Assembly: GCF_011398155.1 (NCBI RefSeq)
Contig: NZ_AP021888.1
Coordinates: forward strand, 2,268,001-2,332,000
DNA from: Thiosulfativibrio zosterae
Lineage (GTDB): Bacteria > Pseudomonadota > Gammaproteobacteria > Thiomicrospirales > Thiomicrospiraceae
Reading direction: 5' to 3'
DNA length: 64,000 bases
The notes below the pieces were generated by a model, which saw only the letters and a program-made list of their open reading frames with translations, ran no database searches and had not been told where the DNA came from. Both the position numbers and the translations under genes were made by a program. Position 1 is the first letter of the stretch, and each line of letters begins with the position of its first letter. Positions 1-64,000 of this stretch are shown here, piece after piece.

Positions 1-473
1 TTGAAGCAGCCCTTGGGTATCAGGTCAATTTCTGCCAAGACAATGAATCTAAATCGACTAAAGGAGTATTACGCGGACTGCACTTTCAATTGCCACCTTT
101 TGCTCAAAGCAAACTTGTGCGTGTAATTGAAGGTGAAGTGTTGGATGTGGCGGTGGATATTCGTCAAAACAGCCCAACCTTTGGTCAGCATGTAGCGGTA
201 TTGCTTAATGACAGTAACAAACACCAACTGTTTATTCCCAGAGGATTTGCCCACGGCTTTCTCGTGTTAAGTGAGTCAGCAACTTTTGCCTACAAGGTGG
301 ATAACTATTATTCACCTGAGTGCGATCGAGGACTGGCTTTTGATGATCCTGAACTTAAGATTGACTGGCAACTGCCAAAAGCGCTGTTACAACTCTCCGA
401 AAAAGACCAAAAACAACCAGGCCTGGGGGATTTAGGTACTTGCTTTGAATTTGGTGTGGATTATTATGCTTAA
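1..473 (+). CDS. rfbC: dTDP-4-dehydrorhamnose 3,5-epimerase, 5' end outside the window
   Basis: Epimerises dTDP-4-keto-6-deoxyglucose at C3 and C5, the third step of dTDP-L-rhamnose synthesis in the cytoplasm. The open frame enters from the left edge (first full codon at base 3) and reads VNFCQDNESKSTKGVLRGLH, the cupin segment of RmlC; the His of RGLHFQ matches the family's catalytic base. The C-terminal part (GFAHGFLVLSE, then FAYKVDNYYSPECDRG) is also typical. The stop overlaps the rfbD start (ATGCTTAA), so the two are co-translated. Any internal ATG start would remove the RGLHFQ core. A CCAGGCCTGG palindrome lies in its last codons (417-426). Confidence 0.93.
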   Translation, partial: EAALGYQVNFCQDNESKSTKGVLRGLHFQLPPFAQSKLVRVIEGEVLDVAVDIRQNSPTFGQHVAVLLNDSNKHQLFIPRGFAHGFLVLSESATFAYKVDNYYSPECDRGLAFDDPELKIDWQLPKALLQLSEKDQKQPGLGDLGTCFEFGVDYYA

Positions 474-1338
474 GAAAATTCTAGTCACTGGCGCAAACGG
501 TCAGTTGGGGCAAAGCATACAAAAAATAGCAGGGCAATATCCAGATTACCAATTTACCTTTGTTGCGAGAGATGAACTTGATTTAAGTCAGGCGCAAAGT
601 ATTGCAAGTTTTTTTCAGGACAGATCTTTTGATGTCATTATCAATTGTGCGGCCTATACCGCCGTTGATAGAGCAGAATCTGAGCCAGAATTAGCCAATT
701 CAATCAATCATCAAGCACTAGAGCAACTGGCTAAAATCTGCAAACAACATAATGCCATGATGATTCACGTCAGTACGGATTATGTGTTCAATGGCACAAA
801 CCATAAGCCTTATATTGAAACGGATCTCGTTGACCCTCAAGGCGTTTATGGGTTAACGAAGTTAAAAGGCGAGCAAGCCATGCAGACCATTCAGCCCAAA
901 GGCGCGATTATTCGTACCAGCTGGGTTTATTCTGAGTTTGGCAATAATTTTGTTAAAACCATGCTGCGACTAGGCAAGGAGCGTGAGGCCTTGGGTGTTA
1001 TTTTCGATCAGGTTGGGAGCCCTACCTATGCTGGGGATTTGGCACAAGCTGTTTTGACGCTTGCTAACCAGCCTGAAAAGCTCACACAAACGCCGATTTA
1101 TCATTACAGTAACGAGGGAGTTTGCAGTTGGTATGACTTCGCGAAGACCATTTTTGAAATGGCCCAAGTGCAGGTTAAAGTGACCCCTATAGAAACAAAA
1201 GACTATCCAACACCAGCCAAACGCCCCCACTACAGTTTAATGAACAAAGCGAAAATCAAGCAGCATTTTGGTTTCGACATTCCTTATTGGCAAGACTCAC
1301 TTAAAATATGTTTAAAAGAACTTGAGAAACAAGCATGA
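466..1338 (+). CDS. rfbD: dTDP-4-dehydrorhamnose reductase
   Basis: NAD(P)H-dependent last step to dTDP-L-rhamnose. The 290-residue extended-SDR protein has the nucleotide-binding GANGQLGQ at its N-terminus, STDYVFNG, and the catalytic YGLTKLKGE (YxxxK). I place the start at 466 (MLKKILVTG) rather than the in-frame start at 445, because the Rossmann strand begins at once and the ATG overlaps the rfbC stop. It overlaps rfbB by 4 bases. Order C-D-B suggests rfbA lies upstream, outside the window. Confidence 0.95.
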
Positions 1339-2438
1339 CAAAACCATCAAACAAAAAAATTCTAGTGACTGGCGGTGCCGGTTTTATCGGTTCAGCCGTG
1401 GTACGCCATTTAATCAATGACACCGAACATTCCGTTGTGAATGTTGATAAGTTGACTTATGCGGGCAATTTAGAATCTCTAAAAACCGTTTCCCAAAACG
1501 CGCGTTACGCTTTTGAACAGGTGGATATTTGTGATGCGGCAGAATTAAAACGCGTTTTTAATACCCACCAGCCAGATATCGTAATGCATTTAGCTGCGGA
1601 ATCTCATGTAGATCGTTCAATAGATGGCCCAGGTGAATTTATTCAGACAAATATCGTTGGCACTTACACTCTACTTGAGCAAGCAAGGGCCTATTGGAAT
1701 ACGCTTGATGGGGGCAAAAAAGCCAACTTCAAGTTTCACCACATATCAACCGATGAAGTCTATGGGGATCTTCCGCACCCTGAAGAAGTGCCTGATATAG
1801 AAAAAGACAGTCTACCCCTGTTTACCGAAAAAACACCCTACGCTCCCAGCTCGCCTTATTCAGCCTCTAAGGCAGGATCTGATCATTTAGTGCGCGCTTG
1901 GCAAAGAACTTATAAATTGCCCACGCTGGTGACCAATTGCTCAAATAATTATGGCCCTTATCATTTTCCAGAAAAACTGATACCTCTCGTCATCTTAAAT
2001 GCTCTAGAAGGCAAACCTTTACCCGTGTATGGCAAAGGCAATCAAATTCGAGACTGGCTCTATGTAGAAGACCACGCAAGAGCATTAGTCGTTGTTGCTA
2101 CTCAAGGTAAAGTAGGGGAAACCTACAACATTGGTGGTCACAACGAAAAACAAAACATAGAAGTGGTTAAAACTATCTGCGCTATACTCGACGAAGTAAG
2201 GCCCAAAGCAGACAAATACGAACAACAAATTACCTACGTCGCAGACAGACCTGGACATGATATGCGCTACGCTATCGATGCCAGCAAAATTAAACAAGAA
2301 TTAGGCTGGGAGCCGCAAGAAACCTTCGAAACTGGTATCAAAAAAACCGTGAAGTGGTATTTGGAGAATCAAGATTGGTGCCAGCATGTACAAGATGGTA
2401 GCTATCAAAGAGAACGTTTAGGAAAGGATCTTAAGTAG
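1335..2438 (+). CDS. rfbB: dTDP-glucose 4,6-dehydratase
   Basis: NAD+-dependent dehydration of dTDP-glucose to dTDP-4-keto-6-deoxyglucose. The 367-residue extended SDR shows GGAGFIGS near residue 13, [15 protein letters not shown], the [11 protein letters not shown] block carrying the Thr-Asp-Glu catalytic residues, and [12 protein letters not shown] (YxxxK). Length and motifs are normal for RmlB. It starts inside the end of rfbD (ATGA-type overlap), and its stop shares one base with the GTG start of the next gene, so it belongs to one polysaccharide operon. Confidence 0.96.
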
Positions 2439-3592
2439 TGCTCTTTTCCTTCACCGTCTTGATGATTTTCATAAGCGTGATTGTGGCTTTAAAAACAGCC
2501 ACCTACTTACAAAAGCATGCACTATTTACGATAAATCTTCCAATCGGTGAACCTCAACGCAAAACTAACATTGACGGATTAAGAGGTTTTCTGGCTTTAG
2601 GTGTTTTTTATCATCACTTTATCATCACTTATCACTGGAAGCTCACAGGACAGTGGGTAGCACCCGCACAAAACTTTTTTAACAACATCGGTCAAGTAAG
2701 TGTAGCCCTTTTTTTTATGATTACAGGCTACCTTTTTATTGGCCGTATGTTAAAAAACAAACTGACATGGAGAGCTTTCTTTTTGTCTCGTTTGTTTAGA
2801 ATTATGCCGTTATATTTATTTATGATTACCCTAATGACATGGTTAATTCTTTTTCATAGCAACTTTTTGCTTACCGATGGCGTAATTCTTTTGTTAAAAG
2901 AAATTGGCCTTTGGCCTATATTTCAGCAACCTAGTATCAATGGATTTGAACATACCATGCAAGTAACTGCTGGGGTTACTTGGACATTAAAATACGAATG
3001 GATTTTTTATTTAGCACTTCCTATTATTGGGTTACTCTTGAGTCATAAGATAAGTATTTGGATATTGCTACTTAGTGTACTAATCCTTGCTCACAACCCC
3101 AAAGAAATTTACATAACTGAACCCATCCAATTTAATACTTTCTTTTTTATTTTATTTTTAATTGGTGGTTTTGGCACACACATAGAAATCAAGTATAAAA
3201 ACATTAAACCAAACTTAATTCGTCTGTTAAGTTATGGCGGAATACTTTCAATAATATTGGTTCTATTTTTCTTTACGAATTCCTATGGAGTTCCTCAAGC
3301 ATTTTTAATTGGCGTGTTTTTTTTAAGTATTTTATTGGGCAATAATCTCTTCGGGCTTTTGCATCATCGCGCCTCAATCATATTAGGAGAAATGAGCTAT
3401 AGCATCTACTTAGTTCATGGCCTTGTTTTGTATGTGCTATTCTCGATATTTTTTAATGATTTTATCAAGATAGACGCCAACTCCTATCTGACAACCATGC
3501 CCTTTGTAGGACTATTGATACTTTTAATCTCGTCTTTAACTTATAAACATATAGAAAAACCCATGATTGAGGTGGGTAGAAAACTCCGTTAA
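2438..3592 (+). CDS. acyltransferase family 3 (OafA/YrhL-like) membrane protein
   Basis: Probable O-acetyltransferase that decorates the surface polysaccharide. The 384-residue protein is very hydrophobic, with about ten membrane segments, and has the Acyl_transf_3 opening NIDGLRGFLALGVFYHHF, where the first His is the presumed catalytic residue, followed by FFMITGYLF and FRIMPLYLF. The C-terminal half has SYSIYLVHGL, also typical. The start is GTG and overlaps the rfbB stop by one base. Base composition is more AT-rich than the rfb genes, common in serotype-variable loci. The exact acyl group and sugar acceptor cannot be read from sequence. Confidence 0.88.
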   Translation: MLFSFTVLMIFISVIVALKTATYLQKHALFTINLPIGEPQRKTNIDGLRGFLALGVFYHHFIITYHWKLTGQWVAPAQNFFNNIGQVSVALFFMITGYLFIGRMLKNKLTWRAFFLSRLFRIMPLYLFMITLMTWLILFHSNFLLTDGVILLLKEIGLWPIFQQPSINGFEHTMQVTAGVTWTLKYEWIFYLALPIIGLLLSHKISIWILLLSVLILAHNPKEIYITEPIQFNTFFFILFLIGGFGTHIEIKYKNIKPNLIRLLSYGGILSIILVLFFFTNSYGVPQAFLIGVFFLSILLGNNLFGLLHHRASIILGEMSYSIYLVHGLVLYVLFSIFFNDFIKIDANSYLTTMPFVGLLILLISSLTYKHIEKPMIEVGRKLR

Positions 3593-3671
3593 AGCTTAAT
3601 TTAATGATAATTTTTTATAAAAATACAATGCCTAATAGCGCATTTAAATCAACTTAAGAGTCGTCACACTA

Positions 3672-4985
3672 TTGCATTCAACTAAAACAAAAGTTGCTTT
3701 AAATCTTTCAAGTACTGCCTTGCCTATGGCGTTTGGCTTATACGTTATTCCACTATTAATCGATGGGATAGGTCTTGAACGATTTGGCATGTTATCTATC
3801 GCGTGGATGCTTGTAGGCTACTTTGGTCTTCTGGATATGGGACTGGGCAGAGCTCTTACACAAAAAATTGCACAAAGAATTGGAAGCAATAATACCGACA
3901 ATATTAAACCTTTAGTATGGAAAACCTTAGGGTATATTTTCTTGTTTGGGTTGGTTGGTGCATCCATTTTGGCTGCATCAGCTCATTGGCTTGTTTATGA
4001 CTTACTCAATCTGTCAGAAAATCTTCAATCAGAGACTTTGCAGGGTATCTACTGGTTGGCTCTAACCATTCCTTTCGTCATAGTTTCGACTGGTTTATTT
4101 GGCGTTTTAGAAGGACAACAACACTTTGGTTGGACTGCTCTAATAAGGGCTCCACTGGGTATATTGATGTTTTTAGCGCCTTTCATCACAATGCATTACA
4201 CCGACTCACTATCTTGGATATTGGCGTCTTTATTTATCGTCAGGTTTTTTATTTGGATGCTACTAATCGTAACAACCATTAAAACATTGAATCCCTATTC
4301 TGGTTGGCACCTTAATAAAAATGAAATTAAGTCACTATTTGTATTTGGTGGCTGGGTCAGTATCAGCAACATCATCAGCCCTTTAATGGTTTACTTTGAT
4401 CGCTTTTATATCGGTGCAGTTTTATCGGTTGCCGTTGTTGCCTTTTATACAACCCCGTTCGACCTTCTCACTAAAGCTTTAATTATTCCATTTGCATTAG
4501 TAGGCGTCATGTTTGCAACCTTTGCAACCGACTGGCAAAGTCATCAAGATAAAGTCATACATCAGTTTAAAATTTCAATCCTGATTATTTCAGCTTTTAT
4601 GCTTCCTTTCAGTGTAGCTACTTTTATTTTTGCTGAAGAAGGCCTAACACTTTGGATAGGTAGTGAATTTGCCAGCCAAAGTTATTTGTTGGTTAAATGG
4701 CTTTCTGTCGGTATTTTTATCAATGCCATAGCCATGATTCCATTTGCCTTTATCCAAGCAATCGGGAAAGCGGATATTACTGCAAAATTGCATCTCATAG
4801 AATTGCCTATCTATGCTGCCTTACTCTGGACTTTGGTTGAAAACTTTGGGCTGATTGGCGCTCCCATGGCTTGGGTTATTAGAGTTAGCATTGACACTTT
4901 AATTTTAATGATTTTATCCTTATACCTAATGAATAAATTTCCCATTAAATTTTTAAACCAAGACTCTTTGATAGAGTCGAAATGA
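3672..4985 (+). CDS. Wzx-like polysaccharide flippase (oligosaccharide exporter family)
   Basis: Likely flips the lipid-linked repeat unit across the inner membrane. The 437-residue protein has about 12 predicted helices over its whole length and the family opening (SSTALPMAFGLYVIPLLIDG, then IGLERFGMLSI and GLLDMGLGRALTQ). The start is a TTG with a weak upstream AAGAG; an internal ATG at 3726 would cut into helix 1, so TTG is preferred. An 80-bp AT-rich gap separates it from the acyltransferase. Specific substrate unknown. Confidence 0.85.
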   Translation: MHSTKTKVALNLSSTALPMAFGLYVIPLLIDGIGLERFGMLSIAWMLVGYFGLLDMGLGRALTQKIAQRIGSNNTDNIKPLVWKTLGYIFLFGLVGASILAASAHWLVYDLLNLSENLQSETLQGIYWLALTIPFVIVSTGLFGVLEGQQHFGWTALIRAPLGILMFLAPFITMHYTDSLSWILASLFIVRFFIWMLLIVTTIKTLNPYSGWHLNKNEIKSLFVFGGWVSISNIISPLMVYFDRFYIGAVLSVAVVAFYTTPFDLLTKALIIPFALVGVMFATFATDWQSHQDKVIHQFKISILIISAFMLPFSVATFIFAEEGLTLWIGSEFASQSYLLVKWLSVGIFINAIAMIPFAFIQAIGKADITAKLHLIELPIYAALLWTLVENFGLIGAPMAWVIRVSIDTLILMILSLYLMNKFPIKFLNQDSLIESK

Positions 4986-5018
4986 TGAAATCATTACACT
5001 GAAAAGGCGGCATTACTG

Positions 5019-6287
5019 TTGAAATTCTTTCTTATATATAAAGGTGACTATGGAACGGGACTTAAAGGTCCTGAAATGCGCTATATTGGATTAGGAAATG
5101 CCTTATCACAAAAAGGGCATGAAATTTATATTGCGGTTAACAGAAACACACAAAATTCACCATTAAATCGATTAAATTTCATCCCTCTTAACAAGCCTCT
5201 CAAACTGCTGAAAACGATCTTCGAGAGCGATGTGATCGTCCTTCATGGCGGTGGTCCACTTATCTTACTTCTTTCTATTATTTCAGTATTTTTTGGAAAA
5301 AAAGTGATATTGGACAACTATGTTCCCCATTGGATTGAACTTGATGAAGTCATGAATAACTCCAAGCCTTCTATAAAGTTACTTATTAAATCCCAATTCA
5401 ATGTCTTCAGAAGTTTATTAGGTCTTTTTAGTTTTGATTTCGTCATCGTTGCAAACCAAAGACAACAGGATTTGCTTCGTGGAATGATCGCGCCCTTCTC
5501 TCGTACTTTTGATTTTAATAAAATTAAAGTGATTCCCTTTGGCTGTCAACCTTACAATCCACTCCCTAAATCTGATGGCGTTAGCCTTTTAAATTCTATT
5601 GCAACTACTCAAACCCCTCTTACCAGTAATGAGTTTTTAATCGGGTGGCTGGGAGGCACCTATGGTTGGTTTAACTTAAATAGTGTCATGTCTGCGTTAT
5701 CAGAAGCCTTTGAAAAAAATTCTCAAATTAAATTGGTGTTTTTTGGGGTATCTGTGGAACAGCAAATAGACATACTAAGCAAGCTCCCTAACACGGTTCA
5801 CCATCAAATTATTTTTTTACCTTGGGTTCCTTTTAAAGATCGTTTAGATTATTGGTCAGCATTTGACCTTTCACTGGTTTGGGGTGGAGAAGGATACGAG
5901 AATGATTATGCCTCTAGGACAAGAAATTTTGATTGTTTAAGTCTAAAACTTCCCATCATCCAAAACCAAGACGGTGAATGGGGCCCTAGACTGACACAGA
6001 CACAAACCGGTTTAGTGACAAATATTGAAAATCTCGCTAAAGATGTTTTATATTTAAGCAGACATCCTGAAGCCTTAACTCAAATGAAAAAGAATCTTGA
6101 GCTTTTAGCACCTTCCTTTTATTGGGACGAATTTGCAAACAAACTTTTAGAGTCTGAAAAATATTCAAGGTTTCATCCAATAAAGGGGTTCATCCACCTT
6201 GTAGCTTTATTGGCAATCATTCCAACGATCTCTATATTTTTCTTTTACGAAATCTTGACCCATTTACTTATGATAAAGAGAACCTAA
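5019..6287 (+). CDS. glycosyltransferase, GT4-like, with C-terminal membrane anchor
   Basis: A 422-residue glycosyltransferase of the polysaccharide locus. The N-terminal half has a glycan-binding Rossmann-like start (KFFLIYKGDYGTGLKGPEMR) and the C-terminal half has FLIGWLGGTYGWFNL, then VWGGEGYENDYASRTRNFD and LKLPII, which resemble the nucleotide-sugar site of GT-B enzymes. The last ~30 residues form a hydrophobic helix ending in MIKRT, probably a membrane anchor. The start is TTG at 5019 behind AAGGCGG. It abuts the next gene with a TAATG junction. Donor and acceptor sugars are unknown. Confidence 0.78.
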   Translation: MKFFLIYKGDYGTGLKGPEMRYIGLGNALSQKGHEIYIAVNRNTQNSPLNRLNFIPLNKPLKLLKTIFESDVIVLHGGGPLILLLSIISVFFGKKVILDNYVPHWIELDEVMNNSKPSIKLLIKSQFNVFRSLLGLFSFDFVIVANQRQQDLLRGMIAPFSRTFDFNKIKVIPFGCQPYNPLPKSDGVSLLNSIATTQTPLTSNEFLIGWLGGTYGWFNLNSVMSALSEAFEKNSQIKLVFFGVSVEQQIDILSKLPNTVHHQIIFLPWVPFKDRLDYWSAFDLSLVWGGEGYENDYASRTRNFDCLSLKLPIIQNQDGEWGPRLTQTQTGLVTNIENLAKDVLYLSRHPEALTQMKKNLELLAPSFYWDEFANKLLESEKYSRFHPIKGFIHLVALLAIIPTISIFFFYEILTHLLMIKRT

Positions 6288-7384
6288 TGCATTTAATTAT
6301 TACCGGCATCAGGGGAATCCCTGCTTCTCATGGTGGCTTTGAGACCTTTGCTGAAAATCTAGCTTTGTATTTGGTCGAGCAAGGTTGGAAGGTTACTGTC
6401 TATTGCCAAGTTAAGCATAAAGACTACCCTCATTTAACTGAATCTAACTGGAAGGGCATTCACCTTATTCATATCCCGATTAAAGGGGAAGGCGCTCTTT
6501 CGACCATTAAATTTGACTGGGCAACCGTCAATCATGCTAAGAATCAAATAGGAACAATCCTAACATTAGGTTATAACACGGCCATCTTTAACCTTGCTTT
6601 TCGTTTTAACAAAAAAACTAATCTCATAAATATGGATGGAATCGAGTGGAAAAGAGACAAATGGCGCTGGTATGAAAAGGCATGGTTGTTCCTAAATGAA
6701 ATAGCTGGGTGCCACATTGGTAACCATTTAATTGCCGATCATCCAGAAATACAAAAACATCTCGAAACTCGAGTTAATGCCTCAAAAATAACCATGATAC
6801 CTTATGGGGCAAGAAAGGTTACAAGCGCTAATATAGATTTGCTAAAACCGTTTGACCTAAAACCTCAAAAATATGCAATTGTTATTGCCAGACCGGAACC
6901 TGAAAATAGTATTTTAGAAATCGTAAAGGCGTTCTCAAACAAAAGTCGTCCAGTTAAACTGGTTATTCTTGGCGGATATAACCCGAAAAACCCATATCAC
7001 AATGAAGTACTACAAGCCGCAAATCATGATGTGATATTTGTTGGTGCAATCTATGACCACAACATCTTAGATGCTTTAAGATTTCATGCCATGCTTTATA
7101 TTCACGGACATACCGTTGGAGGCACTAACCCCTCTTTAATTGAAGCTTTAGGTGCAGCGCAACCAGTATTAGCTCATAACAATCGATTTAACCGCTGGGT
7201 TGCAGGTAGTCAAAATGAATACTTCAATGACATTGACGAATGCGAACAAAAACTAGATAAAATTATCAACAGCCCAGATAAAAGAACTGAAATGTCTGAA
7301 TCCAGCGAAGAAAGATTCAACACTTTATTTACTTGGGCGAATATCTTAGAAGCTTATGCAGAAGTTATCAAAGCCAACAGTTAA
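6287..7384 (+). CDS. glycosyltransferase with DUF1972 domain, probable rhamnosyltransferase
   Basis: GT-B enzyme of 365 residues. The N-terminus ITGIRGIPASHGGFETFAEN is the DUF1972 signature found in enzymes such as the Cps2T/WchF rhamnosyltransferases (family knowledge). The C-terminal lobe has AIVIARPEPENSI, VGAIYDHNILDALRFHA and HGHTVGGTNPSLIEALGA, the donor-binding E-x7-E region. Presence of dTDP-rhamnose genes upstream fits a rhamnosyl donor, but that is inference. It overlaps the preceding gene by one base and is the last plus-strand gene of the locus. Confidence 0.85.
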   Translation: MHLIITGIRGIPASHGGFETFAENLALYLVEQGWKVTVYCQVKHKDYPHLTESNWKGIHLIHIPIKGEGALSTIKFDWATVNHAKNQIGTILTLGYNTAIFNLAFRFNKKTNLINMDGIEWKRDKWRWYEKAWLFLNEIAGCHIGNHLIADHPEIQKHLETRVNASKITMIPYGARKVTSANIDLLKPFDLKPQKYAIVIARPEPENSILEIVKAFSNKSRPVKLVILGGYNPKNPYHNEVLQAANHDVIFVGAIYDHNILDALRFHAMLYIHGHTVGGTNPSLIEALGAAQPVLAHNNRFNRWVAGSQNEYFNDIDECEQKLDKIINSPDKRTEMSESSEERFNTLFTWANILEAYAEVIKANS

Positions 7385-7404
7385 CAATGAAAAGCGGGGA
7401 TGAA

Positions 7405-8772
7405 TCAGTAAGCATTTTTATCAAAAAAACCCTTAACAAGGGTTAAAAAAATGATTTTTAAATCCATTAATAAGCTCCAGTTATTAATGTAATATAAATC
7501 AAACTCGATTCTCTTCTCCATTTTATCAAGCGTTTTGGTCTCTCCTCTCCAACCATTAACCTGGGCCCAGCCAGTAATACCAGGCTTTACCGAATGGCGT
7601 TGCATATACTTTGGAACAATTTTTCTGTAATGCTCATTATGAGCAGATGCATGGGGTCGCGGACCAACAATGGACATCTTTCCTTGTAGCACATTGATAA
7701 ACTGAGGTAATTCATCCAGACTGGTTTTTCTCATAAAAGCACCAAACCGAGTGACTCGAGCATCGTTTTGTGTGGCTTGAAGAATAACATCACCGTTATC
7801 CTGAGATATCATGCTTCTGAACTTATAAATATTAATTTCCTTACCGTTAATTCCGTATCGTTTTTGTTTAAATATAATGGGGCCTTGAGAAGTCAGCTTA
7901 ACCCCTAGCGCTAAAACCACTAAGATAGGGGAAATCAAGACAAGAATACACACTGATAAAATTATATCTTCAAGCCTTTTAATAATTTTTGCTAAATTAG
8001 AATTTAACGGTGAATCATAGACACTAATGACAGGGAGCCCTTTTAAATCTGTCCATCGGGCCTGAAGTAAGTCGAAACTAAATAAATCGGGAATAAACTT
8101 AACGACAAGTGTGCTATTACTCAATAAGTTCAGCAGTTGTTGGATTTCTGACTCAGCCTTTAAGGGTAAACAAATGTATATTTCAGCAAACGAATTTTTA
8201 TTACAAGCTTGCTCCAAATCCTTTAATTCACCAAGCATCTGAAACTCATTGCCCTTATATTCATCATCAAAGAACCCTGCAACTTTGTAACCTAACCATG
8301 GGTTATCATTGATAACTTTTGCAAGTTCTCTTCCTGAACGAGTCACCCCTATTATCGCAACCATTTTATAATTAGCGCTTTGATAAAAATACTGCCTTAA
8401 ACTAACTCTGATAAGCCAACGATAACTGATTAAAAAGAAAGGAACCGTCAGTCCCCATAAAGTCAAAACAACCCTTGAAAAATTCTCCGACTCTTTTAAC
8501 AAAAACATTAAAACAATCAAAATGAACCAAGCAACAACCCATCCATTAAATATAAGGCTCGCGATGGAAATTAATGTGCTTGTTTGCGAATTTTTATAAA
8601 GCCCAAACAATTCAGATAACAAAACAAATAGCCCGCTGCCCAACACGCCTAAAATTAAATAGGATGTTGAAAAAGGAATGCCATAAACATGAGCTATTAG
8701 AATTAACGCAGTTATAGAAAGTGACAGATCTAGAAAACGTTGTAGCATCGAAATATTGGTGGAATAGTTCAT
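7405..8772 (-). CDS. undecaprenyl-phosphate sugar phosphotransferase (WcaJ/WbaP-type)
   Basis: Transfers the first sugar-1-phosphate to undecaprenyl phosphate to start repeat-unit assembly. The 455-residue protein has four or five N-terminal helices, a central nucleotide-binding-like CoA_binding_3 domain (MVAIIGVTRSGRELAKVI), one more helix, and the C-terminal bacterial sugar transferase domain with KQKRYGINGKEINIYKFRSM, TSLDELPQFINVLQGKMSIV and GPRPH. It is convergent with the glycosyltransferases, only 20 bp apart, so it is transcribed separately. Glucose or galactose as first sugar cannot be decided. Confidence 0.92.
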   Translation of the reverse strand: MNYSTNISMLQRFLDLSLSITALILIAHVYGIPFSTSYLILGVLGSGLFVLLSELFGLYKNSQTSTLISIASLIFNGWVVAWFILIVLMFLLKESENFSRVVLTLWGLTVPFFLISYRWLIRVSLRQYFYQSANYKMVAIIGVTRSGRELAKVINDNPWLGYKVAGFFDDEYKGNEFQMLGELKDLEQACNKNSFAEIYICLPLKAESEIQQLLNLLSNSTLVVKFIPDLFSFDLLQARWTDLKGLPVISVYDSPLNSNLAKIIKRLEDIILSVCILVLISPILVVLALGVKLTSQGPIIFKQKRYGINGKEINIYKFRSMISQDNGDVILQATQNDARVTRFGAFMRKTSLDELPQFINVLQGKMSIVGPRPHASAHNEHYRKIVPKYMQRHSVKPGITGWAQVNGWRGETKTLDKMEKRIEFDLYYINNWSLLMDLKIIFLTLVKGFFDKNAY

Positions 8773-8834
8773 GAGATCAATTCTTTATTTTAAGTTGTAA
8801 TGAAAGATAACGATTGAACCCCCCGGCCCTCAAA

Positions 8835-10688
8835 CTATTCAACTGTTACTGACTTTGCCAAGTTCCGAGGCTGATCGACATCTGTCCCTTTTATTAGCGC
8901 AACATGATAACTTAATAACTGCAACGCAATATTGAAGGTAATGGGCGCGGTTATGCGCCCAACATTTGTGGTTGTTTTGACCACTCTAAACCCTGACTCT
9001 GAACTGATATTAGACATTTCATCTTCAAACACAATCATCTGCCCACCTCGGGCTTTGACCTCTTGCAGGTTAGATTTGAGCTTTTCCAACAAATCATCAT
9101 GCGGCGCTATCGCAATGACTGGAATGTTTTCGTCAATCAAGGCTAAAGGGCCATGCTTAAGTTCACCGGCAGGATAGGCTTCAGCATGAATATAACTAAT
9201 CTCTTTGAGCTTAAGGGCACCTTCCATTGCGATTGGATACATGGTGCCACGCCCCAAGAATAAGGCATTTTGCTTGTCGGCAAAGGATTGGGCAATTTCT
9301 TTAATTGTATCTTCGTGTGCCAATGCATTTTTAACCAGGCCTGGTAGTTTTTGCAGGCCTTTAACGATAATTGTTTCTCGCTTGACGGACATCATCTTTT
9401 TGACTTTGCCAACAGAAGTCATTAGTAAAGCCAAAGCCACTAACTGCGTGGTAAAGGCCTTGGTTGAAGCGACACCGATTTCGGGACCCGCATGAGTCAA
9501 GAAGGTTAAGTCTGACTCACGGGTTAGACTAGACTCTGCCACATTGCAGATGGTCAGCGTTGGAATATTCTTTTTTGATTTCAGTTTTTTGACTTGCTGT
9601 AAAGCGGCCAATGTATCTGCTGTTTCGCCCGACTGGCTAATCGTAACAAACAAGGTATTGTTTTGAATAACGGGATTGCGATAGCGGTATTCACTGGCTA
9701 CCTCAACCTGACAAGGCATGCCTATAATATCCTCAAACCAATAACGCGCAACCATGCCTGAGTGATAACTCGTGCCACACGCAATGATTTGGACTCTCTC
9801 AATAGACTCGAACAAGGCTTCAGCTTGATGCCCAAAACTGGAAACCAATACATGCTCTTGCGTAATGCGTCCTTCTAAGGTGTCGATAACGGCTTGCGGT
9901 TGCTCAAAAATTTCTTTGTGCATGTAATGGCGATGTTCGCCCAATTCCACCGAGGAAGCTTTTAAACTGGACTGTTTAATGGGGCGTTCAACGGACTTGA
10001 GCTGTGAATCGAAAATTTCACAGGTGCTGCGGGTTAATCTGGCAAAATCGCCCTCTTCCAAAAAGATAAAGCTTTGAGTCACCGGCAACAATGCTGACAC
10101 ATCGGAAGCAATAAAATATTCGCCAATACCGACACCTACCACTAGTGGACTGCCTTTGCGCGCCACCACCAAAGTATCTGCTTGAGTAATAGACAAAACG
10201 CCTAAGGCATAAGCCCCTTCAAAGTTTTGGGTCGCATTAAACACCGCTTTAAGTAAGTCAGGCTCGCTTTCTAGGTGCTTGTGAATACAATGAGCAACCA
10301 CTTCGGTATCGGTTTCAGAGGTAAAGCGGTAACCTAATGCAAGCTGTTGAGCTTTTAGAATTTGGTAATTTTCGATAATGCCATTGTGAACCACAGCCAC
10401 TTTGTTATTACAAATGTGTGGATGCGCATTATTTTCAGCAGGCACACCATGCGTAGCCCAGCGAGTGTGGGCTATTCCAACTTGGCCGCTAATGGGTTCA
10501 GCATCGATTGCAATTTTAGATTCTAGTTGATTTATCTTACCTAGAGCACGAACGCGCTGAATATTTGCTGCGGCATCTAAAACAGCAATTCCTGATGAGT
10601 CATAACCGCGGTATTCAAGACGGCGCAGCCCTTCTAGCAAAATAGGAACAATATTTCTCTCAGCAACGCCGCCTACAATTCCACACAT
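8835..10688 (-). CDS. glmS: glutamine-fructose-6-phosphate aminotransferase (isomerizing)
   Basis: Makes glucosamine-6-phosphate from fructose-6-phosphate and glutamine, feeding UDP-GlcNAc for peptidoglycan and LPS. With the start at 10688 the protein begins MCGIVGGVAERN, so Cys2 becomes the N-terminal nucleophile after Met removal; the frame extends five residues further upstream, but that start would bury Cys2 and is rejected. The GATase II domain (residues ~2-220, RRLEYRGYDSSGIAV, HTRWATHG) is followed by two SIS domains (ACGTSYHSGMVA, TISQSGETADTLAA) and the C-terminal DQPRNLAKSVTVE. 617 residues, normal length. The gene carries one CCAGGCCTGG palindrome (9335-9344). Confidence 0.97.
   Translation of the reverse strand: MCGIVGGVAERNIVPILLEGLRRLEYRGYDSSGIAVLDAAANIQRVRALGKINQLESKIAIDAEPISGQVGIAHTRWATHGVPAENNAHPHICNNKVAVVHNGIIENYQILKAQQLALGYRFTSETDTEVVAHCIHKHLESEPDLLKAVFNATQNFEGAYALGVLSITQADTLVVARKGSPLVVGVGIGEYFIASDVSALLPVTQSFIFLEEGDFARLTRSTCEIFDSQLKSVERPIKQSSLKASSVELGEHRHYMHKEIFEQPQAVIDTLEGRITQEHVLVSSFGHQAEALFESIERVQIIACGTSYHSGMVARYWFEDIIGMPCQVEVASEYRYRNPVIQNNTLFVTISQSGETADTLAALQQVKKLKSKKNIPTLTICNVAESSLTRESDLTFLTHAGPEIGVASTKAFTTQLVALALLMTSVGKVKKMMSVKRETIIVKGLQKLPGLVKNALAHEDTIKEIAQSFADKQNALFLGRGTMYPIAMEGALKLKEISYIHAEAYPAGELKHGPLALIDENIPVIAIAPHDDLLEKLKSNLQEVKARGGQMIVFEDEMSNISSESGFRVVKTTTNVGRITAPITFNIALQLLSYHVALIKGTDVDQPRNLAKSVTVE
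9334..9345. repeat. CCAGGCCTGG palindrome, glmS copy
   Basis: Perfect 12-bp form ACCAGGCCTGGT, inside glmS (Pro-Gly-Leu-Val frame on the minus strand), flanked by T-runs. One of 11 exact 10-bp copies seen by eye: 417, 9335, 13639, 19737, 26202, 37269, 43359, 50848, 51150, 55811 and 59407. Confidence 0.9.
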
Positions 10689-10885
10689 ACCGAAAAAATC
10701 CATTTAAAAATTTAATAGAAAAGTATAACAAGACCATCACATAATTACTGAATTTTTAAATCTCTTGAAACCTACAAAACTCACCAAGATTATGGCAAAA
10801 AAAACTACTCAATGCATCTCATAAGACTAATCGATTGTTAATCAGTTAAAATAGCGCCTTTAAAATTAAAGATAAGTTTTCAAAC

Positions 10886-13800
10886 ATGTTAAACAGAGCC
10901 GAACGACTAGCCCGCTTAAAAGCCTTATTAAATGAACGCGTTGTAATTTTAGACGGCGCCATGGGTACGATGATTCAAGATTTGCACCTCTCCGAAGAAG
11001 ATTTTAGAGGGGAGCGTTTTGCCGATTACCACATGGATATTAAAGGCAACAACGACATCCTGGCCATGACCAAACCTGAGGTCATTCGCGACATTCACTT
11101 GGCGTTTTTGCGGGCTGGGGCAGACATTATTGAAACCAACTCGTTTAACGCCACCACCATTGCACAGGCTGATTACGATATGCAGGCAGTGGTTAGCGAA
11201 CTCAACCTAGCCTGCGCTAAAGTGGCGCGCGAAGCCTGTGACCTTGCCGAACAAGAAGATGGCAGGCTGCGTTTTGTAGCCGGTATTTTAGGCCCAACCA
11301 ACCGCACCGCCTCGATTTCACCCGATGTTAACGACCCAGGTTATCGCAACACCTCATTTGACGAACTTGTTATCGCCTACAAACAAGCCGCGCATGCCCT
11401 GTTAGAAGGCGGTGTGGACACCATTTTAATTGAAACCATTTTTGATACGCTCAATGCCAAAGCGGCGATTTTTGCGGTTAAAGAAGTGGAAGATGAAGTG
11501 GGTTACGAAGTGCCAATTATGCTCTCAGGCACCATTACCGATGCTTCTGGGCGCACGCTGTCAGGTCAGACCACTGAAGCCTTTTATAATGCCGTGGCGC
11601 ACGCTCAGCCACTTTCAGTGGGCTTAAACTGCGCTTTAGGCCCTGAAGAATTGCGCCCCTATGTGCAAGAGTTAAGCCGCGTTTGCGAAACTTTTGTATC
11701 CATTCACCCAAATGCCGGTTTGCCGAATGAGTTTGGCGAATACGATGAAACGCCCGAACAAATGGCCAAAGAAATTAGCCATTGGGCGGAACATGGTTGG
11801 ATAAACATTATCGGCGGTTGTTGCGGCACCACGCCTGATCACGTTAAAGCCATGGCTGAAGCGGCTCAAAAACATCCGCGTCGCGCCTTACCCAAAATCA
11901 AACCCGCTTGCCGTTTATCAGGGTTAGAGCCACTCAATATTGACGAAAAAACCCTGTTTGTGAATGTGGGCGAGCGCAATAATGTCACCGGTTCTGCGCT
12001 TTTTAAACGCCTAATCATTGAAGACAACTATGACGAAGCCATTGACATTGCCGTAAAGCAGGTGCAAGACGGCGCGCAAGTGATTGACGTCAATATGGAC
12101 GAAGGGATGTTGGATGCCAAAGCCTGTATGGTGCGTTTTTTAAATCTCCTGGCCTCCGAACCTGAAGCCTCGCGCGTGCCAATCATGATTGATTCGTCTA
12201 AGTTTGAAGTGATTGAAGCGGGTCTAAAATGTATTCAAGGCAAAGGCATCGTTAACTCCATCTCGCTCAAAGAAGGTGAAGAAGCCTTTATTCACCATGC
12301 CAAACTGGTTAAAAAATATGGCGCGGCTGCCATTGTCATGGCATTTGACGAGGCGGGTCAAGCCGACACTTTGGCACGCAAAATTGAAATCTGTCAACGC
12401 TCTTATGATGTGCTAACCCAAAAAGTTGGCTTTTTACCACAAGACATTATTTTTGACCCCAATATTTTCGCCGTCGCCACCGGTATCGAAGAACACAATA
12501 ACTATGGTTTGGACTTTATCAATGCGGTCACTTGGATTAAAGCCAACTTGCCCTATGCCAAAATTTCTGGCGGCGTGTCGAATGTGTCTTTCTCGTTCCG
12601 CGGCAACAACCCAGTGCGTGAAGCCATTCACTCGGTATTTTTGTACTATGCCATCAAAGAAGGCATGGACATGGGGATTGTCAATGCCGGGCAAATGGCG
12701 ATTTATGACGACCTGCCCGAAAAACTGCGCTTGGCAGTCGAAGATGTCATTTTAAACAAAGACCCAGAAGCCGGCGAACGCCTATTAGAAGTGGCCGCCG
12801 AATTCCGTGGAGATGGCACGACTGCCAGCAAAGAAGCAGACACCTTATGGCGTGAACAGTCGGTTGAAGCGCGTTTAGCACACGCTTTGGTCAAGGGTAT
12901 TACCGACTTTATTGAGGTAGACACCGAAGAAGCCTATCAAAAATCTGGCTCGGCTTTGCAAGTGATTGAAGGGCCTTTGATGGACGGCATGAATGTGGTC
13001 GGCGACCTGTTTGGCTCGGGCAAAATGTTCTTGCCACAAGTGGTTAAATCGGCGCGTGTTATGAAGCGTGCCGTGGCTTACCTAGATCCTTATTTGCTAG
13101 CCCAAAAAGCCGAAGGTCAAGCCAATGGCAAAATAGTCATGGCCACCGTAAAAGGCGATGTACACGACATCGGCAAAAACATTGTTGGTGTGGTGTTGCA
13201 GTGCAATAACTTTGAAGTAATCGACTTGGGCGTGATGGTGCCCGCAGAAAAAATTCTAGACACCGCAATTGCCGAAGGCGCGAATGTGATTGGGCTTTCG
13301 GGATTGATTACGCCGTCACTCGAAGAAATGGTGAATGTTGCCAAACTGATGAAAGAGCGCGGCATGAATCTACCGCTGTTAATTGGTGGCGCCACCACCT
13401 CTAAAGCCCATACCGCCGTTAAAATTGAACCGCAATATGACCATCCTGTGGTCTATGTTAAAGATGCTTCGCGTGCGGTCGGCGTGGCGCAAAGTTTGAT
13501 TTCTAATGATTTGAAAGCAGACTTTGCTGCCAAAATTAAAGCTGAATACATTCAAGTGCGCGAAGAACGCAAAGCGCGTGCCCAACAAGTCAAGCGTATT
13601 CCCATTACCAAAGCACGCGAAAACCCGTCTTTAAATGACCAGGCCTGGTTAAATTACACCCCGAAAAAGCCAACTTTTATCGGTAATAAAGTCTTAGATA
13701 ACTTCCCGCTGGAAAAACTGGTGGAACGTTTTGACTGGTCGCCTTTCTTCCAGTCTTGGGAATTGCACGGTTTATTCCCGCGTATTTTGGATGACGAAGT

Positions 13801-14596
13801 GGTCGGTGAGCAAGCCAAAATGGTTTATGCCGATGCGCAAGTCATGCTCAAACAAATTATTGATGAGCAATGGCTCACTGCCAAAGCGGTGTATGGTTTT
13901 TACCCCGCCAATCGCGTAGGCGACGATGTTGAAGTCTATACAGACGAAACGCGCACCCAAGTGTATAAAACCTTACATCAACTGCGTCAACAGGCCGAGA
14001 AAAAACGCGGCGGTGCTAATAATTGTTTGTCAGATTTTATTGCCCCTAAAGAGTCGGGCATTGCCGACTACATTGGTTTATTTGCAGTTACCGCCGGCAT
14101 TGGCATTGATGAACATGTCGCGCGCTTTGAAGCAGACCACGATGACTATCGCTCAATCATGCTTAAAGCTTTGGCCGACCGTTTTGCGGAGGCCTTTGCC
14201 GAAACCTTGCATGAGATGGTGCGTAAAGAAAGCTGGGGCTATGCTGCGGATGAAGTACTGACCAACGAAGATTTAATTCGCGAGCGTTATCAAGGCATTC
14301 GCCCAGCACCTGGCTATCCAGCCAACCCAGACCACACTGAAAAAGGCACGATTTGGGAAATTTTAAAACCCGATGAAACCATCGGGCTACATATTACCGA
14401 AAGTTTTGCGATGACACCCACCGCAGCGGTCTCTGGCTTGTATTTTGCACATCCAGAGTCGCGTTATTTTGGGGTGGGTTCTTTGGGACGCGACCAAGTA
14501 GAAGACTATGCGCACCGTAAAGGCTGGACTGTTGCCAAAGCCGAACAATGGTTAGCGCCCAACTTGGGATACGATCCAGAAGACTTTGCGCAATAA
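10886..14596 (+). CDS. metH: cobalamin-dependent methionine synthase
   Basis: Transfers the methyl group of 5-methyl-THF to homocysteine through bound cobalamin. 1236 residues in the usual order: homocysteine-binding barrel (~1-330) with the zinc cysteines in GLNCALG and [10 protein letters not shown]; pterin-binding barrel (~350-620) with [13 protein letters not shown]; the cap helices; the B12 domain with the base-off histidine in DVHDIGKN (~residue 760); and the SAM-dependent reactivation domain. The final residues [11 protein letters not shown] matter: the DNA encoding them recurs five times downstream. No cobalamin riboswitch was recognised in the 197-bp gap to divergent glmS. A CCAGGCCTGG palindrome lies at 13639-13648. 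Confidence 0.97.
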
Positions 14597-15178
14597 ACAA
14601 GCATCGTGTATTGATGAAAACAGGCTAAAGCCTGCGCCCCAGTCATTCTGATGATGAAATTTAAGGGGCGAAGACTTTAGCCTTCTAGGGTTGAGCACCG
14701 AATCTTGGATAAGATCCAGAAGACTTTGCGCAGTCGACAAGCATCGTGTATGGATGAAAGCAGGCTAAAGCCTGCGCCCCGGTCATTCTGATTATGAAAT
14801 TTAAAGGGGCGAAGGCTTTAGCCTTCTTGAGTTTAGCGCCCAATCTTGGATACGGATCCATAAGACTTTGCGCAATAGACAAGCATGATGTATTGATGAA
14901 AGCAGGCTTAAGCCTGCGCCCCAGTCATTCTGAATATGAAACTTAAAAGGGGCGAAGGCTTTAGCCTTCTCGGGTTGGTTGCACAATCTAGGGTACGACC
15001 CAGAAGACTATGCGCAATCGACAAGCATCGTGTATTGATAAAAGCAGGCTAAAGCCTGCGCCCCGGTCATTTTGGTTATGAAATTTAAAGGGGCGAAGGC
15101 TTTAGCCTTCTTGGGTTTAACGCACAATCTAGGGTACGACCCAGAAGACTTTGCGCAATCGACAAGCATCGTGTATTG
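14597..15178 (+). repeat. ~141-bp tandem repeat array, four units, containing copies of the metH 3' end
   Basis: The landmark AGACTTTGCGCA (end of metH) sits at 14581 in the gene and recurs at 14721, 14863, 15005 (with one change) and 15146, a spacing of 140-142 bp. Each unit holds a GCAGGC hairpin arm, a ~25-bp spacer, a GAAGGC hairpin arm, ~45 bp homologous to the last 45 bases of metH, and a tail CGACAAGCATCGTGTATTG. No gene is supported here: minus-strand frames across it only translate the repeat. No T-run terminator is evident for metH, but the hairpin arms could fold in the transcript. Confidence 0.92.
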
Positions 15179-15204
15179 TCATTCTGAATAATCGAGGTGA
15201 GCAA

Positions 15205-15624
15205 ATGGATAACAAACTTGATTTCACAGCCTTAGAAAAAGCCATTGCTAGACTTGATGAAAGCCTAAAAGTGGTTGATGAATTCAGTACGACCGAATCT
15301 TCACCCCTACTTCGCACATTAATTTCTGGTGTCGTGCAACACTTTGAGTTTACCTATGAACTTAGCTGGAAGTTTATTAAACGTTGGCTGGGTGAAAATT
15401 TAGGCAAAAGCCAAGTCGATGGATTATCACGCCAAGCACTATTTCGTTTAGCGGCAGAATATCAATTAATAGAATCCGTTGAAAACTGGATGCTATTTCA
15501 TCGTGCTCGCAATGAAACCAGCCACACCTACAATGAAAATACCGCCGAAGAAGTTTTTCAAATTGCCATTAAATTCTTACCTGAAGCAACCAAACTCCTT
15601 GGTGCTTTAAAATCGAAAGGTTGA
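15205..15624 (+). CDS. hepT: HepT-like HEPN toxin (HI0074 family nucleotidyltransferase-binding protein)
   Basis: Predicted HEPN-domain RNase toxin of a type VII-like HepT/MntA module. 139 residues, all helical in appearance, opening DFTALEKAIARLDESL and with FEFTYELSWKFIKRWL. The HEPN catalytic motif is complete: R102-x4-H107-x-Y109 (RNETSHTY), where the Tyr is the residue that MntA-type antitoxins modify by AMPylation (family knowledge). I start at ATG 15205 behind GAGGTGAG; a frame start at 15151 lies in the repeat tail and is rejected. Stop overlaps a possible TTG start of the next gene. Sits between two near-identical copies of the metH-end repeat, which suggests acquisition as a cassette. 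Confidence 0.88.
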   Translation: MDNKLDFTALEKAIARLDESLKVVDEFSTTESSPLLRTLISGVVQHFEFTYELSWKFIKRWLGENLGKSQVDGLSRQALFRLAAEYQLIESVENWMLFHRARNETSHTYNENTAEEVFQIAIKFLPEATKLLGALKSKG

Positions 15625-15626
15625 AA

Positions 15627-15923
15627 ATGCTTCAACTTAACGAGCAACAGCGCCAGCAAGTCATTAATTTAGTCAGCAGCACTCTCTCTGAGCCGCATGA
15701 AATCTATGCTTATGGATCCCGAACTAAAGGCCAAGCAAGAACCTATTCGGATTTAGATCTATTGGTTAGAGCCCAACAAAAACTTCCTATTGAAACCCTT
15801 TTCAAACTTAAAGATGCATTTGAATTTTCAGAATTACCTTTTAGGGTAGATATTCAAGATTGGTATGCGATGGATGATGGCTTTAAAGCAAATATCGAAA
15901 GCTCTTTAATTCAAATTGCTTAG
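15627..15923 (+). CDS. mntA: MntA-like nucleotidyltransferase antitoxin
   Basis: Minimal nucleotidyltransferase of 98 residues that would neutralise HepT by adding AMP to the HEPN tyrosine. The catalytic signature GS-x10-D-x-D is intact: G30-S31 (YAYGSRTKGQ) followed by D42 and D44 (SDLDLLVR). Start chosen at ATG 15627, six bases after AAAGG at the end of hepT; an alternative TTG at 15621 overlaps the hepT stop. The toxin-first, antitoxin-second order and tight coupling match known pairs. Right boundary is AT-rich and contains TTACTCTGACCCCAATT (15941-15957). Confidence 0.88.
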   Translation: MLQLNEQQRQQVINLVSSTLSEPHEIYAYGSRTKGQARTYSDLDLLVRAQQKLPIETLFKLKDAFEFSELPFRVDIQDWYAMDDGFKANIESSLIQIA

Positions 15924-16236
15924 TCGTGAAAATTTAATTTTACTCTGACCCCAATTACGCTTATGAAAGCAGGCTAAAGCCTGCGCCCCAGTCATTCTGA
16001 ATATGAAACTTAAAAGGGGCGAAGGCTTTAGCCTTCTTGGGTTTAACGCACAATCTAGGGTACGACCCAGAAGACTTTGCGCAATCGACAAGCGTCGTGT
16101 ATTTACAAAGGCAGGCTAAAGCCTGCGCCCCAGCTTCACCGGTGACAGGTGAATTGCGTAACTTGGCAGAAAGTCTGCACCCCAAGAATGACAAGATTAA
16201 CCACCTTTCAAAACTTGTCACATTTGCGTACACCCT
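15924..16236 (+). repeat. fifth metH-end repeat copy and a solitary hairpin arm; no gene
   Basis: Gene-free stretch of the 593-bp gap before the YeeE genes. 15960-16110 is a fifth copy of the ~141-bp unit: GCAGGC arm 15969-15989, GAAGGC arm 16016-16036, metH-like end at 16055-16083. Its segment 16037-16103 matches 15111-15177 on the other side of hepT-mntA with a single difference seen by eye. A lone GCAGGC arm follows at 16111-16131, then TTCACCGGTGACAGGTGAA and a degenerate arm-like GCAGAAAGTCTGCACCCC. Frames running through it encode only repeat translations. Confidence 0.88.
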
Positions 16237-16431
16237 AGATTTATTAATAGCTAGAGACCTTTGTACGAGTGAGGTGCGAGGAAAAATTGAGATAAAATTT
16301 GCCTGATTGAGGCGAAAAATGCAGAGAATAGCTCGCTATTCGCAAGTTTTTCAACAAAAAGCAGGTGAATTTTAGCCATTTTTTACCGTGCCTTGACTCG
16401 TGCAAAGGTCTCTATCTATATAAATTAATCT
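16237..16431. mobile_element. MITE-like long imperfect hairpin
   Basis: The ends are inverted repeats: TAGAGACCTTTGTACGAGTG at 16252 and, read on the other strand from 16414, TAGAGACCTTTGCACGAGTC, differing at two positions. The pairing continues inward (AAAAATTGAGATAAAATT against AAAAATGGCTAAAATT) and ends in GAATAGCTCGCTATTC, a perfect 6-bp stem with a 4-base loop. No coding capacity. It looks like a non-autonomous transposable element or a structured RNA gene; no target-site duplication is clear. Confidence 0.65.
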
Positions 16432-16516
16432 TATGCCTATCAAAAAAGGGTTGTTTTGACAAAAACACTGCCCACCCTAAAATAGTCCTTAAATAATAGA
16501 ATTTAAGGGTCATTTT

Positions 16517-17008
16517 ATGAGTATTGAAATTTGGGCCGGATGGTTCGCGGGCCTTTGTATTGGTCTGTTTGTCATTCTACACTTTTGGGTCATGGGCAAA
16601 CCTGCGGGCTGTTCAACGGGTTACGGTAATTTTTGCGGCTTAATCACCAAAAAAGTTTCTTACTTCCACACGGGTGAATATCGCGACATCAACAACCCTA
16701 AGCTGTGGTTTTTGATTGGCATTCCGTTGGGCGGCCTGATCAGCGCCTTAATGTCGCCAGAACCTTGGCATCTATCTTTTGATTTTGGTATGTACAATCA
16801 AATTCTGCCCCAAACAGATGCCGGTAAAGCGATTTGGCTGATGTTTGGCGGAGCCATGTTAGGGTTTGGCGCACGCTTAGCCGGCGCTTGTACAACGGGT
16901 CATGCTTTAGTGGGGGGCGCTATGATGAATCCGCCTAGCCTGCTGGCAGGTGCGGTGTTTTTTATGAGTGCTTTTGTGACCACTCGTTTATTATTTGATG
17001 CCTTTTAA
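16517..17008 (+). CDS. YeeE/YedE family (DUF395) membrane protein, first half-transporter
   Basis: Integral membrane protein of 163 residues with about four helices and the conserved cysteine motif of the sulfur-transport family (KPAGCSTGYGNFCGL, and GACTTGHAL). Family members such as TsuA import thiosulfate; others move sulfur-containing ions. In E. coli-type proteins both halves are one chain, whereas here two short genes follow each other 15 bp apart, as in PmpA/PmpB. In a sulfur oxidiser a role in sulfur-compound uptake is reasonable but not shown. Confidence 0.86.
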   Translation: MSIEIWAGWFAGLCIGLFVILHFWVMGKPAGCSTGYGNFCGLITKKVSYFHTGEYRDINNPKLWFLIGIPLGGLISALMSPEPWHLSFDFGMYNQILPQTDAGKAIWLMFGGAMLGFGARLAGACTTGHALVGGAMMNPPSLLAGAVFFMSAFVTTRLLFDAF

Positions 17009-17023
17009 GCATTAGGATTGATT

Positions 17024-17539
17024 ATGTTTGAATTTCCATTTTTAAAAAACTTTAAGCTGATTCTGATTTCATTCAACTTTGCTTACCGTACCCATGTATT
17101 GGCACTTTTGATGGGCGCTTTGTTTGGTTTTTTAATGAGTCGTGCAGGTGCAACCACCTATGACTTTCACGCCCAGATGTTTTTATTTATCGATTTTCAA
17201 TTAATGGAAGTGATTGGAACAGCAGTGATCGTGGCAATGATTGGCGTTTTGTTATTAAAAAGATTTCATGTCAACGCACTTTCAACAGGTTGCGAGGTCG
17301 ATTTTGTTAAAAAACCCTATCAAGCCGGTTTAGTGACTGGGGCATTTATTTTTGGAATCGGCTGGGCCATGACCGCTTCTTGCCCGGGAACCATTCCGGC
17401 GATGCTGGGGGAAGGTAAAATGGGCGCTGTTTTCGCACTCATAGGCATAGTGGGAGGCACCATGGCTTATGGCGTATTACAAAGTTTTGTCACGCACACC
17501 AAGCAAAGCGCCCCACCTTCTAAAGATAACAACTGTTAG
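17024..17539 (+). CDS. YeeE/YedE family (DUF395) membrane protein, second half-transporter
   Basis: 171 residues, four to five helices, with GALFGFLMSRAGATTYDF, the cysteine motif TGCEVDF and TASCPGTIPAMLGEG, all hallmarks of the second half of YeeE-like transporters. Start at ATG 17024; an upstream TTG at 17018 adds only two residues. Probably translated with the preceding gene as a two-component transporter. The C-terminus is polar and cytoplasmic. Confidence 0.86.
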   Translation: MFEFPFLKNFKLILISFNFAYRTHVLALLMGALFGFLMSRAGATTYDFHAQMFLFIDFQLMEVIGTAVIVAMIGVLLLKRFHVNALSTGCEVDFVKKPYQAGLVTGAFIFGIGWAMTASCPGTIPAMLGEGKMGAVFALIGIVGGTMAYGVLQSFVTHTKQSAPPSKDNNC

Positions 17540-17566
17540 CACCCATCCTTGGCGCTCTGATTAAAT

Positions 17567-17752
17567 TTAGTAATCTTGCCAAGGTTCGTCCACCGCTTCT
17601 GGCTGAATTTTCACGCCACAAGCGGTTTCTTCATATTCTTCCTCATCGACTTCGTCCTCGTCAGACTCCTCATCCCAATCGTCCATTTCCATGGGATCTT
17701 CTTCTCCGTAAGACCAGTCATCGTTATTAAAATTATTTGAATATCGACTCAT
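17567..17752 (-). CDS. small highly acidic protein of unknown function
   Basis: 61 residues with a long run of Asp and Glu across the middle and one Cys near residue 45 (ETACGVKIQPEA). I do not recognise a family. It is likely real: an AAAAAAGGA ribosome site lies 8 bases before the ATG, there is no competing gene, and it is divergent from typA with a 135-bp gap. The predicted pI is very low and the chain probably disordered. A chaperone-like, nucleic-acid-mimic or metal-binding role would be speculation. Confidence 0.65.
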   Translation of the reverse strand: MSRYSNNFNNDDWSYGEEDPMEMDDWDEESDEDEVDEEEYEETACGVKIQPEAVDEPWQDY

Positions 17753-17826
17753 TCAACAATCCTTTTTTGTACATTTTGTTAAGAATTTTTATTGGGTAGC
17801 AAACTTATTGAAAATTCACAACTTTT

Positions 17827-17856
17827 TTCCATTGCCATCACCAAATACATTATAAT
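17827..17856 (+). promoter_or_regulatory. candidate sigma-70 promoter of typA
   Basis: A perfect -10 TATAAT at 17851-17856 lies about 30 bases before the typA start; the -35 (TTTCCA at 17827, 18-bp spacing) is weak. Assigned only from sequence. Confidence 0.4.
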
Positions 17857-17887
17857 GCGCCCTTTTTAAATCATTAGAGATTCTTGG

Positions 17888-19714
17888 ATGAAAACCGATC
17901 ATATCCGCAATATTGCAATCATTGCCCACGTTGACCATGGTAAAACTACACTGGTTGACCAACTTTTAAAACAATCAGGGACTTTCGACAATGTTCGTAA
18001 AGAAACCACTGAGCGTATGATGGACTCTAATGATCTTGAAAAAGAACGCGGAATCACCATCCTTGCTAAAAACACTGCGGTTGACTGGAACGGTTACCGT
18101 ATCAACATCGTTGATACACCCGGCCACGCCGACTTTGGTGGTGAAGTAGAGCGTATTTTATCAATGGTTGACTCAGTTTTGCTACTGGTAGATTCCGTTG
18201 ATGGCCCTATGCCACAAACGCGTTTCGTAACTGAAAAAGCCCTTAAGCGCGGCTTAAAGCCAATCGTTGTTATCAACAAAGTTGACCGCCCTTCTGCGCG
18301 TCCTGACTGGGTTCTAGACCAAACTTTTGATTTGTTTGACCGTTTAGGTGCAACCGATGAACAAATGGACTTCCAAGTTATTTACGCGTCTGGCTTAAGT
18401 GGCTATGCTGGTTTAGACAGCAGTGTTCGTGAAGGAACGATGGATCCCATCTTCCAAATGGTTGTAGACAAAGTGCCTTCTCCTGATGTTGATTTGGCCG
18501 GTCCTTTCCAATTACAGTGTATCGCTTTAGATTATGACAACTACAAAGGTGTTATCGGAACAGGTCGTATCACGCGTGGTGCTGCTCAAGCAGGTATGAC
18601 GGTTAGCGTCGTGGGTGCAGACGGTAAAGTTCGTCGCGGTAAGATTGCTGAAATTTTTGGTTACCTAGGTCTAGAAAAATACAATGTGGATGAGGCGCAT
18701 GCCGGTGACATCGTGGCTTTCTCTGGTTTAGATCCATTAAACATTTCTGACACCTTGTGTGACCCTAACCACCCAGAAGCGCTTCCACCTTTAGTGGTTG
18801 ACCGCCCAACGGTGAGCATGACTTTCCAAGTTAACGACTCTCCATTTGTGGGTAAAGAAGGTAAGTTATTAACTTCTCGTCAAATCCGTGAGCGTTTAGA
18901 TAAAGAATTACTCACCAATGTCGCGCTTAAAGTTGAAGAAACTGAAGATGCCAACAAATTCCGTGTTTCTGGTCGTGGTGAACTTCACTTGTCAGTATTG
19001 ATTGAAAACATGCGTCGTGAAGGTTATGAAATGGGGATTTCTCGCCCTGAAGTTATCTTCCGTGAAGTGGATGGTGAAATTCACGAGCCTTACGAAAACC
19101 TGACCGTTGATGTTCCTGAAGAGTCTCAAGGGACGATCATGGAAAAACTAGGGATGCGTAAAGCCGAAATGCGTGACATGGTTATGGATGGTCACGGCCG
19201 TGTGCGTATCGACTTTATCATTCCATCGCGCGGCTTGATTGGCTTCCGTACTGAGTTCATGACCGCCACCCAAGGTGAAGGTTTAATCTTCTCTAGCTTC
19301 TCGCACTATGGTCCTAAATTTACAGGGACATTGGGCGAAAGACAAAACGGTGTATTGATTTCTAACGGTACAGGTAAAGCCCTAGCCTTCGCACTTTTCA
19401 ACCTACAAGATCGTGGACGCATGTACATTGGTCACGGTGAAGAGATTTATGAAGGGATGATTATCGGCTTGCATTCTCGTTCAAACGACTTAACAGTTAA
19501 CGGTTTGAAAGGTAAGCAACTGACTAACATGCGTGCTTCTGGTACAGACGAAGCCTTAACTTTAGTACCACCGATTCGTTTCACGCTAGAACAAGCCTTA
19601 GAGTTCATTGATGATGACGAGTTAGTTGAAGTCACACCAAAAAGCGTTCGTATCCGTAAAAAGTTGCTCACAGAACAAGATCGTAAAAGTGCTGGCCGTA
19701 AAAAGCAAGACTAA
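17888..19714 (+). CDS. typA: translational GTPase TypA/BipA
   Basis: Ribosome-associated GTPase involved in 50S assembly and stress or low-temperature adaptation. 608 residues: G1 [11 protein letters not shown]2/G3 region with [10 protein letters not shown] and [17 protein letters not shown]4 [12 protein letters not shown], then EF-Tu-like domain 2, the EF-G-like domains with [20 protein letters not shown], and the TypA-specific C-terminus ([30 protein letters not shown]). Full length. Followed by a palindrome at 19737 and a strong terminator at 19772. Confidence 0.97.
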
Positions 19715-19735
19715 GCTCAAAAGCGCCTAAAAATG

Positions 19736-19747
19736 ACCAGGCCTGGT
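19736..19747. repeat. CCAGGCCTGG palindrome, typA-pip intergenic copy
   Basis: 12-bp ACCAGGCCTGGT with symmetrical AAAAATG and TTATTTTT flanks, 22 bp after the typA stop and just before the terminator. Confidence 0.92.
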
Positions 19748-19771
19748 TATTTTTAAGCCACAAAACCCTTA

Positions 19772-19798
19772 AAAGCGTGCCTTGTGCACGCTTTTTTA
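19772..19798 (+). terminator. intrinsic terminator of typA
   Basis: AAAGCGTGC and GCACGCTTT pair around CTTGT, followed by TTTT. Lies 58 bp after the typA stop. Confidence 0.85.
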
Positions 19799-19857
19799 TT
19801 TTCTGGCAGCTAAAATTCGCTAAAATTGATTTAACGAATTTTAAGGCCAAGCCTCAT

Positions 19858-20826
19858 ATGAAAACCATCGACACCCTTTTATTCCCGCACCTAGAGCCCT
19901 ACAGCCAACATAGCTTACAGGTCGACTCTATTCATCATTTACATTTGGAAGAATGTGGCAACCCGCAAGGCATTCCTGTTTTATTTGTGCATGGTGGACC
20001 TGGCGGAGGTTATGGACCGATTCATCGTCGTTATTTTGACCCCAGCGTTTATCGCATCGTGCTATTTGATCAACGCGGTTGTGGGCGTTCGCGTCCCCAT
20101 GCCTGCTTAACCAATAACACCACACCGCATTTAATTGAAGACATTGAAAAGATTCGCCGCCATTTGAATATTGAAAAATGGGTTTTATTTGGCGGCTCCT
20201 GGGGTTCAACCCTGTCTTTGCTGTATGCGCAAACTTATCCCGAGAGAGTTTTGGGTTTAATTTTGCGAGGCATATTCTTATGTCGTGATGAAGATGTTAA
20301 CTGGTTTTACCAACAGGGTGCTGACCGATTTTTTCCAGATTATTGGCAAGATTTTATTGCGCCCATCCCCGAAGCAGAACGCACTCACATGATTAAATCC
20401 TATTATCAACGCTTAACGGGTGACAACGAAATTGCGCGCATGCAAGCCGCCGAAGCCTGGTCGATTTGGGAAGGCCGAACATCCACCCTTGAACTCGACA
20501 AAGACTTGGTGAATCATTTTGGCGACCCCATTCATGCTTTAGCAATGGCACGCATTGAATGCCACTACTTTGTGAATCATGCATTTATAGAACCCAATCA
20601 AATTTTAAAAAACGCTCAAGTCCTTAAAAAAATACCCACAACCATTGTGCAAGGTCGTTATGACATGGTGTGCCCTATTAATCAAGCGTTTGCCCTAAGC
20701 CAAGCTTTACCTAATGCCAACTTAGTCATTTGCGACCTATCCGGTCACTCAGCGATGGAAAGAGCAACCACTCAAGCCTTGGTTAAGGCAACCCAAGAAT
20801 TTGCCGAATTATTCGACAACGCTTAA
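19858..20826 (+). CDS. pip: proline iminopeptidase (prolyl aminopeptidase)
   Basis: Alpha/beta-hydrolase that removes N-terminal proline from peptides; cytoplasmic. 322 residues with the oxyanion motif VHGGPGGGYG, DQRGCGRSRPHA, the nucleophile elbow GGSWGSTLSL (Ser), the acid in VQGRYDMVCP and the His in LSGHSAME. Start placed at ATG 19858 (MKTIDTLLFPHL) because the in-frame extension to 19777 covers the upstream terminator. Monocistronic, after the typA terminator. Confidence 0.93.
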   Translation: MKTIDTLLFPHLEPYSQHSLQVDSIHHLHLEECGNPQGIPVLFVHGGPGGGYGPIHRRYFDPSVYRIVLFDQRGCGRSRPHACLTNNTTPHLIEDIEKIRRHLNIEKWVLFGGSWGSTLSLLYAQTYPERVLGLILRGIFLCRDEDVNWFYQQGADRFFPDYWQDFIAPIPEAERTHMIKSYYQRLTGDNEIARMQAAEAWSIWEGRTSTLELDKDLVNHFGDPIHALAMARIECHYFVNHAFIEPNQILKNAQVLKKIPTTIVQGRYDMVCPINQAFALSQALPNANLVICDLSGHSAMERATTQALVKATQEFAELFDNA

Positions 20827-20976
20827 CCACCACTTAACAAACCTTAAAAGTTGTCATTAATAATTACCCGACATCCGCTAAAAAAGAATCTATCCGCTTA
20901 GCGCATTGAAAAGATTGGTTTTTTGCACAAAAGGCTTTAAACTAACGTTCTAAATTTTTATTAGTAGGATTTTTTT

Positions 20977-23064
20977 GTGTCCAGTCTTCAAAGCCATTCA
21001 GCGGTTAAAATCCTTGTCATAGACGATGACATGGTGACACGCTTAACACTTACCAAAATCCTGCAAAAAACTGGCTATCAAGTCATTCAGGCTGAAAACG
21101 GCCAACTTGGTTTCAGTCGATTTTGCGAAGAGAAACCTGCCCTTATCCTAATGGATGTGATGATGCCCGTCATGGACGGCTATGCCGCCACACAAGCCAT
21201 TCGCAACTACGAAACTGGCCAAGCGACCCCCATTATTATGCTAACCGCCTTAGAAGACATGGAATCCATTGATCATGCCTTTAACGCCGGCGCGACTGAC
21301 TTTATAACCAAACCTATCAACTGGGGACTCTTGGGTCAAAGACTTAAATACGCCCTTAAAGCCTCCAAAACAGAAGAAGAACTTCGTTCCAGCCAAGTTC
21401 ACCTTAACTATGCGTTGCGTTTGGCAAAACTGGGTTATTGGGAATGGGACGCAACTAAAGACTCCGTTAATGGCTCAAACTCAGCTTTTGAACTGATGGG
21501 CGTGCCGGCACAAGAAGATATGCCGATAGATATGTTCATCTCCAAAGTGGCTCCGAAAGATATGCCGCTACTGCAACAAGCCATTTCAGATGCCCAACGA
21601 GGCGAAAGTCATGTTCAGGTGAGCTTTAGGGTCATGCACCCTAACCAAAATTTACTGCACATCGACTGTTTAGGAGATGCCTCTTATGACAAAGAAGGCA
21701 AGCTCATCAAAATCACTGGCTCTGCACAGGATATCAGTCGCCTCCATAAAGCTGAGTCTATCATTGACTATCAGGCCAACCATGACAGCCTGACAGACCT
21801 TGCCAACCGTAGTTATTTTAATAAATACCTGCAGAACTTAATCGAAAGCAATGCTTCTGCGCAAATCAGTGCTTTATCGGCCACGATTGTTTTAGACATT
21901 GATCGTTTTAAAATCATCAATGACAACCTAGGTCAAAACAATGGCGACTTATTGCTGATGACGCTGGCCAATCGCCTGAAAAAAGTCACCCGTGAAGACG
22001 ACTTTGTGGCGCGCTTAGGCAGTGATGAGTTTGCCATCGTCATTAAACACGCTCATAGCTTGGCGGAACTGAACTTATCTTTAAATCGCATTTTTAATGA
22101 CTTATCTCGCCCTTATCTGATTGGCGACCAAGAGCTGTTTATCACCTTCAGTTTTGGGGTAGCGATAGTCCATCAAGACGGTAAAACCGCTAACCACCTA
22201 TTGGCCAACGCCAATGTGGCGAGAGCGCAAGCCAAGGCGTTAGGTGGCAATCAATTCGCGCTTTACCAAAAAGATATGAATCAACAGGCTAAATCACAAC
22301 TGCTCTTAGAAAATGATTTATACAAAGCCCTAGAGCGCAATGAAATTGAAGTTTATTTCCAGCCTCAAGTGGATGCCAAAACGCTAAAACCTTACGGTGC
22401 TGAGGCGCTGGTGCGCTGGAATCACGCTAAACAAGGCTTAATTTCACCGGTGCAATTTATTCCGATTGCGGAAAGTACTGGGCTCATCATTGAAATCGGA
22501 CAATTCATCATTCGCAAAGCGGTTGAAGAAACTGAAAAATGGCACAAGATGGGCTACGACCATCTGCATATTGGGATTAACCTCTCAGGCAGACAGTTCG
22601 CCAATGACAACTTAATGGATGTCATCCAAAATGTGCTCTCGCACTCAACCTTGCCTGCAAAATTTTTAGATTTTGAAATCACCGAAAGTCTAGCCATGAG
22701 CAATGCTGACCACAATATTTCTGTACTCAAAGGTTTAAAGGCCTTAGGGGTTTCTTTATCCATAGATGACTTTGGTACAGGGTATTCTTCGTTAGCCTAT
22801 CTACATAGCTTCCCCATAGACACCATCAAAATTGACCGCTCATTTATCATCAATTTAGAAACCACTCAGGGTCAAGCAATAGTAAACACCATTTTAGCCA
22901 TGGCCAACAGCCTGGGCTTAGAAGTGGTGGCTGAAGGGATTGAGGATGACTTCCATGTCAGCTACTTACAATCTCGCAATTGCGATATTTTCCAAGGCTT
23001 TAAATTTGGCAAACCCATGACATCGACTGACTTTACCCGCTATCTTGCTGAAAACGCCAAATAA
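20977..23064 (+). CDS. response regulator with PAS, GGDEF and EAL domains
   Basis: Two-component output protein for c-di-GMP. 695 residues: REC domain (~10-130) with IDDD and phospho-acceptor D60 (LILMDVMMPVMDG); a PAS-like domain (~140-265); GGDEF domain (~270-430) whose signature is GSDEF rather than GGDEF; EAL domain (~440-690) with GAEALVRW, EITESLAM, DDFGTGYSSLAYL, IKIDRSFI and VAEGIEDD, all catalytic positions present. Most likely a phosphodiesterase; the altered GGDEF may be weakly active or regulatory. Starts with GTG. An Hpt protein follows 35 bp downstream, so a phosphorelay to D60 is plausible. Confidence 0.92.
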   Translation: MSSLQSHSAVKILVIDDDMVTRLTLTKILQKTGYQVIQAENGQLGFSRFCEEKPALILMDVMMPVMDGYAATQAIRNYETGQATPIIMLTALEDMESIDHAFNAGATDFITKPINWGLLGQRLKYALKASKTEEELRSSQVHLNYALRLAKLGYWEWDATKDSVNGSNSAFELMGVPAQEDMPIDMFISKVAPKDMPLLQQAISDAQRGESHVQVSFRVMHPNQNLLHIDCLGDASYDKEGKLIKITGSAQDISRLHKAESIIDYQANHDSLTDLANRSYFNKYLQNLIESNASAQISALSATIVLDIDRFKIINDNLGQNNGDLLLMTLANRLKKVTREDDFVARLGSDEFAIVIKHAHSLAELNLSLNRIFNDLSRPYLIGDQELFITFSFGVAIVHQDGKTANHLLANANVARAQAKALGGNQFALYQKDMNQQAKSQLLLENDLYKALERNEIEVYFQPQVDAKTLKPYGAEALVRWNHAKQGLISPVQFIPIAESTGLIIEIGQFIIRKAVEETEKWHKMGYDHLHIGINLSGRQFANDNLMDVIQNVLSHSTLPAKFLDFEITESLAMSNADHNISVLKGLKALGVSLSIDDFGTGYSSLAYLHSFPIDTIKIDRSFIINLETTQGQAIVNTILAMANSLGLEVVAEGIEDDFHVSYLQSRNCDIFQGFKFGKPMTSTDFTRYLAENAK

Positions 23065-23099
23065 CCCCATTCAAAAAAACGATAAAAAGGACACGCATT

Positions 23100-23444
23100 A
23101 TGACAACGGCCGTCGACACTGACAATTTAGATATGCTAAGAGAAGTTATCGGTGATGATTTGAAAGAGATTTTGCAAAGCTTTATTGATATTGCGCCTGA
23201 TGCCATGAAAAACATCAAAGCTGCCATCGCAACTGACAATGCTGCCAACCTAAGATTGCATGCGCATACCCTTAAAGGGAGTTCAGCCAATATTGGTGCC
23301 ACAAGATTACCTAACCTTGCCCTAGCCCTAGAAAATGCCGGCAAAGCTGGACAAACTAAGGGCTTAGAAGCTGAGTTAGCTGCGGTAGAAAAAGAGAACC
23401 AAGAGGTTCTCAACTTTTTATTGAATTACATCAAGCAGTTTTAA
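23100..23444 (+). CDS. Hpt-domain phosphotransfer protein
   Basis: Single-domain histidine phosphotransfer protein of 114 residues. The phospho-acceptor motif is HTLKGSSANIGA with H56, in a four-helix bundle pattern (LREVIGDDLKEILQSFID at the start). Only 35 bp after the REC-GGDEF-EAL gene, so it probably shuttles phosphate between a hybrid kinase and that regulator. The cognate kinase is not adjacent; the hybrid kinase at 47.5 kb is one candidate in the window, by inference only. Confidence 0.9.
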   Translation: MTTAVDTDNLDMLREVIGDDLKEILQSFIDIAPDAMKNIKAAIATDNAANLRLHAHTLKGSSANIGATRLPNLALALENAGKAGQTKGLEAELAAVEKENQEVLNFLLNYIKQF

Positions 23445-23462
23445 ATATTCAGCCTGATTCAA

Positions 23463-23483
23463 GTGTTGCCGGCTTGGCAACAC
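23463..23483 (+). terminator. hairpin after the Hpt gene
   Basis: GTGTTGCC and GGCAACAC form an 8-bp stem with loop GGCTT. No T-run follows, so it may be an attenuator or mRNA-stabilising hairpin rather than a full terminator. Confidence 0.45.
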
Positions 23484-23520
23484 TCTAAAATATTCGCATT
23501 TTCGAACACAGGAAACCACC

Positions 23521-24132
23521 ATGCACTATCAAGTGACTGAGCAAGAGTTACACTCTGCTAAAACTCCACATCACATTTTCAACATCAATGTCATCATAAC
23601 CCACTTGTTTTTTTCCATGATTGTTTTGGAAATCGGTCAAACGTTTGAACTGCTGTTAATCCCATTGGTTTCTAGTGCTGTCATTGCAATGCTGTACTTT
23701 AAAACCCAGAAAAAGATTAAAACAGAAAGCTGGTTTGTCGCCTCACATTGGATGTTGGCTTGGCGTCGAGGACGCATCTTGTTATTTAGCTATGGCGTCG
23801 CCATCAGCATGGTATTGATTTACCTTTTAATAGATACCATTTTCCCCGGTGGTTTTAGTATGAACGATTTTTCAACCGAAGGCACCAAAACCAACCTAGG
23901 TGAAATCATCACCATCCGCTTCTCAGCCGTGGTGATATTTGTTGCGGTACTCATCACCTTTATGCAAACCGGTATTTCAGTCTATGATGCCGGCAAAGGG
24001 ATTCAAGACCCTAAAATTGCCAAACTTTTACCGCGTGATGAAAACTCAAACATTGAGTTAGGTGAAGGTTCTGATGAAGTAAAACACGATGGTGTCAAAT
24101 CGATGAATGAATCCGGAAACGGTCAGTCTTAA
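23521..24132 (+). CDS. membrane protein of unknown function
   Basis: 203 residues with about four hydrophobic helices (FNINVIITHLFFSMIVLEIG, LLLIPLVSSAVIAMLYF, ILLFSYGVAISMVLIYLLI, FSAVVIFVAVLITFM) and a charged cytoplasmic tail rich in Asp, Glu and Asn. I recognise no domain. It follows the Hpt gene by 76 bp and shares one base with the next gene (TAATG), so the two are co-translated. A role tied to the adjacent c-di-GMP relay is possible but not shown. Confidence 0.7.
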   Translation: MHYQVTEQELHSAKTPHHIFNINVIITHLFFSMIVLEIGQTFELLLIPLVSSAVIAMLYFKTQKKIKTESWFVASHWMLAWRRGRILLFSYGVAISMVLIYLLIDTIFPGGFSMNDFSTEGTKTNLGEIITIRFSAVVIFVAVLITFMQTGISVYDAGKGIQDPKIAKLLPRDENSNIELGEGSDEVKHDGVKSMNESGNGQS

Positions 24133-24800
24133 TGTCGCCAACAAAAGCCAAGCAGACTTCTTTGATGCAGTCTTTAAAAAAAATGCCGCCCTTTTTAATC
24201 GTACTTTTGGCAGGCATTGTTTTGTTTGTATTGATGTTGTGGATGTCACCCGACCGAACACCCACTCCAGAAGAGCAACTCCCCTGGAATGCGGTTGCTT
24301 TAGAGAATGGACAAGTCAAAGTGATTGGTTTAACTACTTTGGAAACCACTGCACTTCAAGCTCAGCGTTTTTATAAGGATGACATTACCGTCAAAATCTT
24401 TTCTAAAAAAGATGAGTCAGGCAAATCTGCTGAAGTGTTTTTTCCATCTATTCATATAGGCACGATTCATGCATCGATGGTGCTCAAGCTAAAGGTAGAC
24501 CCAGACAAACTTCAAGCCATATATGACCGTGGTGTGAAAACCTCGATCAATGAATCGGGCAACCGCGAAGTCACCCCTTCACAAGAGGATGACTTGTTTC
24601 TTAAAAACCAACCTTTTACCCTGTTAACACTGATTCCGCGCAAGAGCTTATCAGAAGAAGCCATTCAAAAGCGTTTTGGTGCGCCACAACGCATCGTTAA
24701 AGAAAGTGATGGGCTTGATCATTGGTTTTATCCTAAAAAAGGCTTAGAACTCATTTTTGACCCCAAAGGACCTGAAGCCTTGCAGTACTACGCTATGTAA
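24132..24800 (+). CDS. single-pass membrane-anchored protein of unknown function
   Basis: 222 residues: a short basic N-terminus, one membrane helix at ~20-40 (FLIVLLAGIVLFVLMLWM), then a soluble, probably periplasmic domain. No family recognised. Features include FFPSIHIGTIHASMVLKLKV, and near the end RFGAPQRIVKESDGLDHWFY followed by GLELIFDPKG, which resembles the short repeat seen in lipoprotein-like BamE/SmpA folds only in a general way. Overlaps the preceding gene by one base and is closed by a bidirectional terminator. Confidence 0.68.
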   Translation: MSPTKAKQTSLMQSLKKMPPFLIVLLAGIVLFVLMLWMSPDRTPTPEEQLPWNAVALENGQVKVIGLTTLETTALQAQRFYKDDITVKIFSKKDESGKSAEVFFPSIHIGTIHASMVLKLKVDPDKLQAIYDRGVKTSINESGNREVTPSQEDDLFLKNQPFTLLTLIPRKSLSEEAIQKRFGAPQRIVKESDGLDHWFYPKKGLELIFDPKGPEALQYYAM

Positions 24801-24822
24801 TTATTTTGGCTCACCAAAATGC

Positions 24823-24862
24823 AAAAAAGCCTTGTTACTCGACCAGTAACAAGGCTTTTTTA
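24823..24862. terminator. bidirectional terminator between convergent genes
   Basis: AAAAAAGCCTTGTTACT and AGTAACAAGGCTTTTTT form a 17-bp stem around CGACC, with A and T runs on both sides. Serves the plus-strand membrane gene and the minus-strand moaC. Confidence 0.9.
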
Positions 24863-24892
24863 TTGTCTGTAAAAATTTCAAGACTGAGCGAA

Positions 24893-25375
24893 TCAGCGCG
24901 TCCAATGACCGCTTTTACCGCCCACTTTTTCCAGCAATTTCACCTGATCAATCACCATTCCGCGATCCACGGCTTTACACATATCGTAAAGGGTTAAAGC
25001 GGCAATCGATGCGGCGGTTAAGGCTTCAATTTCAATCCCCGTTTGGCCAACCGTTTTGCAAGTGGCTAACACCTCAACCGAAGACTGCTCTAAATTAGGC
25101 GTCAACTCGACCTTAACAGAAGTAATCATCAAAGGGTGACACATGGGGATTAAATCTGGCGTACGCTTGGCAGCCATAATGCCCGCAATTCGCGCGGTAG
25201 CCATCACATCCCCTTTTTTGTGCTTACCTTCAACAATCATTGCGAGGGTTTCAGGTTGCATATAAATGGTTGCCGAGGCCGTGGCTTGTCTTTCGGTGTG
25301 GGCTTTTTGCCCCACATCAACCATACGCGCCTGACCTTTTTCATCCAAATGCGTTAAACCATTCTCTGCTGTCAT
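24893..25375 (-). CDS. moaC: cyclic pyranopterin monophosphate synthase
   Basis: Second half of the first step of molybdenum-cofactor synthesis, converting 3',8-cyclo-GTP to cPMP. 160 residues with [29 protein letters not shown] and [24 protein letters not shown] split over known MoaC blocks, including the catalytic Lys and His-rich loop. The moeA stop is 3 bp upstream, so it is the last gene of a moeA-moaC unit on the minus strand. Confidence 0.96.
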
Positions 25376-25378
25376 AAC

Positions 25379-26599
25379 CTACTCCTGAATCGGATTAAAT
25401 GGATAAAAAGCAACCACATCGCCACGCTGAATAGCCGTGTCTTCCGGAATAACCACAAAACCATCTGCCCAGGTCGTCGAAGTTAACACCCCCGAACCCT
25501 GATTAGGGAAAATCTCGACCAAGGTTTTTTGATATTTATTCACCAAACGAGCCCGCGCAAATTCGCGTCTAAAACCTGGCTTAAGCCATTCAAAATCAGC
25601 TTCTAACCAAAGTGGTTTGGCTTTTAATTCATTGGCGCCCTGCATTTTCAGCAAGAATGGGCGCGCAAACAAATTAAAAGTGGCAAAGGCACTCACCGGA
25701 TTACCCGGCAATCCAATAAATGGCGTTTGACCTATTTGACCATAAGCCAAGGGTTTACCTGGCTTCATTTTGACCGACCACATATCCAAAGAGCCTAACT
25801 GCTCTATCGCAGGCTTAATATGATCCTCTTCGCCAACAGAAACTCCGCCAGTCGTAATCACCACATCTGCAAGGCTTGCGGCCTTTTGCATCGCAGCCAC
25901 TGTGGCCTCAAGGGTATCTTCAACTCGGCCTAAATCGATCCATTCAAATCCTAAGTTTTGAATCGCCCCAGTCAAGACGGCACGGTTCGCATTAAACACC
26001 TTACCAAACTCGGGTGCTTGACCTGGCTCTAATAATTCATCACCCGTGGTAAAAGTCGCAACCTTAATGGGTTCATACACCAACACTTCAGGCAAACCTA
26101 TACTGCTGATTAAACCTAAATCTTGCGCACGAAGTTTTTGCCCTTGTTTTAAAATCACCGCATTTTCAGTAATATCTTCGCCAATCACACGGATATTTTG
26201 ACCAGGCCTGGTTGTTTTTTCATTAATCTGGATGGTTTTTTGGCCGTTTTCTGAACTGGCAATTTCTTCGGTATGCTCCTGCATCACCACCAAGTTGGCA
26301 CCCTCTGGAATGGGCGCTCCGGTAAAAATTCTGGCAACCGTTCCGGGTTTTAGCGGTTGACCTTTTTGCCCAGCGGCAATACGCTGACTCACTTCAAATA
26401 CATTGTTATGCTCTAGGTCATAACTGTGTAACGCATAACCATCCATCATACTGTTGTCATAAGCGGGCACATTTACGGGTGAAATAATATCCTGCGCCAA
26501 CACTCGACTAAAGGCTTCGCGCACCGCAATCTGAGTGGTTTTTTGGGTAACCTGTGCCTTACTTAATAAATAAAATAACGCTTCATCAAAAGTTTTCAT
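25379..26599 (-). CDS. moeA: molybdopterin molybdenumtransferase
   Basis: Inserts molybdate into adenylated molybdopterin. 406 residues with VPAYDNSMMDGYAL, RIFTGAPIPEGANLVVMQEH, VATFTTGDEL, the MoCF signature VVITTGGVSVGEEDH, and MKPGKPLAYGQ followed by GLPGNPVSAF. I use ATG 26599 (MKTFDEALFYLL) behind AGGAAG; the longer frame would read through a terminator. A CCAGGCCTGG palindrome lies inside it (26202-26211). Confidence 0.96.
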   Translation of the reverse strand: MKTFDEALFYLLSKAQVTQKTTQIAVREAFSRVLAQDIISPVNVPAYDNSMMDGYALHSYDLEHNNVFEVSQRIAAGQKGQPLKPGTVARIFTGAPIPEGANLVVMQEHTEEIASSENGQKTIQINEKTTRPGQNIRVIGEDITENAVILKQGQKLRAQDLGLISSIGLPEVLVYEPIKVATFTTGDELLEPGQAPEFGKVFNANRAVLTGAIQNLGFEWIDLGRVEDTLEATVAAMQKAASLADVVITTGGVSVGEEDHIKPAIEQLGSLDMWSVKMKPGKPLAYGQIGQTPFIGLPGNPVSAFATFNLFARPFLLKMQGANELKAKPLWLEADFEWLKPGFRREFARARLVNKYQKTLVEIFPNQGSGVLTSTTWADGFVVIPEDTAIQRGDVVAFYPFNPIQE

Positions 26600-26610
26600 G
26601 GGACTTCCTA

Positions 26611-26637
26611 AAAAAAATCCCCGCAAAACGGGGAAAT
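26611..26637 (-). terminator. intrinsic terminator between moaE and moeA
   Basis: On the minus strand CCCCG and CGGGG pair around TTTTG, followed by a run of seven Ts. It lies after moaE and before moeA, so moaA-D-E and moeA-C may be separately controlled or read through. Confidence 0.75.
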
Positions 26638-26670
26638 GACAGTTAAATCGGTTGTTTGTTGGTGACTATT

Positions 26671-27135
26671 TTAATCTTTTAGCCAACGAGAATGCGCATC
26701 TTTATCTGAAACTCTGGCATCCACCCATCGCTCTGAGCCATCGGGCAGGGTTTCTTTTTTCCAAAAAGGCGCATTGGTTTTTAAATAATCCATAATAAAG
26801 TGGGCGGCTAAAAAAGCGTTTTCTCGGTGCTTTGAGGTCACCGCCACCAACACAATTTGATCTTGCGGGTACATTTTGCCAACCCGATGAATAATCAAAC
26901 TGTTTTGTAATTCCCAACGCTGATGCGCTTCTAGGCGAATTTTCTCAAGCGCTTTTTCGGTCATGTTCGGATAATGCTCTAATTCTAAAATAGATACATC
27001 ATCCCCCTCATTGATATCTCTTACTGTACCAACAAAACTCACCACCGCGCCCACATCTTTGTAGGCTTCACGGAGTTGTTTGATTTCGGTCGACAAATCA
27101 AAATCTTCTGTTTGAATTTTAATTTGGGGAAACAT
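26671..27135 (-). CDS. moaE: molybdopterin synthase catalytic subunit
   Basis: Large subunit of molybdopterin synthase; with thiocarboxylated MoaD it adds the dithiolene sulfurs to cPMP. 154 residues with GAVVSFVGTVRD, LELEHYPNMTEKAL, HRVGKMYPQD and FWKKETLPDGSERWVDA, the last holding the catalytic Lys. Starts 3 bp after the moaD stop. Length normal. Confidence 0.96.
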   Translation of the reverse strand: MFPQIKIQTEDFDLSTEIKQLREAYKDVGAVVSFVGTVRDINEGDDVSILELEHYPNMTEKALEKIRLEAHQRWELQNSLIIHRVGKMYPQDQIVLVAVTSKHRENAFLAAHFIMDYLKTNAPFWKKETLPDGSERWVDARVSDKDAHSRWLKD

Positions 27136-27138
27136 GAA

Positions 27139-27387
27139 TCAGCCGCCGGTCACCGGTGGGAAAAATGCAATTTCGTCACCCGCTTTAATCTGAGCGTGAC
27201 GATGAGTAATGTCATGGTTTAGCGCAATTTGTAGATTTTGATTTTCAAGTAACGCTTCTCGCCAAGATTCACCACGCGCCCCTAAGGCTTCTAATAAACC
27301 CTGAATGGTGCCGTGCTCAGCAGGCAATGACTCTTGTGATTGACCCAATACTTCTCTAAAGCTGGCAAAATATAAAACCTCAATCAT
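27139..27387 (-). CDS. moaD: molybdopterin synthase sulfur carrier subunit
   Basis: Ubiquitin-like small subunit of 82 residues ending in AFFPPVTGG, the di-glycine tail that is adenylated and thiocarboxylated. I start at ATG 27387 (MIEVLYFASFREVLG) behind GGAAGAG; the longer frame overlaps the 3' end of moaA and is rejected. Located between moaA and moaE, as expected for a moa operon. Confidence 0.95.
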   Translation of the reverse strand: MIEVLYFASFREVLGQSQESLPAEHGTIQGLLEALGARGESWREALLENQNLQIALNHDITHRHAQIKAGDEIAFFPPVTGG

Positions 27388-27409
27388 CTTCTCTTCCTTG
27401 TACTTTGGG

Positions 27410-28405
27410 TTAACCACCCAGTGAAACCATTTGTCTAAATTCAATATTGTGAACATTCTCGTTAAAGAAATGCTTCTCTGGCTTTTTAAGCATGGCATCT
27501 ACAATGAGTTGCTGTAATTCTTCATCTGATATACCCGCTCTTAAAGGGGTGCGTAAATCAACCGAATCTTCTTGACCCAAACACAAGGCTAAAACTCCTC
27601 TTGCCGTTAAACGCACACGATTACAAGTTTCGCAGAAATGTTGCGATACGGCAGAGATAACGCCTATACGGGTATTGGTACCTGCAATCACAAAATTACG
27701 CGAAGGACCGTCGTGTGTCTTGCCCTGTGAAGGGATTAAATCTTGGCCAACATGAGCTCTAACGCGCGCCAGAATCTTTTCCGCTGCATAGTGCTGATTC
27801 ATCATCGATACGCCAGCAGGACCGATGGGCATGGTTTCGATAAAGCGCACCTCAACACCTTTTTCTAGTCCATAATCCACCATGGCTTCAATTTCATCAT
27901 CATTGGTGCCTTTCATGACCACCATATTAAACTTGATGGGGGTCATACCCACTTCAAGGGCACGGTCAACACCGGCCAGAACCTTAGATAAATCTCCGCC
28001 ACGCGTGATGTTTTTAAAGCGTTCTGGTTTTAGGGAATCAATCGATATATTGGCGCGAGTAATGCCCGCTTCTTTAAGGGCTAAAGCTTCTCTTGCCAAG
28101 TGATGAGCATTAGTCGATAAGGCGATGTCTTGTAAGCCTTCAAATTCATTAATTTGGGCAATCAAGGTCGGCAAATTTTTTCTGACCAGTGGCTCACCGC
28201 CTGTTATACGAACCTTGGTCACGCCTAAGTTGACAAAGGCTTTAATGATGCGCGCTAGTTCATCATAAGATAAATATTCGGTATGCTCACCTTCAGGGTG
28301 CACACCTTGTTCGGGCATACAGTATCCACAACGGTAATTACATTTATCCGTGACAGAAACCCTGACATATTCAATTTTACGATTAAATGGATCGATTAAA
28401 GCCAT
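27410..28405 (-). CDS. moaA: GTP 3',8-cyclase (radical SAM)
   Basis: First enzyme of molybdenum-cofactor synthesis. 331 residues with the radical SAM cluster CNYRCGYC (Cx3Cx2C) near residue 22, RITGGEPLVRKNL, SIDSL, and the second cluster in the C-terminal half (CETCNRVRLTARG ... LCLGQ). It ends in the essential VSLGG. First gene of the moaA-D-E unit. No molybdenum-cofactor riboswitch was recognised in the 200-bp leader. Confidence 0.97.
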   Translation of the reverse strand: MALIDPFNRKIEYVRVSVTDKCNYRCGYCMPEQGVHPEGEHTEYLSYDELARIIKAFVNLGVTKVRITGGEPLVRKNLPTLIAQINEFEGLQDIALSTNAHHLAREALALKEAGITRANISIDSLKPERFKNITRGGDLSKVLAGVDRALEVGMTPIKFNMVVMKGTNDDEIEAMVDYGLEKGVEVRFIETMPIGPAGVSMMNQHYAAEKILARVRAHVGQDLIPSQGKTHDGPSRNFVIAGTNTRIGVISAVSQHFCETCNRVRLTARGVLALCLGQEDSVDLRTPLRAGISDEELQQLIVDAMLKKPEKHFFNENVHNIEFRQMVSLGG

Positions 28406-28579
28406 GTTAATGTCCTAAGTTTGAGTTTGTCCCACCATGAAGCGTTATAGCTTAGCGGGAATAACGGTGTATTTTACGGAGTTAGTTTTAAAAAAACAAG
28501 CTGATATTAGCAAAGACTTAACTAAAGGCTTTCAAAAACATGACTTTATAAAAATGAAGCCATCAATTAAAAAAATGGA

Positions 28580-28606
28580 CAAAAAAAAGCCCGCACAAGG
28601 CGGGCT
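28580..28606 (-). terminator. intrinsic terminator of the sox genes
   Basis: On the minus strand AGCCCGC and GCGGGCT pair around CTTGT, followed by eight Ts. It lies 30 bp after the stop of the cytochrome gene and separates it from moaA. Confidence 0.88.
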
Positions 28607-28635
28607 ATTTTCAAACTAGGCTTGGGGTAAAAGGA

Positions 28636-29712
28636 TTACATCCCTTCGTGACCTACACCTGGTTTTGCTTCATGTAAACGCTGAGCAACGTTGTACTGTG
28701 GTGTACCATCTGGTAGACGACGCGCTTGCGTGTAGTCTTGGATGTTACCATTACGACCTGCTACTTCAGGACCACAATCCTTCATGCAACGCTCGTTATG
28801 GATAACTGGACGGTGATCACAGAAGAAGTTCCCTTGGTTTTTCATGAACTTGTTCATTTTCATTAAAACTTCAGAGTTGAAGAAAGTATCATCTTCTAAC
28901 ATTGTGCCGTTTTCATCCATTGGAACATAGTTAGATTGTAGGATGTAACCTGTAATCCCCATGTATCCTTTGTCACCGATGTAAGGAGCATTTGGCGTCC
29001 AGAAAGGCATTGCACGACGGTTGTAATCAAACAAAGTTGTCGCATAGGGCCAGTAGTTACCAACAGCTTTCATAGGTGCTGGGTCTTTGAAGTCTGAAGT
29101 CACTAGGTTTTCTTCAACCGCTAAAGGTAGGTAACCCTTAGCACCTTCACCGAATTCACCGTGACACATTGAACAGAACTGTACATAAACCTTAGCACCT
29201 TCTTCAACGGTCATACCAACAGAAGCGTCTGGTAAACCGTGTCCGTTTCCGTCTGCAGTGATGTTCCACTTAGCCAAAGCACCTTCAGCGATTGGCTTAC
29301 CAAAACCATAGGCAACGAACTTAGAGTCACCATAATAGTTTTTGTGAGCACTTTCGTGAACTTCAACGAAAGCTGCTGGAATCTTACACTGAGCGTTACC
29401 GTGGTTACCACCGTCAATGCTGTCATCCACTTCGAAAGAGTAAGGGTTAGCAGGATCTAATTTTCCTTCCAAACCGTTACGACCATGAGTCGCTTCTTTC
29501 CCTAGAATCGCTTCAATAACTTTAGCGTCTAGGTATTTGCCGTCTGCTGCCTTGATGATTTCTGCATAGTTAGAAGCATACTTGCCATCCATTTTAGCAG
29601 CGGGTAAACCGCCAGCAGTGTCTGAAGAACCAGACATTGCCATCGCAGAACCTGCGAATAAAGTTGCAACTGCTGCTGCAACGAATGTAGTTTTAGTATT
29701 GAACATTTTCAA
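28636..29712 (-). CDS. soxD: SoxD-like c-type cytochrome, sulfite dehydrogenase subunit
   Basis: Periplasmic electron acceptor for SoxC. About 358 residues with a signal peptide (FVAAAVATLFAGSAMA) and one haem motif, CSMCH, near residue 180; MPFWTPNAPY and GYILQSNYVPMDE follow, with a likely Met ligand. Paracoccus-type SoxD has two haems, whereas I find only one CxxCH, plus a C-terminal cysteine cluster (FFCDHRPVIHNERCMKDC) of unknown use. GGAGG suits the TTG start at 29712; ATG 29706 is two codons on. It overlaps the end of soxC by 20 bases. Confidence 0.82.
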   Translation of the reverse strand: MKMFNTKTTFVAAAVATLFAGSAMAMSGSSDTAGGLPAAKMDGKYASNYAEIIKAADGKYLDAKVIEAILGKEATHGRNGLEGKLDPANPYSFEVDDSIDGGNHGNAQCKIPAAFVEVHESAHKNYYGDSKFVAYGFGKPIAEGALAKWNITADGNGHGLPDASVGMTVEEGAKVYVQFCSMCHGEFGEGAKGYLPLAVEENLVTSDFKDPAPMKAVGNYWPYATTLFDYNRRAMPFWTPNAPYIGDKGYMGITGYILQSNYVPMDENGTMLEDDTFFNSEVLMKMNKFMKNQGNFFCDHRPVIHNERCMKDCGPEVAGRNGNIQDYTQARRLPDGTPQYNVAQRLHEAKPGVGHEGM

Positions 29713-31054
29713 TCATGCCTCCGTTTTGACCATTATCCCAAGGAAGAACTCTCCAAGTTACCATCGCTGTACGGTGGTAAACGTTGTTTGTTCCTTCTAG
29801 CTTACGCATTTGAGGCATAGGAGGTTGAACATAACCAGTTTCATCAGTTACACGGCTCATCATAAAGGCTTCAGAACCATCCCAATCCCACTCAACTTCA
29901 AAACGAGTCCAAGCTTTGTCTAGGACCGCTGAAGTGAAATGTGCTTCTTTCCAGTTCTTACCACCGTCAAAAGACACATCAACATGAGCAACTTTACCAC
30001 GGCCAGACCAAGCTAGACCACGAACAAAGTATTTACCAGGACCTTGCATTTTGAAGTCTGGTGATGGGTAAGTGATAACTGAGTTAGCTTCCATGTACCA
30101 AGAGAAACGCTGTGCAGTACCATCTGGCATTAACTCAGTGTACTTAGAGGTTTCTTCACGGTGTTGTAATGGGCTATCAGTGACTTGAATACGGCGTAGG
30201 TATTTAACCCACATGTTCGCTTCACAACCAGGAACCACTAAACGAATTGGGTAACCTTGTTCTTGACGCAATGCTTCACCGTTTTGCGCGTAAGCAATAA
30301 AACAGTCATCCATTGCTAAGTCGATTGGTAGAGAACGCGCCATACCAGATGCATCAGCACCTTCTGGAATAATCCACTTACCTTCTGGCTTGATACCCGC
30401 TTCTTTTAATAAGTCAGAAACACGAACACCTGTGTATTCAACACAAGACATCATCCCGTGAGTCCACTGAACTGAGTTCAACTGAACACCTTTCCATTCC
30501 ATTGCGCCGTTAGCAGGACACTCAACGAAGTGAATACGAGAAATTGATGGGAAACGCTTTAGGTCATCCATCGTGAAAATTAATGGACGCTCAACCATAC
30601 CGTGAATTACTAAACGGTGATCATCTGGGTTGATTGTTGGTACACCACCGTGGAAACGCTCAAAATGTAGACCGTTTGGCGTGATGATACCGTGCAAGCT
30701 CTGAATCGGAGTCATAGTGATAGACGCCATTGAATCTGGAGTCAACCATTCTAAAGTACGACGCTGAACTTCTTTTTCATAAGGTGAAGGCATACCGTAA
30801 GGATACTTACGAACACCAAAACCTAAGCTCTTACGAGCTGCGTTATCAGCAAGAACGCCTGTTTCTTCCGCTTTACCAGCGTAAGGTGCAACAGCTTTCT
30901 TAGCGTCATAGCCTGCCGCGCCATTTGCAGAAGCGGCCTTAGTGAAAAGCACGCCTCCAGCTACTGCCGCACTTCCTTTTAGGAAAGCACGACGGCCTTG
31001 ATTACGACTCTCTTCAGTTTGAATCGCAACCTTTTCAGTGATTTGATCTGTCAT
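29693..31054 (-). CDS. soxC: SoxC-type sulfite dehydrogenase, molybdenum subunit
   Basis: Periplasmic molybdoenzyme that oxidises the sulfane sulfur or sulfite bound to SoxYZ. 453 residues: twin-arginine signal (GRRAFLKGSAAVAGGVLFTK), then the sulfite-oxidase Mo-binding domain with HFVECPANGAMEW, whose Cys ligates Mo, WTHGMMSCVEYTGVRVSDLL and EQGYPIRLVVPG, and a C-terminal dimerisation domain with VDVSFDGGKNW. First gene of the soxCD pair; the Moco genes lie directly downstream on the same strand. No soxXYZAB in the window. Confidence 0.93.
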   Translation of the reverse strand: MTDQITEKVAIQTEESRNQGRRAFLKGSAAVAGGVLFTKAASANGAAGYDAKKAVAPYAGKAEETGVLADNAARKSLGFGVRKYPYGMPSPYEKEVQRRTLEWLTPDSMASITMTPIQSLHGIITPNGLHFERFHGGVPTINPDDHRLVIHGMVERPLIFTMDDLKRFPSISRIHFVECPANGAMEWKGVQLNSVQWTHGMMSCVEYTGVRVSDLLKEAGIKPEGKWIIPEGADASGMARSLPIDLAMDDCFIAYAQNGEALRQEQGYPIRLVVPGCEANMWVKYLRRIQVTDSPLQHREETSKYTELMPDGTAQRFSWYMEANSVITYPSPDFKMQGPGKYFVRGLAWSGRGKVAHVDVSFDGGKNWKEAHFTSAVLDKAWTRFEVEWDWDGSEAFMMSRVTDETGYVQPPMPQMRKLEGTNNVYHRTAMVTWRVLPWDNGQNGGMIENVQY

Positions 31055-31175
31055 TTAATGCTCCTTGATTGATATTTTTGCTTACCAAAAACATCCCAGA
31101 TTCAAGAGTTTATATTTATGGTTAGTTTTGTTGACTGAGTTAATCTTTACTCAATGCAAGTCATACTAATAGGCT

Positions 31176-31204
31176 ATGATAAATTTAATGCGTCCTAACT
31201 TCAA
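31176..31204 (-). promoter_or_regulatory. candidate promoter of soxCD
   Basis: On the minus strand TTGAAG, a 17-bp spacer and TATCAT, about 120 bases before the soxC start. The 235-bp gap is otherwise AT-rich with no recognised operator. Confidence 0.4.
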
Positions 31205-31289
31205 GTTGCACCCTAAGAAAAATTAGCATTTTCTTATATAATTTTTTTATAACCCATGTAAGATTTATCTATCCACCTAGCTCAAAGCC

Positions 31290-31736
31290 TTATAAATCGG
31301 GCAAATTTTCTCTTCTGCAGATAGGACCCGATTTTGGATTCTCAATATCTTCCGCCACCTGCGCTAAAAACTTTTGGAGTTCAGCAATCGTTAATACCGA
31401 TAAGATTTTGTTCATGATTTTTGGATGAACGGCCACGGTGGTAAACTCACCCGAGGCTAATTGAACTTGAACTCCGCAAGCATCCGCAATCGCTTCACCC
31501 TCATTGCCTTCAATTTGAGCGGCTTGTTCACCAAACAAGATATCTGAATAAATCTCTTCGATTTGTTCAGCCAGCTCATCTGTCAAAGAACCCAACACCT
31601 TAACCTCAAACAAGTCTTCTCCAGTGGGTGACTCATCCGCCGCTGTTGCGGTTTCTAATCCCAGCGTATGACATTGTTCCGCAAAGTGCTGAGCAATCTC
31701 AGCATCAAAAAAGGTATATTCAAATTGATCTAGCAC
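31290..31736 (-). CDS. conserved-looking acidic protein of unknown function
   Basis: 148 residues, soluble, acidic, no signal peptide. The middle section reads EQIEEIYSDILFGEQAAQIE and the C-terminus KFLAQVAEDIENPKSGPICR. I do not recognise a domain; the alternation suggests an alpha/beta fold. It is divergent from hemB with a 76-bp gap and is followed by the soxCD promoter region. AAGGAGC precedes the start codon, which supports it as a real gene. Confidence 0.68.
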   Translation of the reverse strand: MLDQFEYTFFDAEIAQHFAEQCHTLGLETATAADESPTGEDLFEVKVLGSLTDELAEQIEEIYSDILFGEQAAQIEGNEGEAIADACGVQVQLASGEFTTVAVHPKIMNKILSVLTIAELQKFLAQVAEDIENPKSGPICRRENLPDL

Positions 31737-31773
31737 AAGGGCTCCTTTATTTTTAGACCGACCCCGAGTATGA

Positions 31774-33644
<1,871 letters not shown>

Positions 33645-33650
33645 CCATCA

Positions 33651-35516
33651 CTAACGCTCAGCACCCATCTTATCTCTAAGCCACCCGCAAAAGGTGGCTT
33701 CAGCAACCGGACGACTCCACAAATACCCTTGGCTATAATCACAACCAATGGATTGTAAAAAATCTTGATGCTCTTGGGTTTCAACGCCTTCTGCAACCAC
33801 TTTTAAATTCATGGCATGCGCCATTTCCACGATTTGTTTAACCAATATCTGATCCAAGTTGCCTGGTGTCATCGCACTGACAAACGACTTATCAATTTTT
33901 AAAACATCCAAACAGGCATCTCGCAAAACCGCCAAAGCGGCATAACCTGTGCCAAAATCATCTAAGGCAATTTGCACGCCCAATTTTCTCAAGCGCATCA
34001 AGGTTTCTCTGGCCTGAATATCGCCACCCATAAACAGACTTTCAGTCACTTCTAACTTAAGCAAATGCACCGGGAATTGATGGTGTTTGATTAACTGCTC
34101 TACATTGCCCACAAACGCTTCTTCAAACAATTGAATAGGGGAAATATTGACTGAAAAATAAACTTCCACCCCCTCATTCGCATTTAATCGACTGCCAACC
34201 TCAAGCGCCTTATCTAAAATTTGATACCCCAAATCCACAATCAACCCTGTGGCTTCAGCCAATGGAATAAATTCATCTGGGTAGATGGTGCCCATGTCTT
34301 CATCTTGCCATCTCGCCAAACACTCAACACCTGCGACCTGCAAAGTTTGCGAATCTACCATGGGTTGAAAAAAGGGCACAATCTTGCCATCTAAAACCGC
34401 ATCGCCTAACTTGTGCTCAATTTTTAGCAACCGCTCGTGCCCCTGATGCCCCGCATTTCGATAAGCCTGCACAGACAAGCCTGGCGTTCGCTTAGCTTCA
34501 TACATGGCGGCATCGGCAAACTTTATTAAGCTGTCGACATCTTGCCCATCCTCAGGCGCCCGCACCCAACCAAAACTGGCAGAAACCTGTAAACGCTGCC
34601 CCGCTAAATCAATGGGCTGCTTAATCACTTCGCAAACCTCACTAATCAAGAGCGGCATATCGACAGATTCATCCACCACAAACACAAACTCATCACCCCC
34701 AAAGCGAGCAAATGAAGCGTTAGGAGGCAAAGCGCCTTGAATTTTTTGGCTTAAATCCACCAACAATTTATCGCCAACGGTATGACCTAGGGTATCGTTG
34801 ACATACTTAAAGCGATTTAAATCCATCATTGCCAAACTAAATGGCTGAGCCAAATCTAAGCGTTTTGCTAAATGTTCTTTAAGGAAGCGTCTATTTGGCA
34901 AATGCGTTAGGGGATCAGTAAAAACCATTTCTTGTAACGCCGCTTCTTGCTCAATATAACGCGTAATGTTGGTATTAGTCACGCTGAAAGCCACCACGAC
35001 CTCTGCATCACGCACCTCGCGACGACTGTGGCGCACCCAAACAATCTGGCCGTTTTTATGAATCAGCCGTATCTCAACAGCATTATCAAAAATATGCTGA
35101 GCCAAATTAGCTTGGTAGGCTTTAAACTTTGAAAGGTCTTCATCAAAAATCAACGATTCGAAGAACAAGGGTTGATTTAAAAAGTCTGCGGGGGCATGGC
35201 CCGTTAAGAGCTCACTGGCGGGAGAAACATAGCTGTAAGCGCCATCGAGTTGTTGAATATAACTGAACTCTTCTGCCATATCGACGATGGCACCAAACTT
35301 AGCGCGCTCGGCTTCAAACTTAAGGCGCAAAACTCGCTGAGAAGCCAGTAATGCGCCCAATACAATACTTACTAAGATGGGGGCTGCATACAGCTGAGGC
35401 TTTAAAATACCCCCCATGTTTAAATAAAACTGCAAACTGGCCACAGAGAACACAAAAAACATCGATAAGGAAATATACTTAATATATATTTTTTGGCTCT
35501 GGGAAAGCTGGATCAC
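33651..35516 (-). CDS. membrane-anchored PAS-GGDEF-EAL c-di-GMP protein
   Basis: About 621 residues: two membrane helices (YISLSMFFVFSVASLQFYL; LYAAPILVSIVLGALLA), a PAS domain (~80-200), a GGDEF domain with intact GGDEF (ARFGGDEFVFVV), and an EAL domain with ECLARW in place of EALxRW, EVTESLFM, DDFGTGYAALAVL, LKIDKSF and VAEGVET. Both activities are plausible. I favour GTG 35516 with AAGG upstream; a TTG at 35564 lies in a TTGACT...  promoter-like stretch. Convergent with aroE, 6 bp apart. Confidence 0.9.
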   Translation of the reverse strand: MIQLSQSQKIYIKYISLSMFFVFSVASLQFYLNMGGILKPQLYAAPILVSIVLGALLASQRVLRLKFEAERAKFGAIVDMAEEFSYIQQLDGAYSYVSPASELLTGHAPADFLNQPLFFESLIFDEDLSKFKAYQANLAQHIFDNAVEIRLIHKNGQIVWVRHSRREVRDAEVVVAFSVTNTNITRYIEQEAALQEMVFTDPLTHLPNRRFLKEHLAKRLDLAQPFSLAMMDLNRFKYVNDTLGHTVGDKLLVDLSQKIQGALPPNASFARFGGDEFVFVVDESVDMPLLISEVCEVIKQPIDLAGQRLQVSASFGWVRAPEDGQDVDSLIKFADAAMYEAKRTPGLSVQAYRNAGHQGHERLLKIEHKLGDAVLDGKIVPFFQPMVDSQTLQVAGVECLARWQDEDMGTIYPDEFIPLAEATGLIVDLGYQILDKALEVGSRLNANEGVEVYFSVNISPIQLFEEAFVGNVEQLIKHHQFPVHLLKLEVTESLFMGGDIQARETLMRLRKLGVQIALDDFGTGYAALAVLRDACLDVLKIDKSFVSAMTPGNLDQILVKQIVEMAHAMNLKVVAEGVETQEHQDFLQSIGCDYSQGYLWSRPVAEATFCGWLRDKMGAER

Positions 35517-35678
35517 GGTTTTAGCACCTTCATTGAATGTGTCAAAAAAATATAACACAGTCAATTTTTTTAACGAGCAAATTAATTTTATAGCAAGTAT
35601 CTAAAAATTTTTACGCCGAAAATTGCTCGTCTAATGCCTAAGTAATCCTTCTTATTTTGCATTCATAACAAAGGCTTA

Positions 35679-36344
35679 TCAGTTAAATTGTGATTCCGGC
35701 AAGCCCGCTGCCAAAAAATCTGCCTTAGCAGTTTGCTGCATCGGCCAAGGGCCACACAAATACACCCTAAACCCACTTAAATCTGGGTGGTCTTGCAACA
35801 CCGCTTGATGCACTAAACCGGTTCTCCCCCCAAAATCTTCCTCAGACACCACTGGCAGGTAATTTAAATTAGGGTATTGCTTACACAAACTCAACATATC
35901 GGTGTGCTGATACAAATCAGCCGCCGTGCGAGCGCCCCAATAAAATTCTATAATTTGCTCACCGCCTTGCTTTAAAGCCACCTCTAGCAAGGCTTTCATC
36001 GGGGCAAAGCCCGTACCGCCAGCCACAAAAATGAGTGGCTTATCCAAGTTGGCATCCAACTGATATTGCGCTTTAGGGCCCTGCACAAACAAGGTGTCAT
36101 AGCGTTGCACCTCAAACAAAGCGACCATCCAATCACTGTTATCGTGATTGCGAATGTGCAACTCAATCATCCCATCCAAACGCGGCGCAGACGCGATTGA
36201 AAAAGGCTTCAAGTCAGCCTCGTCCAACCCCAATAAAACATAATCACCCGCTTGATAATCAAACGGCTCACTGGGATTGAGCAACAGCTGAAGGATGTCG
36301 GGTGTTAACAAGACACGCTCGACCAAAGTCATTTTTTGTAACAT
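35679..36344 (-). CDS. NAD(P)H-flavin / ferredoxin reductase-like protein
   Basis: 221-residue FNR-fold oxidoreductase: FAD-binding barrel with YQAGDYVLLGL and KPFSIASAPR, then the NAD-binding lobe with VAGGTGFAPMKALLE, FYWGARTAADLY and YLCGPWPMQQ. No ferredoxin domain or CxxxxCxxC cluster, so it resembles Fre/LuxG or the reductase part of CDP-6-deoxy-glucoseen reductase. Reduces flavin or an unknown partner. Lies 9 bp after xthA on the same strand and may be co-transcribed. Confidence 0.85.
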   Translation of the reverse strand: MLQKMTLVERVLLTPDILQLLLNPSEPFDYQAGDYVLLGLDEADLKPFSIASAPRLDGMIELHIRNHDNSDWMVALFEVQRYDTLFVQGPKAQYQLDANLDKPLIFVAGGTGFAPMKALLEVALKQGGEQIIEFYWGARTAADLYQHTDMLSLCKQYPNLNYLPVVSEEDFGGRTGLVHQAVLQDHPDLSGFRVYLCGPWPMQQTAKADFLAAGLPESQFN

Positions 36345-36353
36345 GGTGTTTCC

Positions 36354-37175
36354 TTAAAATTTAAATTCAGTCCAAACCGGCGCATGGTCTGAGGGCTTAT
36401 CCATGCCACGCACATCGTAGCAAATGCCACTGGCAACCGCCTTGGCGTTTAAAGCTGCCGTCGCTAAGAGCGTATCAATGCGCAGTCCGCGTTTTGGCTC
36501 ATCCTCAAAGCCTTTTGAGCGGTAATCAAACCAGCTATATTGCCCATTCGGTTCGGGATAAATCGTGCGATAAGTGTCAAACAATCCCCAGCTTGTCAAA
36601 GTTGCCCACCACTCGCGTTCTTCTGGCAAGAAACTGGTTTTACCCTGTTGCAACCAACGCTTGCGGCTGGCTTCACCTATGCCGATATCCATATCTTGTG
36701 GCGAAATATTAAAGTCGCCCATCACCACCAGATTTTGCTCAGGCGAGCAGTCCGTTTGTAAATACGCCATTAAATCTTCATAAAATTTCTGCTTAGCCGG
36801 AAACTTGGTTTCGTGCTTGCGGTTTTCGCCCTGCGGAAAATAGCCATTCACCACACGCACTTGATTACCTTGCGCATCTTCAAAGTCGCCAATAATCATG
36901 CGCTTTTGCGCGATGTCGTCATCGGACTTCCAACCCTTTTGCTCAGCAATCAATTTCACGGTATTTTTGTACAACAAGGCCACCCCATAATGGGTTTTTT
37001 GGCCGATATAAATCGCCTCGTAGCCCATGGCCTGCAAGGCCTCTAAAGGAAACTCGTGGTCTTGCACTTTGGTTTCTTGCAGTCCAATCACATCGGGCGC
37101 TTGGGTCGCAATGAGCGCTTCGAGTTGATGCAAGCGCATCCGAATGCTGTTGACATTAAAAGAAACAATTTTCAT
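36354..37175 (-). CDS. xthA: exodeoxyribonuclease III
   Basis: AP endonuclease and 3'-5' exonuclease for base excision repair. 273 residues of the EEP fold with VSFNVNSIRMR, GLQETKVQDHEFP (metal-binding Glu), GDFNISPQDMDIG, and the C-terminal DTLLATAAL, RGMDKPSDHAPVWTEF with the catalytic Asp-His pair. Divergent from uvrD, another repair gene, across a 167-bp gap that holds a CCAGGCCTGG palindrome. Confidence 0.95.
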   Translation of the reverse strand: MKIVSFNVNSIRMRLHQLEALIATQAPDVIGLQETKVQDHEFPLEALQAMGYEAIYIGQKTHYGVALLYKNTVKLIAEQKGWKSDDDIAQKRMIIGDFEDAQGNQVRVVNGYFPQGENRKHETKFPAKQKFYEDLMAYLQTDCSPEQNLVVMGDFNISPQDMDIGIGEASRKRWLQQGKTSFLPEEREWWATLTSWGLFDTYRTIYPEPNGQYSWFDYRSKGFEDEPKRGLRIDTLLATAALNAKAVASGICYDVRGMDKPSDHAPVWTEFKF

Positions 37176-37267
37176 TTATCAAACCTCTCAACATTTTTAA
37201 TGCGGAGAATTATAACGAATTTAACACTTTAGCCGGCAATAAAAACCCAGTAAACCAGTCAATTTTA

Positions 37268-37279
37268 ACCAGGCCTGGT
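37268..37279. repeat. CCAGGCCTGG palindrome, xthA-uvrD intergenic copy
   Basis: 12-bp ACCAGGCCTGGT with ATTTTA and TCATTTTTAG flanks, between divergent xthA and uvrD, ~30 bp before a TATAAT, so it could also overlap promoter control. Confidence 0.92.
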
Positions 37280-37342
37280 CATTTTTAGCCTAATTTTGGC
37301 CTCAAAAGCTATAATGATTAGATTCAAATAAAGGCTTTCCCC

Positions 37343-39547
37343 ATGGACGACATTTCTCACATTATCGACACCCTCAACGATGCACAGCGTGATGCGGTGA
37401 CCACCGAAGATCAGCATGCTTTAATTTTAGCGGGCGCGGGCAGCGGCAAAACCAAAGTGCTGGTGCATCGCATTGCGTGGTTGACGCAAGTCATGGGGTT
37501 TTCGTCTTACAATATTTTGGCGGTCACCTTTACCAATAAGGCCGCCGCTGAGATGCGTGGCCGTATTGAAGCCTTGGTTGGCAACCAATCACAAGGACTC
37601 ACCATGGGCACCTTTCACGGCATTGCTTATCGTTTATTGCGCCAGCATTTTCAAGAAGCCGGTTTGCCGCAAAGTTTTCAAATTCTCGATTCCGACGACC
37701 AAAAACGCGTCATTAAACGCCTGCTCAAAACCATGGAGCTGGATGAGCAACAATGGCCGCATCGCCAAGTGCAAGCCTTTATCAATGGTGAAAAAGAAGA
37801 AGGTCGTCGCCCCCAGCACATTGACCCAGGCCATAATCCGTTTGTGAAGCGCATGGTGCAAATTTACCAAGCCTATGAAGCACAATGTAAAAAGGCAGGC
37901 CTGGTGGATTTTGCCGAATTGTTATTGCGTGCGCACGAGCTTTGGCTTAAACATCCGCATTTGCTGGCGCATTACCAAAGTCGCTTTCGTCATATTTTGG
38001 TAGACGAGTTTCAAGATACCAACACCTTGCAATATGCTTGGTTGCGCGTGCTGGCAGGTGCGACGGGCAAATTATTTATTGTGGGGGATGACGACCAATC
38101 CATTTACGGCTGGCGCGGTGCCAAAATTGAAAACATTCGCCAATTCTCACAAGACTTCGCCAATGTTAAAACTGTGCGTTTAGAACAAAACTACCGCTCA
38201 ACCGGCACCATTCTTAAAGCTGCCAATGCCCTGATTGCCCACAACCAAGAACGCATGGGCAAAACGCTCTGGTCGGCGGGTGATGACGGCAATCCGATTA
38301 AAATTTACGAAGCCTTTAACGACCTCGACGAAGCGCAATATGTCTGTAACCAAGTCAACCAATGGGTTAAAGAAGGCGGCGAGCGCAGTGATGCGGCGGT
38401 GCTGTATCGTTCTAACGCCCAATCTCGTTTGATTGAACAAGCCCTATTGCAGGCCAAGATTCCCTATCGGGTGTACGGCGGCCTGCGCTTTTACGACCGT
38501 GCCGAAGTTAAAGATGTTTTGGCTTACTTGCGCCTGATACTCAACCGCCAAGACGATGCCGCCTTTGAACGCATTTACAATCATCCGCCGCGCGGCATCG
38601 GCGCCAAAACCGCCGACATGATTCGTGACATTGCCAAAATGGAAGGTGTGTCGTTATGGAATGCGATGGAATCTTTGCTCGAACAAGGCCTCACCGCGCG
38701 AGCACAAACCTCTCTAATGAGCTTTAAAACGCTGATTGAAAGCCTCGAAGAAAGTGGCGAAGGTCAAGAACTTAAAGACCAAACGATGCAAGTCATTTCA
38801 AGGTCTGGCCTGCAACTGCACTTTGAAAAAGACACCTCAGAACAAGGCCAGAGCCGCTTAGAAAACTTAGACGAATTGATTAACGCCACCAGTGTTTTCA
38901 AAACGCCACAAAGTGCCATCGAAGATTCGCTGGGCGATGTGGCTTATGCATCGCCTTTGGCAGAATTTTTAGCGCAAGCGGCACTGGAAGCGGGCGAACA
39001 ACAAGCCGACAAATGGGAATCGTGCGTGCAACTCATGACACTGCATTCTGCCAAAGGCTTGGAGTTTCCGTTAGTCTTTATGGTGGGGGTTGAAGAAGGC
39101 TTGTTCCCCTCGCAACAATCGACCGATGATGCTTACAAACTCGAAGAAGAACGCCGTTTGGCTTATGTGGGCATCACGCGTGCCGAGAAACAATTGATGA
39201 TCACTTTTGCCAATCGCCGCCGAATGCATGGCTCAGAGTTTTACCCGCAACCGTCACGCTTTATTAAAGAAATTCCAAATGATTGCGTGGACTTTGTGCG
39301 CCTAACAGGCTCCGCACGCCCTTCAAGCGGCGGACAAACCTCGGGTTGGAATGAAACCAAATTGAATGATGCTTTAGCGCAACAAACTGGCTTTGCCTTA
39401 GGTGATCGGGTGTTTCATCAAAAATTTGGGGAAGGCACGGTATTGGCCACCGAAGGTGCGGGCGAACACGCCCGCATTCAAGTCAATTTTAAAGCGGCTG
39501 GCAGTAAATGGCTGGTGGTTGGTTTTGCCAAACTCGAGCGCCTTTAA
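37343..39547 (+). CDS. uvrD: DNA helicase II (UvrD/PcrA family)
   Basis: SF1A 3'-5' helicase for nucleotide excision and mismatch repair. 734 residues with motif I AGAGSGKTKVLVHR, Ia VTFTNKAAAEMRGR, II VDEFQDTN, III GDDDQSIYGWRGA, IV LEQNYRST, V TLHSAKGLEFPLVF and VI YVGITRAEKQL. The C-terminal segment GDRVFHQKFGEGTVLATEG is the Tudor-like tail that distinguishes UvrD/PcrA from Rep. A TATAAT lies ~28 bp before the start. Confidence 0.95.
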   Translation: MDDISHIIDTLNDAQRDAVTTEDQHALILAGAGSGKTKVLVHRIAWLTQVMGFSSYNILAVTFTNKAAAEMRGRIEALVGNQSQGLTMGTFHGIAYRLLRQHFQEAGLPQSFQILDSDDQKRVIKRLLKTMELDEQQWPHRQVQAFINGEKEEGRRPQHIDPGHNPFVKRMVQIYQAYEAQCKKAGLVDFAELLLRAHELWLKHPHLLAHYQSRFRHILVDEFQDTNTLQYAWLRVLAGATGKLFIVGDDDQSIYGWRGAKIENIRQFSQDFANVKTVRLEQNYRSTGTILKAANALIAHNQERMGKTLWSAGDDGNPIKIYEAFNDLDEAQYVCNQVNQWVKEGGERSDAAVLYRSNAQSRLIEQALLQAKIPYRVYGGLRFYDRAEVKDVLAYLRLILNRQDDAAFERIYNHPPRGIGAKTADMIRDIAKMEGVSLWNAMESLLEQGLTARAQTSLMSFKTLIESLEESGEGQELKDQTMQVISRSGLQLHFEKDTSEQGQSRLENLDELINATSVFKTPQSAIEDSLGDVAYASPLAEFLAQAALEAGEQQADKWESCVQLMTLHSAKGLEFPLVFMVGVEEGLFPSQQSTDDAYKLEEERRLAYVGITRAEKQLMITFANRRRMHGSEFYPQPSRFIKEIPNDCVDFVRLTGSARPSSGGQTSGWNETKLNDALAQQTGFALGDRVFHQKFGEGTVLATEGAGEHARIQVNFKAAGSKWLVVGFAKLERL

Positions 39548-39580
39548 CGCCTTTATTGCTTTAAAACTTAAGGATAAACG

Positions 39581-41764
39581 ATGAAACTCAGCAAACAACA
39601 ACGCAAATATCTGCATGGCTCCCTGCTTGCATTGCTGGCGTTTGTCATCACCTCAGGTTTATTTTTAAGTGGCGGCTTGAAGAAAATGGAGTGGCAGGTC
39701 GACGACCTTAAAAGCCAACTCTTGCGCAGTGAACTGCATGCTGACAAGAATGTGGTCATTTTATTGGTGGATGAAGCCTCCTTGGCAACCCTTGACCCAC
39801 TGGTTGGTCGCTGGCCTTGGCCGCGCTCGGTTTGGGCAGATGTACTTGAATTTATGAGCATGGGCGGCGCACAAGGGGTGGCATTCGATATTCTATTTAC
39901 CGAACGTGCGCTGGATGCCGACAAACAGCATTCTGAGCATGACCTAGCGTTTGTGGATGCGACTGCACAAAGTGGCATCGCAACCCATGCCATGCAATTA
40001 TTACACGACCCTTCTAACCCTAATCCCAATAAACCCTTACCAGAATTATTCCACGACAAGTTTGCCTTGCCAGATACGCAAGGCTTACAAACCAGTGCCA
40101 ATAACACCTATTACATTTCATTTAATGGTCTTTACCAAAACGCCCGCACCATGGGCGTGGTTGAATTCTCACCAGACCTAGACGGCACCTATCGTCGCAC
40201 TCGTCTTTTCCGAGATTATAATGGCGATTTCTTTCCCGTTTTATCGACAGCGCCCTTAATGGATCGCCTCAACATTCAAAAGGTAGTCGAAACGCAAAAT
40301 CGCCGAACCCTGTATTTGGATGATTTAGCCGTTCCGCTCGATAGAGATGGTAACTACCAGGTCAACTTTTACAAACATTTTGAAACCTTTTCGATTGGCA
40401 GTGTTTTGGCATCCGTTGAGCAATTGCGTCGCGGTAATTTAGAAGCCCTTTACACCGACCCGCGTTATGTCAACCCTGAAATGTTTGCCGGCAAAACCAT
40501 TTTTGTGGGCACCAGTGCGGTCGGCCTAGAAGACATGAAAGCCACCCCCATGGAAAGCCGTTGGCCCGGAGTATTTTTGCACGCCTCGATTGCCAGCAAC
40601 CTCATTAATAAGGACTTTATAACCCAAATTGATGCTGTTAGCGTGGTGGCCAGTATTTTTGTTTTAGCACTTTTAACCATGATGTTATCCATCAATCAAA
40701 CCTCGATACTTTTGCAAACGGGTTACCCATTGATACTGGCTTCATTGGTGGTTGGCACCGGCATTGGCTTACAGTCGCACTACGCTTTGCAATGGGATTT
40801 AATGCCTCCGCTCATCAGTATTCTGAGCACTTGGCTGCTCATCAGCGGTTATCTATCGGCAACCGAAGGGCGAGAGAAACGCCGTGTGCGCAGTATGTTA
40901 TCGCAATATGTATCACCTGCCGCGCTGAATATGGTGCTGGATAATTACGAAAAACAAGCCGAAGCTGAAATTGGTAAAGAAGAAGAAATGACCGTAGTCT
41001 TCTCCGACATTCGAGGCTTTACCACCATCTCAGAATCCTTAACACCGGCAGAAGTGGTGCGCCTACTCAACATTCACCTAGATGCCATGACGCAAGTCAC
41101 TTTCGACCATGGCGGCACCATGGATAAATTTATCGGTGATGCCACCATGGCCTTTTGGGGCGCCCCACTACCCGACCCAGACCACGCCCTTCACGCAACC
41201 CAAGCCATGATACACATGACTCGAAAACTCGAAGAGGTCAATACCAAACTCATTGACCAAGGTTTAAAACCCATTGCCATCGGTGTAGGTGGCAATACCG
41301 GTAAAGTTATTTTAGGCAATATCGGCTCTAGCCAAAAACTGGACTATACGGTCATTGGCGATGCGGTTAACCTGGGCTCTCGCCTAGAAGGGCTGACCAA
41401 ACAATACGGTTTAAAATTGCTGATTTCGGAATTCACCCGTGAAGCAATTTATGAACGAATTCCCTGTGCCTTAATCGACCAGGTTCGCGTCAAGGGTAAA
41501 CACGAACCCGTTAAAATTTATCTGCCCTTAGCGGACCTTGGAGATGCCAATATTGCAGACATGTTTGAGCTGGTTGAAACTTGCAATAAGGCTTTCAATG
41601 CTTATCATGCACAAAACTTTACCGAAGCTCAACGGCTTTTTTTACTGCTGCCCGACGAGCCTTTTGCGCACTTTAAAGAACTCTATGCCGAACGCTGTGA
41701 AGCCTATCTGCAAACACCGCCACCTCAAGATTGGGATGGTGTATTTACCTTAACAACCAAGTAA
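39581..41764 (+). CDS. CHASE2-domain class III adenylate cyclase
   Basis: Membrane-bound cAMP synthase. 727 residues: an N-terminal helix, an extracytoplasmic CHASE2 sensor (~45-330, VDDLKSQLLRSE, GRWPWPRSVWADVLEFM, FDILFTE), about three helices (~350-425) and a C-terminal cyclase domain with VVFSDIRGFTTISE (metal Asp), MDKFIGDATMAFWGAP and LDYTVIGDAVNLGSRLEG. The Lys in MDKF and Asp in LDYTV are the adenine-selecting pair, so adenylate rather than guanylate cyclase. 33 bp after uvrD. Confidence 0.92.
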   Translation: MKLSKQQRKYLHGSLLALLAFVITSGLFLSGGLKKMEWQVDDLKSQLLRSELHADKNVVILLVDEASLATLDPLVGRWPWPRSVWADVLEFMSMGGAQGVAFDILFTERALDADKQHSEHDLAFVDATAQSGIATHAMQLLHDPSNPNPNKPLPELFHDKFALPDTQGLQTSANNTYYISFNGLYQNARTMGVVEFSPDLDGTYRRTRLFRDYNGDFFPVLSTAPLMDRLNIQKVVETQNRRTLYLDDLAVPLDRDGNYQVNFYKHFETFSIGSVLASVEQLRRGNLEALYTDPRYVNPEMFAGKTIFVGTSAVGLEDMKATPMESRWPGVFLHASIASNLINKDFITQIDAVSVVASIFVLALLTMMLSINQTSILLQTGYPLILASLVVGTGIGLQSHYALQWDLMPPLISILSTWLLISGYLSATEGREKRRVRSMLSQYVSPAALNMVLDNYEKQAEAEIGKEEEMTVVFSDIRGFTTISESLTPAEVVRLLNIHLDAMTQVTFDHGGTMDKFIGDATMAFWGAPLPDPDHALHATQAMIHMTRKLEEVNTKLIDQGLKPIAIGVGGNTGKVILGNIGSSQKLDYTVIGDAVNLGSRLEGLTKQYGLKLLISEFTREAIYERIPCALIDQVRVKGKHEPVKIYLPLADLGDANIADMFELVETCNKAFNAYHAQNFTEAQRLFLLLPDEPFAHFKELYAERCEAYLQTPPPQDWDGVFTLTTK

Positions 41765-41779
41765 ACAAATAGATCAATC

Positions 41780-42385
41780 ATGTTTAAAGTCAATCAAGTG
41801 GCCGTTGCAGGCCGATTAAGTGCCATTAGTTTTGAATTACAACCACAAGAAATTCGCTGCATCACGGGCAAGTCTGGTTCAGGAAAATCGGTTTTATTGC
41901 GCGCGCTGGCCGATCTAGAGGTACACGACGGTGAAATCTGGCTAAACGACCTTTCGCAAAGCCATAACCGCCCAGAAGACTGGCGTCGCCAAGTGATGTG
42001 GTTTTCGGCTGAAACCGCCTGGTGGCGGGAAGACATGGCGGCGCATTTTGATGTCAACCCAGAAAAAACGGCCCAACTCGTAGAGGATCTGCAAGCATTA
42101 CAACTGGAAAAAAACATCCTCAAACAGCTTCCCAGAAACTGCTCCAGTGGCGAAAAGCAACGCTTGGCCTTAATTAGGGGGCTAGTGCATCAACCTAAAG
42201 TTTTATTGCTTGACGAAATTACCGCCAACCTTGACCCAGAGACGACTCAAGCCGTTGAAGCCTTTGTTATGCACTATGTTCAAGATCACCAGGCTTGTGC
42301 GCTTTGGGTCACGCACGACCCTTTACAACAACAACGCTTACAAGCCAAGCAACCACGACCGCCAATTGAGCTGAGCAAACCATGA
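41780..42385 (+). CDS. ABC transporter ATP-binding protein (YbbL/FetA-like)
   Basis: Single ABC ATPase of 201 residues with Walker A GKSGSGKSVLL, signature NCSSGEKQRLALIRGL, Walker B VLLLDEITANLD and the H-loop WVTHDP. Size and sequence resemble FetA/YbbL, which works with the permease FetB in iron export, but no permease gene is adjacent. It starts 15 bp after the cyclase gene and overlaps mnmC by four bases (ATGA), so it is translationally coupled to a tRNA-modification gene. Confidence 0.82.
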   Translation: MFKVNQVAVAGRLSAISFELQPQEIRCITGKSGSGKSVLLRALADLEVHDGEIWLNDLSQSHNRPEDWRRQVMWFSAETAWWREDMAAHFDVNPEKTAQLVEDLQALQLEKNILKQLPRNCSSGEKQRLALIRGLVHQPKVLLLDEITANLDPETTQAVEAFVMHYVQDHQACALWVTHDPLQQQRLQAKQPRPPIELSKP

Positions 42386-44352
42386 AACTTGACGTCCTGC
42401 AGCCCGCCCAAATTCACTGGCGCGAAAACCATACTCTGGTTTCAGATACCTTTGATGATGTGTATTACTCCACCGATGGTGCCATTGCTGAAATTGATTA
42501 TGTGTTTATGCAACACAATCAATTGCCCGAGCGCTTTAAAACTGCTAAAGACTTTTGCATTGCCGAAACGGGCTTTGGCTCTGGGTTAAACTTTTTAAGA
42601 GCAGCACAACTTTGGTTAGAAAACACACCAGCAGGTGAGTTACATTTTATCTCTTTTGAAAAATACCCACTCGAAGTTGAAATCCTTGCCCAAGTGCATC
42701 AAGCCTTTAGCGACAACACCACCTTGCAAACCATCAGCCAAGCGCTTTTAGAAAACTACCCCTTTCGACTGCCCGGCTGGCATACCTTAATCCTCATACC
42801 CAGCCGCCTTAAAGTCACCCTGTGGTTTGGCGATGTTTTACAGGGCCTCCCCGAATTTGAAACGCCAGTAGACGCTTGGTTTTTAGACGGCTTCACGCCC
42901 TCTCGAAACCCCGATATGTGGCAAGCCAGTTTATTCACTCAAATGGCGCGCCTGAGTCATGCTCAAACCACTTTTGCAACCTTTACCGCCAATGGCGAGG
43001 TACGCCGTGGTTTAAAAGCCGCGGGATTTTGCGTCCAAAAAGATGTCGGCTATGGCGTCAAGCGTGAAATGTTATTTGGTCAACTGGCACAACAGCGACC
43101 ATTTGCGCCAAAATTTCCGTGGTTTGTGCGCCCCGACTTTGTCCCTTCCGCGCAAACAGCCCTAGTGGTTGGTGGCGGTTTAGCGGGAGCCACCACAGCA
43201 TTTCAATTGGCTCAACTAGGATTTGAGGTCACCGTTTTAGAACGCCATGCCCAAGTCGCCCAAGAAGCTTCCGGCAATTTAGCAGGCACACTCCACCCCC
43301 TGATTACCAGCGATTGGAATTTGCGCAGTCAATGGTATTTAAAAGGCTATCAAACCACCCAGGCCTGGTTAAAAAACTGGCTAAAAAACGCTGAAATCAT
43401 TGGCAAACTGGATGGACTGATTCAATTGGCTGCAACGCCTACTGCAGAACAACGCATTCAAGACAGCCTTAGACGCGTCGGTTTGCCGAACAATTTTGCA
43501 ACTTGGCAAAACGCCAACCAACTCAGCGAGCAACTGGGGCAAACCGTTAACTTTAATGGATTGTTTTTTCCACAAGGTGGCTGGGTTCAGCCCAGCTCCG
43601 TGGTTAAACGCTGTTTACAACACCCAAAGATAACGCTCAAAACCCAGATTGAAGTGACTGACTTTGTTTGGCAGGATACTCACTGGCAAGTCCAAACCGC
43701 GCAGGGCACTCAATTTTCAGCGCCCGTTTTAATATTTGCCACCGCCAGTTTAAGCAACTCACTCAATCAAAAACTTGGCCTGCCAGTTCGGCCTGTCAAA
43801 GGGCAAGTGACCCATTTCCACGCTGACAACATCAAAACCCCATTACGCTTTCCACTGACACACGGCGGTTACAGTGTTAGCCTAGATGCTCATACCCATT
43901 TAAGTGGCGCCACTTTTGAAGCACCTAACATGGATACCAAACTGTCTTGGGAAGCACAAGCTGAAAACCTTAGCACCACGCAAAGCGCGCTACCCGAGTG
44001 GATAAACCGTGCGCCCACCGAGTTAAGTGGCAATATCGCGTTTCGCCCCACTTCACCCGACCATTTACCAATGATTGGCCCAGTCGCCGATGCTGACTTT
44101 ATGAAACAAAATTACCTCAGTCAAAGCCATACCCATGTGGTTTATCGTTATCCAAAGCAGCAATATTACCCGGGACTTTATGTCAATAACGGGCACGGTG
44201 CGCGCGGATTGATGTCAGTATTTTTGGCAGCCGAACTCTTGGGGGATTTAATCACGCAACAGCCACTCAACTTACCGTCTGCACTTTATTATGCCAGTCA
44301 CCCTGCTCGCTTTGCCATTCGAGCTTGGCGCAGTGGGCAAATCACTGATTGA
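42382..44352 (+). CDS. mnmC: bifunctional tRNA mnm5(s2)U biosynthesis protein
   Basis: Completes the mnm5 modification of wobble uridine 34. 656 residues in two parts: N-terminal SAM-dependent methyltransferase (~1-245) with ETGFGSGLNFLRA and the substrate loop WFLDGFTPSRNPDMW, and C-terminal FAD-dependent oxidoreductase (~255-655) with VVGGGLAGATTAFQLAQLG, SGNLAGTLHPL and the final NNGHGARGLMSVFLAAELL. Both halves complete. Carries a palindrome at 43359-43368. Confidence 0.95.
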   Translation: MKLDVLQPAQIHWRENHTLVSDTFDDVYYSTDGAIAEIDYVFMQHNQLPERFKTAKDFCIAETGFGSGLNFLRAAQLWLENTPAGELHFISFEKYPLEVEILAQVHQAFSDNTTLQTISQALLENYPFRLPGWHTLILIPSRLKVTLWFGDVLQGLPEFETPVDAWFLDGFTPSRNPDMWQASLFTQMARLSHAQTTFATFTANGEVRRGLKAAGFCVQKDVGYGVKREMLFGQLAQQRPFAPKFPWFVRPDFVPSAQTALVVGGGLAGATTAFQLAQLGFEVTVLERHAQVAQEASGNLAGTLHPLITSDWNLRSQWYLKGYQTTQAWLKNWLKNAEIIGKLDGLIQLAATPTAEQRIQDSLRRVGLPNNFATWQNANQLSEQLGQTVNFNGLFFPQGGWVQPSSVVKRCLQHPKITLKTQIEVTDFVWQDTHWQVQTAQGTQFSAPVLIFATASLSNSLNQKLGLPVRPVKGQVTHFHADNIKTPLRFPLTHGGYSVSLDAHTHLSGATFEAPNMDTKLSWEAQAENLSTTQSALPEWINRAPTELSGNIAFRPTSPDHLPMIGPVADADFMKQNYLSQSHTHVVYRYPKQQYYPGLYVNNGHGARGLMSVFLAAELLGDLITQQPLNLPSALYYASHPARFAIRAWRSGQITD

Positions 44353-44439
44353 CACGCCTACAGACTGAATCCATGATTTTTCGTTGATTTTGTGCGACAA
44401 TTTAAAAGATTATTTTGCTCCAACCAAAAAGGAACACCC

Positions 44440-45021
44440 ATGAATTTAAAGAAAATCGCCCTAATCTCGCTTTTAAGCAGTTTAGGTTTATCAGGACAAG
44501 CGCACGCCCAATTAGCAGCGGACCTTAATCTGTCTAATGACGCTTTAAGATTTGGCGTATCTAAAGAGAATAATTTTGCTGGTGAATCGCAAATATTAGG
44601 TGTCGATGTTTTACACACCAATAAAAATGGTAACCTAATCTCTGGCTTTGGCAGTGTAGCTCGCTTAGGATTTGAAGCTGCGCCTAATTTGGATGTTGGA
44701 TTAAAGGGGAAAGCCTACTATTTACAACCGAATAGTGGGACGGACGATGGTTATGGTGCGATGTTAGGTGGATTTGCGCGTTACTGGATACAAACAGAAG
44801 CACCTGTGGCAGTGACTGCTGAATACTTAATTGGACCCAGCGTTTTAAGTGGTGGCAAAATTGAGTCTGCCAGTGAAATAAACTTGCGTGCTGAAGTACA
44901 AGTATTGCCAACAGCGATTGCCTATATTGGATATCGCAAAATCGAAATGACCATGCCTGGCATGACCTATAACTTTGATGATGGTGCGCACATCGGTATC
45001 AAATTAGCGTTTGATTTATAA
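44440..45021 (+). CDS. YfaZ-like outer membrane protein
   Basis: Exported beta-barrel protein of 193 residues with a signal peptide (MNLKKIALISLLSSLGLSGQ, cleaved after AHA). The mature part alternates polar and apolar residues, ends in Leu after KLAFD, and shows DLNLSNDALRFGVSKE, typical of YfaZ-type small porins. Start at ATG 44440 behind AAAAAGGA rather than the longer frame from 44392. Function unknown. Confidence 0.78.
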   Translation: MNLKKIALISLLSSLGLSGQAHAQLAADLNLSNDALRFGVSKENNFAGESQILGVDVLHTNKNGNLISGFGSVARLGFEAAPNLDVGLKGKAYYLQPNSGTDDGYGAMLGGFARYWIQTEAPVAVTAEYLIGPSVLSGGKIESASEINLRAEVQVLPTAIAYIGYRKIEMTMPGMTYNFDDGAHIGIKLAFDL

Positions 45022-45028
45022 ATCGTTT

Positions 45029-46609
45029 TCAAGCTTCTGGCAAAGGTTCGTAACCCGGAATCTTTGCCGGATCAACCTCATCAATTTGTTCTGGTTTTAA
45101 ATAACTTTCTGCATATCTTAAATACACTTTCTCGCGGACAAACAGATTAAATAAGTCTGGGTCAACATGACCATCTTTTTTCATAAACCCTAAAATTTTC
45201 AAACTTTCAGAGAGTTTTTTGGCTTCTTTGTAAGGTCTGTCACCGGCTGACAAGGCTTCAAAAATATCCGCAATCCCCATCATTCTGGCGGGTATCGACA
45301 ATTCCTCTCGTTTTAAATGATTGGGATAACCCTTACCATCCATGCGTTCATGATGCCCACCGGCAAACTCAGCAACGCGCTTTAAGTCTTTCGGAAACGG
45401 TAACATATTCAACATATGAATCGACATGGCAGCATGGTCTTGCATAATATCGCGCTCTTCATCATTGAGCGTACCGCGTTGAATCATTAAATTGGTTAAC
45501 TCATCGTCAGTCAACAAACTTTCTTTTTCGCCCATCAAGTTAGTGTAGTTTTTACCCGCAATAAACTTTAAAAAATCAATGCCTTCATCATTTAAGAACT
45601 CACCACCGGTATTGATTTGTTTTAAACGCTCATAGGCACTGAGGTAATTCGCTTGAGTTTGGGCAATTTCAGTTTCTGAAATACCGTGTTTTCTAACAAT
45701 CTCTTGAAAAGCCTTCAAATTTAAGCGTGTTTTCACCAACTCTATACGGTCAAATACCGTTTCTAACTTGGTCGACTTATCCATAATGTATTCAGGCGTT
45801 GTCAGCTTGCCACAATCGTGTAACCAAGCCGCCGTTTGTAATTCATAACGCTCGGCTTCGTTCATCGTAAAATCTTTAAAAATAGGGTCTTGAGCGTTAA
45901 TCGCGGCTTCAGCCAACATCATCGTCAACACGGGAACGCGCTCACAATGTTTGCCGGTATAAGGTGATTTTTTATCGATGGCATCTGCGACCATTTTTGA
46001 AAAGCTTTCAAACAGTTTTTTGTGCTCGTCTATCAGGCGGCGGTTGGTTAGCGCAACCGATGCCTGGGACGCTAAAGAGCGCGCCAAACTTTCTGACTCA
46101 ACCGAAAAAGGAACGACCTGACCCGTTTCATCTTGCGCATTAATCAGCTGCAAAACGCCAATCACTTCGTCTTCAAAATCTTTTAGCGGAATCGCCAACA
46201 TCGACTGGGTTCGGTAATGGGCATTTTGGTCGAACTTTAAGGCGCCACTAAAATCAAATCGATCGTCGCAATAGACATCTTCAATATTCACCGTTTCACC
46301 ACGGTTACCCACATAAGCCGCCACGGCAGAACAATTGGCTGACCCATCATTATTTGTCAAAGGTATCGCCCCAAAAGGCACGCCTTTGGTGTAGTTTCCG
46401 CCCATTTTGATATTAAGTGTACGATTTAAAATAACATCAAAGTGCAACTTACCATTAATAACTCGATAAAGCGTGCCACCGTCTGCCGCCGTCAGCTCTT
46501 GAGCACTTTCTAAAATCTGTCCCAACAAAGCGGTCGTATCCGATTGTGCCGACAAAGCAATACCAATTTTATTTAGCTGTTCAATTTTCTTTAAAAATGG
46601 ATTTGACAT
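45029..46609 (-). CDS. GAF-HD-GYP c-di-GMP phosphodiesterase
   Basis: 526 residues: a GAF domain (~20-190, GGTLYRVINGKLHFDVILN, MLAIPLKDFEDEVIGVLQLI) and an HD-GYP domain with AAWLHDCGKLTTPEYIMD and the defining GGHHERMDGKGYPNHL, then ARMMGIADIFEALSAGDRPY. An insertion between the HD and GYP parts (~330-400) is longer than in minimal HD-GYPs. Predicted to hydrolyse c-di-GMP to GMP under control of a ligand or redox signal bound by GAF. Convergent with the YfaZ-like gene. Confidence 0.92.
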   Translation of the reverse strand: MSNPFLKKIEQLNKIGIALSAQSDTTALLGQILESAQELTAADGGTLYRVINGKLHFDVILNRTLNIKMGGNYTKGVPFGAIPLTNNDGSANCSAVAAYVGNRGETVNIEDVYCDDRFDFSGALKFDQNAHYRTQSMLAIPLKDFEDEVIGVLQLINAQDETGQVVPFSVESESLARSLASQASVALTNRRLIDEHKKLFESFSKMVADAIDKKSPYTGKHCERVPVLTMMLAEAAINAQDPIFKDFTMNEAERYELQTAAWLHDCGKLTTPEYIMDKSTKLETVFDRIELVKTRLNLKAFQEIVRKHGISETEIAQTQANYLSAYERLKQINTGGEFLNDEGIDFLKFIAGKNYTNLMGEKESLLTDDELTNLMIQRGTLNDEERDIMQDHAAMSIHMLNMLPFPKDLKRVAEFAGGHHERMDGKGYPNHLKREELSIPARMMGIADIFEALSAGDRPYKEAKKLSESLKILGFMKKDGHVDPDLFNLFVREKVYLRYAESYLKPEQIDEVDPAKIPGYEPLPEA

Positions 46610-46707
46610 GGCACAACCCTAACTAATTTGTCGATTAATTTGCAGTTTGACATATTTTGAGCATAATGTAAATTTGGGTTTTGGAAATACGATAAAGGCG
46701 ATTTTGT

Positions 46708-47487
46708 ATGCAATTAACGATACTTGGCTGTAGCGGCGGAATCGCGCCTGGCAAAGGAACCACTGCCTTCCTCATCAATGAAGATACGCTAATTGACGCG
46801 GGCACAGGCATAGAGCGCCTAAGCTATGAAGCCATGCAAAAAATTCGTCGTATTTTCTTAACTCACAGCCATCTAGACCATATTTCACATTTACCGTTTT
46901 TGCTGAACAACCTGATAGGTTTAAAGCTGCCAGCCATCGATGTTTATGCTTTACCCCATACCATTGACGCCTTAAAAAATCATATTTTTAACAATATTAT
47001 TTGGCCGGATTTCACCCAACTGCCCTCTAAAGAAGAGCCTTGTGTGCATTTACATACCTTGACGCTTGATCGGATGATGTCTTTTGACAACCTGAGTATT
47101 CAAGCCTTACCTGCCAACCACTCCGTTCCAACGGTGGGTTATTGGGTGGGTCGCTCACCAAACAAAGGCAGTTTTGCTTTCTCGGGCGACTGCCATCATA
47201 CGCAAGCTTTTTGGACAACCTTAAATCAACTGCCTAAGGTTGATGATTTGATTGTAGACAACCAATACTTAGAAAAAGAAGCCGCCATCAGTGAACTGGC
47301 AAAACATTACTATGCCGCTGCGCTGAGTGAAGACCTGGTCGAACTCAACTATCACCCCAGATTATTCATCACCCATTTACCACCTCACCACGAAGTGGAA
47401 GTCTTTTCAGAATGCGAAACCGTACTCAAAAAATGGCACCCTCAAAGGCTGATGCCGGGTATGATATTCGAGTATCATTCAAACTAA
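46708..47487 (+). CDS. class II cAMP phosphodiesterase-like metallo-hydrolase
   Basis: 259-residue metallo-beta-lactamase fold protein: LGCSGGIAPGKGTTAFLIN, IDAGTGIERLS, the metal site FLTHSHLDHISHLPFL, LPANHSVPTVGYWV, FAFSGDCHH and FITHLPPHHEVEV. The opening and the HSHLDHI motif match PDEII enzymes that cleave cAMP. In the same window there is a CHASE2 adenylate cyclase at 39.6 kb, so a cAMP synthesis and breakdown pair is plausible. Other MBL hydrolases cannot be excluded. Confidence 0.8.
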   Translation: MQLTILGCSGGIAPGKGTTAFLINEDTLIDAGTGIERLSYEAMQKIRRIFLTHSHLDHISHLPFLLNNLIGLKLPAIDVYALPHTIDALKNHIFNNIIWPDFTQLPSKEEPCVHLHTLTLDRMMSFDNLSIQALPANHSVPTVGYWVGRSPNKGSFAFSGDCHHTQAFWTTLNQLPKVDDLIVDNQYLEKEAAISELAKHYYAAALSEDLVELNYHPRLFITHLPPHHEVEVFSECETVLKKWHPQRLMPGMIFEYHSN

Positions 47488-47527
47488 CCAAAATGACAAC
47501 CCTGGACAGAAATCTTAGAAATATACG

Positions 47528-49519
47528 ATGTTAAAAAACTTGTTCAACCGCCTCAACCAACAATGGATCGCCATTTTAAGTCTCAGTTTGATACTCGGAC
47601 TCACTTGGGTGTTTTGGCACAATTTTCATCAAAACAAAGAAATCTCTAATCAAATTGCTTTAGACGATGCTAAAAACTTTACCTATTCTGTTAGCCAGTT
47701 TAGAAATTTTTACGCCCAAAAAATACTTCCGCCTTTGCGTCAAAAAGGCATAGTCATCACGCACGATTATCACAACATCGCCGGTTCAGTGCCCTTGCCT
47801 GCGACCTTTGCCACTGACTTTGGCGAATATTTGTCCTCAGACAGCCAATCTTACAAAGTGCGTCTTTTCAGTGACCAACCTTTTTCTTGGCGCAAAAATG
47901 GCGGTATCCGCGACCAGTTTGAAGCCGATGCCATGAATGTTTTGCGAGTCCATCCAGAGCAACCCTTTTGGCGCTTTGAAGAATCAAATGGTCAAACGGT
48001 TTTAAGATATGCCATTGCTGATCGTCTGGGTGAAAGTTGTGTGGCTTGCCATAATAGCTATCCAGGCACCCCAAAAACAGATTGGAAAGTGGGCGATGTT
48101 CGGGGGGTTTTAGAAGTGACTCGCCCTATTTCTGGCTTAAATAAAACGCTAGAACAAAGTGCCCAAAAAACATTTGCCATTATGATGTTGATGGCTTTTA
48201 TTGGGTTCTTGCTAATCAGCTTGATTTTAAAGCGTCTCAAAAACACGCTTAAGGCATCACAACAACTTTTGTCAGAAAAAACGGAAATGAATGAAAAACT
48301 CAATAACGAGATTTTCTTACGCGATCAACTCACCGCTGAACTGCAAGAAGCCAAAAACCGAGCTTTAGAATCCTCCAAACTCAAATCTGAGTTTTTGGCC
48401 AATATGAGCCATGAAGTGCGCACCCCTATGAACGGGATTATTGGTATGTCTGAGCTTCTAAAAGACGCCAAACTTACCGAACAACAAGCCGATTGGTTAC
48501 ACACCATTTCTGATTCTGCCAATGCATTATTGGCAGTACTCAATGATATCCTCGACTTCTCCAAGATTGAAGCGGGCAAACTCCATCTAGACCCCAAACC
48601 TTTCGAACTTAAACCGCTCATTCATTCAATCGTAAAAAGCATTGAGCCACGTGCATCCGAAAGAAACCTTAGCCTTGCCGCTCATTTAGATGATCGTTTA
48701 CCGGAATGGATTTTGAGTGACGACATGCGTATTCGCCAAATTTTGTTAAATTTGTTGGGCAATGCCCTTAAATTTACGCCTCATGGTGCCATTCAATTAT
48801 TTGTCACCGCTGCCGGCGAACACAATGAATACTTAAAATTCTCGGTGCAAGATACTGGCATAGGCATCCCAGAATCCGCCAAACAAAAATTATTCCAAGC
48901 CTTCTCACAAGTCGATGGTTCCACCACTCGACTCTATGGCGGCACAGGATTAGGGCTCACCATTTCTCAACAGCTTGCATTGATGCTCGGTGGTGAAATT
49001 GGCTTTGAAAGCCAAGAAGGCACAGGCTCTACTTTTTGGTTTACCATCGCGCTGACCCTGGCTGAAGCCCCTCAAGCCGTTGATGAAAATGCGCAAGCCA
49101 AGGCCTCGGATGATGAATCCATCGTGAATGAAGACTTACGAATTTTACTGGTTGAAGACAACCTAGTGAACCAAAAACTTGCGTTAGCGCTGCTGCGCAA
49201 ATTAGGATACGACGCCGACATTGCTGAAAATGGCGCCGTTGCCCTAGAGAAGATTGCCAACTCACATTACGATTTAATCTTAATGGACTGCCAAATGCCG
49301 GTAAAGGATGGTTATCAAACCACTCAAGAATTGCGCCAATGGGATTCCGCACTCAGCAAAACACCCGTGGTTGCGATGACCGCCAATGCCATGCAAGGCG
49401 ATGAAGAAAAATGTTATGCCGCAGGCATGGACGACTACATTTCAAAACCCATTAACCCCAAAATACTGGCCGAAAAAATGGCCTTTTGGCACGCCCAAAT
49501 CCACAGTCAGAAATCTTAA
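47528..49519 (+). CDS. haem-binding (DUF3365/Tll0287-like) hybrid sensor histidine kinase
   Basis: 663 residues: N-terminal helix (~13-31), a periplasmic Tll0287/DUF3365-like domain with a c-type haem motif CVACH at 171-175, a second helix (~214-233), coiled coil, HisKA with H294 (MSHEVRTPMNGIIG), HATPase with DTGIGIPESAKQKLF and GGTGLGLTISQQL, and a C-terminal REC (LLVEDNLVNQKLALALL, DLILMDCQMPVKDG). Likely senses redox state, NO or another haem ligand and passes phosphate through an Hpt protein. No adjacent response regulator. Confidence 0.92.
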   Translation: MLKNLFNRLNQQWIAILSLSLILGLTWVFWHNFHQNKEISNQIALDDAKNFTYSVSQFRNFYAQKILPPLRQKGIVITHDYHNIAGSVPLPATFATDFGEYLSSDSQSYKVRLFSDQPFSWRKNGGIRDQFEADAMNVLRVHPEQPFWRFEESNGQTVLRYAIADRLGESCVACHNSYPGTPKTDWKVGDVRGVLEVTRPISGLNKTLEQSAQKTFAIMMLMAFIGFLLISLILKRLKNTLKASQQLLSEKTEMNEKLNNEIFLRDQLTAELQEAKNRALESSKLKSEFLANMSHEVRTPMNGIIGMSELLKDAKLTEQQADWLHTISDSANALLAVLNDILDFSKIEAGKLHLDPKPFELKPLIHSIVKSIEPRASERNLSLAAHLDDRLPEWILSDDMRIRQILLNLLGNALKFTPHGAIQLFVTAAGEHNEYLKFSVQDTGIGIPESAKQKLFQAFSQVDGSTTRLYGGTGLGLTISQQLALMLGGEIGFESQEGTGSTFWFTIALTLAEAPQAVDENAQAKASDDESIVNEDLRILLVEDNLVNQKLALALLRKLGYDADIAENGAVALEKIANSHYDLILMDCQMPVKDGYQTTQELRQWDSALSKTPVVAMTANAMQGDEEKCYAAGMDDYISKPINPKILAEKMAFWHAQIHSQKS

Positions 49520-49522
49520 ATC

Positions 49523-50278
49523 ATGTTCAACCCCAAACGAATTGGCCTCATTATCATTGGTGATGAGGTGCTTTCCAGTAAACGCCAAGATAAACACCTT
49601 GCCAATGCCAACAGCCTGCTGAAACCTCGCGGCATGGCTTTGAGCTGGGTGCAAATTTTAGGTGACGAACCTACCTTGCTCACCCAAACTTTGCAACGCT
49701 CTTTTGACTCGGGCGATTTAGTGTTTTGTTTTGGTGGCATAGGTTCCACACCCGACGACCGCACCCGTCAAAGTGCGGCAGCGGCTTTAAACTTGCCTAT
49801 CAAACGCCACCCAGAAGCGGTTGCCGAAATCGAAGCGCAATTTGGCGAAGGCGCTTATCCGCAACGCATTCATATGGCCGAGTATCCACAAGGCGCGAGT
49901 ATCATCCCCAACTTTTACAATCGTGTACCCGGCTTTTCAATTCGTCACCACCACTTTATGCCAGGCTTTCCGATGATGTCTAAACCCATGATGGAATGGG
50001 TGCTTGACACTCATTATGCGCATTTATTTGGCGAACCCACCGTTGAAAAAGCCATACGCTTGATTGGCGGCTCGGAGTCTGAATGGGTTGAGTTTATGGA
50101 AAGTTTTGAAGCACACAACCCAAACTTAAGACTGTTTAGCCTACCCACCATCAATGCCCACAATGAGCGTGCTATTGAGCTAGGCGTTGAAGGCTTGGCT
50201 AGCCGAGCAGAGGCCGGACTTCAACTGCTGATTGCCGAAGCGCAACGCCGCCAACATCCGTGGGAGCCGGTCAAATGA
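49523..50278 (+). CDS. molybdopterin-binding / CinA-like (MoCF) domain protein
   Basis: 251 residues with the MoaB/MogA-CinA fold at ~5-170: GLIIIGDEVLSSKRQDKHL, LVFCFGGIGSTPDDRTRQSA (GGxGxTxDD substrate loop) and HHFMPGFPMMSKPMMEWVL. The C-terminal ~80 residues (SESEWVEFMESFEAHNP) are conserved in short CinA-like proteins lacking the deamidase domain. Exact role unknown; nucleotide or pterin binding is likely. Overlaps the next gene by four bases. Confidence 0.82.
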   Translation: MFNPKRIGLIIIGDEVLSSKRQDKHLANANSLLKPRGMALSWVQILGDEPTLLTQTLQRSFDSGDLVFCFGGIGSTPDDRTRQSAAAALNLPIKRHPEAVAEIEAQFGEGAYPQRIHMAEYPQGASIIPNFYNRVPGFSIRHHHFMPGFPMMSKPMMEWVLDTHYAHLFGEPTVEKAIRLIGGSESEWVEFMESFEAHNPNLRLFSLPTINAHNERAIELGVEGLASRAEAGLQLLIAEAQRRQHPWEPVK

Positions 50279-51456
50279 CCTTAAACTCAGATTGGGATGT
50301 GATTATTATCGGCGCTGGCGCATCAGGCATTATGTGCGCCACCACCGCAGGCTATCGAGGCAAATCGGTTTTAGTGCTGGACCACGCCCCCAAAGCGGCT
50401 GCTAAAATTCGTATTTCTGGCGGTGGCAAATGCAATTTCACCAACCTTACGGTCACGCCCAATCACTACCTCTGCCAAAACCCCCACTTTGTCAAAAGCG
50501 CACTGGCTCGCTACCAACCGCAAGATTTTATTGATTTAGTAGATCGTCATGGACTGGCTTACGAGGAACGCGACTTAGGCAAATTGTTTTGTGCGGAACG
50601 CGCCAGTGATTTAATTCAAATACTGCGCACCGAAGCGGACTGGGCTGGTGTGGAGTTTTTAATTAACACCCCAATTGAAAGCGTGTCTTACACCCACACC
50701 ACCTACCAAATCAAAACGCCTCAGCAAACTTTTAACGGCAAAAGTTTGGTGATAGCAACAGGCGCCCTATCCTTTCCCAAACTCAAAGCCACAGGATTGG
50801 GGTATGACATTGCCGAACAATTTGGGCTAAAAATCATCCAAAAATCACCAGGCCTGGTGCCTTTAATCTTTGAAGGACGCTGGGCAGATTTCTGCCAAAA
50901 CCTGACGGGCATTGCTTTAGAAGTGGCGATTAGCATTCAAAATCAGCGTTTTCAAGAAGCCTTGTTATTTACCCACCAAGGCATGAGTGGCCCAGCCATT
51001 TTACAAACCTCCAATTATTGGCAAAAAGGTATGCCGCTGAGCATTAATTTGCTACCGCGTTTAGACTTACCCGATGAATTCAAAATGCTTAAGAAAACCA
51101 ATGGCAGCTTAACTAAGTTTTTGAATCAATACTGGCCCAAAAAACTCACCCAGGCCTGGTTAAATTTACACCCCTTTGACAATCTTGCCAACCAATCCGA
51201 TGAAGCCATTGAGGCTTATGCGCAACTAATTGCCAACTGGCAAGTGTATCCCAGTGATAAAGCGGGCTATGACAAGGCAGAAGTCACTTTAGGAGGCGTG
51301 AATACCGATGAAGTTTCATCCAAAACCTTTGAAGCGTTTAAGCAACCAGGGCTTTATTTTATTGGTGAAGTCTTAGATGTTACCGGACATTTAGGTGGCT
51401 ACAACTTTCAATGGGCATGGGCATCAGGGTTTGCTTGTGGACAAAGCTTGCCTTAA
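50275..51456 (+). CDS. HI0933/YhiN-family flavoprotein
   Basis: FAD-binding protein of 393 residues with the dinucleotide fold VIIIGAGASGIMCATTAG, KIRISGGGKCNFTN, IATGALSFPKLKATGLGYDI and the C-terminal DVTGHLGGYNFQWAWASG. Family members are annotated as NAD(P)/FAD-dependent oxidoreductases of unclear substrate. Start at ATG 50275 inside the end of the MoCF gene; the frame start at 50260 is rejected. Two palindromes lie in it (50848 and 51150), 302 bp apart, the closest pair in the window. Confidence 0.88.
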   Translation: MTLNSDWDVIIIGAGASGIMCATTAGYRGKSVLVLDHAPKAAAKIRISGGGKCNFTNLTVTPNHYLCQNPHFVKSALARYQPQDFIDLVDRHGLAYEERDLGKLFCAERASDLIQILRTEADWAGVEFLINTPIESVSYTHTTYQIKTPQQTFNGKSLVIATGALSFPKLKATGLGYDIAEQFGLKIIQKSPGLVPLIFEGRWADFCQNLTGIALEVAISIQNQRFQEALLFTHQGMSGPAILQTSNYWQKGMPLSINLLPRLDLPDEFKMLKKTNGSLTKFLNQYWPKKLTQAWLNLHPFDNLANQSDEAIEAYAQLIANWQVYPSDKAGYDKAEVTLGGVNTDEVSSKTFEAFKQPGLYFIGEVLDVTGHLGGYNFQWAWASGFACGQSLP

Positions 51457-52130
51457 TTTACTCTTGAATTTGGAAATTAAGGTCGCTTTTGGGTTTGTAT
51501 TTCTTAATAAGATTTTTGTAAAGCACCCTTAAATAAAAAATTGCAAACGTTTTTTTAGTTTGAGTTGAAAGCAGGCTAAAGCCTGCGCCCCAAATGAGAC
51601 GATTATCAAAGGGGCGAAGGCTTTAGCCTTCATGGATTTTTGCCCTGTGTTCTGATCACTTTCTTCTGAAAGGACAAACTGCTCTGTCAGAATACCTAAA
51701 ACTCCCTTTGAATCATTTCGTGATGCCTCTTAACGAAAGGACTGGAGAAAAAGTGGCGCTGTTTGAGCGCAGCGAGTTCGCCACTTTCCAGTCCTGAGTT
51801 TTAGGGGCATAGAAATGATGAGAGGGTCGACTTTTTGGTTACTTTTTGGGCGAGCCAAAAAGTAACAAGGGCGCTAGGCACAAAACATAATTCAGAAATA
51901 CAAATTAAAAAATCGGCCTTAAAATCACAAACTTTGGGGCGCAGGCTTTAGCCTGCTGATAAGCGCGCAACTTTTAAAGAAGAAGGCTAAAGCCTTCGCC
52001 CCTTTAGGCCATCCTAGCAGCTCCAATATAATCAAAAAAATACCCCACAAAAAGCAACCGCAACACTTTTAAAGTTTTCTAATCCCACCAATTCGGTTAT
52101 GATTTTCAAACTTATTAAAGCGAATCTACT
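51457..52130. repeat. 674-bp gene-free stretch of stacked hairpin repeats
   Basis: Holds no supported gene. From left to right: a plus-oriented bipartite element (GCAGGC arm 51571-51591, GAAGGC arm 51611-51631); a stem of GGACTGG...AAAGTGGCG at 51739 pairing with CGCCACTTT-CCAGTCC ending 51794; a hairpin of GTTACTTTTTGG and CCAAAAAGTAAC (51838-51866, loop GCGAG); and a divergent pair of arms (GGGGCGCAGG... 51936-51956, then GAAGGC... 51982-52002). Words such as CTAAAACTC and ATCATTTC occur again inverted on the two sides of the central stem. Confidence 0.85.
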
Positions 52131-52580
52131 ATGAACCTACTCAATCTAAAACCCGAAACCCGCGCCCCCTTTTCTGCCACCGTCAAAACCCTCATTCAAA
52201 AACACAAAATTGATCCCAATGAAATTTTCATGAATGTACTTGAAAGCCAAGAAGCACCTGACATGAACTACTGGATGACCCTGGTATTGGTGCAAGAACA
52301 TTTTGTGTCGCCACAACAAGAAGTGGCCAAAGATGCCGCGGGTGAAAGTGTTAAGCCCTTGCAGGCGGCTTGTTTATTACAAAATGCCGGTATGGTCGCC
52401 GCTTTACTGGAACTCAATGCCTTTAGTGGCAGCTTAACCGACCGTGAATTTCAACTCGCCGCTCGTATTGCTTCACAACAAGAAAACGAAGCCATTATGG
52501 GATTACTCATGGCTTATGCGCAAGAAATGGGCAACCTAGAACCTTTTATGCGCACACTTCAAGGCGCACCATTACAATAA
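52131..52580 (+). CDS. protein of unknown function
   Basis: 149 residues, soluble, probably helical (DREFQLAARIASQQENEAIM; MGLLMAYAQEMGNLEPFM), no signal peptide or membrane segment. I recognise no domain. It stands alone between the hairpin-rich region and the peroxiredoxin gene, with an AAGCGAA weak ribosome site. GC content and codon use look like the neighbours, so it is not obviously foreign. Confidence 0.65.
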   Translation: MNLLNLKPETRAPFSATVKTLIQKHKIDPNEIFMNVLESQEAPDMNYWMTLVLVQEHFVSPQQEVAKDAAGESVKPLQAACLLQNAGMVAALLELNAFSGSLTDREFQLAARIASQQENEAIMGLLMAYAQEMGNLEPFMRTLQGAPLQ

Positions 52581-52716
52581 GCTATTGCTGATTAGTTAAA
52601 AACTATCATTAACTTTAAAACAATTGATTTTACTAATTGATAAATTTACTGAATAATAGGCTCCAACAACGAAACATTCGTTAAACACTTTTACTTAAAA
52701 CCAAAGGAAGTACAAC

Positions 52717-53457
52717 ATGTCTAGATTTATCAGCAAAGAAGGCCAAAAAGTCCCTAACGTTATTTTCCGTACGCGTCAAAACAATGAATGGGTAAATGTT
52801 TCAACAGACGACCTTTTCAAAGGCAAAACGGTCATCGTTTTCTCTTTACCTGGTGCTTTCACGCCAACTTGTTCTTCTGCTCACCTACCACGTTACAATG
52901 AATTAGCTGGAACTTTTGCCGCCAATGGCGTTGACAGCATTGTGTGTATGTCAGTTAACGATACCTTTGTCATGAACGCTTGGGGCGAAGACCAAGAAGC
53001 CAACAATGTCACTTTAATTCCTGACGGCAATGGTGAATTTTCGGAAGGCATGGGCATGTTGGTTGATAAGTCTGACCTAGGGTTTGGTATGCGTTCATGG
53101 CGTTATTCTATGTTGGTGAAAGATGGTACGATTGAAAAAATGTTCATCGAACCTGATGTTGCGGGCGACCCATTTGAAGTGTCTGATGCCGACACCATGT
53201 TGAAATACATCAACTCTGAAGCACAAGCGCCAAAAGCGGCCACCATTTTCACGAAACCTGGTTGCCCATTCTGCGCGAAAGCCAAAGAAAACCTAACCAA
53301 AGCAGGTATTCATTATGAAGAAATCACCATCTCTAACGCAGATGTGACTTCTCGTACTTTGCGTGCGATTGCCAATGCCAATACCGTGCCACAAATCTTT
53401 ATCGAAGGCCAATACATTGGCGGTTCGGATGACTTAGAGAAATTCTTAGCTAAATAA
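52717..53457 (+). CDS. peroxiredoxin-glutaredoxin fusion (hybrid Prx5)
   Basis: Glutathione-dependent peroxidase of 246 residues. N-terminal Prx5-type peroxiredoxin (~1-160) with [18 protein letters not shown], where the Cys is the peroxidatic residue, and C-terminal glutaredoxin (~172-246) with [16 protein letters not shown] (CxxC), the TVPQIFI cis-Pro loop and GGSDDLEKF. The fused glutaredoxin reduces the peroxiredoxin with glutathione; the next gene is glutathione reductase. Strong AAAGGAAG ribosome site. Confidence 0.95.
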
Positions 53458-53474
53458 TCCAACCCCAGCTTAAC

Positions 53475-53498
53475 AAGGCCTCTTCGGAGGCCTTTTTG
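53475..53498 (+). terminator. intrinsic terminator of the peroxiredoxin gene
   Basis: AAGGCCTC and GAGGCCTT pair around a TTCG tetraloop, followed by TTT. Lies 18 bp after the stop. Confidence 0.88.
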
Positions 53499-53531
53499 GT
53501 ATCTAAAACCCGAGTTTCACAGGAGTGATGA

Positions 53532-54902
53532 ATGACATACGATTATGATGTAATTGCAATAGGCGCTGGTAGCGGTGGATTGTCCGTGGTTGAACGCGCG
53601 GCAGAATATGGCAAAAAATGTGCCGTGGTAGAAGCCAAAAAACTCGGCGGCACCTGTGTGAATATTGGCTGTGTTCCCAAAAAAGTTATGTGGTTTGGTG
53701 CGCACATTGCCGAAGCCTTGCGCGATGCCAAAGATTTTGGTTTTGAGCATGAGGTTAAAGGCTTTGACTGGGCAAAACTGGTTAAAAACCGTGAGCAATA
53801 CATCAGCAACATCACCACTTGGTACGATGGCTATATGAAAGACAAAAATGTCGATGTGTTAAACGGCTGGGGCAGTTTGATAGATGCGCATACGGTATCG
53901 GTCGATGGCAAACACTACACCGCCGAAACGATTGTGATTGCGCCCGGCGGTAAACCCTTAATTCCAAATGAAGTAGACGGTGGCGAACTCGGCATTACCT
54001 CTGATGGCTTTTTTGCGCTGACCGAACAACCCAAAAAAGTGGCGGTGATTGGCTCTGGTTACATTGCGGTTGAACTGGCGGGCGTTTTACAAGCCTTGGG
54101 CACCGACACCTCTTTGCTCAGCCGTAAAGATTTGGTATTGCGCGGCTTTGATGACATGATTCGTGAAACCCTCACCGATGCTATGATTGAAAGCGGCATT
54201 CACAAAGAATACCACTTTAAAGTCAAACGCTTATATCGTGCGGCTGATGGCACGCTCACCGTTGAAAGTGAAGATGGTCAACATTTAGAAGGTTACGACC
54301 AAGTGATTTGGGCGGTCGGTCGCGAAACCCTCACCGAACCTTTAGCACTTGAAAAGGTCGGTCTCAGTGTCAATGGCAAAGGGTTTATTGAAGTTGACGA
54401 GTTTCACAAAACGGCGGTGGATAACATTTATGCCATCGGCGATGTCACCGGCCAGCCTCAACTCACCCCCGTGGCGATTCGTGCTGGGCGCTTTTTGGCA
54501 GAACGCCTCTACAACAATCGCCCTGACTTAAAACTCGATTTACACGCCGTGCCCACGGTCATTTTCTCGCACCCACCGGTCGGCACGATTGGTTTGGCAG
54601 AACATGATGCGCGCCGCCAATTTGGACATGACAATGTGCAGGTTTATACCTCGGTGTTTACGCCCATGCGCTATGCCTTTACCGAACACCAAATCAAAAC
54701 CGCTTTGAAATTGGTCACGGTCGGTGAAGATGAAAAGGTGGTCGGTGTGCATATCGTCGGTGATGGTGCCGATGAAATGTTACAAGGCTTTGCCGTAGCG
54801 GTACAAATGGGTGCGACCAAAGCCGACTTTGACGCCACCATCGCCATTCACCCATCGGCCGCAGAAGAGTTGGTAACCATGCGCCCAATGAAATACAAAT
54901 AA
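53532..54902 (+). CDS. gorA: glutathione-disulfide reductase
   Basis: NADPH-dependent reduction of GSSG, cytoplasmic. 456 residues: FAD loop AIGAGSGGLSVVERAA, redox-active disulfide GGTCVNIGCVPKKVMW, NADPH loop VIGSGYIAVELAGVL followed by LLSRKDLVLRGFD, NIYAIGDVTG, and the C-terminal catalytic HPSAAEELVTMRP. Supplies reduced glutathione to the peroxiredoxin-glutaredoxin fusion upstream. Good AGGAG ribosome site. Confidence 0.96.
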   Translation: MTYDYDVIAIGAGSGGLSVVERAAEYGKKCAVVEAKKLGGTCVNIGCVPKKVMWFGAHIAEALRDAKDFGFEHEVKGFDWAKLVKNREQYISNITTWYDGYMKDKNVDVLNGWGSLIDAHTVSVDGKHYTAETIVIAPGGKPLIPNEVDGGELGITSDGFFALTEQPKKVAVIGSGYIAVELAGVLQALGTDTSLLSRKDLVLRGFDDMIRETLTDAMIESGIHKEYHFKVKRLYRAADGTLTVESEDGQHLEGYDQVIWAVGRETLTEPLALEKVGLSVNGKGFIEVDEFHKTAVDNIYAIGDVTGQPQLTPVAIRAGRFLAERLYNNRPDLKLDLHAVPTVIFSHPPVGTIGLAEHDARRQFGHDNVQVYTSVFTPMRYAFTEHQIKTALKLVTVGEDEKVVGVHIVGDGADEMLQGFAVAVQMGATKADFDATIAIHPSAAEELVTMRPMKYK

Positions 54903-54936
54903 CCCGCCATACAATCAAAACATCCCAGTGAGTTTG

Positions 54937-54966
54937 CCACGCTTGTGACCAAGCGTGGTTTTTTTG
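54937..54966 (+). terminator. intrinsic terminator of gorA
   Basis: CCACGCTTG and CAAGCGTGG pair around TGAC, followed by a T-run (TTTTTTTT, one G after). Confidence 0.9.
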
Positions 54967-55051
54967 TTTAAAAACCACACAGGCGAAGTGCAGGTTTATT
55001 TTTTAACTCAGTTTGCTAAACTGTTGCGCAATGACATGCAAAAAAGGACAA

Positions 55052-55597
55052 ATGATGAGCATACGAAAATACTTAGGCATAGTGCCACAAATCGCCGAAT
55101 CGGCTTGGGTGGATGACTCTGCCGTGGTGATTGGCAAATGCCAATTGGCGGAAGATGTTGGTATCTGGCCAAACGCCACTTTGCGCGGCGATGTGAACGA
55201 CATCATCATTGGTGCACGCTCAAATATTCAAGATGGCGCAGTGGTACATACAACTCATGAATCTGAGCGCTCCAAAGGCTCTAAATGTATTGTGGGGCAA
55301 GATGTGACGGTTGGTCACAATGTCGTGCTGCATGGCTGTGTGATTGAAGATGAATGTTTGATTGGCATGGGTGCCGTGGTGTTAGACAATGCCGTGGTGC
55401 AAAAACATGTTTTGGTGGGAGCAAACAGCTTAGTGCCACCCGGCAAAGTGTTGGAAAGTGGCTATTTATATGTCGGTTCACCTGTAAAACAAGCGCGCCC
55501 TTTAACCGATGCTGAGAAAGCATTTTTTAGATATTCTGCCGCGCATTATGTAAAATTGAAAAACGATTTTAAAAACGGTGATTGTGGCGAGGTTTAA
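55052..55597 (+). CDS. gamma carbonic anhydrase family protein
   Basis: Left-handed beta-helix protein of 181 residues with hexapeptide repeats (AWVDDSAVVIGKCQLAEDVG, WPNATLRGDVNDI, NIQDGAVVHTTHE, VGHNVVLHGC). The metal-binding histidines His-x-x-x (VHTTH) and VTVGHNVVLHG are present. Resembles YrdA/PaaY-type proteins; carbonic anhydrase activity is known for some. I start at ATG 55052 behind AAAGGAC; the frame from 55013 adds an unlikely Cys-rich leader. Confidence 0.9.
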   Translation: MMSIRKYLGIVPQIAESAWVDDSAVVIGKCQLAEDVGIWPNATLRGDVNDIIIGARSNIQDGAVVHTTHESERSKGSKCIVGQDVTVGHNVVLHGCVIEDECLIGMGAVVLDNAVVQKHVLVGANSLVPPGKVLESGYLYVGSPVKQARPLTDAEKAFFRYSAAHYVKLKNDFKNGDCGEV

Positions 55598-55845
55598 CCT
55601 AGCCAAAAAACTCAAAAAATCAAAAGGGTCAGACTCGATTGATTATAAGAAGGCTAAAGCCTTCGCCCCATTCGCTGTCAAAATAGCATCAGAGGGGCGC
55701 AGGCTTTAGCCTGCACTTTAACCAGCACCAAATCAAACTAGTCTGATGGTGTGGACACGCCCATTCATGCAAAACGGCTTTATTTTGCAAATAGAAATCA
55801 CGAATTTTGACCAGGCCTGGTCGTTTTTAGGGCTTTTTTGCTGTT
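55598..55845. repeat. minus-oriented bipartite REP-like element and palindrome
   Basis: GAAGGC arm at 55649-55669, a 24-bp spacer, and GCAGGC arm at 55694-55714: the reverse complement of the unit found after metH. It follows CAAAAGGGTCAGACTCGATT. CCAGGCCTGG lies at 55811-55820 just before the stop of the convergent P-II-like gene. No gene supported. Confidence 0.85.
55810..55821. repeat. CCAGGCCTGG palindrome, P-II intergenic copy
   Basis: 12-bp ACCAGGCCTGGT with ATTTTG and CGTTTTTAG flanks, 25 bp after the end of the P-II-like gene on the opposite strand. Confidence 0.92.
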
Positions 55846-56229
55846 TTATTTAGGCAAATCCTTTTCTAAGCTGACTTCTTCAGCAACCATCTCCGTTAAA
55901 TCAGGCAATTCATAATTGGTTGAAAACCCTAGATCGGCTTGAAAAATGATGCCGCCTTCAAACTCGGCAATTTTCGCTAAGAAATACATTTCATAGAAGA
56001 CTTCTTCAGCATATTCAGGTGCAACGATGGCGGTAATCATATCAACCTCTTGCCAATCTCTTTGCCCCATTTGCACATGCTGATTTCTGCCAGTGGCGTA
56101 ATCAATCCCCAACACATGTTTTTGATTGTGCAAAGCCTGCACCACTGCCTCTGCATGACCACGCGCCATCACACAGCTGATCAGTTTGGCGCACTGCAAG
56201 TGTTGTTTAATCTCTGCAAAACTGAGCAT
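55846..56229 (-). CDS. P-II-like signalling protein, second copy
   Basis: 127 residues of the P-II fold: KLISCVMARGHAEAVVQAL (beta1-alpha1), EVDMITAIVAPEYAEEVFYE (beta3) and AEFEGGIIFQADLG, the position of the nucleotide-binding B-loop. The canonical T-loop tyrosine motif is absent, so it is not GlnB/GlnK. It starts one base after the previous P-II-like gene's stop and has an acidic tail (MVAEEVSLEKDLPK). Probably modulates the DUF1538 transporter-like protein encoded upstream. Confidence 0.82.
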   Translation of the reverse strand: MLSFAEIKQHLQCAKLISCVMARGHAEAVVQALHNQKHVLGIDYATGRNQHVQMGQRDWQEVDMITAIVAPEYAEEVFYEMYFLAKIAEFEGGIIFQADLGFSTNYELPDLTEMVAEEVSLEKDLPK

Positions 56230-56230
56230 G

Positions 56231-56626
56231 TTATCTATGCCCCGACAAACGATCTTTTTCGATGCGTTGCAAAACTGCCTCTGGAATATAGGTGGCGGCT
56301 TTTTCTAACGGGGTAACAAACATAATGCCCATGCCCGGGGTATCGAGCTTGCCCGCGTTAAACATGGCGGCAAACACTTCTTCTTGTTGCTGACGCGATA
56401 CCATGATTTGCACAATTTCTTTTTCGGCTTCTACCGTAATACTCAACAAGCCTAAACGCTCTCTCACGCCAGCGCCACGCCCAAATTGTACCGATGCCCC
56501 TTGGGCGCCTGCTGCTCTGGCAGCGGCCACCACGGCATCCGCCATACCTCTTTGAATCATGCAGGTAATCAATGAAACGCCGGTTAAAATCGTCATTTCT
56601 TTGGGAGAATTTTGCGGTTTAATCAT
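56231..56626 (-). CDS. P-II-like signalling protein, first copy
   Basis: 131 residues: MTILTGVSLITCMIQRGMAD, VVAAARAAGAQGASVQFGRG (short T-loop region lacking the GlnB Tyr), SITVEAEKEIVQIMVSRQQQ and DTPGMGIMFVTPLEKAATYI, equivalent to the P-II B- and C-loops. ATGA overlap with the DUF1538 gene. Two divergent P-II-like proteins in a row suggest a heteromer or two inputs to one membrane target. Confidence 0.85.
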   Translation of the reverse strand: MIKPQNSPKEMTILTGVSLITCMIQRGMADAVVAAARAAGAQGASVQFGRGAGVRERLGLLSITVEAEKEIVQIMVSRQQQEEVFAAMFNAGKLDTPGMGIMFVTPLEKAATYIPEAVLQRIEKDRLSGHR

Positions 56627-58350
56627 GCCTTAGATTCCTTTGTTTGACAGGGTTGGTTAGGCTTACACACCTGGCTGCGATATTTAATCCACAAACCCGT
56701 TATCAAGACCGTAATAATGGGGCCAATGGAAGCCATTGATAAAATTCCAAATCCTTCAACCGCACCGACCGCTTGTCCTAGACCCAAGCCCATCGCAAGG
56801 ACCAGCGGTACTGTCACAGGCCCAGTGGTCACACCCGCACTGTCCCAAGCGACATTCACAAAGGATTCTGAGGATACGAAAGTTAAGATTAAAGCAAACA
56901 AATAGGCAGGAATTAAAATGTAAGCCAAGGGTAAATCAAAAACAATTTTGGCGACACCCACTGCAATCCCAAACCCAACGCCCAAAGACACCGCCATCAT
57001 CAAGGTTTTCTTTTTAAAAGCACCACTGGTTAAACTTTCAACCGTCATGCCCAGGGCATTTAAAGCGGGCTCCGCTAAGGTGGCGCCAAACCCTAAAACA
57101 AAAGCAAAAGCCAAGGCAATCAAAATCCCTAATGAAAACCAATACAACGGTGATTCACCAATCCCTGGCACTTCGGTAAACGCACAGGGAATCAAAGAGC
57201 CCGATTGTCCGCCCAATTTTGCCAAACCATAGGTTAAACCTATGTTAAAAATAATCATGCCCAACACCGCAAACCCTAACCCCAAAAACACGGTTTTTTT
57301 GTTGGGCAAACTTTCTTTTAAAACATACACCAGCACTAAGCCCAAAAACAACACCAAAGGCACAATAGAGCGAATACCGCCAATGATTTCGGCATAGGGC
57401 GTTGCGTCCATCCAAGAAGGCGCTTCTACAACCGCTGTTTGACTGGCTGCCATAATCGTCGCTAGCGGAACGGTTTCAACCAAATAAACTGACAGCATCA
57501 ATACGCCTAAAATTGGGAATAAGGAAGCTAAGGTCACGATACCAAACCCAGATAAAGATTGATTACCACTGCCCGCAGCTGATGCAATGCCAATGCCCAA
57601 AGCCAACACCAGCGGCACAGTTACCGGCCCTGTGGTTACCGCGCCACTGTCCCAGGCCAAACCGACCATTAAGCGTAAATGTTCATCTTGAAAGGCATAA
57701 AAAGTCAGTAACAAGGTTGGCAATAAGGTCAGCACAATTAACGGTTTTAAACTCCAACCATACAAAAAGCGCATTGTTCCCAGCACCGCGGCTAAGCCCA
57801 CGCCTATGCCGACTACCAAGACCAAAGTGCCAGACCAATCATTGAGCAGCGTATATAAATAAGGCGCTTGCGTTACGCTCACATTAGAGCCAGCCGCCTT
57901 CAAAGCCCCGATGGCTGGTTCGGCAAAAGTCACGCCTATACCCAACAAAAATGCGATGGTTAAGACCACCGGCAAACTGGATTTTTGCGGCAGTTTATTG
58001 CCAATCACTTCGCCAAACGGCATCAAACCGAGTTTTAGGCCTTCCATAAACAACATCAAACCGAGCACAACTGCCATTAAGCCGCCCGTTATGACGGCCG
58101 CATCGGCCACCGACTGTCTTAAGATGAGTATTTGAAACAACGCCAAATAAATCGCGAGCGGCAAAACTGCTTTTAACTGTTCAAGAATTTTGGATTGTAG
58201 ATAAGGGCGAATCAGACGATAAGCGTCGATGGGGCGAATTTTAAATTTGGTATAAGCCGCATTTGGAGATTTGTTCAGTTCATCATAGCTGATGACTTTG
58301 GCGTTATAACGACGATGTTCAACCAAATCCTGATAAGGAATTTGTTTCAT
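56623..58350 (-). CDS. membrane protein with two DUF1538 domains
   Basis: 575 residues from ATG 58350 (MKQIPYQDLVEHR) behind GGAG; a GTG six codons upstream is less likely. The chain is an internal duplication: TFAEPAIGAL (~143) and TLAEPALNAL (~426), and WDSGAVTTGPVTVPLVLALG (~234) and WDSAGVTTGPVTVPLVLAMG (~503). About 14 membrane helices with buried Glu and Asp, as in an ion-coupled transporter. Function of the family is unknown; the adjacent P-II-like genes suggest it is controlled by adenylate or carbon/nitrogen signals. Confidence 0.88.
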   Translation of the reverse strand: MKQIPYQDLVEHRRYNAKVISYDELNKSPNAAYTKFKIRPIDAYRLIRPYLQSKILEQLKAVLPLAIYLALFQILILRQSVADAAVITGGLMAVVLGLMLFMEGLKLGLMPFGEVIGNKLPQKSSLPVVLTIAFLLGIGVTFAEPAIGALKAAGSNVSVTQAPYLYTLLNDWSGTLVLVVGIGVGLAAVLGTMRFLYGWSLKPLIVLTLLPTLLLTFYAFQDEHLRLMVGLAWDSGAVTTGPVTVPLVLALGIGIASAAGSGNQSLSGFGIVTLASLFPILGVLMLSVYLVETVPLATIMAASQTAVVEAPSWMDATPYAEIIGGIRSIVPLVLFLGLVLVYVLKESLPNKKTVFLGLGFAVLGMIIFNIGLTYGLAKLGGQSGSLIPCAFTEVPGIGESPLYWFSLGILIALAFAFVLGFGATLAEPALNALGMTVESLTSGAFKKKTLMMAVSLGVGFGIAVGVAKIVFDLPLAYILIPAYLFALILTFVSSESFVNVAWDSAGVTTGPVTVPLVLAMGLGLGQAVGAVEGFGILSMASIGPIITVLITGLWIKYRSQVCKPNQPCQTKESKA

Positions 58351-58409
58351 GCGAGCTCCAAATACCACTTAAAAAATAAACAAATTCAAATTATACACAT
58401 TTCAACGAG

Positions 58410-59021
58410 TTATAAAATCAACTCGGCTTTTAATTGCGCAACCAGTTGCGCCAAAGCCAAAGCTCGATGACTGACTTTGTTTTTCTGCTCAGGCGCTAAG
58501 TTGGCAACAGAACAGCCAAATTCTGGCATCCAAATGACTGGATCATATCCAAAACCACCTGTGCCTTGCGGCGCCTCTAAGACTTCACCGCACCAACGCC
58601 CCAATCCAATCAAGGGGGTTGGGTCTTCGGCAAAACGCACAAACGCCATCGCGCTGTAATAACAGGCCTTGCGCTGAGTTTGTCCCTGCATTTCTGCCAG
58701 TAATTTAGTGATGTTATCAGCATCCGAAGCATTGCCATCGCCAAGGGCAGCATAACGCGCCGAATAAATACCAGGTCTGCCCTGCAAAGCATCTACTTCT
58801 AAACCAGAATCATCAGCAATGGCCGGCAAACCGGTTTTTTGTGCCGCATAATGCGCCTTTAAAATGGCATTTTCAATAAAAGTTAAACCCGTTTCTTCGA
58901 CTTCCTCGTCAAAAAAGTTTTTTTGCGAAGCCACTTGCCAGCCCAAAGGCGCCAAAAGTTCAGACAACTCTTTTAACTTGCCCACATTTCCAGAGGCCAA
59001 AACCACCGTTGAATTCTGCAT
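58410..59021 (-). CDS. rdgB: dITP/XTP pyrophosphatase
   Basis: House-cleaning nucleotidase that hydrolyses dITP, ITP and XTP. 203 residues with VVLASGNVGKLKELSELL, ETGLTFIENAILKA, AIADDSGLEVDALQGRPGIY, YSARYA, GGFGYDPVIWMPE and KNKVSHRALAL. Start at 59021 (MQNSTVVLA), with AGGAG nine bases upstream; the long frame extends into yicC on the other strand and is rejected. Divergent from the yicC-like gene. Confidence 0.95.
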   Translation of the reverse strand: MQNSTVVLASGNVGKLKELSELLAPLGWQVASQKNFFDEEVEETGLTFIENAILKAHYAAQKTGLPAIADDSGLEVDALQGRPGIYSARYAALGDGNASDADNITKLLAEMQGQTQRKACYYSAMAFVRFAEDPTPLIGLGRWCGEVLEAPQGTGGFGYDPVIWMPEFGCSVANLAPEQKNKVSHRALALAQLVAQLKAELIL

Positions 59022-59076
59022 TACCATTGACTCCTGATTTACAATAAAACGCATTATACAAAAACGAGACCCGCTC

Positions 59077-59946
59077 ATGAACAGTATGACCGCATTTGCC
59101 CGCCATGAACTTCCACTCCCACAAGGCTTACTCTCTTGGGAAATTCGGGCCGTCAATCAACGCTATCTAGAAGCCAATTTCAAACTGGCAGAACCTTTTC
59201 GACACCTTGAAATGCCGTTACGCGATTTACTCAAAAAAAGCGTAAACCGCGGCAAGGTTGAAGTTTTTTTAAAGTTCCATGCACAACAAAATAGCGCTCA
59301 ACAACTTGACCCTGCCGTGATTCAAACACTCGGTCACACATTAGAGCAATTGCAAAACGCCTTCCCCAATTTGGCGCCCACCGACCCTTTAAGCCTTTTA
59401 AACTGGCCAGGCCTGGTTAAAAATAGCACCGAAAACTTAGATTTAAGCGCTGCTGAAAGTGATATTTTGCAAAGCTTTTCAAGCCTGCTCGAAGCCTTTA
59501 ATTTGGCAAGAGCAACCGAAGGCGTAGCACTCAAACACTTGATGCTAGAAAAGCTAGAGGCCATTGCATCCCAAATTGCTGTGGTTTACGCACGCTTACC
59601 TGACCGCTTGCTAAAACACACCGAAAAAATGCAACAACGCCTATTAGACCTGCTCGGCAACACCGAACTAGACACACAACGCCTTCACCAAGAAATTGCG
59701 CTGCTGGCACAAAAACTCGACATCCAAGAAGAACTCGACCGCCTAAACACCCATATTGAAGCCGTTCGTCAAACCTTTGAAAACCCTGAACCCGTCGGCC
59801 GTCGCCTTGATTTTTTAATGCAAGAAATGAACCGAGAAGCCAATACCCTAAGCTCTAAAGCGCTGGACTCTGAAACCACCCAAGCCAGTGTGGAACTCAA
59901 AGTTTTGATAGAACAAATCCGCGAACAGGTGCAAAATATCGAATAG
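59077..59946 (+). CDS. yicC: YicC family endoribonuclease
   Basis: 289 residues with the N-terminal YicC domain (MNSMTAFARHELP, SWEIRAVNQRYLEANFKL, SVNRGKVEVFLKF) and the C-terminal DUF1732 domain (RRLDFLMQEMNREANTLSSK, EQIREQVQNIE). E. coli YicC is an RNase acting on small RNAs (family knowledge). A CCAGGCCTGG palindrome lies at 59407-59416 in the linker. Confidence 0.92.
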   Translation: MNSMTAFARHELPLPQGLLSWEIRAVNQRYLEANFKLAEPFRHLEMPLRDLLKKSVNRGKVEVFLKFHAQQNSAQQLDPAVIQTLGHTLEQLQNAFPNLAPTDPLSLLNWPGLVKNSTENLDLSAAESDILQSFSSLLEAFNLARATEGVALKHLMLEKLEAIASQIAVVYARLPDRLLKHTEKMQQRLLDLLGNTELDTQRLHQEIALLAQKLDIQEELDRLNTHIEAVRQTFENPEPVGRRLDFLMQEMNREANTLSSKALDSETTQASVELKVLIEQIREQVQNIE

Positions 59947-60032
59947 GGTGCCAACCTGAACCAATCCTGTCAAAAAATTGAAGAAACCTTTGCGATAAGT
60001 TATTTTTCTTGACTTCAATCAATATTTTAATT

Positions 60033-60061
60033 TGTATTTTGACCGCAAGATGGGTATAGTT
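60033..60061 (+). promoter_or_regulatory. candidate promoter of the small membrane gene
   Basis: TTGTAT at 60033, a 17-bp spacer, TATAGT at 60056, 40 bp before the ATG. The -35 is weak. Confidence 0.32.
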
Positions 60062-60100
60062 CGAAATGTTGAAACAACCAACACTATCTGAGGAATAAAC

Positions 60101-60310
60101 ATGAACAACTTTATGAAAATGCTAGGCGTGATCGTTGTAACGGTTGTACTACCACTTGCTGTATTACTAGGTATTTGGGCAGACATCCTTCCACAATCAG
60201 TTCAAATTGGTATTGCATTATTTGCAGTGGCTTTTTCAGTCGTTTACATCATTGGTGGCAATGTCTACTTGATGTGGAGCGATATCAAAACGGGTCGTTA
60301 CAAAAAGTAA
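60101..60310 (+). CDS. small two-helix inner-membrane protein of unknown function
   Basis: 69 residues: MNNFMKMLG, helix 1 (VIVVTVVLPLAVLLGIWADI), helix 2 (IGIALFAVAFSVVYIIGGNV), then a short basic tail TGRYKK. Good AGGAAT ribosome site, promoter-like sequence upstream and its own terminator, so it is a real monocistronic gene. No family recognised. Confidence 0.75.
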   Translation: MNNFMKMLGVIVVTVVLPLAVLLGIWADILPQSVQIGIALFAVAFSVVYIIGGNVYLMWSDIKTGRYKK

Positions 60311-60336
60311 TTTGACTGTTTGACAAAAGCCCTATT

Positions 60337-60364
60337 AAAAGCCCGTTTAAGCGGGCTTTTTTTA
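60337..60364 (+). terminator. intrinsic terminator of the small membrane gene
   Basis: AAAAGCCCG and CGGGCTTTT pair around TTTAAG, continuing into TTTT. Lies 26 bp after the stop. Confidence 0.9.
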
Positions 60365-60466
60365 TCCCAGCGGTTTTAGAAAAATGCACCGTGCAAAGCA
60401 AAGCCTCCTCCTTTATAATATTTCTCCACACTTTAAACAACGCTTGAAAAATCAAAGGCCTGCTGC

Positions 60467-62887
60467 ATGACTTCTGCGGAACACCAAGAAACCCCTGACG
60501 CCAATCTGGCACAGCCTAAAAAGAAAAAAAGCATCTTGCGCCGCCTGTTTTGGGGCAGCTTTTGGTTATTTGGTTTTATCCTTCCCAGCATTGCGGCCAT
60601 TGTTTACGGTTTTACCATCTACCCTACCCTGCCAGATGCCAATCAACTGCGTGATGTAACCTATGAAGTGCCTCTAAAAATCGTTACCCAAGACGGCAAA
60701 CTGATTACTGAAATTGGCACTAAAAAGCGTATTCCTTTGGATTACACCCAAATCCCCGAGCAAATGACCCATGCCATTATTTCTGCGGAAGACAATGATT
60801 TCTTTAATCATGGCGGCGTTGATTATAAAGGTTTAGGCCGTGCCGTTTTTGAATTGGTGACCACCGGTTCTAAGCAATCTGGGGGCTCAACCATCACCAT
60901 GCAGGTGGCCCGAAACTTTTTCTTAACCAAGAAAAAAACCTACCTGCGCAAACTCAATGAAATTGTATTGTCTTATAAGATTGAACACGAAATTTCCAAA
61001 CAAGAAATCTTGGCACTCTACCTCAATAAAATCTTTTTAGGCTATCGCTCTTACGGGGTTGCTGCCGCTGCCCAAACCTATTACGACAAAACCATTGACC
61101 AACTCACTTTAGATGAGTTTGCCATGATTGCTGGCTTGCCCAAGGCGCCTTCGGCTTTTAACCCAATTGCTAACCCCGAGCGCGCCAAACTACGCCGCAA
61201 CTATGTATTGCGCCGCATGTTTGAAAACCACTATATCACCGAAGCCGAAATGGTCGCGGCTCAAGCCGTGCCTGTGCATGCCAAATTGACAGGGGCGCGC
61301 ATTGACATTGAAGCCGGTTATGTTGCCGAAATGGGTCGTCAGTTTGCCCTTGACCAATTTGGTGAAGAAGCACTTAATAATGGCTTAACCATAGTGACCA
61401 CGCTCGATAGCAAATTACAAGATGCCGCCAACCTAGCGATTCGTAATGGCCTACAAGAATATGAGCGCCGTCACGGTTACCGCGGCCCTATTAAACACCT
61501 GGCTCCCACTCAACTGACCAATGAAGACAACCTGCTCGAAGAACTCAACAGCATTCCTAAATTTGGTAAATTAGGCGTTGCGGCTGTCATGAATGTTCAA
61601 CCCAATGAAGCAACCCTTTTGGTGCATACGGGTGAGACAAGCCGCATCACTTTAGATTCAGTGTTGTGGGCGCGCCGTTATATTGATGTCAATAAAATGG
61701 GCGACGACATCTCTCAAATGGGTGATGTGCTTAGCAAAGGTGATTTGGTTTATGTGCAAGCATTAGACAACCAATGGCAATTAGCACAAGACCCTTTAAC
61801 CGAATCTGCGTTAATTTCCATCAGCCCCAAAGATGGTCGCATTTTGGCATTGGTGGGCGGTTTTGACTTCTTCCGCAGTAAGTTTAATCGGGTCACCATG
61901 GCGCAACGCCAAGTGGGTTCTAATATCAAACCTTTCTTATACTCTGCCGCGCTCGACAAAGGCATGACAGCAGCCACCACCATTAATGATGCGCCAGTGG
62001 TGTTTCACGATGATGCGTTAGAAGATACCTGGCGTCCCGAAAACTATTCTGGGCGTTTTTATGGCCCAACGCGCTTGCGTGAAGGCTTAGCTTATTCCAG
62101 AAACCTGGTGTCGATTCGCCTACTACAACAATTGGGCATCAGCCCAGTGATTGATTATTTACAAAACTTTGGGTTTACCAAAAAAGACCTTAACACCACC
62201 CGCAACCTATCACTGGCTCTGGGTGCGGTGCAATTTACCCCATGGGAAGTAGTGCGTGGTTACGCCACTTTTGCCAACACAGGTTATCTGATTGAGCCTT
62301 ATTTGGTTAAAGAAGTGCGCGATTTTAATGGGCGGGTCATTTATGAGTCTGCACCCAAGCGGGTTTGTACCGTGGCCTGTAACGAGGACGATCCGCTCAA
62401 TGCGCCACGCGTGATCACGCCACAAAATGCTTATATCATGACCTCCATAATGCAAGATGTGATTAATTATGGTTCTGGTCGCCAAGCTAAAGCGCTCAAT
62501 CGTGAAGACCTTGCCGGCAAAACCGGTACAACCAACCAACAAAAAGACGCTTGGTTCTCTGGCTTTAATCCTGATGTGGTGACCACGGTTTGGGCAGGTT
62601 TTGATAAACCAGACACCATGGGTCGAAACGAGGTGGGTGGCCGTGCCGCCCTACCGATTTGGATGGACTATATGCGCATTGCTTTAACTGAACTTGGCTC
62701 GCCCAACGCACCCTTTATGCGCCCAGATGGTTTGGTCAATGTGCCGATTGATAAAAAAACCGGCCTAGCCGTACCTGCCGATACCCCGGGCGCTTATTTT
62801 GAAATTTTTAGACCCGAGTTCGCACCTAAAGTGCCCGAAAGCAGTGCCACAGAAATCAAAGCCTTGGCAGACGAACTCTTCAAGTAA
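60467..62887 (+). CDS. mrcA: class A penicillin-binding protein 1A
   Basis: Bifunctional peptidoglycan synthase in the inner membrane. 806 residues: a basic cytoplasmic tail with RRLFWGSFWLFGF membrane helix (~25-50), transglycosylase domain with ISAEDNDFFNHGGVDYKGLGRA and GGSTITMQVARNFFL, an OB-like linker, and transpeptidase domain with the Ser-x-x-Lys GSNIKP, SRN (YSRNLVSIRL) and KTGTTNQQKDAWF. All active-site motifs are present and the length is normal. Confidence 0.95.
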   Translation: MTSAEHQETPDANLAQPKKKKSILRRLFWGSFWLFGFILPSIAAIVYGFTIYPTLPDANQLRDVTYEVPLKIVTQDGKLITEIGTKKRIPLDYTQIPEQMTHAIISAEDNDFFNHGGVDYKGLGRAVFELVTTGSKQSGGSTITMQVARNFFLTKKKTYLRKLNEIVLSYKIEHEISKQEILALYLNKIFLGYRSYGVAAAAQTYYDKTIDQLTLDEFAMIAGLPKAPSAFNPIANPERAKLRRNYVLRRMFENHYITEAEMVAAQAVPVHAKLTGARIDIEAGYVAEMGRQFALDQFGEEALNNGLTIVTTLDSKLQDAANLAIRNGLQEYERRHGYRGPIKHLAPTQLTNEDNLLEELNSIPKFGKLGVAAVMNVQPNEATLLVHTGETSRITLDSVLWARRYIDVNKMGDDISQMGDVLSKGDLVYVQALDNQWQLAQDPLTESALISISPKDGRILALVGGFDFFRSKFNRVTMAQRQVGSNIKPFLYSAALDKGMTAATTINDAPVVFHDDALEDTWRPENYSGRFYGPTRLREGLAYSRNLVSIRLLQQLGISPVIDYLQNFGFTKKDLNTTRNLSLALGAVQFTPWEVVRGYATFANTGYLIEPYLVKEVRDFNGRVIYESAPKRVCTVACNEDDPLNAPRVITPQNAYIMTSIMQDVINYGSGRQAKALNREDLAGKTGTTNQQKDAWFSGFNPDVVTTVWAGFDKPDTMGRNEVGGRAALPIWMDYMRIALTELGSPNAPFMRPDGLVNVPIDKKTGLAVPADTPGAYFEIFRPEFAPKVPESSATEIKALADELFK

Positions 62888-62893
62888 TTTTAT

Positions 62894-62920
62894 AACGCGC
62901 GCTAAGCGCGTTTTGTTTTT
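62894..62920 (+). terminator. intrinsic terminator of mrcA
   Basis: AACGCGC and GCGCGTT pair around GCTAA, followed by TTGTTTTT. Lies 7 bp after the stop. Confidence 0.8.
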
Positions 62921-62958
62921 AAAGCGCTAACTTTAACGCACATAACCCAAGGACTTTT

Positions 62959-63858
62959 ATGAACTGGCAAGTCATTGCAAACAGCATTCAGCAAGACCTC
63001 AATCAAGAATTCAACATTATCTCTGCCGCTAAAATTTCGGGTGGCGATATTCACCAAGCCTTTAAAATTCACACCCACTCCACGCTGGACCACTTTAGGC
63101 CTGAGCAAAACTTCTTTATCAAAATCAATACCGCAGAAACTTTTGAATTGTTCGCTGCCGAAGCCTTTGCCCTGAAAACCCTGAAAGACAGCCTGAGCTG
63201 TCAAGTGCCCAAAGTGATTCATTTAGGGCAAAATACTGACCAGGCTTGGTTAGTTTTAGAGTATTTTCAACTCACCTCCAAAGGCGACGACTTTCAACGC
63301 GGCAAAGATTTGGCGCTACTGCATCACACCACTCAAGCAACCTTTGGTTTCGATCAAGATAACTTCATCGGTTTAACGCCACAAATCAACACCCCTAATA
63401 GTGATTGGATTGTTTTTTATGGCCAACAGCGCCTCGGTTATCAACTGGCATTGGCGCAAGCTAATGGGATTTCGGCACAAGTGTTTAACTTAGGTCAAAA
63501 GCTGATAAGCGCCCTGCCAAAGTTTTTTGAAACCTATCATCCCAAAGCCTCTTTATTGCATGGCGATTTATGGTCGGGCAACTCAGCGTTTGATGAAGAT
63601 GGCGAAGCCATTTTTTATGACCCCGTCAGCTATTATGGCGACCGCGAAACCGACCTTGCCATGACTGAGTTGTTTGGTGGATTTAGCCCTGCGTTTTATA
63701 AAGGTTACAACACTGTTTTCCCGCTCGACAAAGGTTATGAACTGCGTAAGCCGCTCTATCAACTTTACCACCTGCTTAATCACTTTAATTTGTTTGGCGG
63801 CCACTACGAACAGCAATCCCTTGAGTGCATGCAAAGTCTGCTCAGCAAGGTTTCATAA
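62959..63858 (+). CDS. fructosamine kinase family protein
   Basis: 299-residue kinase of the fructosamine/ketosamine-3-kinase family, which phosphorylates glycated amines so that they decompose (protein deglycation). Motifs: KISGGDIHQAFKI, FIKINTAETFELFAAEA (ATP Lys and Glu), LLHGDLWSGNSAF (catalytic HGD...N) and YDPVSYYGDRETDLAMTEL (metal Asp). A variant palindrome, CCAGGCTTGG, is at 63240. Upstream mrcA has its own terminator, so this gene is probably independent. Confidence 0.92.
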   Translation: MNWQVIANSIQQDLNQEFNIISAAKISGGDIHQAFKIHTHSTLDHFRPEQNFFIKINTAETFELFAAEAFALKTLKDSLSCQVPKVIHLGQNTDQAWLVLEYFQLTSKGDDFQRGKDLALLHHTTQATFGFDQDNFIGLTPQINTPNSDWIVFYGQQRLGYQLALAQANGISAQVFNLGQKLISALPKFFETYHPKASLLHGDLWSGNSAFDEDGEAIFYDPVSYYGDRETDLAMTELFGGFSPAFYKGYNTVFPLDKGYELRKPLYQLYHLLNHFNLFGGHYEQQSLECMQSLLSKVS

Positions 63859-63875
63859 AACTGTAAAGATGGTAA

Positions 63876-64000
<125 letters not shown>

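Follow-up and report, generated by a model that had tools for sequence, protein, structure and literature searches.

The window analysed here comprises 64,000 nucleotides of the Thiosulfativibrio zosterae genome (contig NZ_AP021888.1), and three closely packed genes on its minus strand occupy positions 55846–58350. The first gene (56623..58350) encodes a duplicated DUF1538 membrane protein of 575 amino acids, in which a UmpA-like half is fused to a UmpB-like half. Its ATG is preceded by GGAGCTCGC, with GGAG upstream, and an alternative GTG start at 58368 would give a protein of 581 residues. According to the open reading frame (ORF) calls, the stop codon of this gene overlaps the start of the second by four bases (ATGA, 56623..56626). 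The second gene (56231..56626) encodes P-II-1, a 131-residue member of the P-II superfamily with a shortened T-loop, assigned through Pfam, profile comparison with the PDB and a residue table. A one-base gap separates it from the gene for P-II-2 (55846..56229), a more diverged superfamily member of 127 residues recognized through profiles, an AlphaFold2 model and Foldseek. A first-pass annotation, made from the sequence alone, had described the same extent, order, overlap and gap, and the minus-strand ORFs agree with it. The three genes would form a single operon-like unit; promoter and terminator scans gave no excess over shuffled sequence.

The DUF1538 domain occurs twice in the membrane protein (366.8 bits, Pfam gathering score 22.6), and alignment of the two halves with hhalign yielded an E value of 1.5e-39 at 35% identity. 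The NCBIfam models UmpA (239.5 bits, best stretch 59–294) and UmpB (169 bits, best stretch 332–556) both match the protein. As the equivalog cut-offs are 490 and 500 bits, respectively, the window protein shares the family without being an equivalog of either. From hhalign and the AlphaFold2 model, the first repeat spans residues 60–313 of the 581-residue frame (57430..58191, minus strand), with seven predicted helices, two of them broken, and the second spans residues 322–571 (56656..57405, minus strand), also with seven predicted helices. The model (pLDDT 83, pTM 0.83) contains seven helices per half; in each half, helices are interrupted at AEP and at TTGP, the first AEP break falling at residues 149–150. 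With the N-terminus taken as inside and the termini excluded, lysine and arginine number 10.7 per 72 inside-loop residues versus 3.7 per 102 outside. Because their density is higher in the inside loops, the two halves are predicted to adopt opposite orientations, which under the positive-inside rule makes the second an inverted counterpart of the first. The modeled topology fits a 7+7 inverted repeat, and of the inverted- or tandem-repeat transporter proposed earlier it is the inverted form that this topology supports.

The membrane protein had also been described as carrying two copies each of TTGPVTVPLVLA and AEPA, and both pairs were located in the alignment and the AlphaFold2 model. All four motifs lie on the minus strand. 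The first AEPA motif (57913..57924) contains E150 and sits at a helix break; the second (57064..57075) contains E433. The copies of TTGPVTVPLVLA at 57601..57636 and 56794..56829 are preceded by D240 and D509, respectively. Across 52 sequences of the window's DUF1538 type, E150, D240, E433 and D509 do not vary, and the A149-E150-P151 triplet is likewise invariant in 52 sequences. Cation/proton antiporters typically contain discontinuous helices bearing acidic residues. Each half of the window protein would provide two broken helices with an invariant acidic residue (E150 and D240; E433 and D509), which are plausible candidates for the ion and proton sites. Foldseek and VIA-align identified no convincing relative of DUF1538 among solved structures. 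The best Foldseek match (E 0.017, TM 0.13–0.16) was unconvincing, the best VIA-align scores (Z up to 5.9) were to unrelated helical proteins, and weak partial matches to elevator-type carriers lay within noise. DUF1538 may thus adopt a fold without a solved structure.

P-II-1 scores barely above the Pfam P-II cut-off (26.6 versus 25 bits), and for P-II-2 Pfam gives no match. Profiles built from 52 relatives of each protein nevertheless revealed the kinship: P-II-1 matched GlnK in the PDB at E = 9e-8, P-II-2 matched PII at E = 4e-6, and the two profiles matched each other at E = 3.6e-21. No SbtB structure was among the P-II-1 profile matches listed at E 0.01. The AlphaFold2 model of P-II-2 (pLDDT 88.6) matched GlnK and CutA in Foldseek at about 1e-5. 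Both proteins are thus related to P-II in fold and sequence.

In GlnK, the nucleotide is contacted by Thr29, Gln39, Gly87, Lys90, Arg101 and Arg103, and 2-oxoglutarate by residue 9 and Lys58 (PMC8395244). The window proteins do not carry this canonical GlnB/GlnK set for nucleotide and 2-oxoglutarate. Relatives of P-II-1 are without the outer T-loop and have the consensus Arg, Ile, Thr and Ile where GlnK has Gln39, Lys90, Arg101 and Arg103; they keep Gly87 and also Thr29, which is Ser in the window. P-II-2 is more distant from the canonical ligand residues than P-II-1. The position of Tyr51 is a gap in P-II-1 and Gln in P-II-2, which sets both apart from canonical GlnB/GlnK and matches the earlier remark that neither has the GlnB tyrosine. 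Unlike GlnK, the window P-II combines a shortened T-loop with the absence of Tyr51, Lys90, Arg101 and Arg103. Because most canonical ligand residues and the outer T-loop have been lost, classic Mg-ATP/2-oxoglutarate sensing appears unlikely; the ligand may be another nucleotide, by analogy with SbtB (PMC10991534), or another molecule. The public label “P-II family nitrogen regulator” is probably misleading for such genes.

To assess how widely the arrangement is kept, named genomes were scanned with the window's DUF1538 type, and the best 80 of 470 confirmed loci were analysed. By their record labels, many of which belong to metagenome bins and are possibly wrong, these loci are mostly from Gammaproteobacteria, with others from Nitrospinota, Nitrospirota, Campylobacterota, Desulfobulbaceae and Bdellovibrionales. 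This is the survey of DUF1538 neighbourhoods that had been suggested as a check, and it bore the pairing out: among these best 80, the P-II-1 gene lies directly downstream of DUF1538 in all 80, and the P-II-2 gene comes next in all 75 with enough sequence, the contigs of the other five ending about 330 bases or less from the stop of DUF1538. The 4-base overlap recurs in 47 of the 80, as called by the ORF finder. In a sample of 370 genomes from the class of the window organism, DUF1538 was present in 128 (about a third) and this P-II type in 123. Both occurred in 121 genomes, DUF1538 only in 7, P-II only in 2 and neither in 240, an association far above chance in counts that ignore kinship. Six of the seven DUF1538-only genomes prove to have a P-II next to DUF1538 once the search profile fits better, and the two P-II-only matches sit on short contigs (5.4 and 3.1 kb). 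P-II also comes after DUF1538 on plasmids of Alphaproteobacteria and Clostridia, lies upstream or downstream depending on the clade (e.g., L032), and stands right downstream of the sampled UmpB nearest to the Halomonas protein (469.9 bits, cut-off 500).

Four architectures were found across the family: a DUF1538 that is either split or fused but short, with one P-II; the long fused form accompanied by two P-II genes, as in the window; in Clostridia, a fused DUF1538 with a single chain of two P-II domains; and a DUF1538 of about 630–730 residues with a single chain of three P-II domains, each of which matches the window P-IIs at about 5e-8 or better in hhalign. On a tree of 34 DUF1538 proteins these four labels need three changes, the minimum. 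P-II architecture, as read from the sequences, tracks the transporter tree, in which the order of the deepest branches is unsure because the branches are long. The first-pass annotation had proposed joint action of the three products, the P-IIs regulating the transporter; cross-phylum gene order and matching P-II architectures strongly support this at the sequence level. Because P-IIs accompany the transporter family almost everywhere they were looked for, the cell probably switches the DUF1538 transporter on and off through them. Known P-II members are trimers, and for this reason the three-domain chain is most simply read as a covalent ring of unequal subunits, a pseudo-trimer. By analogy with NifI1/NifI2 (PMC9765008), P-II-1 and P-II-2 should mix.

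Several individual records illustrate this variety. In certain relatives of the window organism (L039, L040, L043 and L101), for example Thiomicrospira microaerophila, one-P-II and two-P-II DUF1538 systems stand side by side. Clostridial records from a plasmid collection (L191–L194) carry a tandem two-domain P-II of about 220 residues directly behind a fused DUF1538. The three-P-II chains of L200–L205 and L207 measure about 385–405 residues, and the adjoining DUF1538 has an extra domain of ~100 residues between its halves. In L003 and L004, ORFs that looked like P-II/UmpB fusions proved to be out-of-frame upstream extensions.

The characterized member of the DUF1538 family is UmpAB from Halomonas zhaodongensis, which was cloned by rescue of antiporter-deficient E. 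coli, with both proteins being needed (PMC5484666). In everted vesicles of E. coli KNabc, UmpAB carried out Na+(Li+,K+)/H+ antiport that depended on pH, as reported in 2017 (PMC5484666) by a single laboratory. The first-pass annotation took the substrate to be undescribed, which is incorrect: DUF1538 is the family of this antiporter, and the UmpA and UmpB models match the two halves of the window protein. Of the candidates then listed, a cation is favoured by UmpAB antiport and by neighbouring Na+/H+ exchangers, while bicarbonate and carboxylates gained no specific support. UmpAB needed no P-II gene for its activity in E. coli (PMC5484666), which argues that P-II would regulate rather than enable transport; the UmpAB paper makes no mention of P-II. 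The window protein shares with UmpAB the Pfam family and two homologous 7-helix halves, the first closest to UmpA and the second to UmpB. Unlike UmpAB (PMC5484666), it is fused into one chain with an N-terminal extension of roughly 60 residues, and, in contrast to the published UmpAB work, it is accompanied by two P-II genes. Because it is distant from Halomonas UmpAB and scores under both equivalog cut-offs, its substrate may have shifted.

A further indication of the transported ion comes from gene neighbours. In 16 of the best 80 of 470 loci, the gene immediately next to the locus, on its upstream or downstream side, encodes a CPA1 Na+/H+ exchanger (L091, L095, L100, L108, L110, L114, L117, L118, L119, L125, L128, L131, L132, L138, L141 and L146). 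All seven exchanger neighbours tested matched PF00999, and six of them also contained a C-terminal cyclic-nucleotide-binding domain (PF00027). About half of the 16 loci are from Nitrospinaceae, so fewer than 16 independent events are represented; the differing positions and strands nevertheless indicate several. These neighbours favour a role in cation/proton homeostasis. A GAF/GGDEF/response-regulator cluster near 18 loci turned out to be a loose mixture at varying places and was not counted.

Drawing on fold assignment, gene order and co-occurrence, on P-II architectures that are coherent within clades and on the loss of canonical ligand residues, we hypothesize that the window locus encodes a cation/proton antiporter together with a hetero-oligomeric P-II cap that gates it, a reading that we consider reasonably probable. 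The membrane protein would be a fused UmpA-UmpB cation/proton antiporter whose two homologous halves, of seven helices each, lie in opposite orientations in the membrane. P-II-1 and P-II-2 would form a hetero-oligomeric ring that would dock on the cytoplasmic side of the antiporter; depending on a small ligand in the cytoplasm, the ring would open or block the transporter, as in GlnK/AmtB and SbtB/SbtA. For this member we infer the substrate, the physical binding, the hetero-oligomer, the sign of regulation and the ligand.

P-II proteins are known gates of ammonium and bicarbonate transporters. In GlnK-AmtB, as in the window, a P-II gene lies beside the transporter gene, and gating is direct (PMC8395244); AmtB, however, is unrelated to DUF1538, and the window has two different P-IIs. 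In SbtB-SbtA, a non-canonical P-II-like protein gates a secondary transporter (PMC10991534), but this is a bicarbonate transporter of another family with a single P-II, whereas the window neighbour is DUF1538 and not SbtA. NifI1-NifI2 are likewise two adjacent, different P-IIs, both needed for one target (PMC9765008); in contrast to the reading proposed here, that target is nitrogenase and the ligand is 2-oxoglutarate with Mg-ATP. At the level of genes, the resemblance of the window's pair to NifI1-NifI2 consists in adjacency and in the fused two- and three-domain forms.

Alternatively, the transporter could move inorganic carbon as bicarbonate, with the P-IIs tuning CO2 concentration in the way that SbtB acts through SbtA. 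The window genome has RuBisCO, many relatives come from chemolithoautotroph lineages, and in the 370-genome sample RuBisCO was present in 94 of 128 DUF1538 genomes versus 92 of 242 others (odds ratio 4.5, kinship ignored). Yet only three of eight sampled genomes of the two-P-II type have RuBisCO, which leaves a carbon role without specific support in the window's own type, and only two of seven of the triple type do. Clostridia carry the family too, the tested member is a cation/proton antiporter (PMC5484666), and it is the Na+/H+ exchanger, not a carboxysome or carbon-transport family, that recurs beside the locus. A bicarbonate role is therefore quite improbable in our judgement.

We also considered that a P-II-regulated UmpAB-family transporter might have another cation or a carboxylate as its main substrate, Na+/H+ antiport being a side activity. 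Such a shift would accord with how far the protein has diverged from UmpAB (branches longer than 2 on the tree, NCBIfam scores under cut-off) and with an original UmpAB screen that selects any salt-resistance activity. The acidic motif residues are, however, invariant in the window's type and the recurrent neighbour is a recognized Na+/H+ exchanger, and we regard this possibility as unlikely, if worth weighing. P-II proteins have many soluble targets, and the two P-II-like proteins might be co-transcribed with DUF1538 and act elsewhere, the link being transcriptional only. Near-exclusive co-occurrence with a conserved overlap, placement upstream or downstream by clade, and an architecture that tracks the transporter clade all exceed what shared transcription would lead one to expect, making this last alternative very improbable.

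That DUF1538 is an antiporter family and that P-II proteins gate transporters was already known. A search of open-licence papers found DUF1538/UmpAB not linked to P-II, and as far as we could find, the family-wide P-II partnership of DUF1538 and the P-II architecture following the transporter tree are apparently new. It is an evenly balanced question whether DUF1538 is a whole antiporter family under direct P-II control, with P-II passing from a single protein to a pair and, in a sister clade, to a three-domain covalent hetero-trimer, and with a ligand other than Mg-ATP and 2-oxoglutarate. If so, this ligand would link the energy or metabolic state of the cell to cytoplasmic pH and Na+ homeostasis, extending P-II control to these processes and giving a little-studied family a regulator. 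The natural one-, two- and three-domain assemblies would make it possible to dissect what unequal subunits of a P-II ring each do.

The genes flanking the locus add no functional clue. They encode a peroxiredoxin-glutaredoxin, a glutathione-reductase-like enzyme, a hexapeptide protein resembling gamma-carbonic anhydrases, Ham1, YicC and a penicillin-binding protein. The peroxiredoxin-glutaredoxin fusion (52717–53457) adjoins the glutathione-reductase-like gene (53532–54902). The hexapeptide-repeat protein, similar to gamma-class carbonic anhydrases, is encoded at 55013–55597, convergent with the P-II-2 gene, and its position there is probably coincidental. The intergenic stretch at 55640–55725 contains the complementary segments AAGGCTAAAGCCTT and AGGCTTTAGCCTG and resembles a dispersed repeat element.
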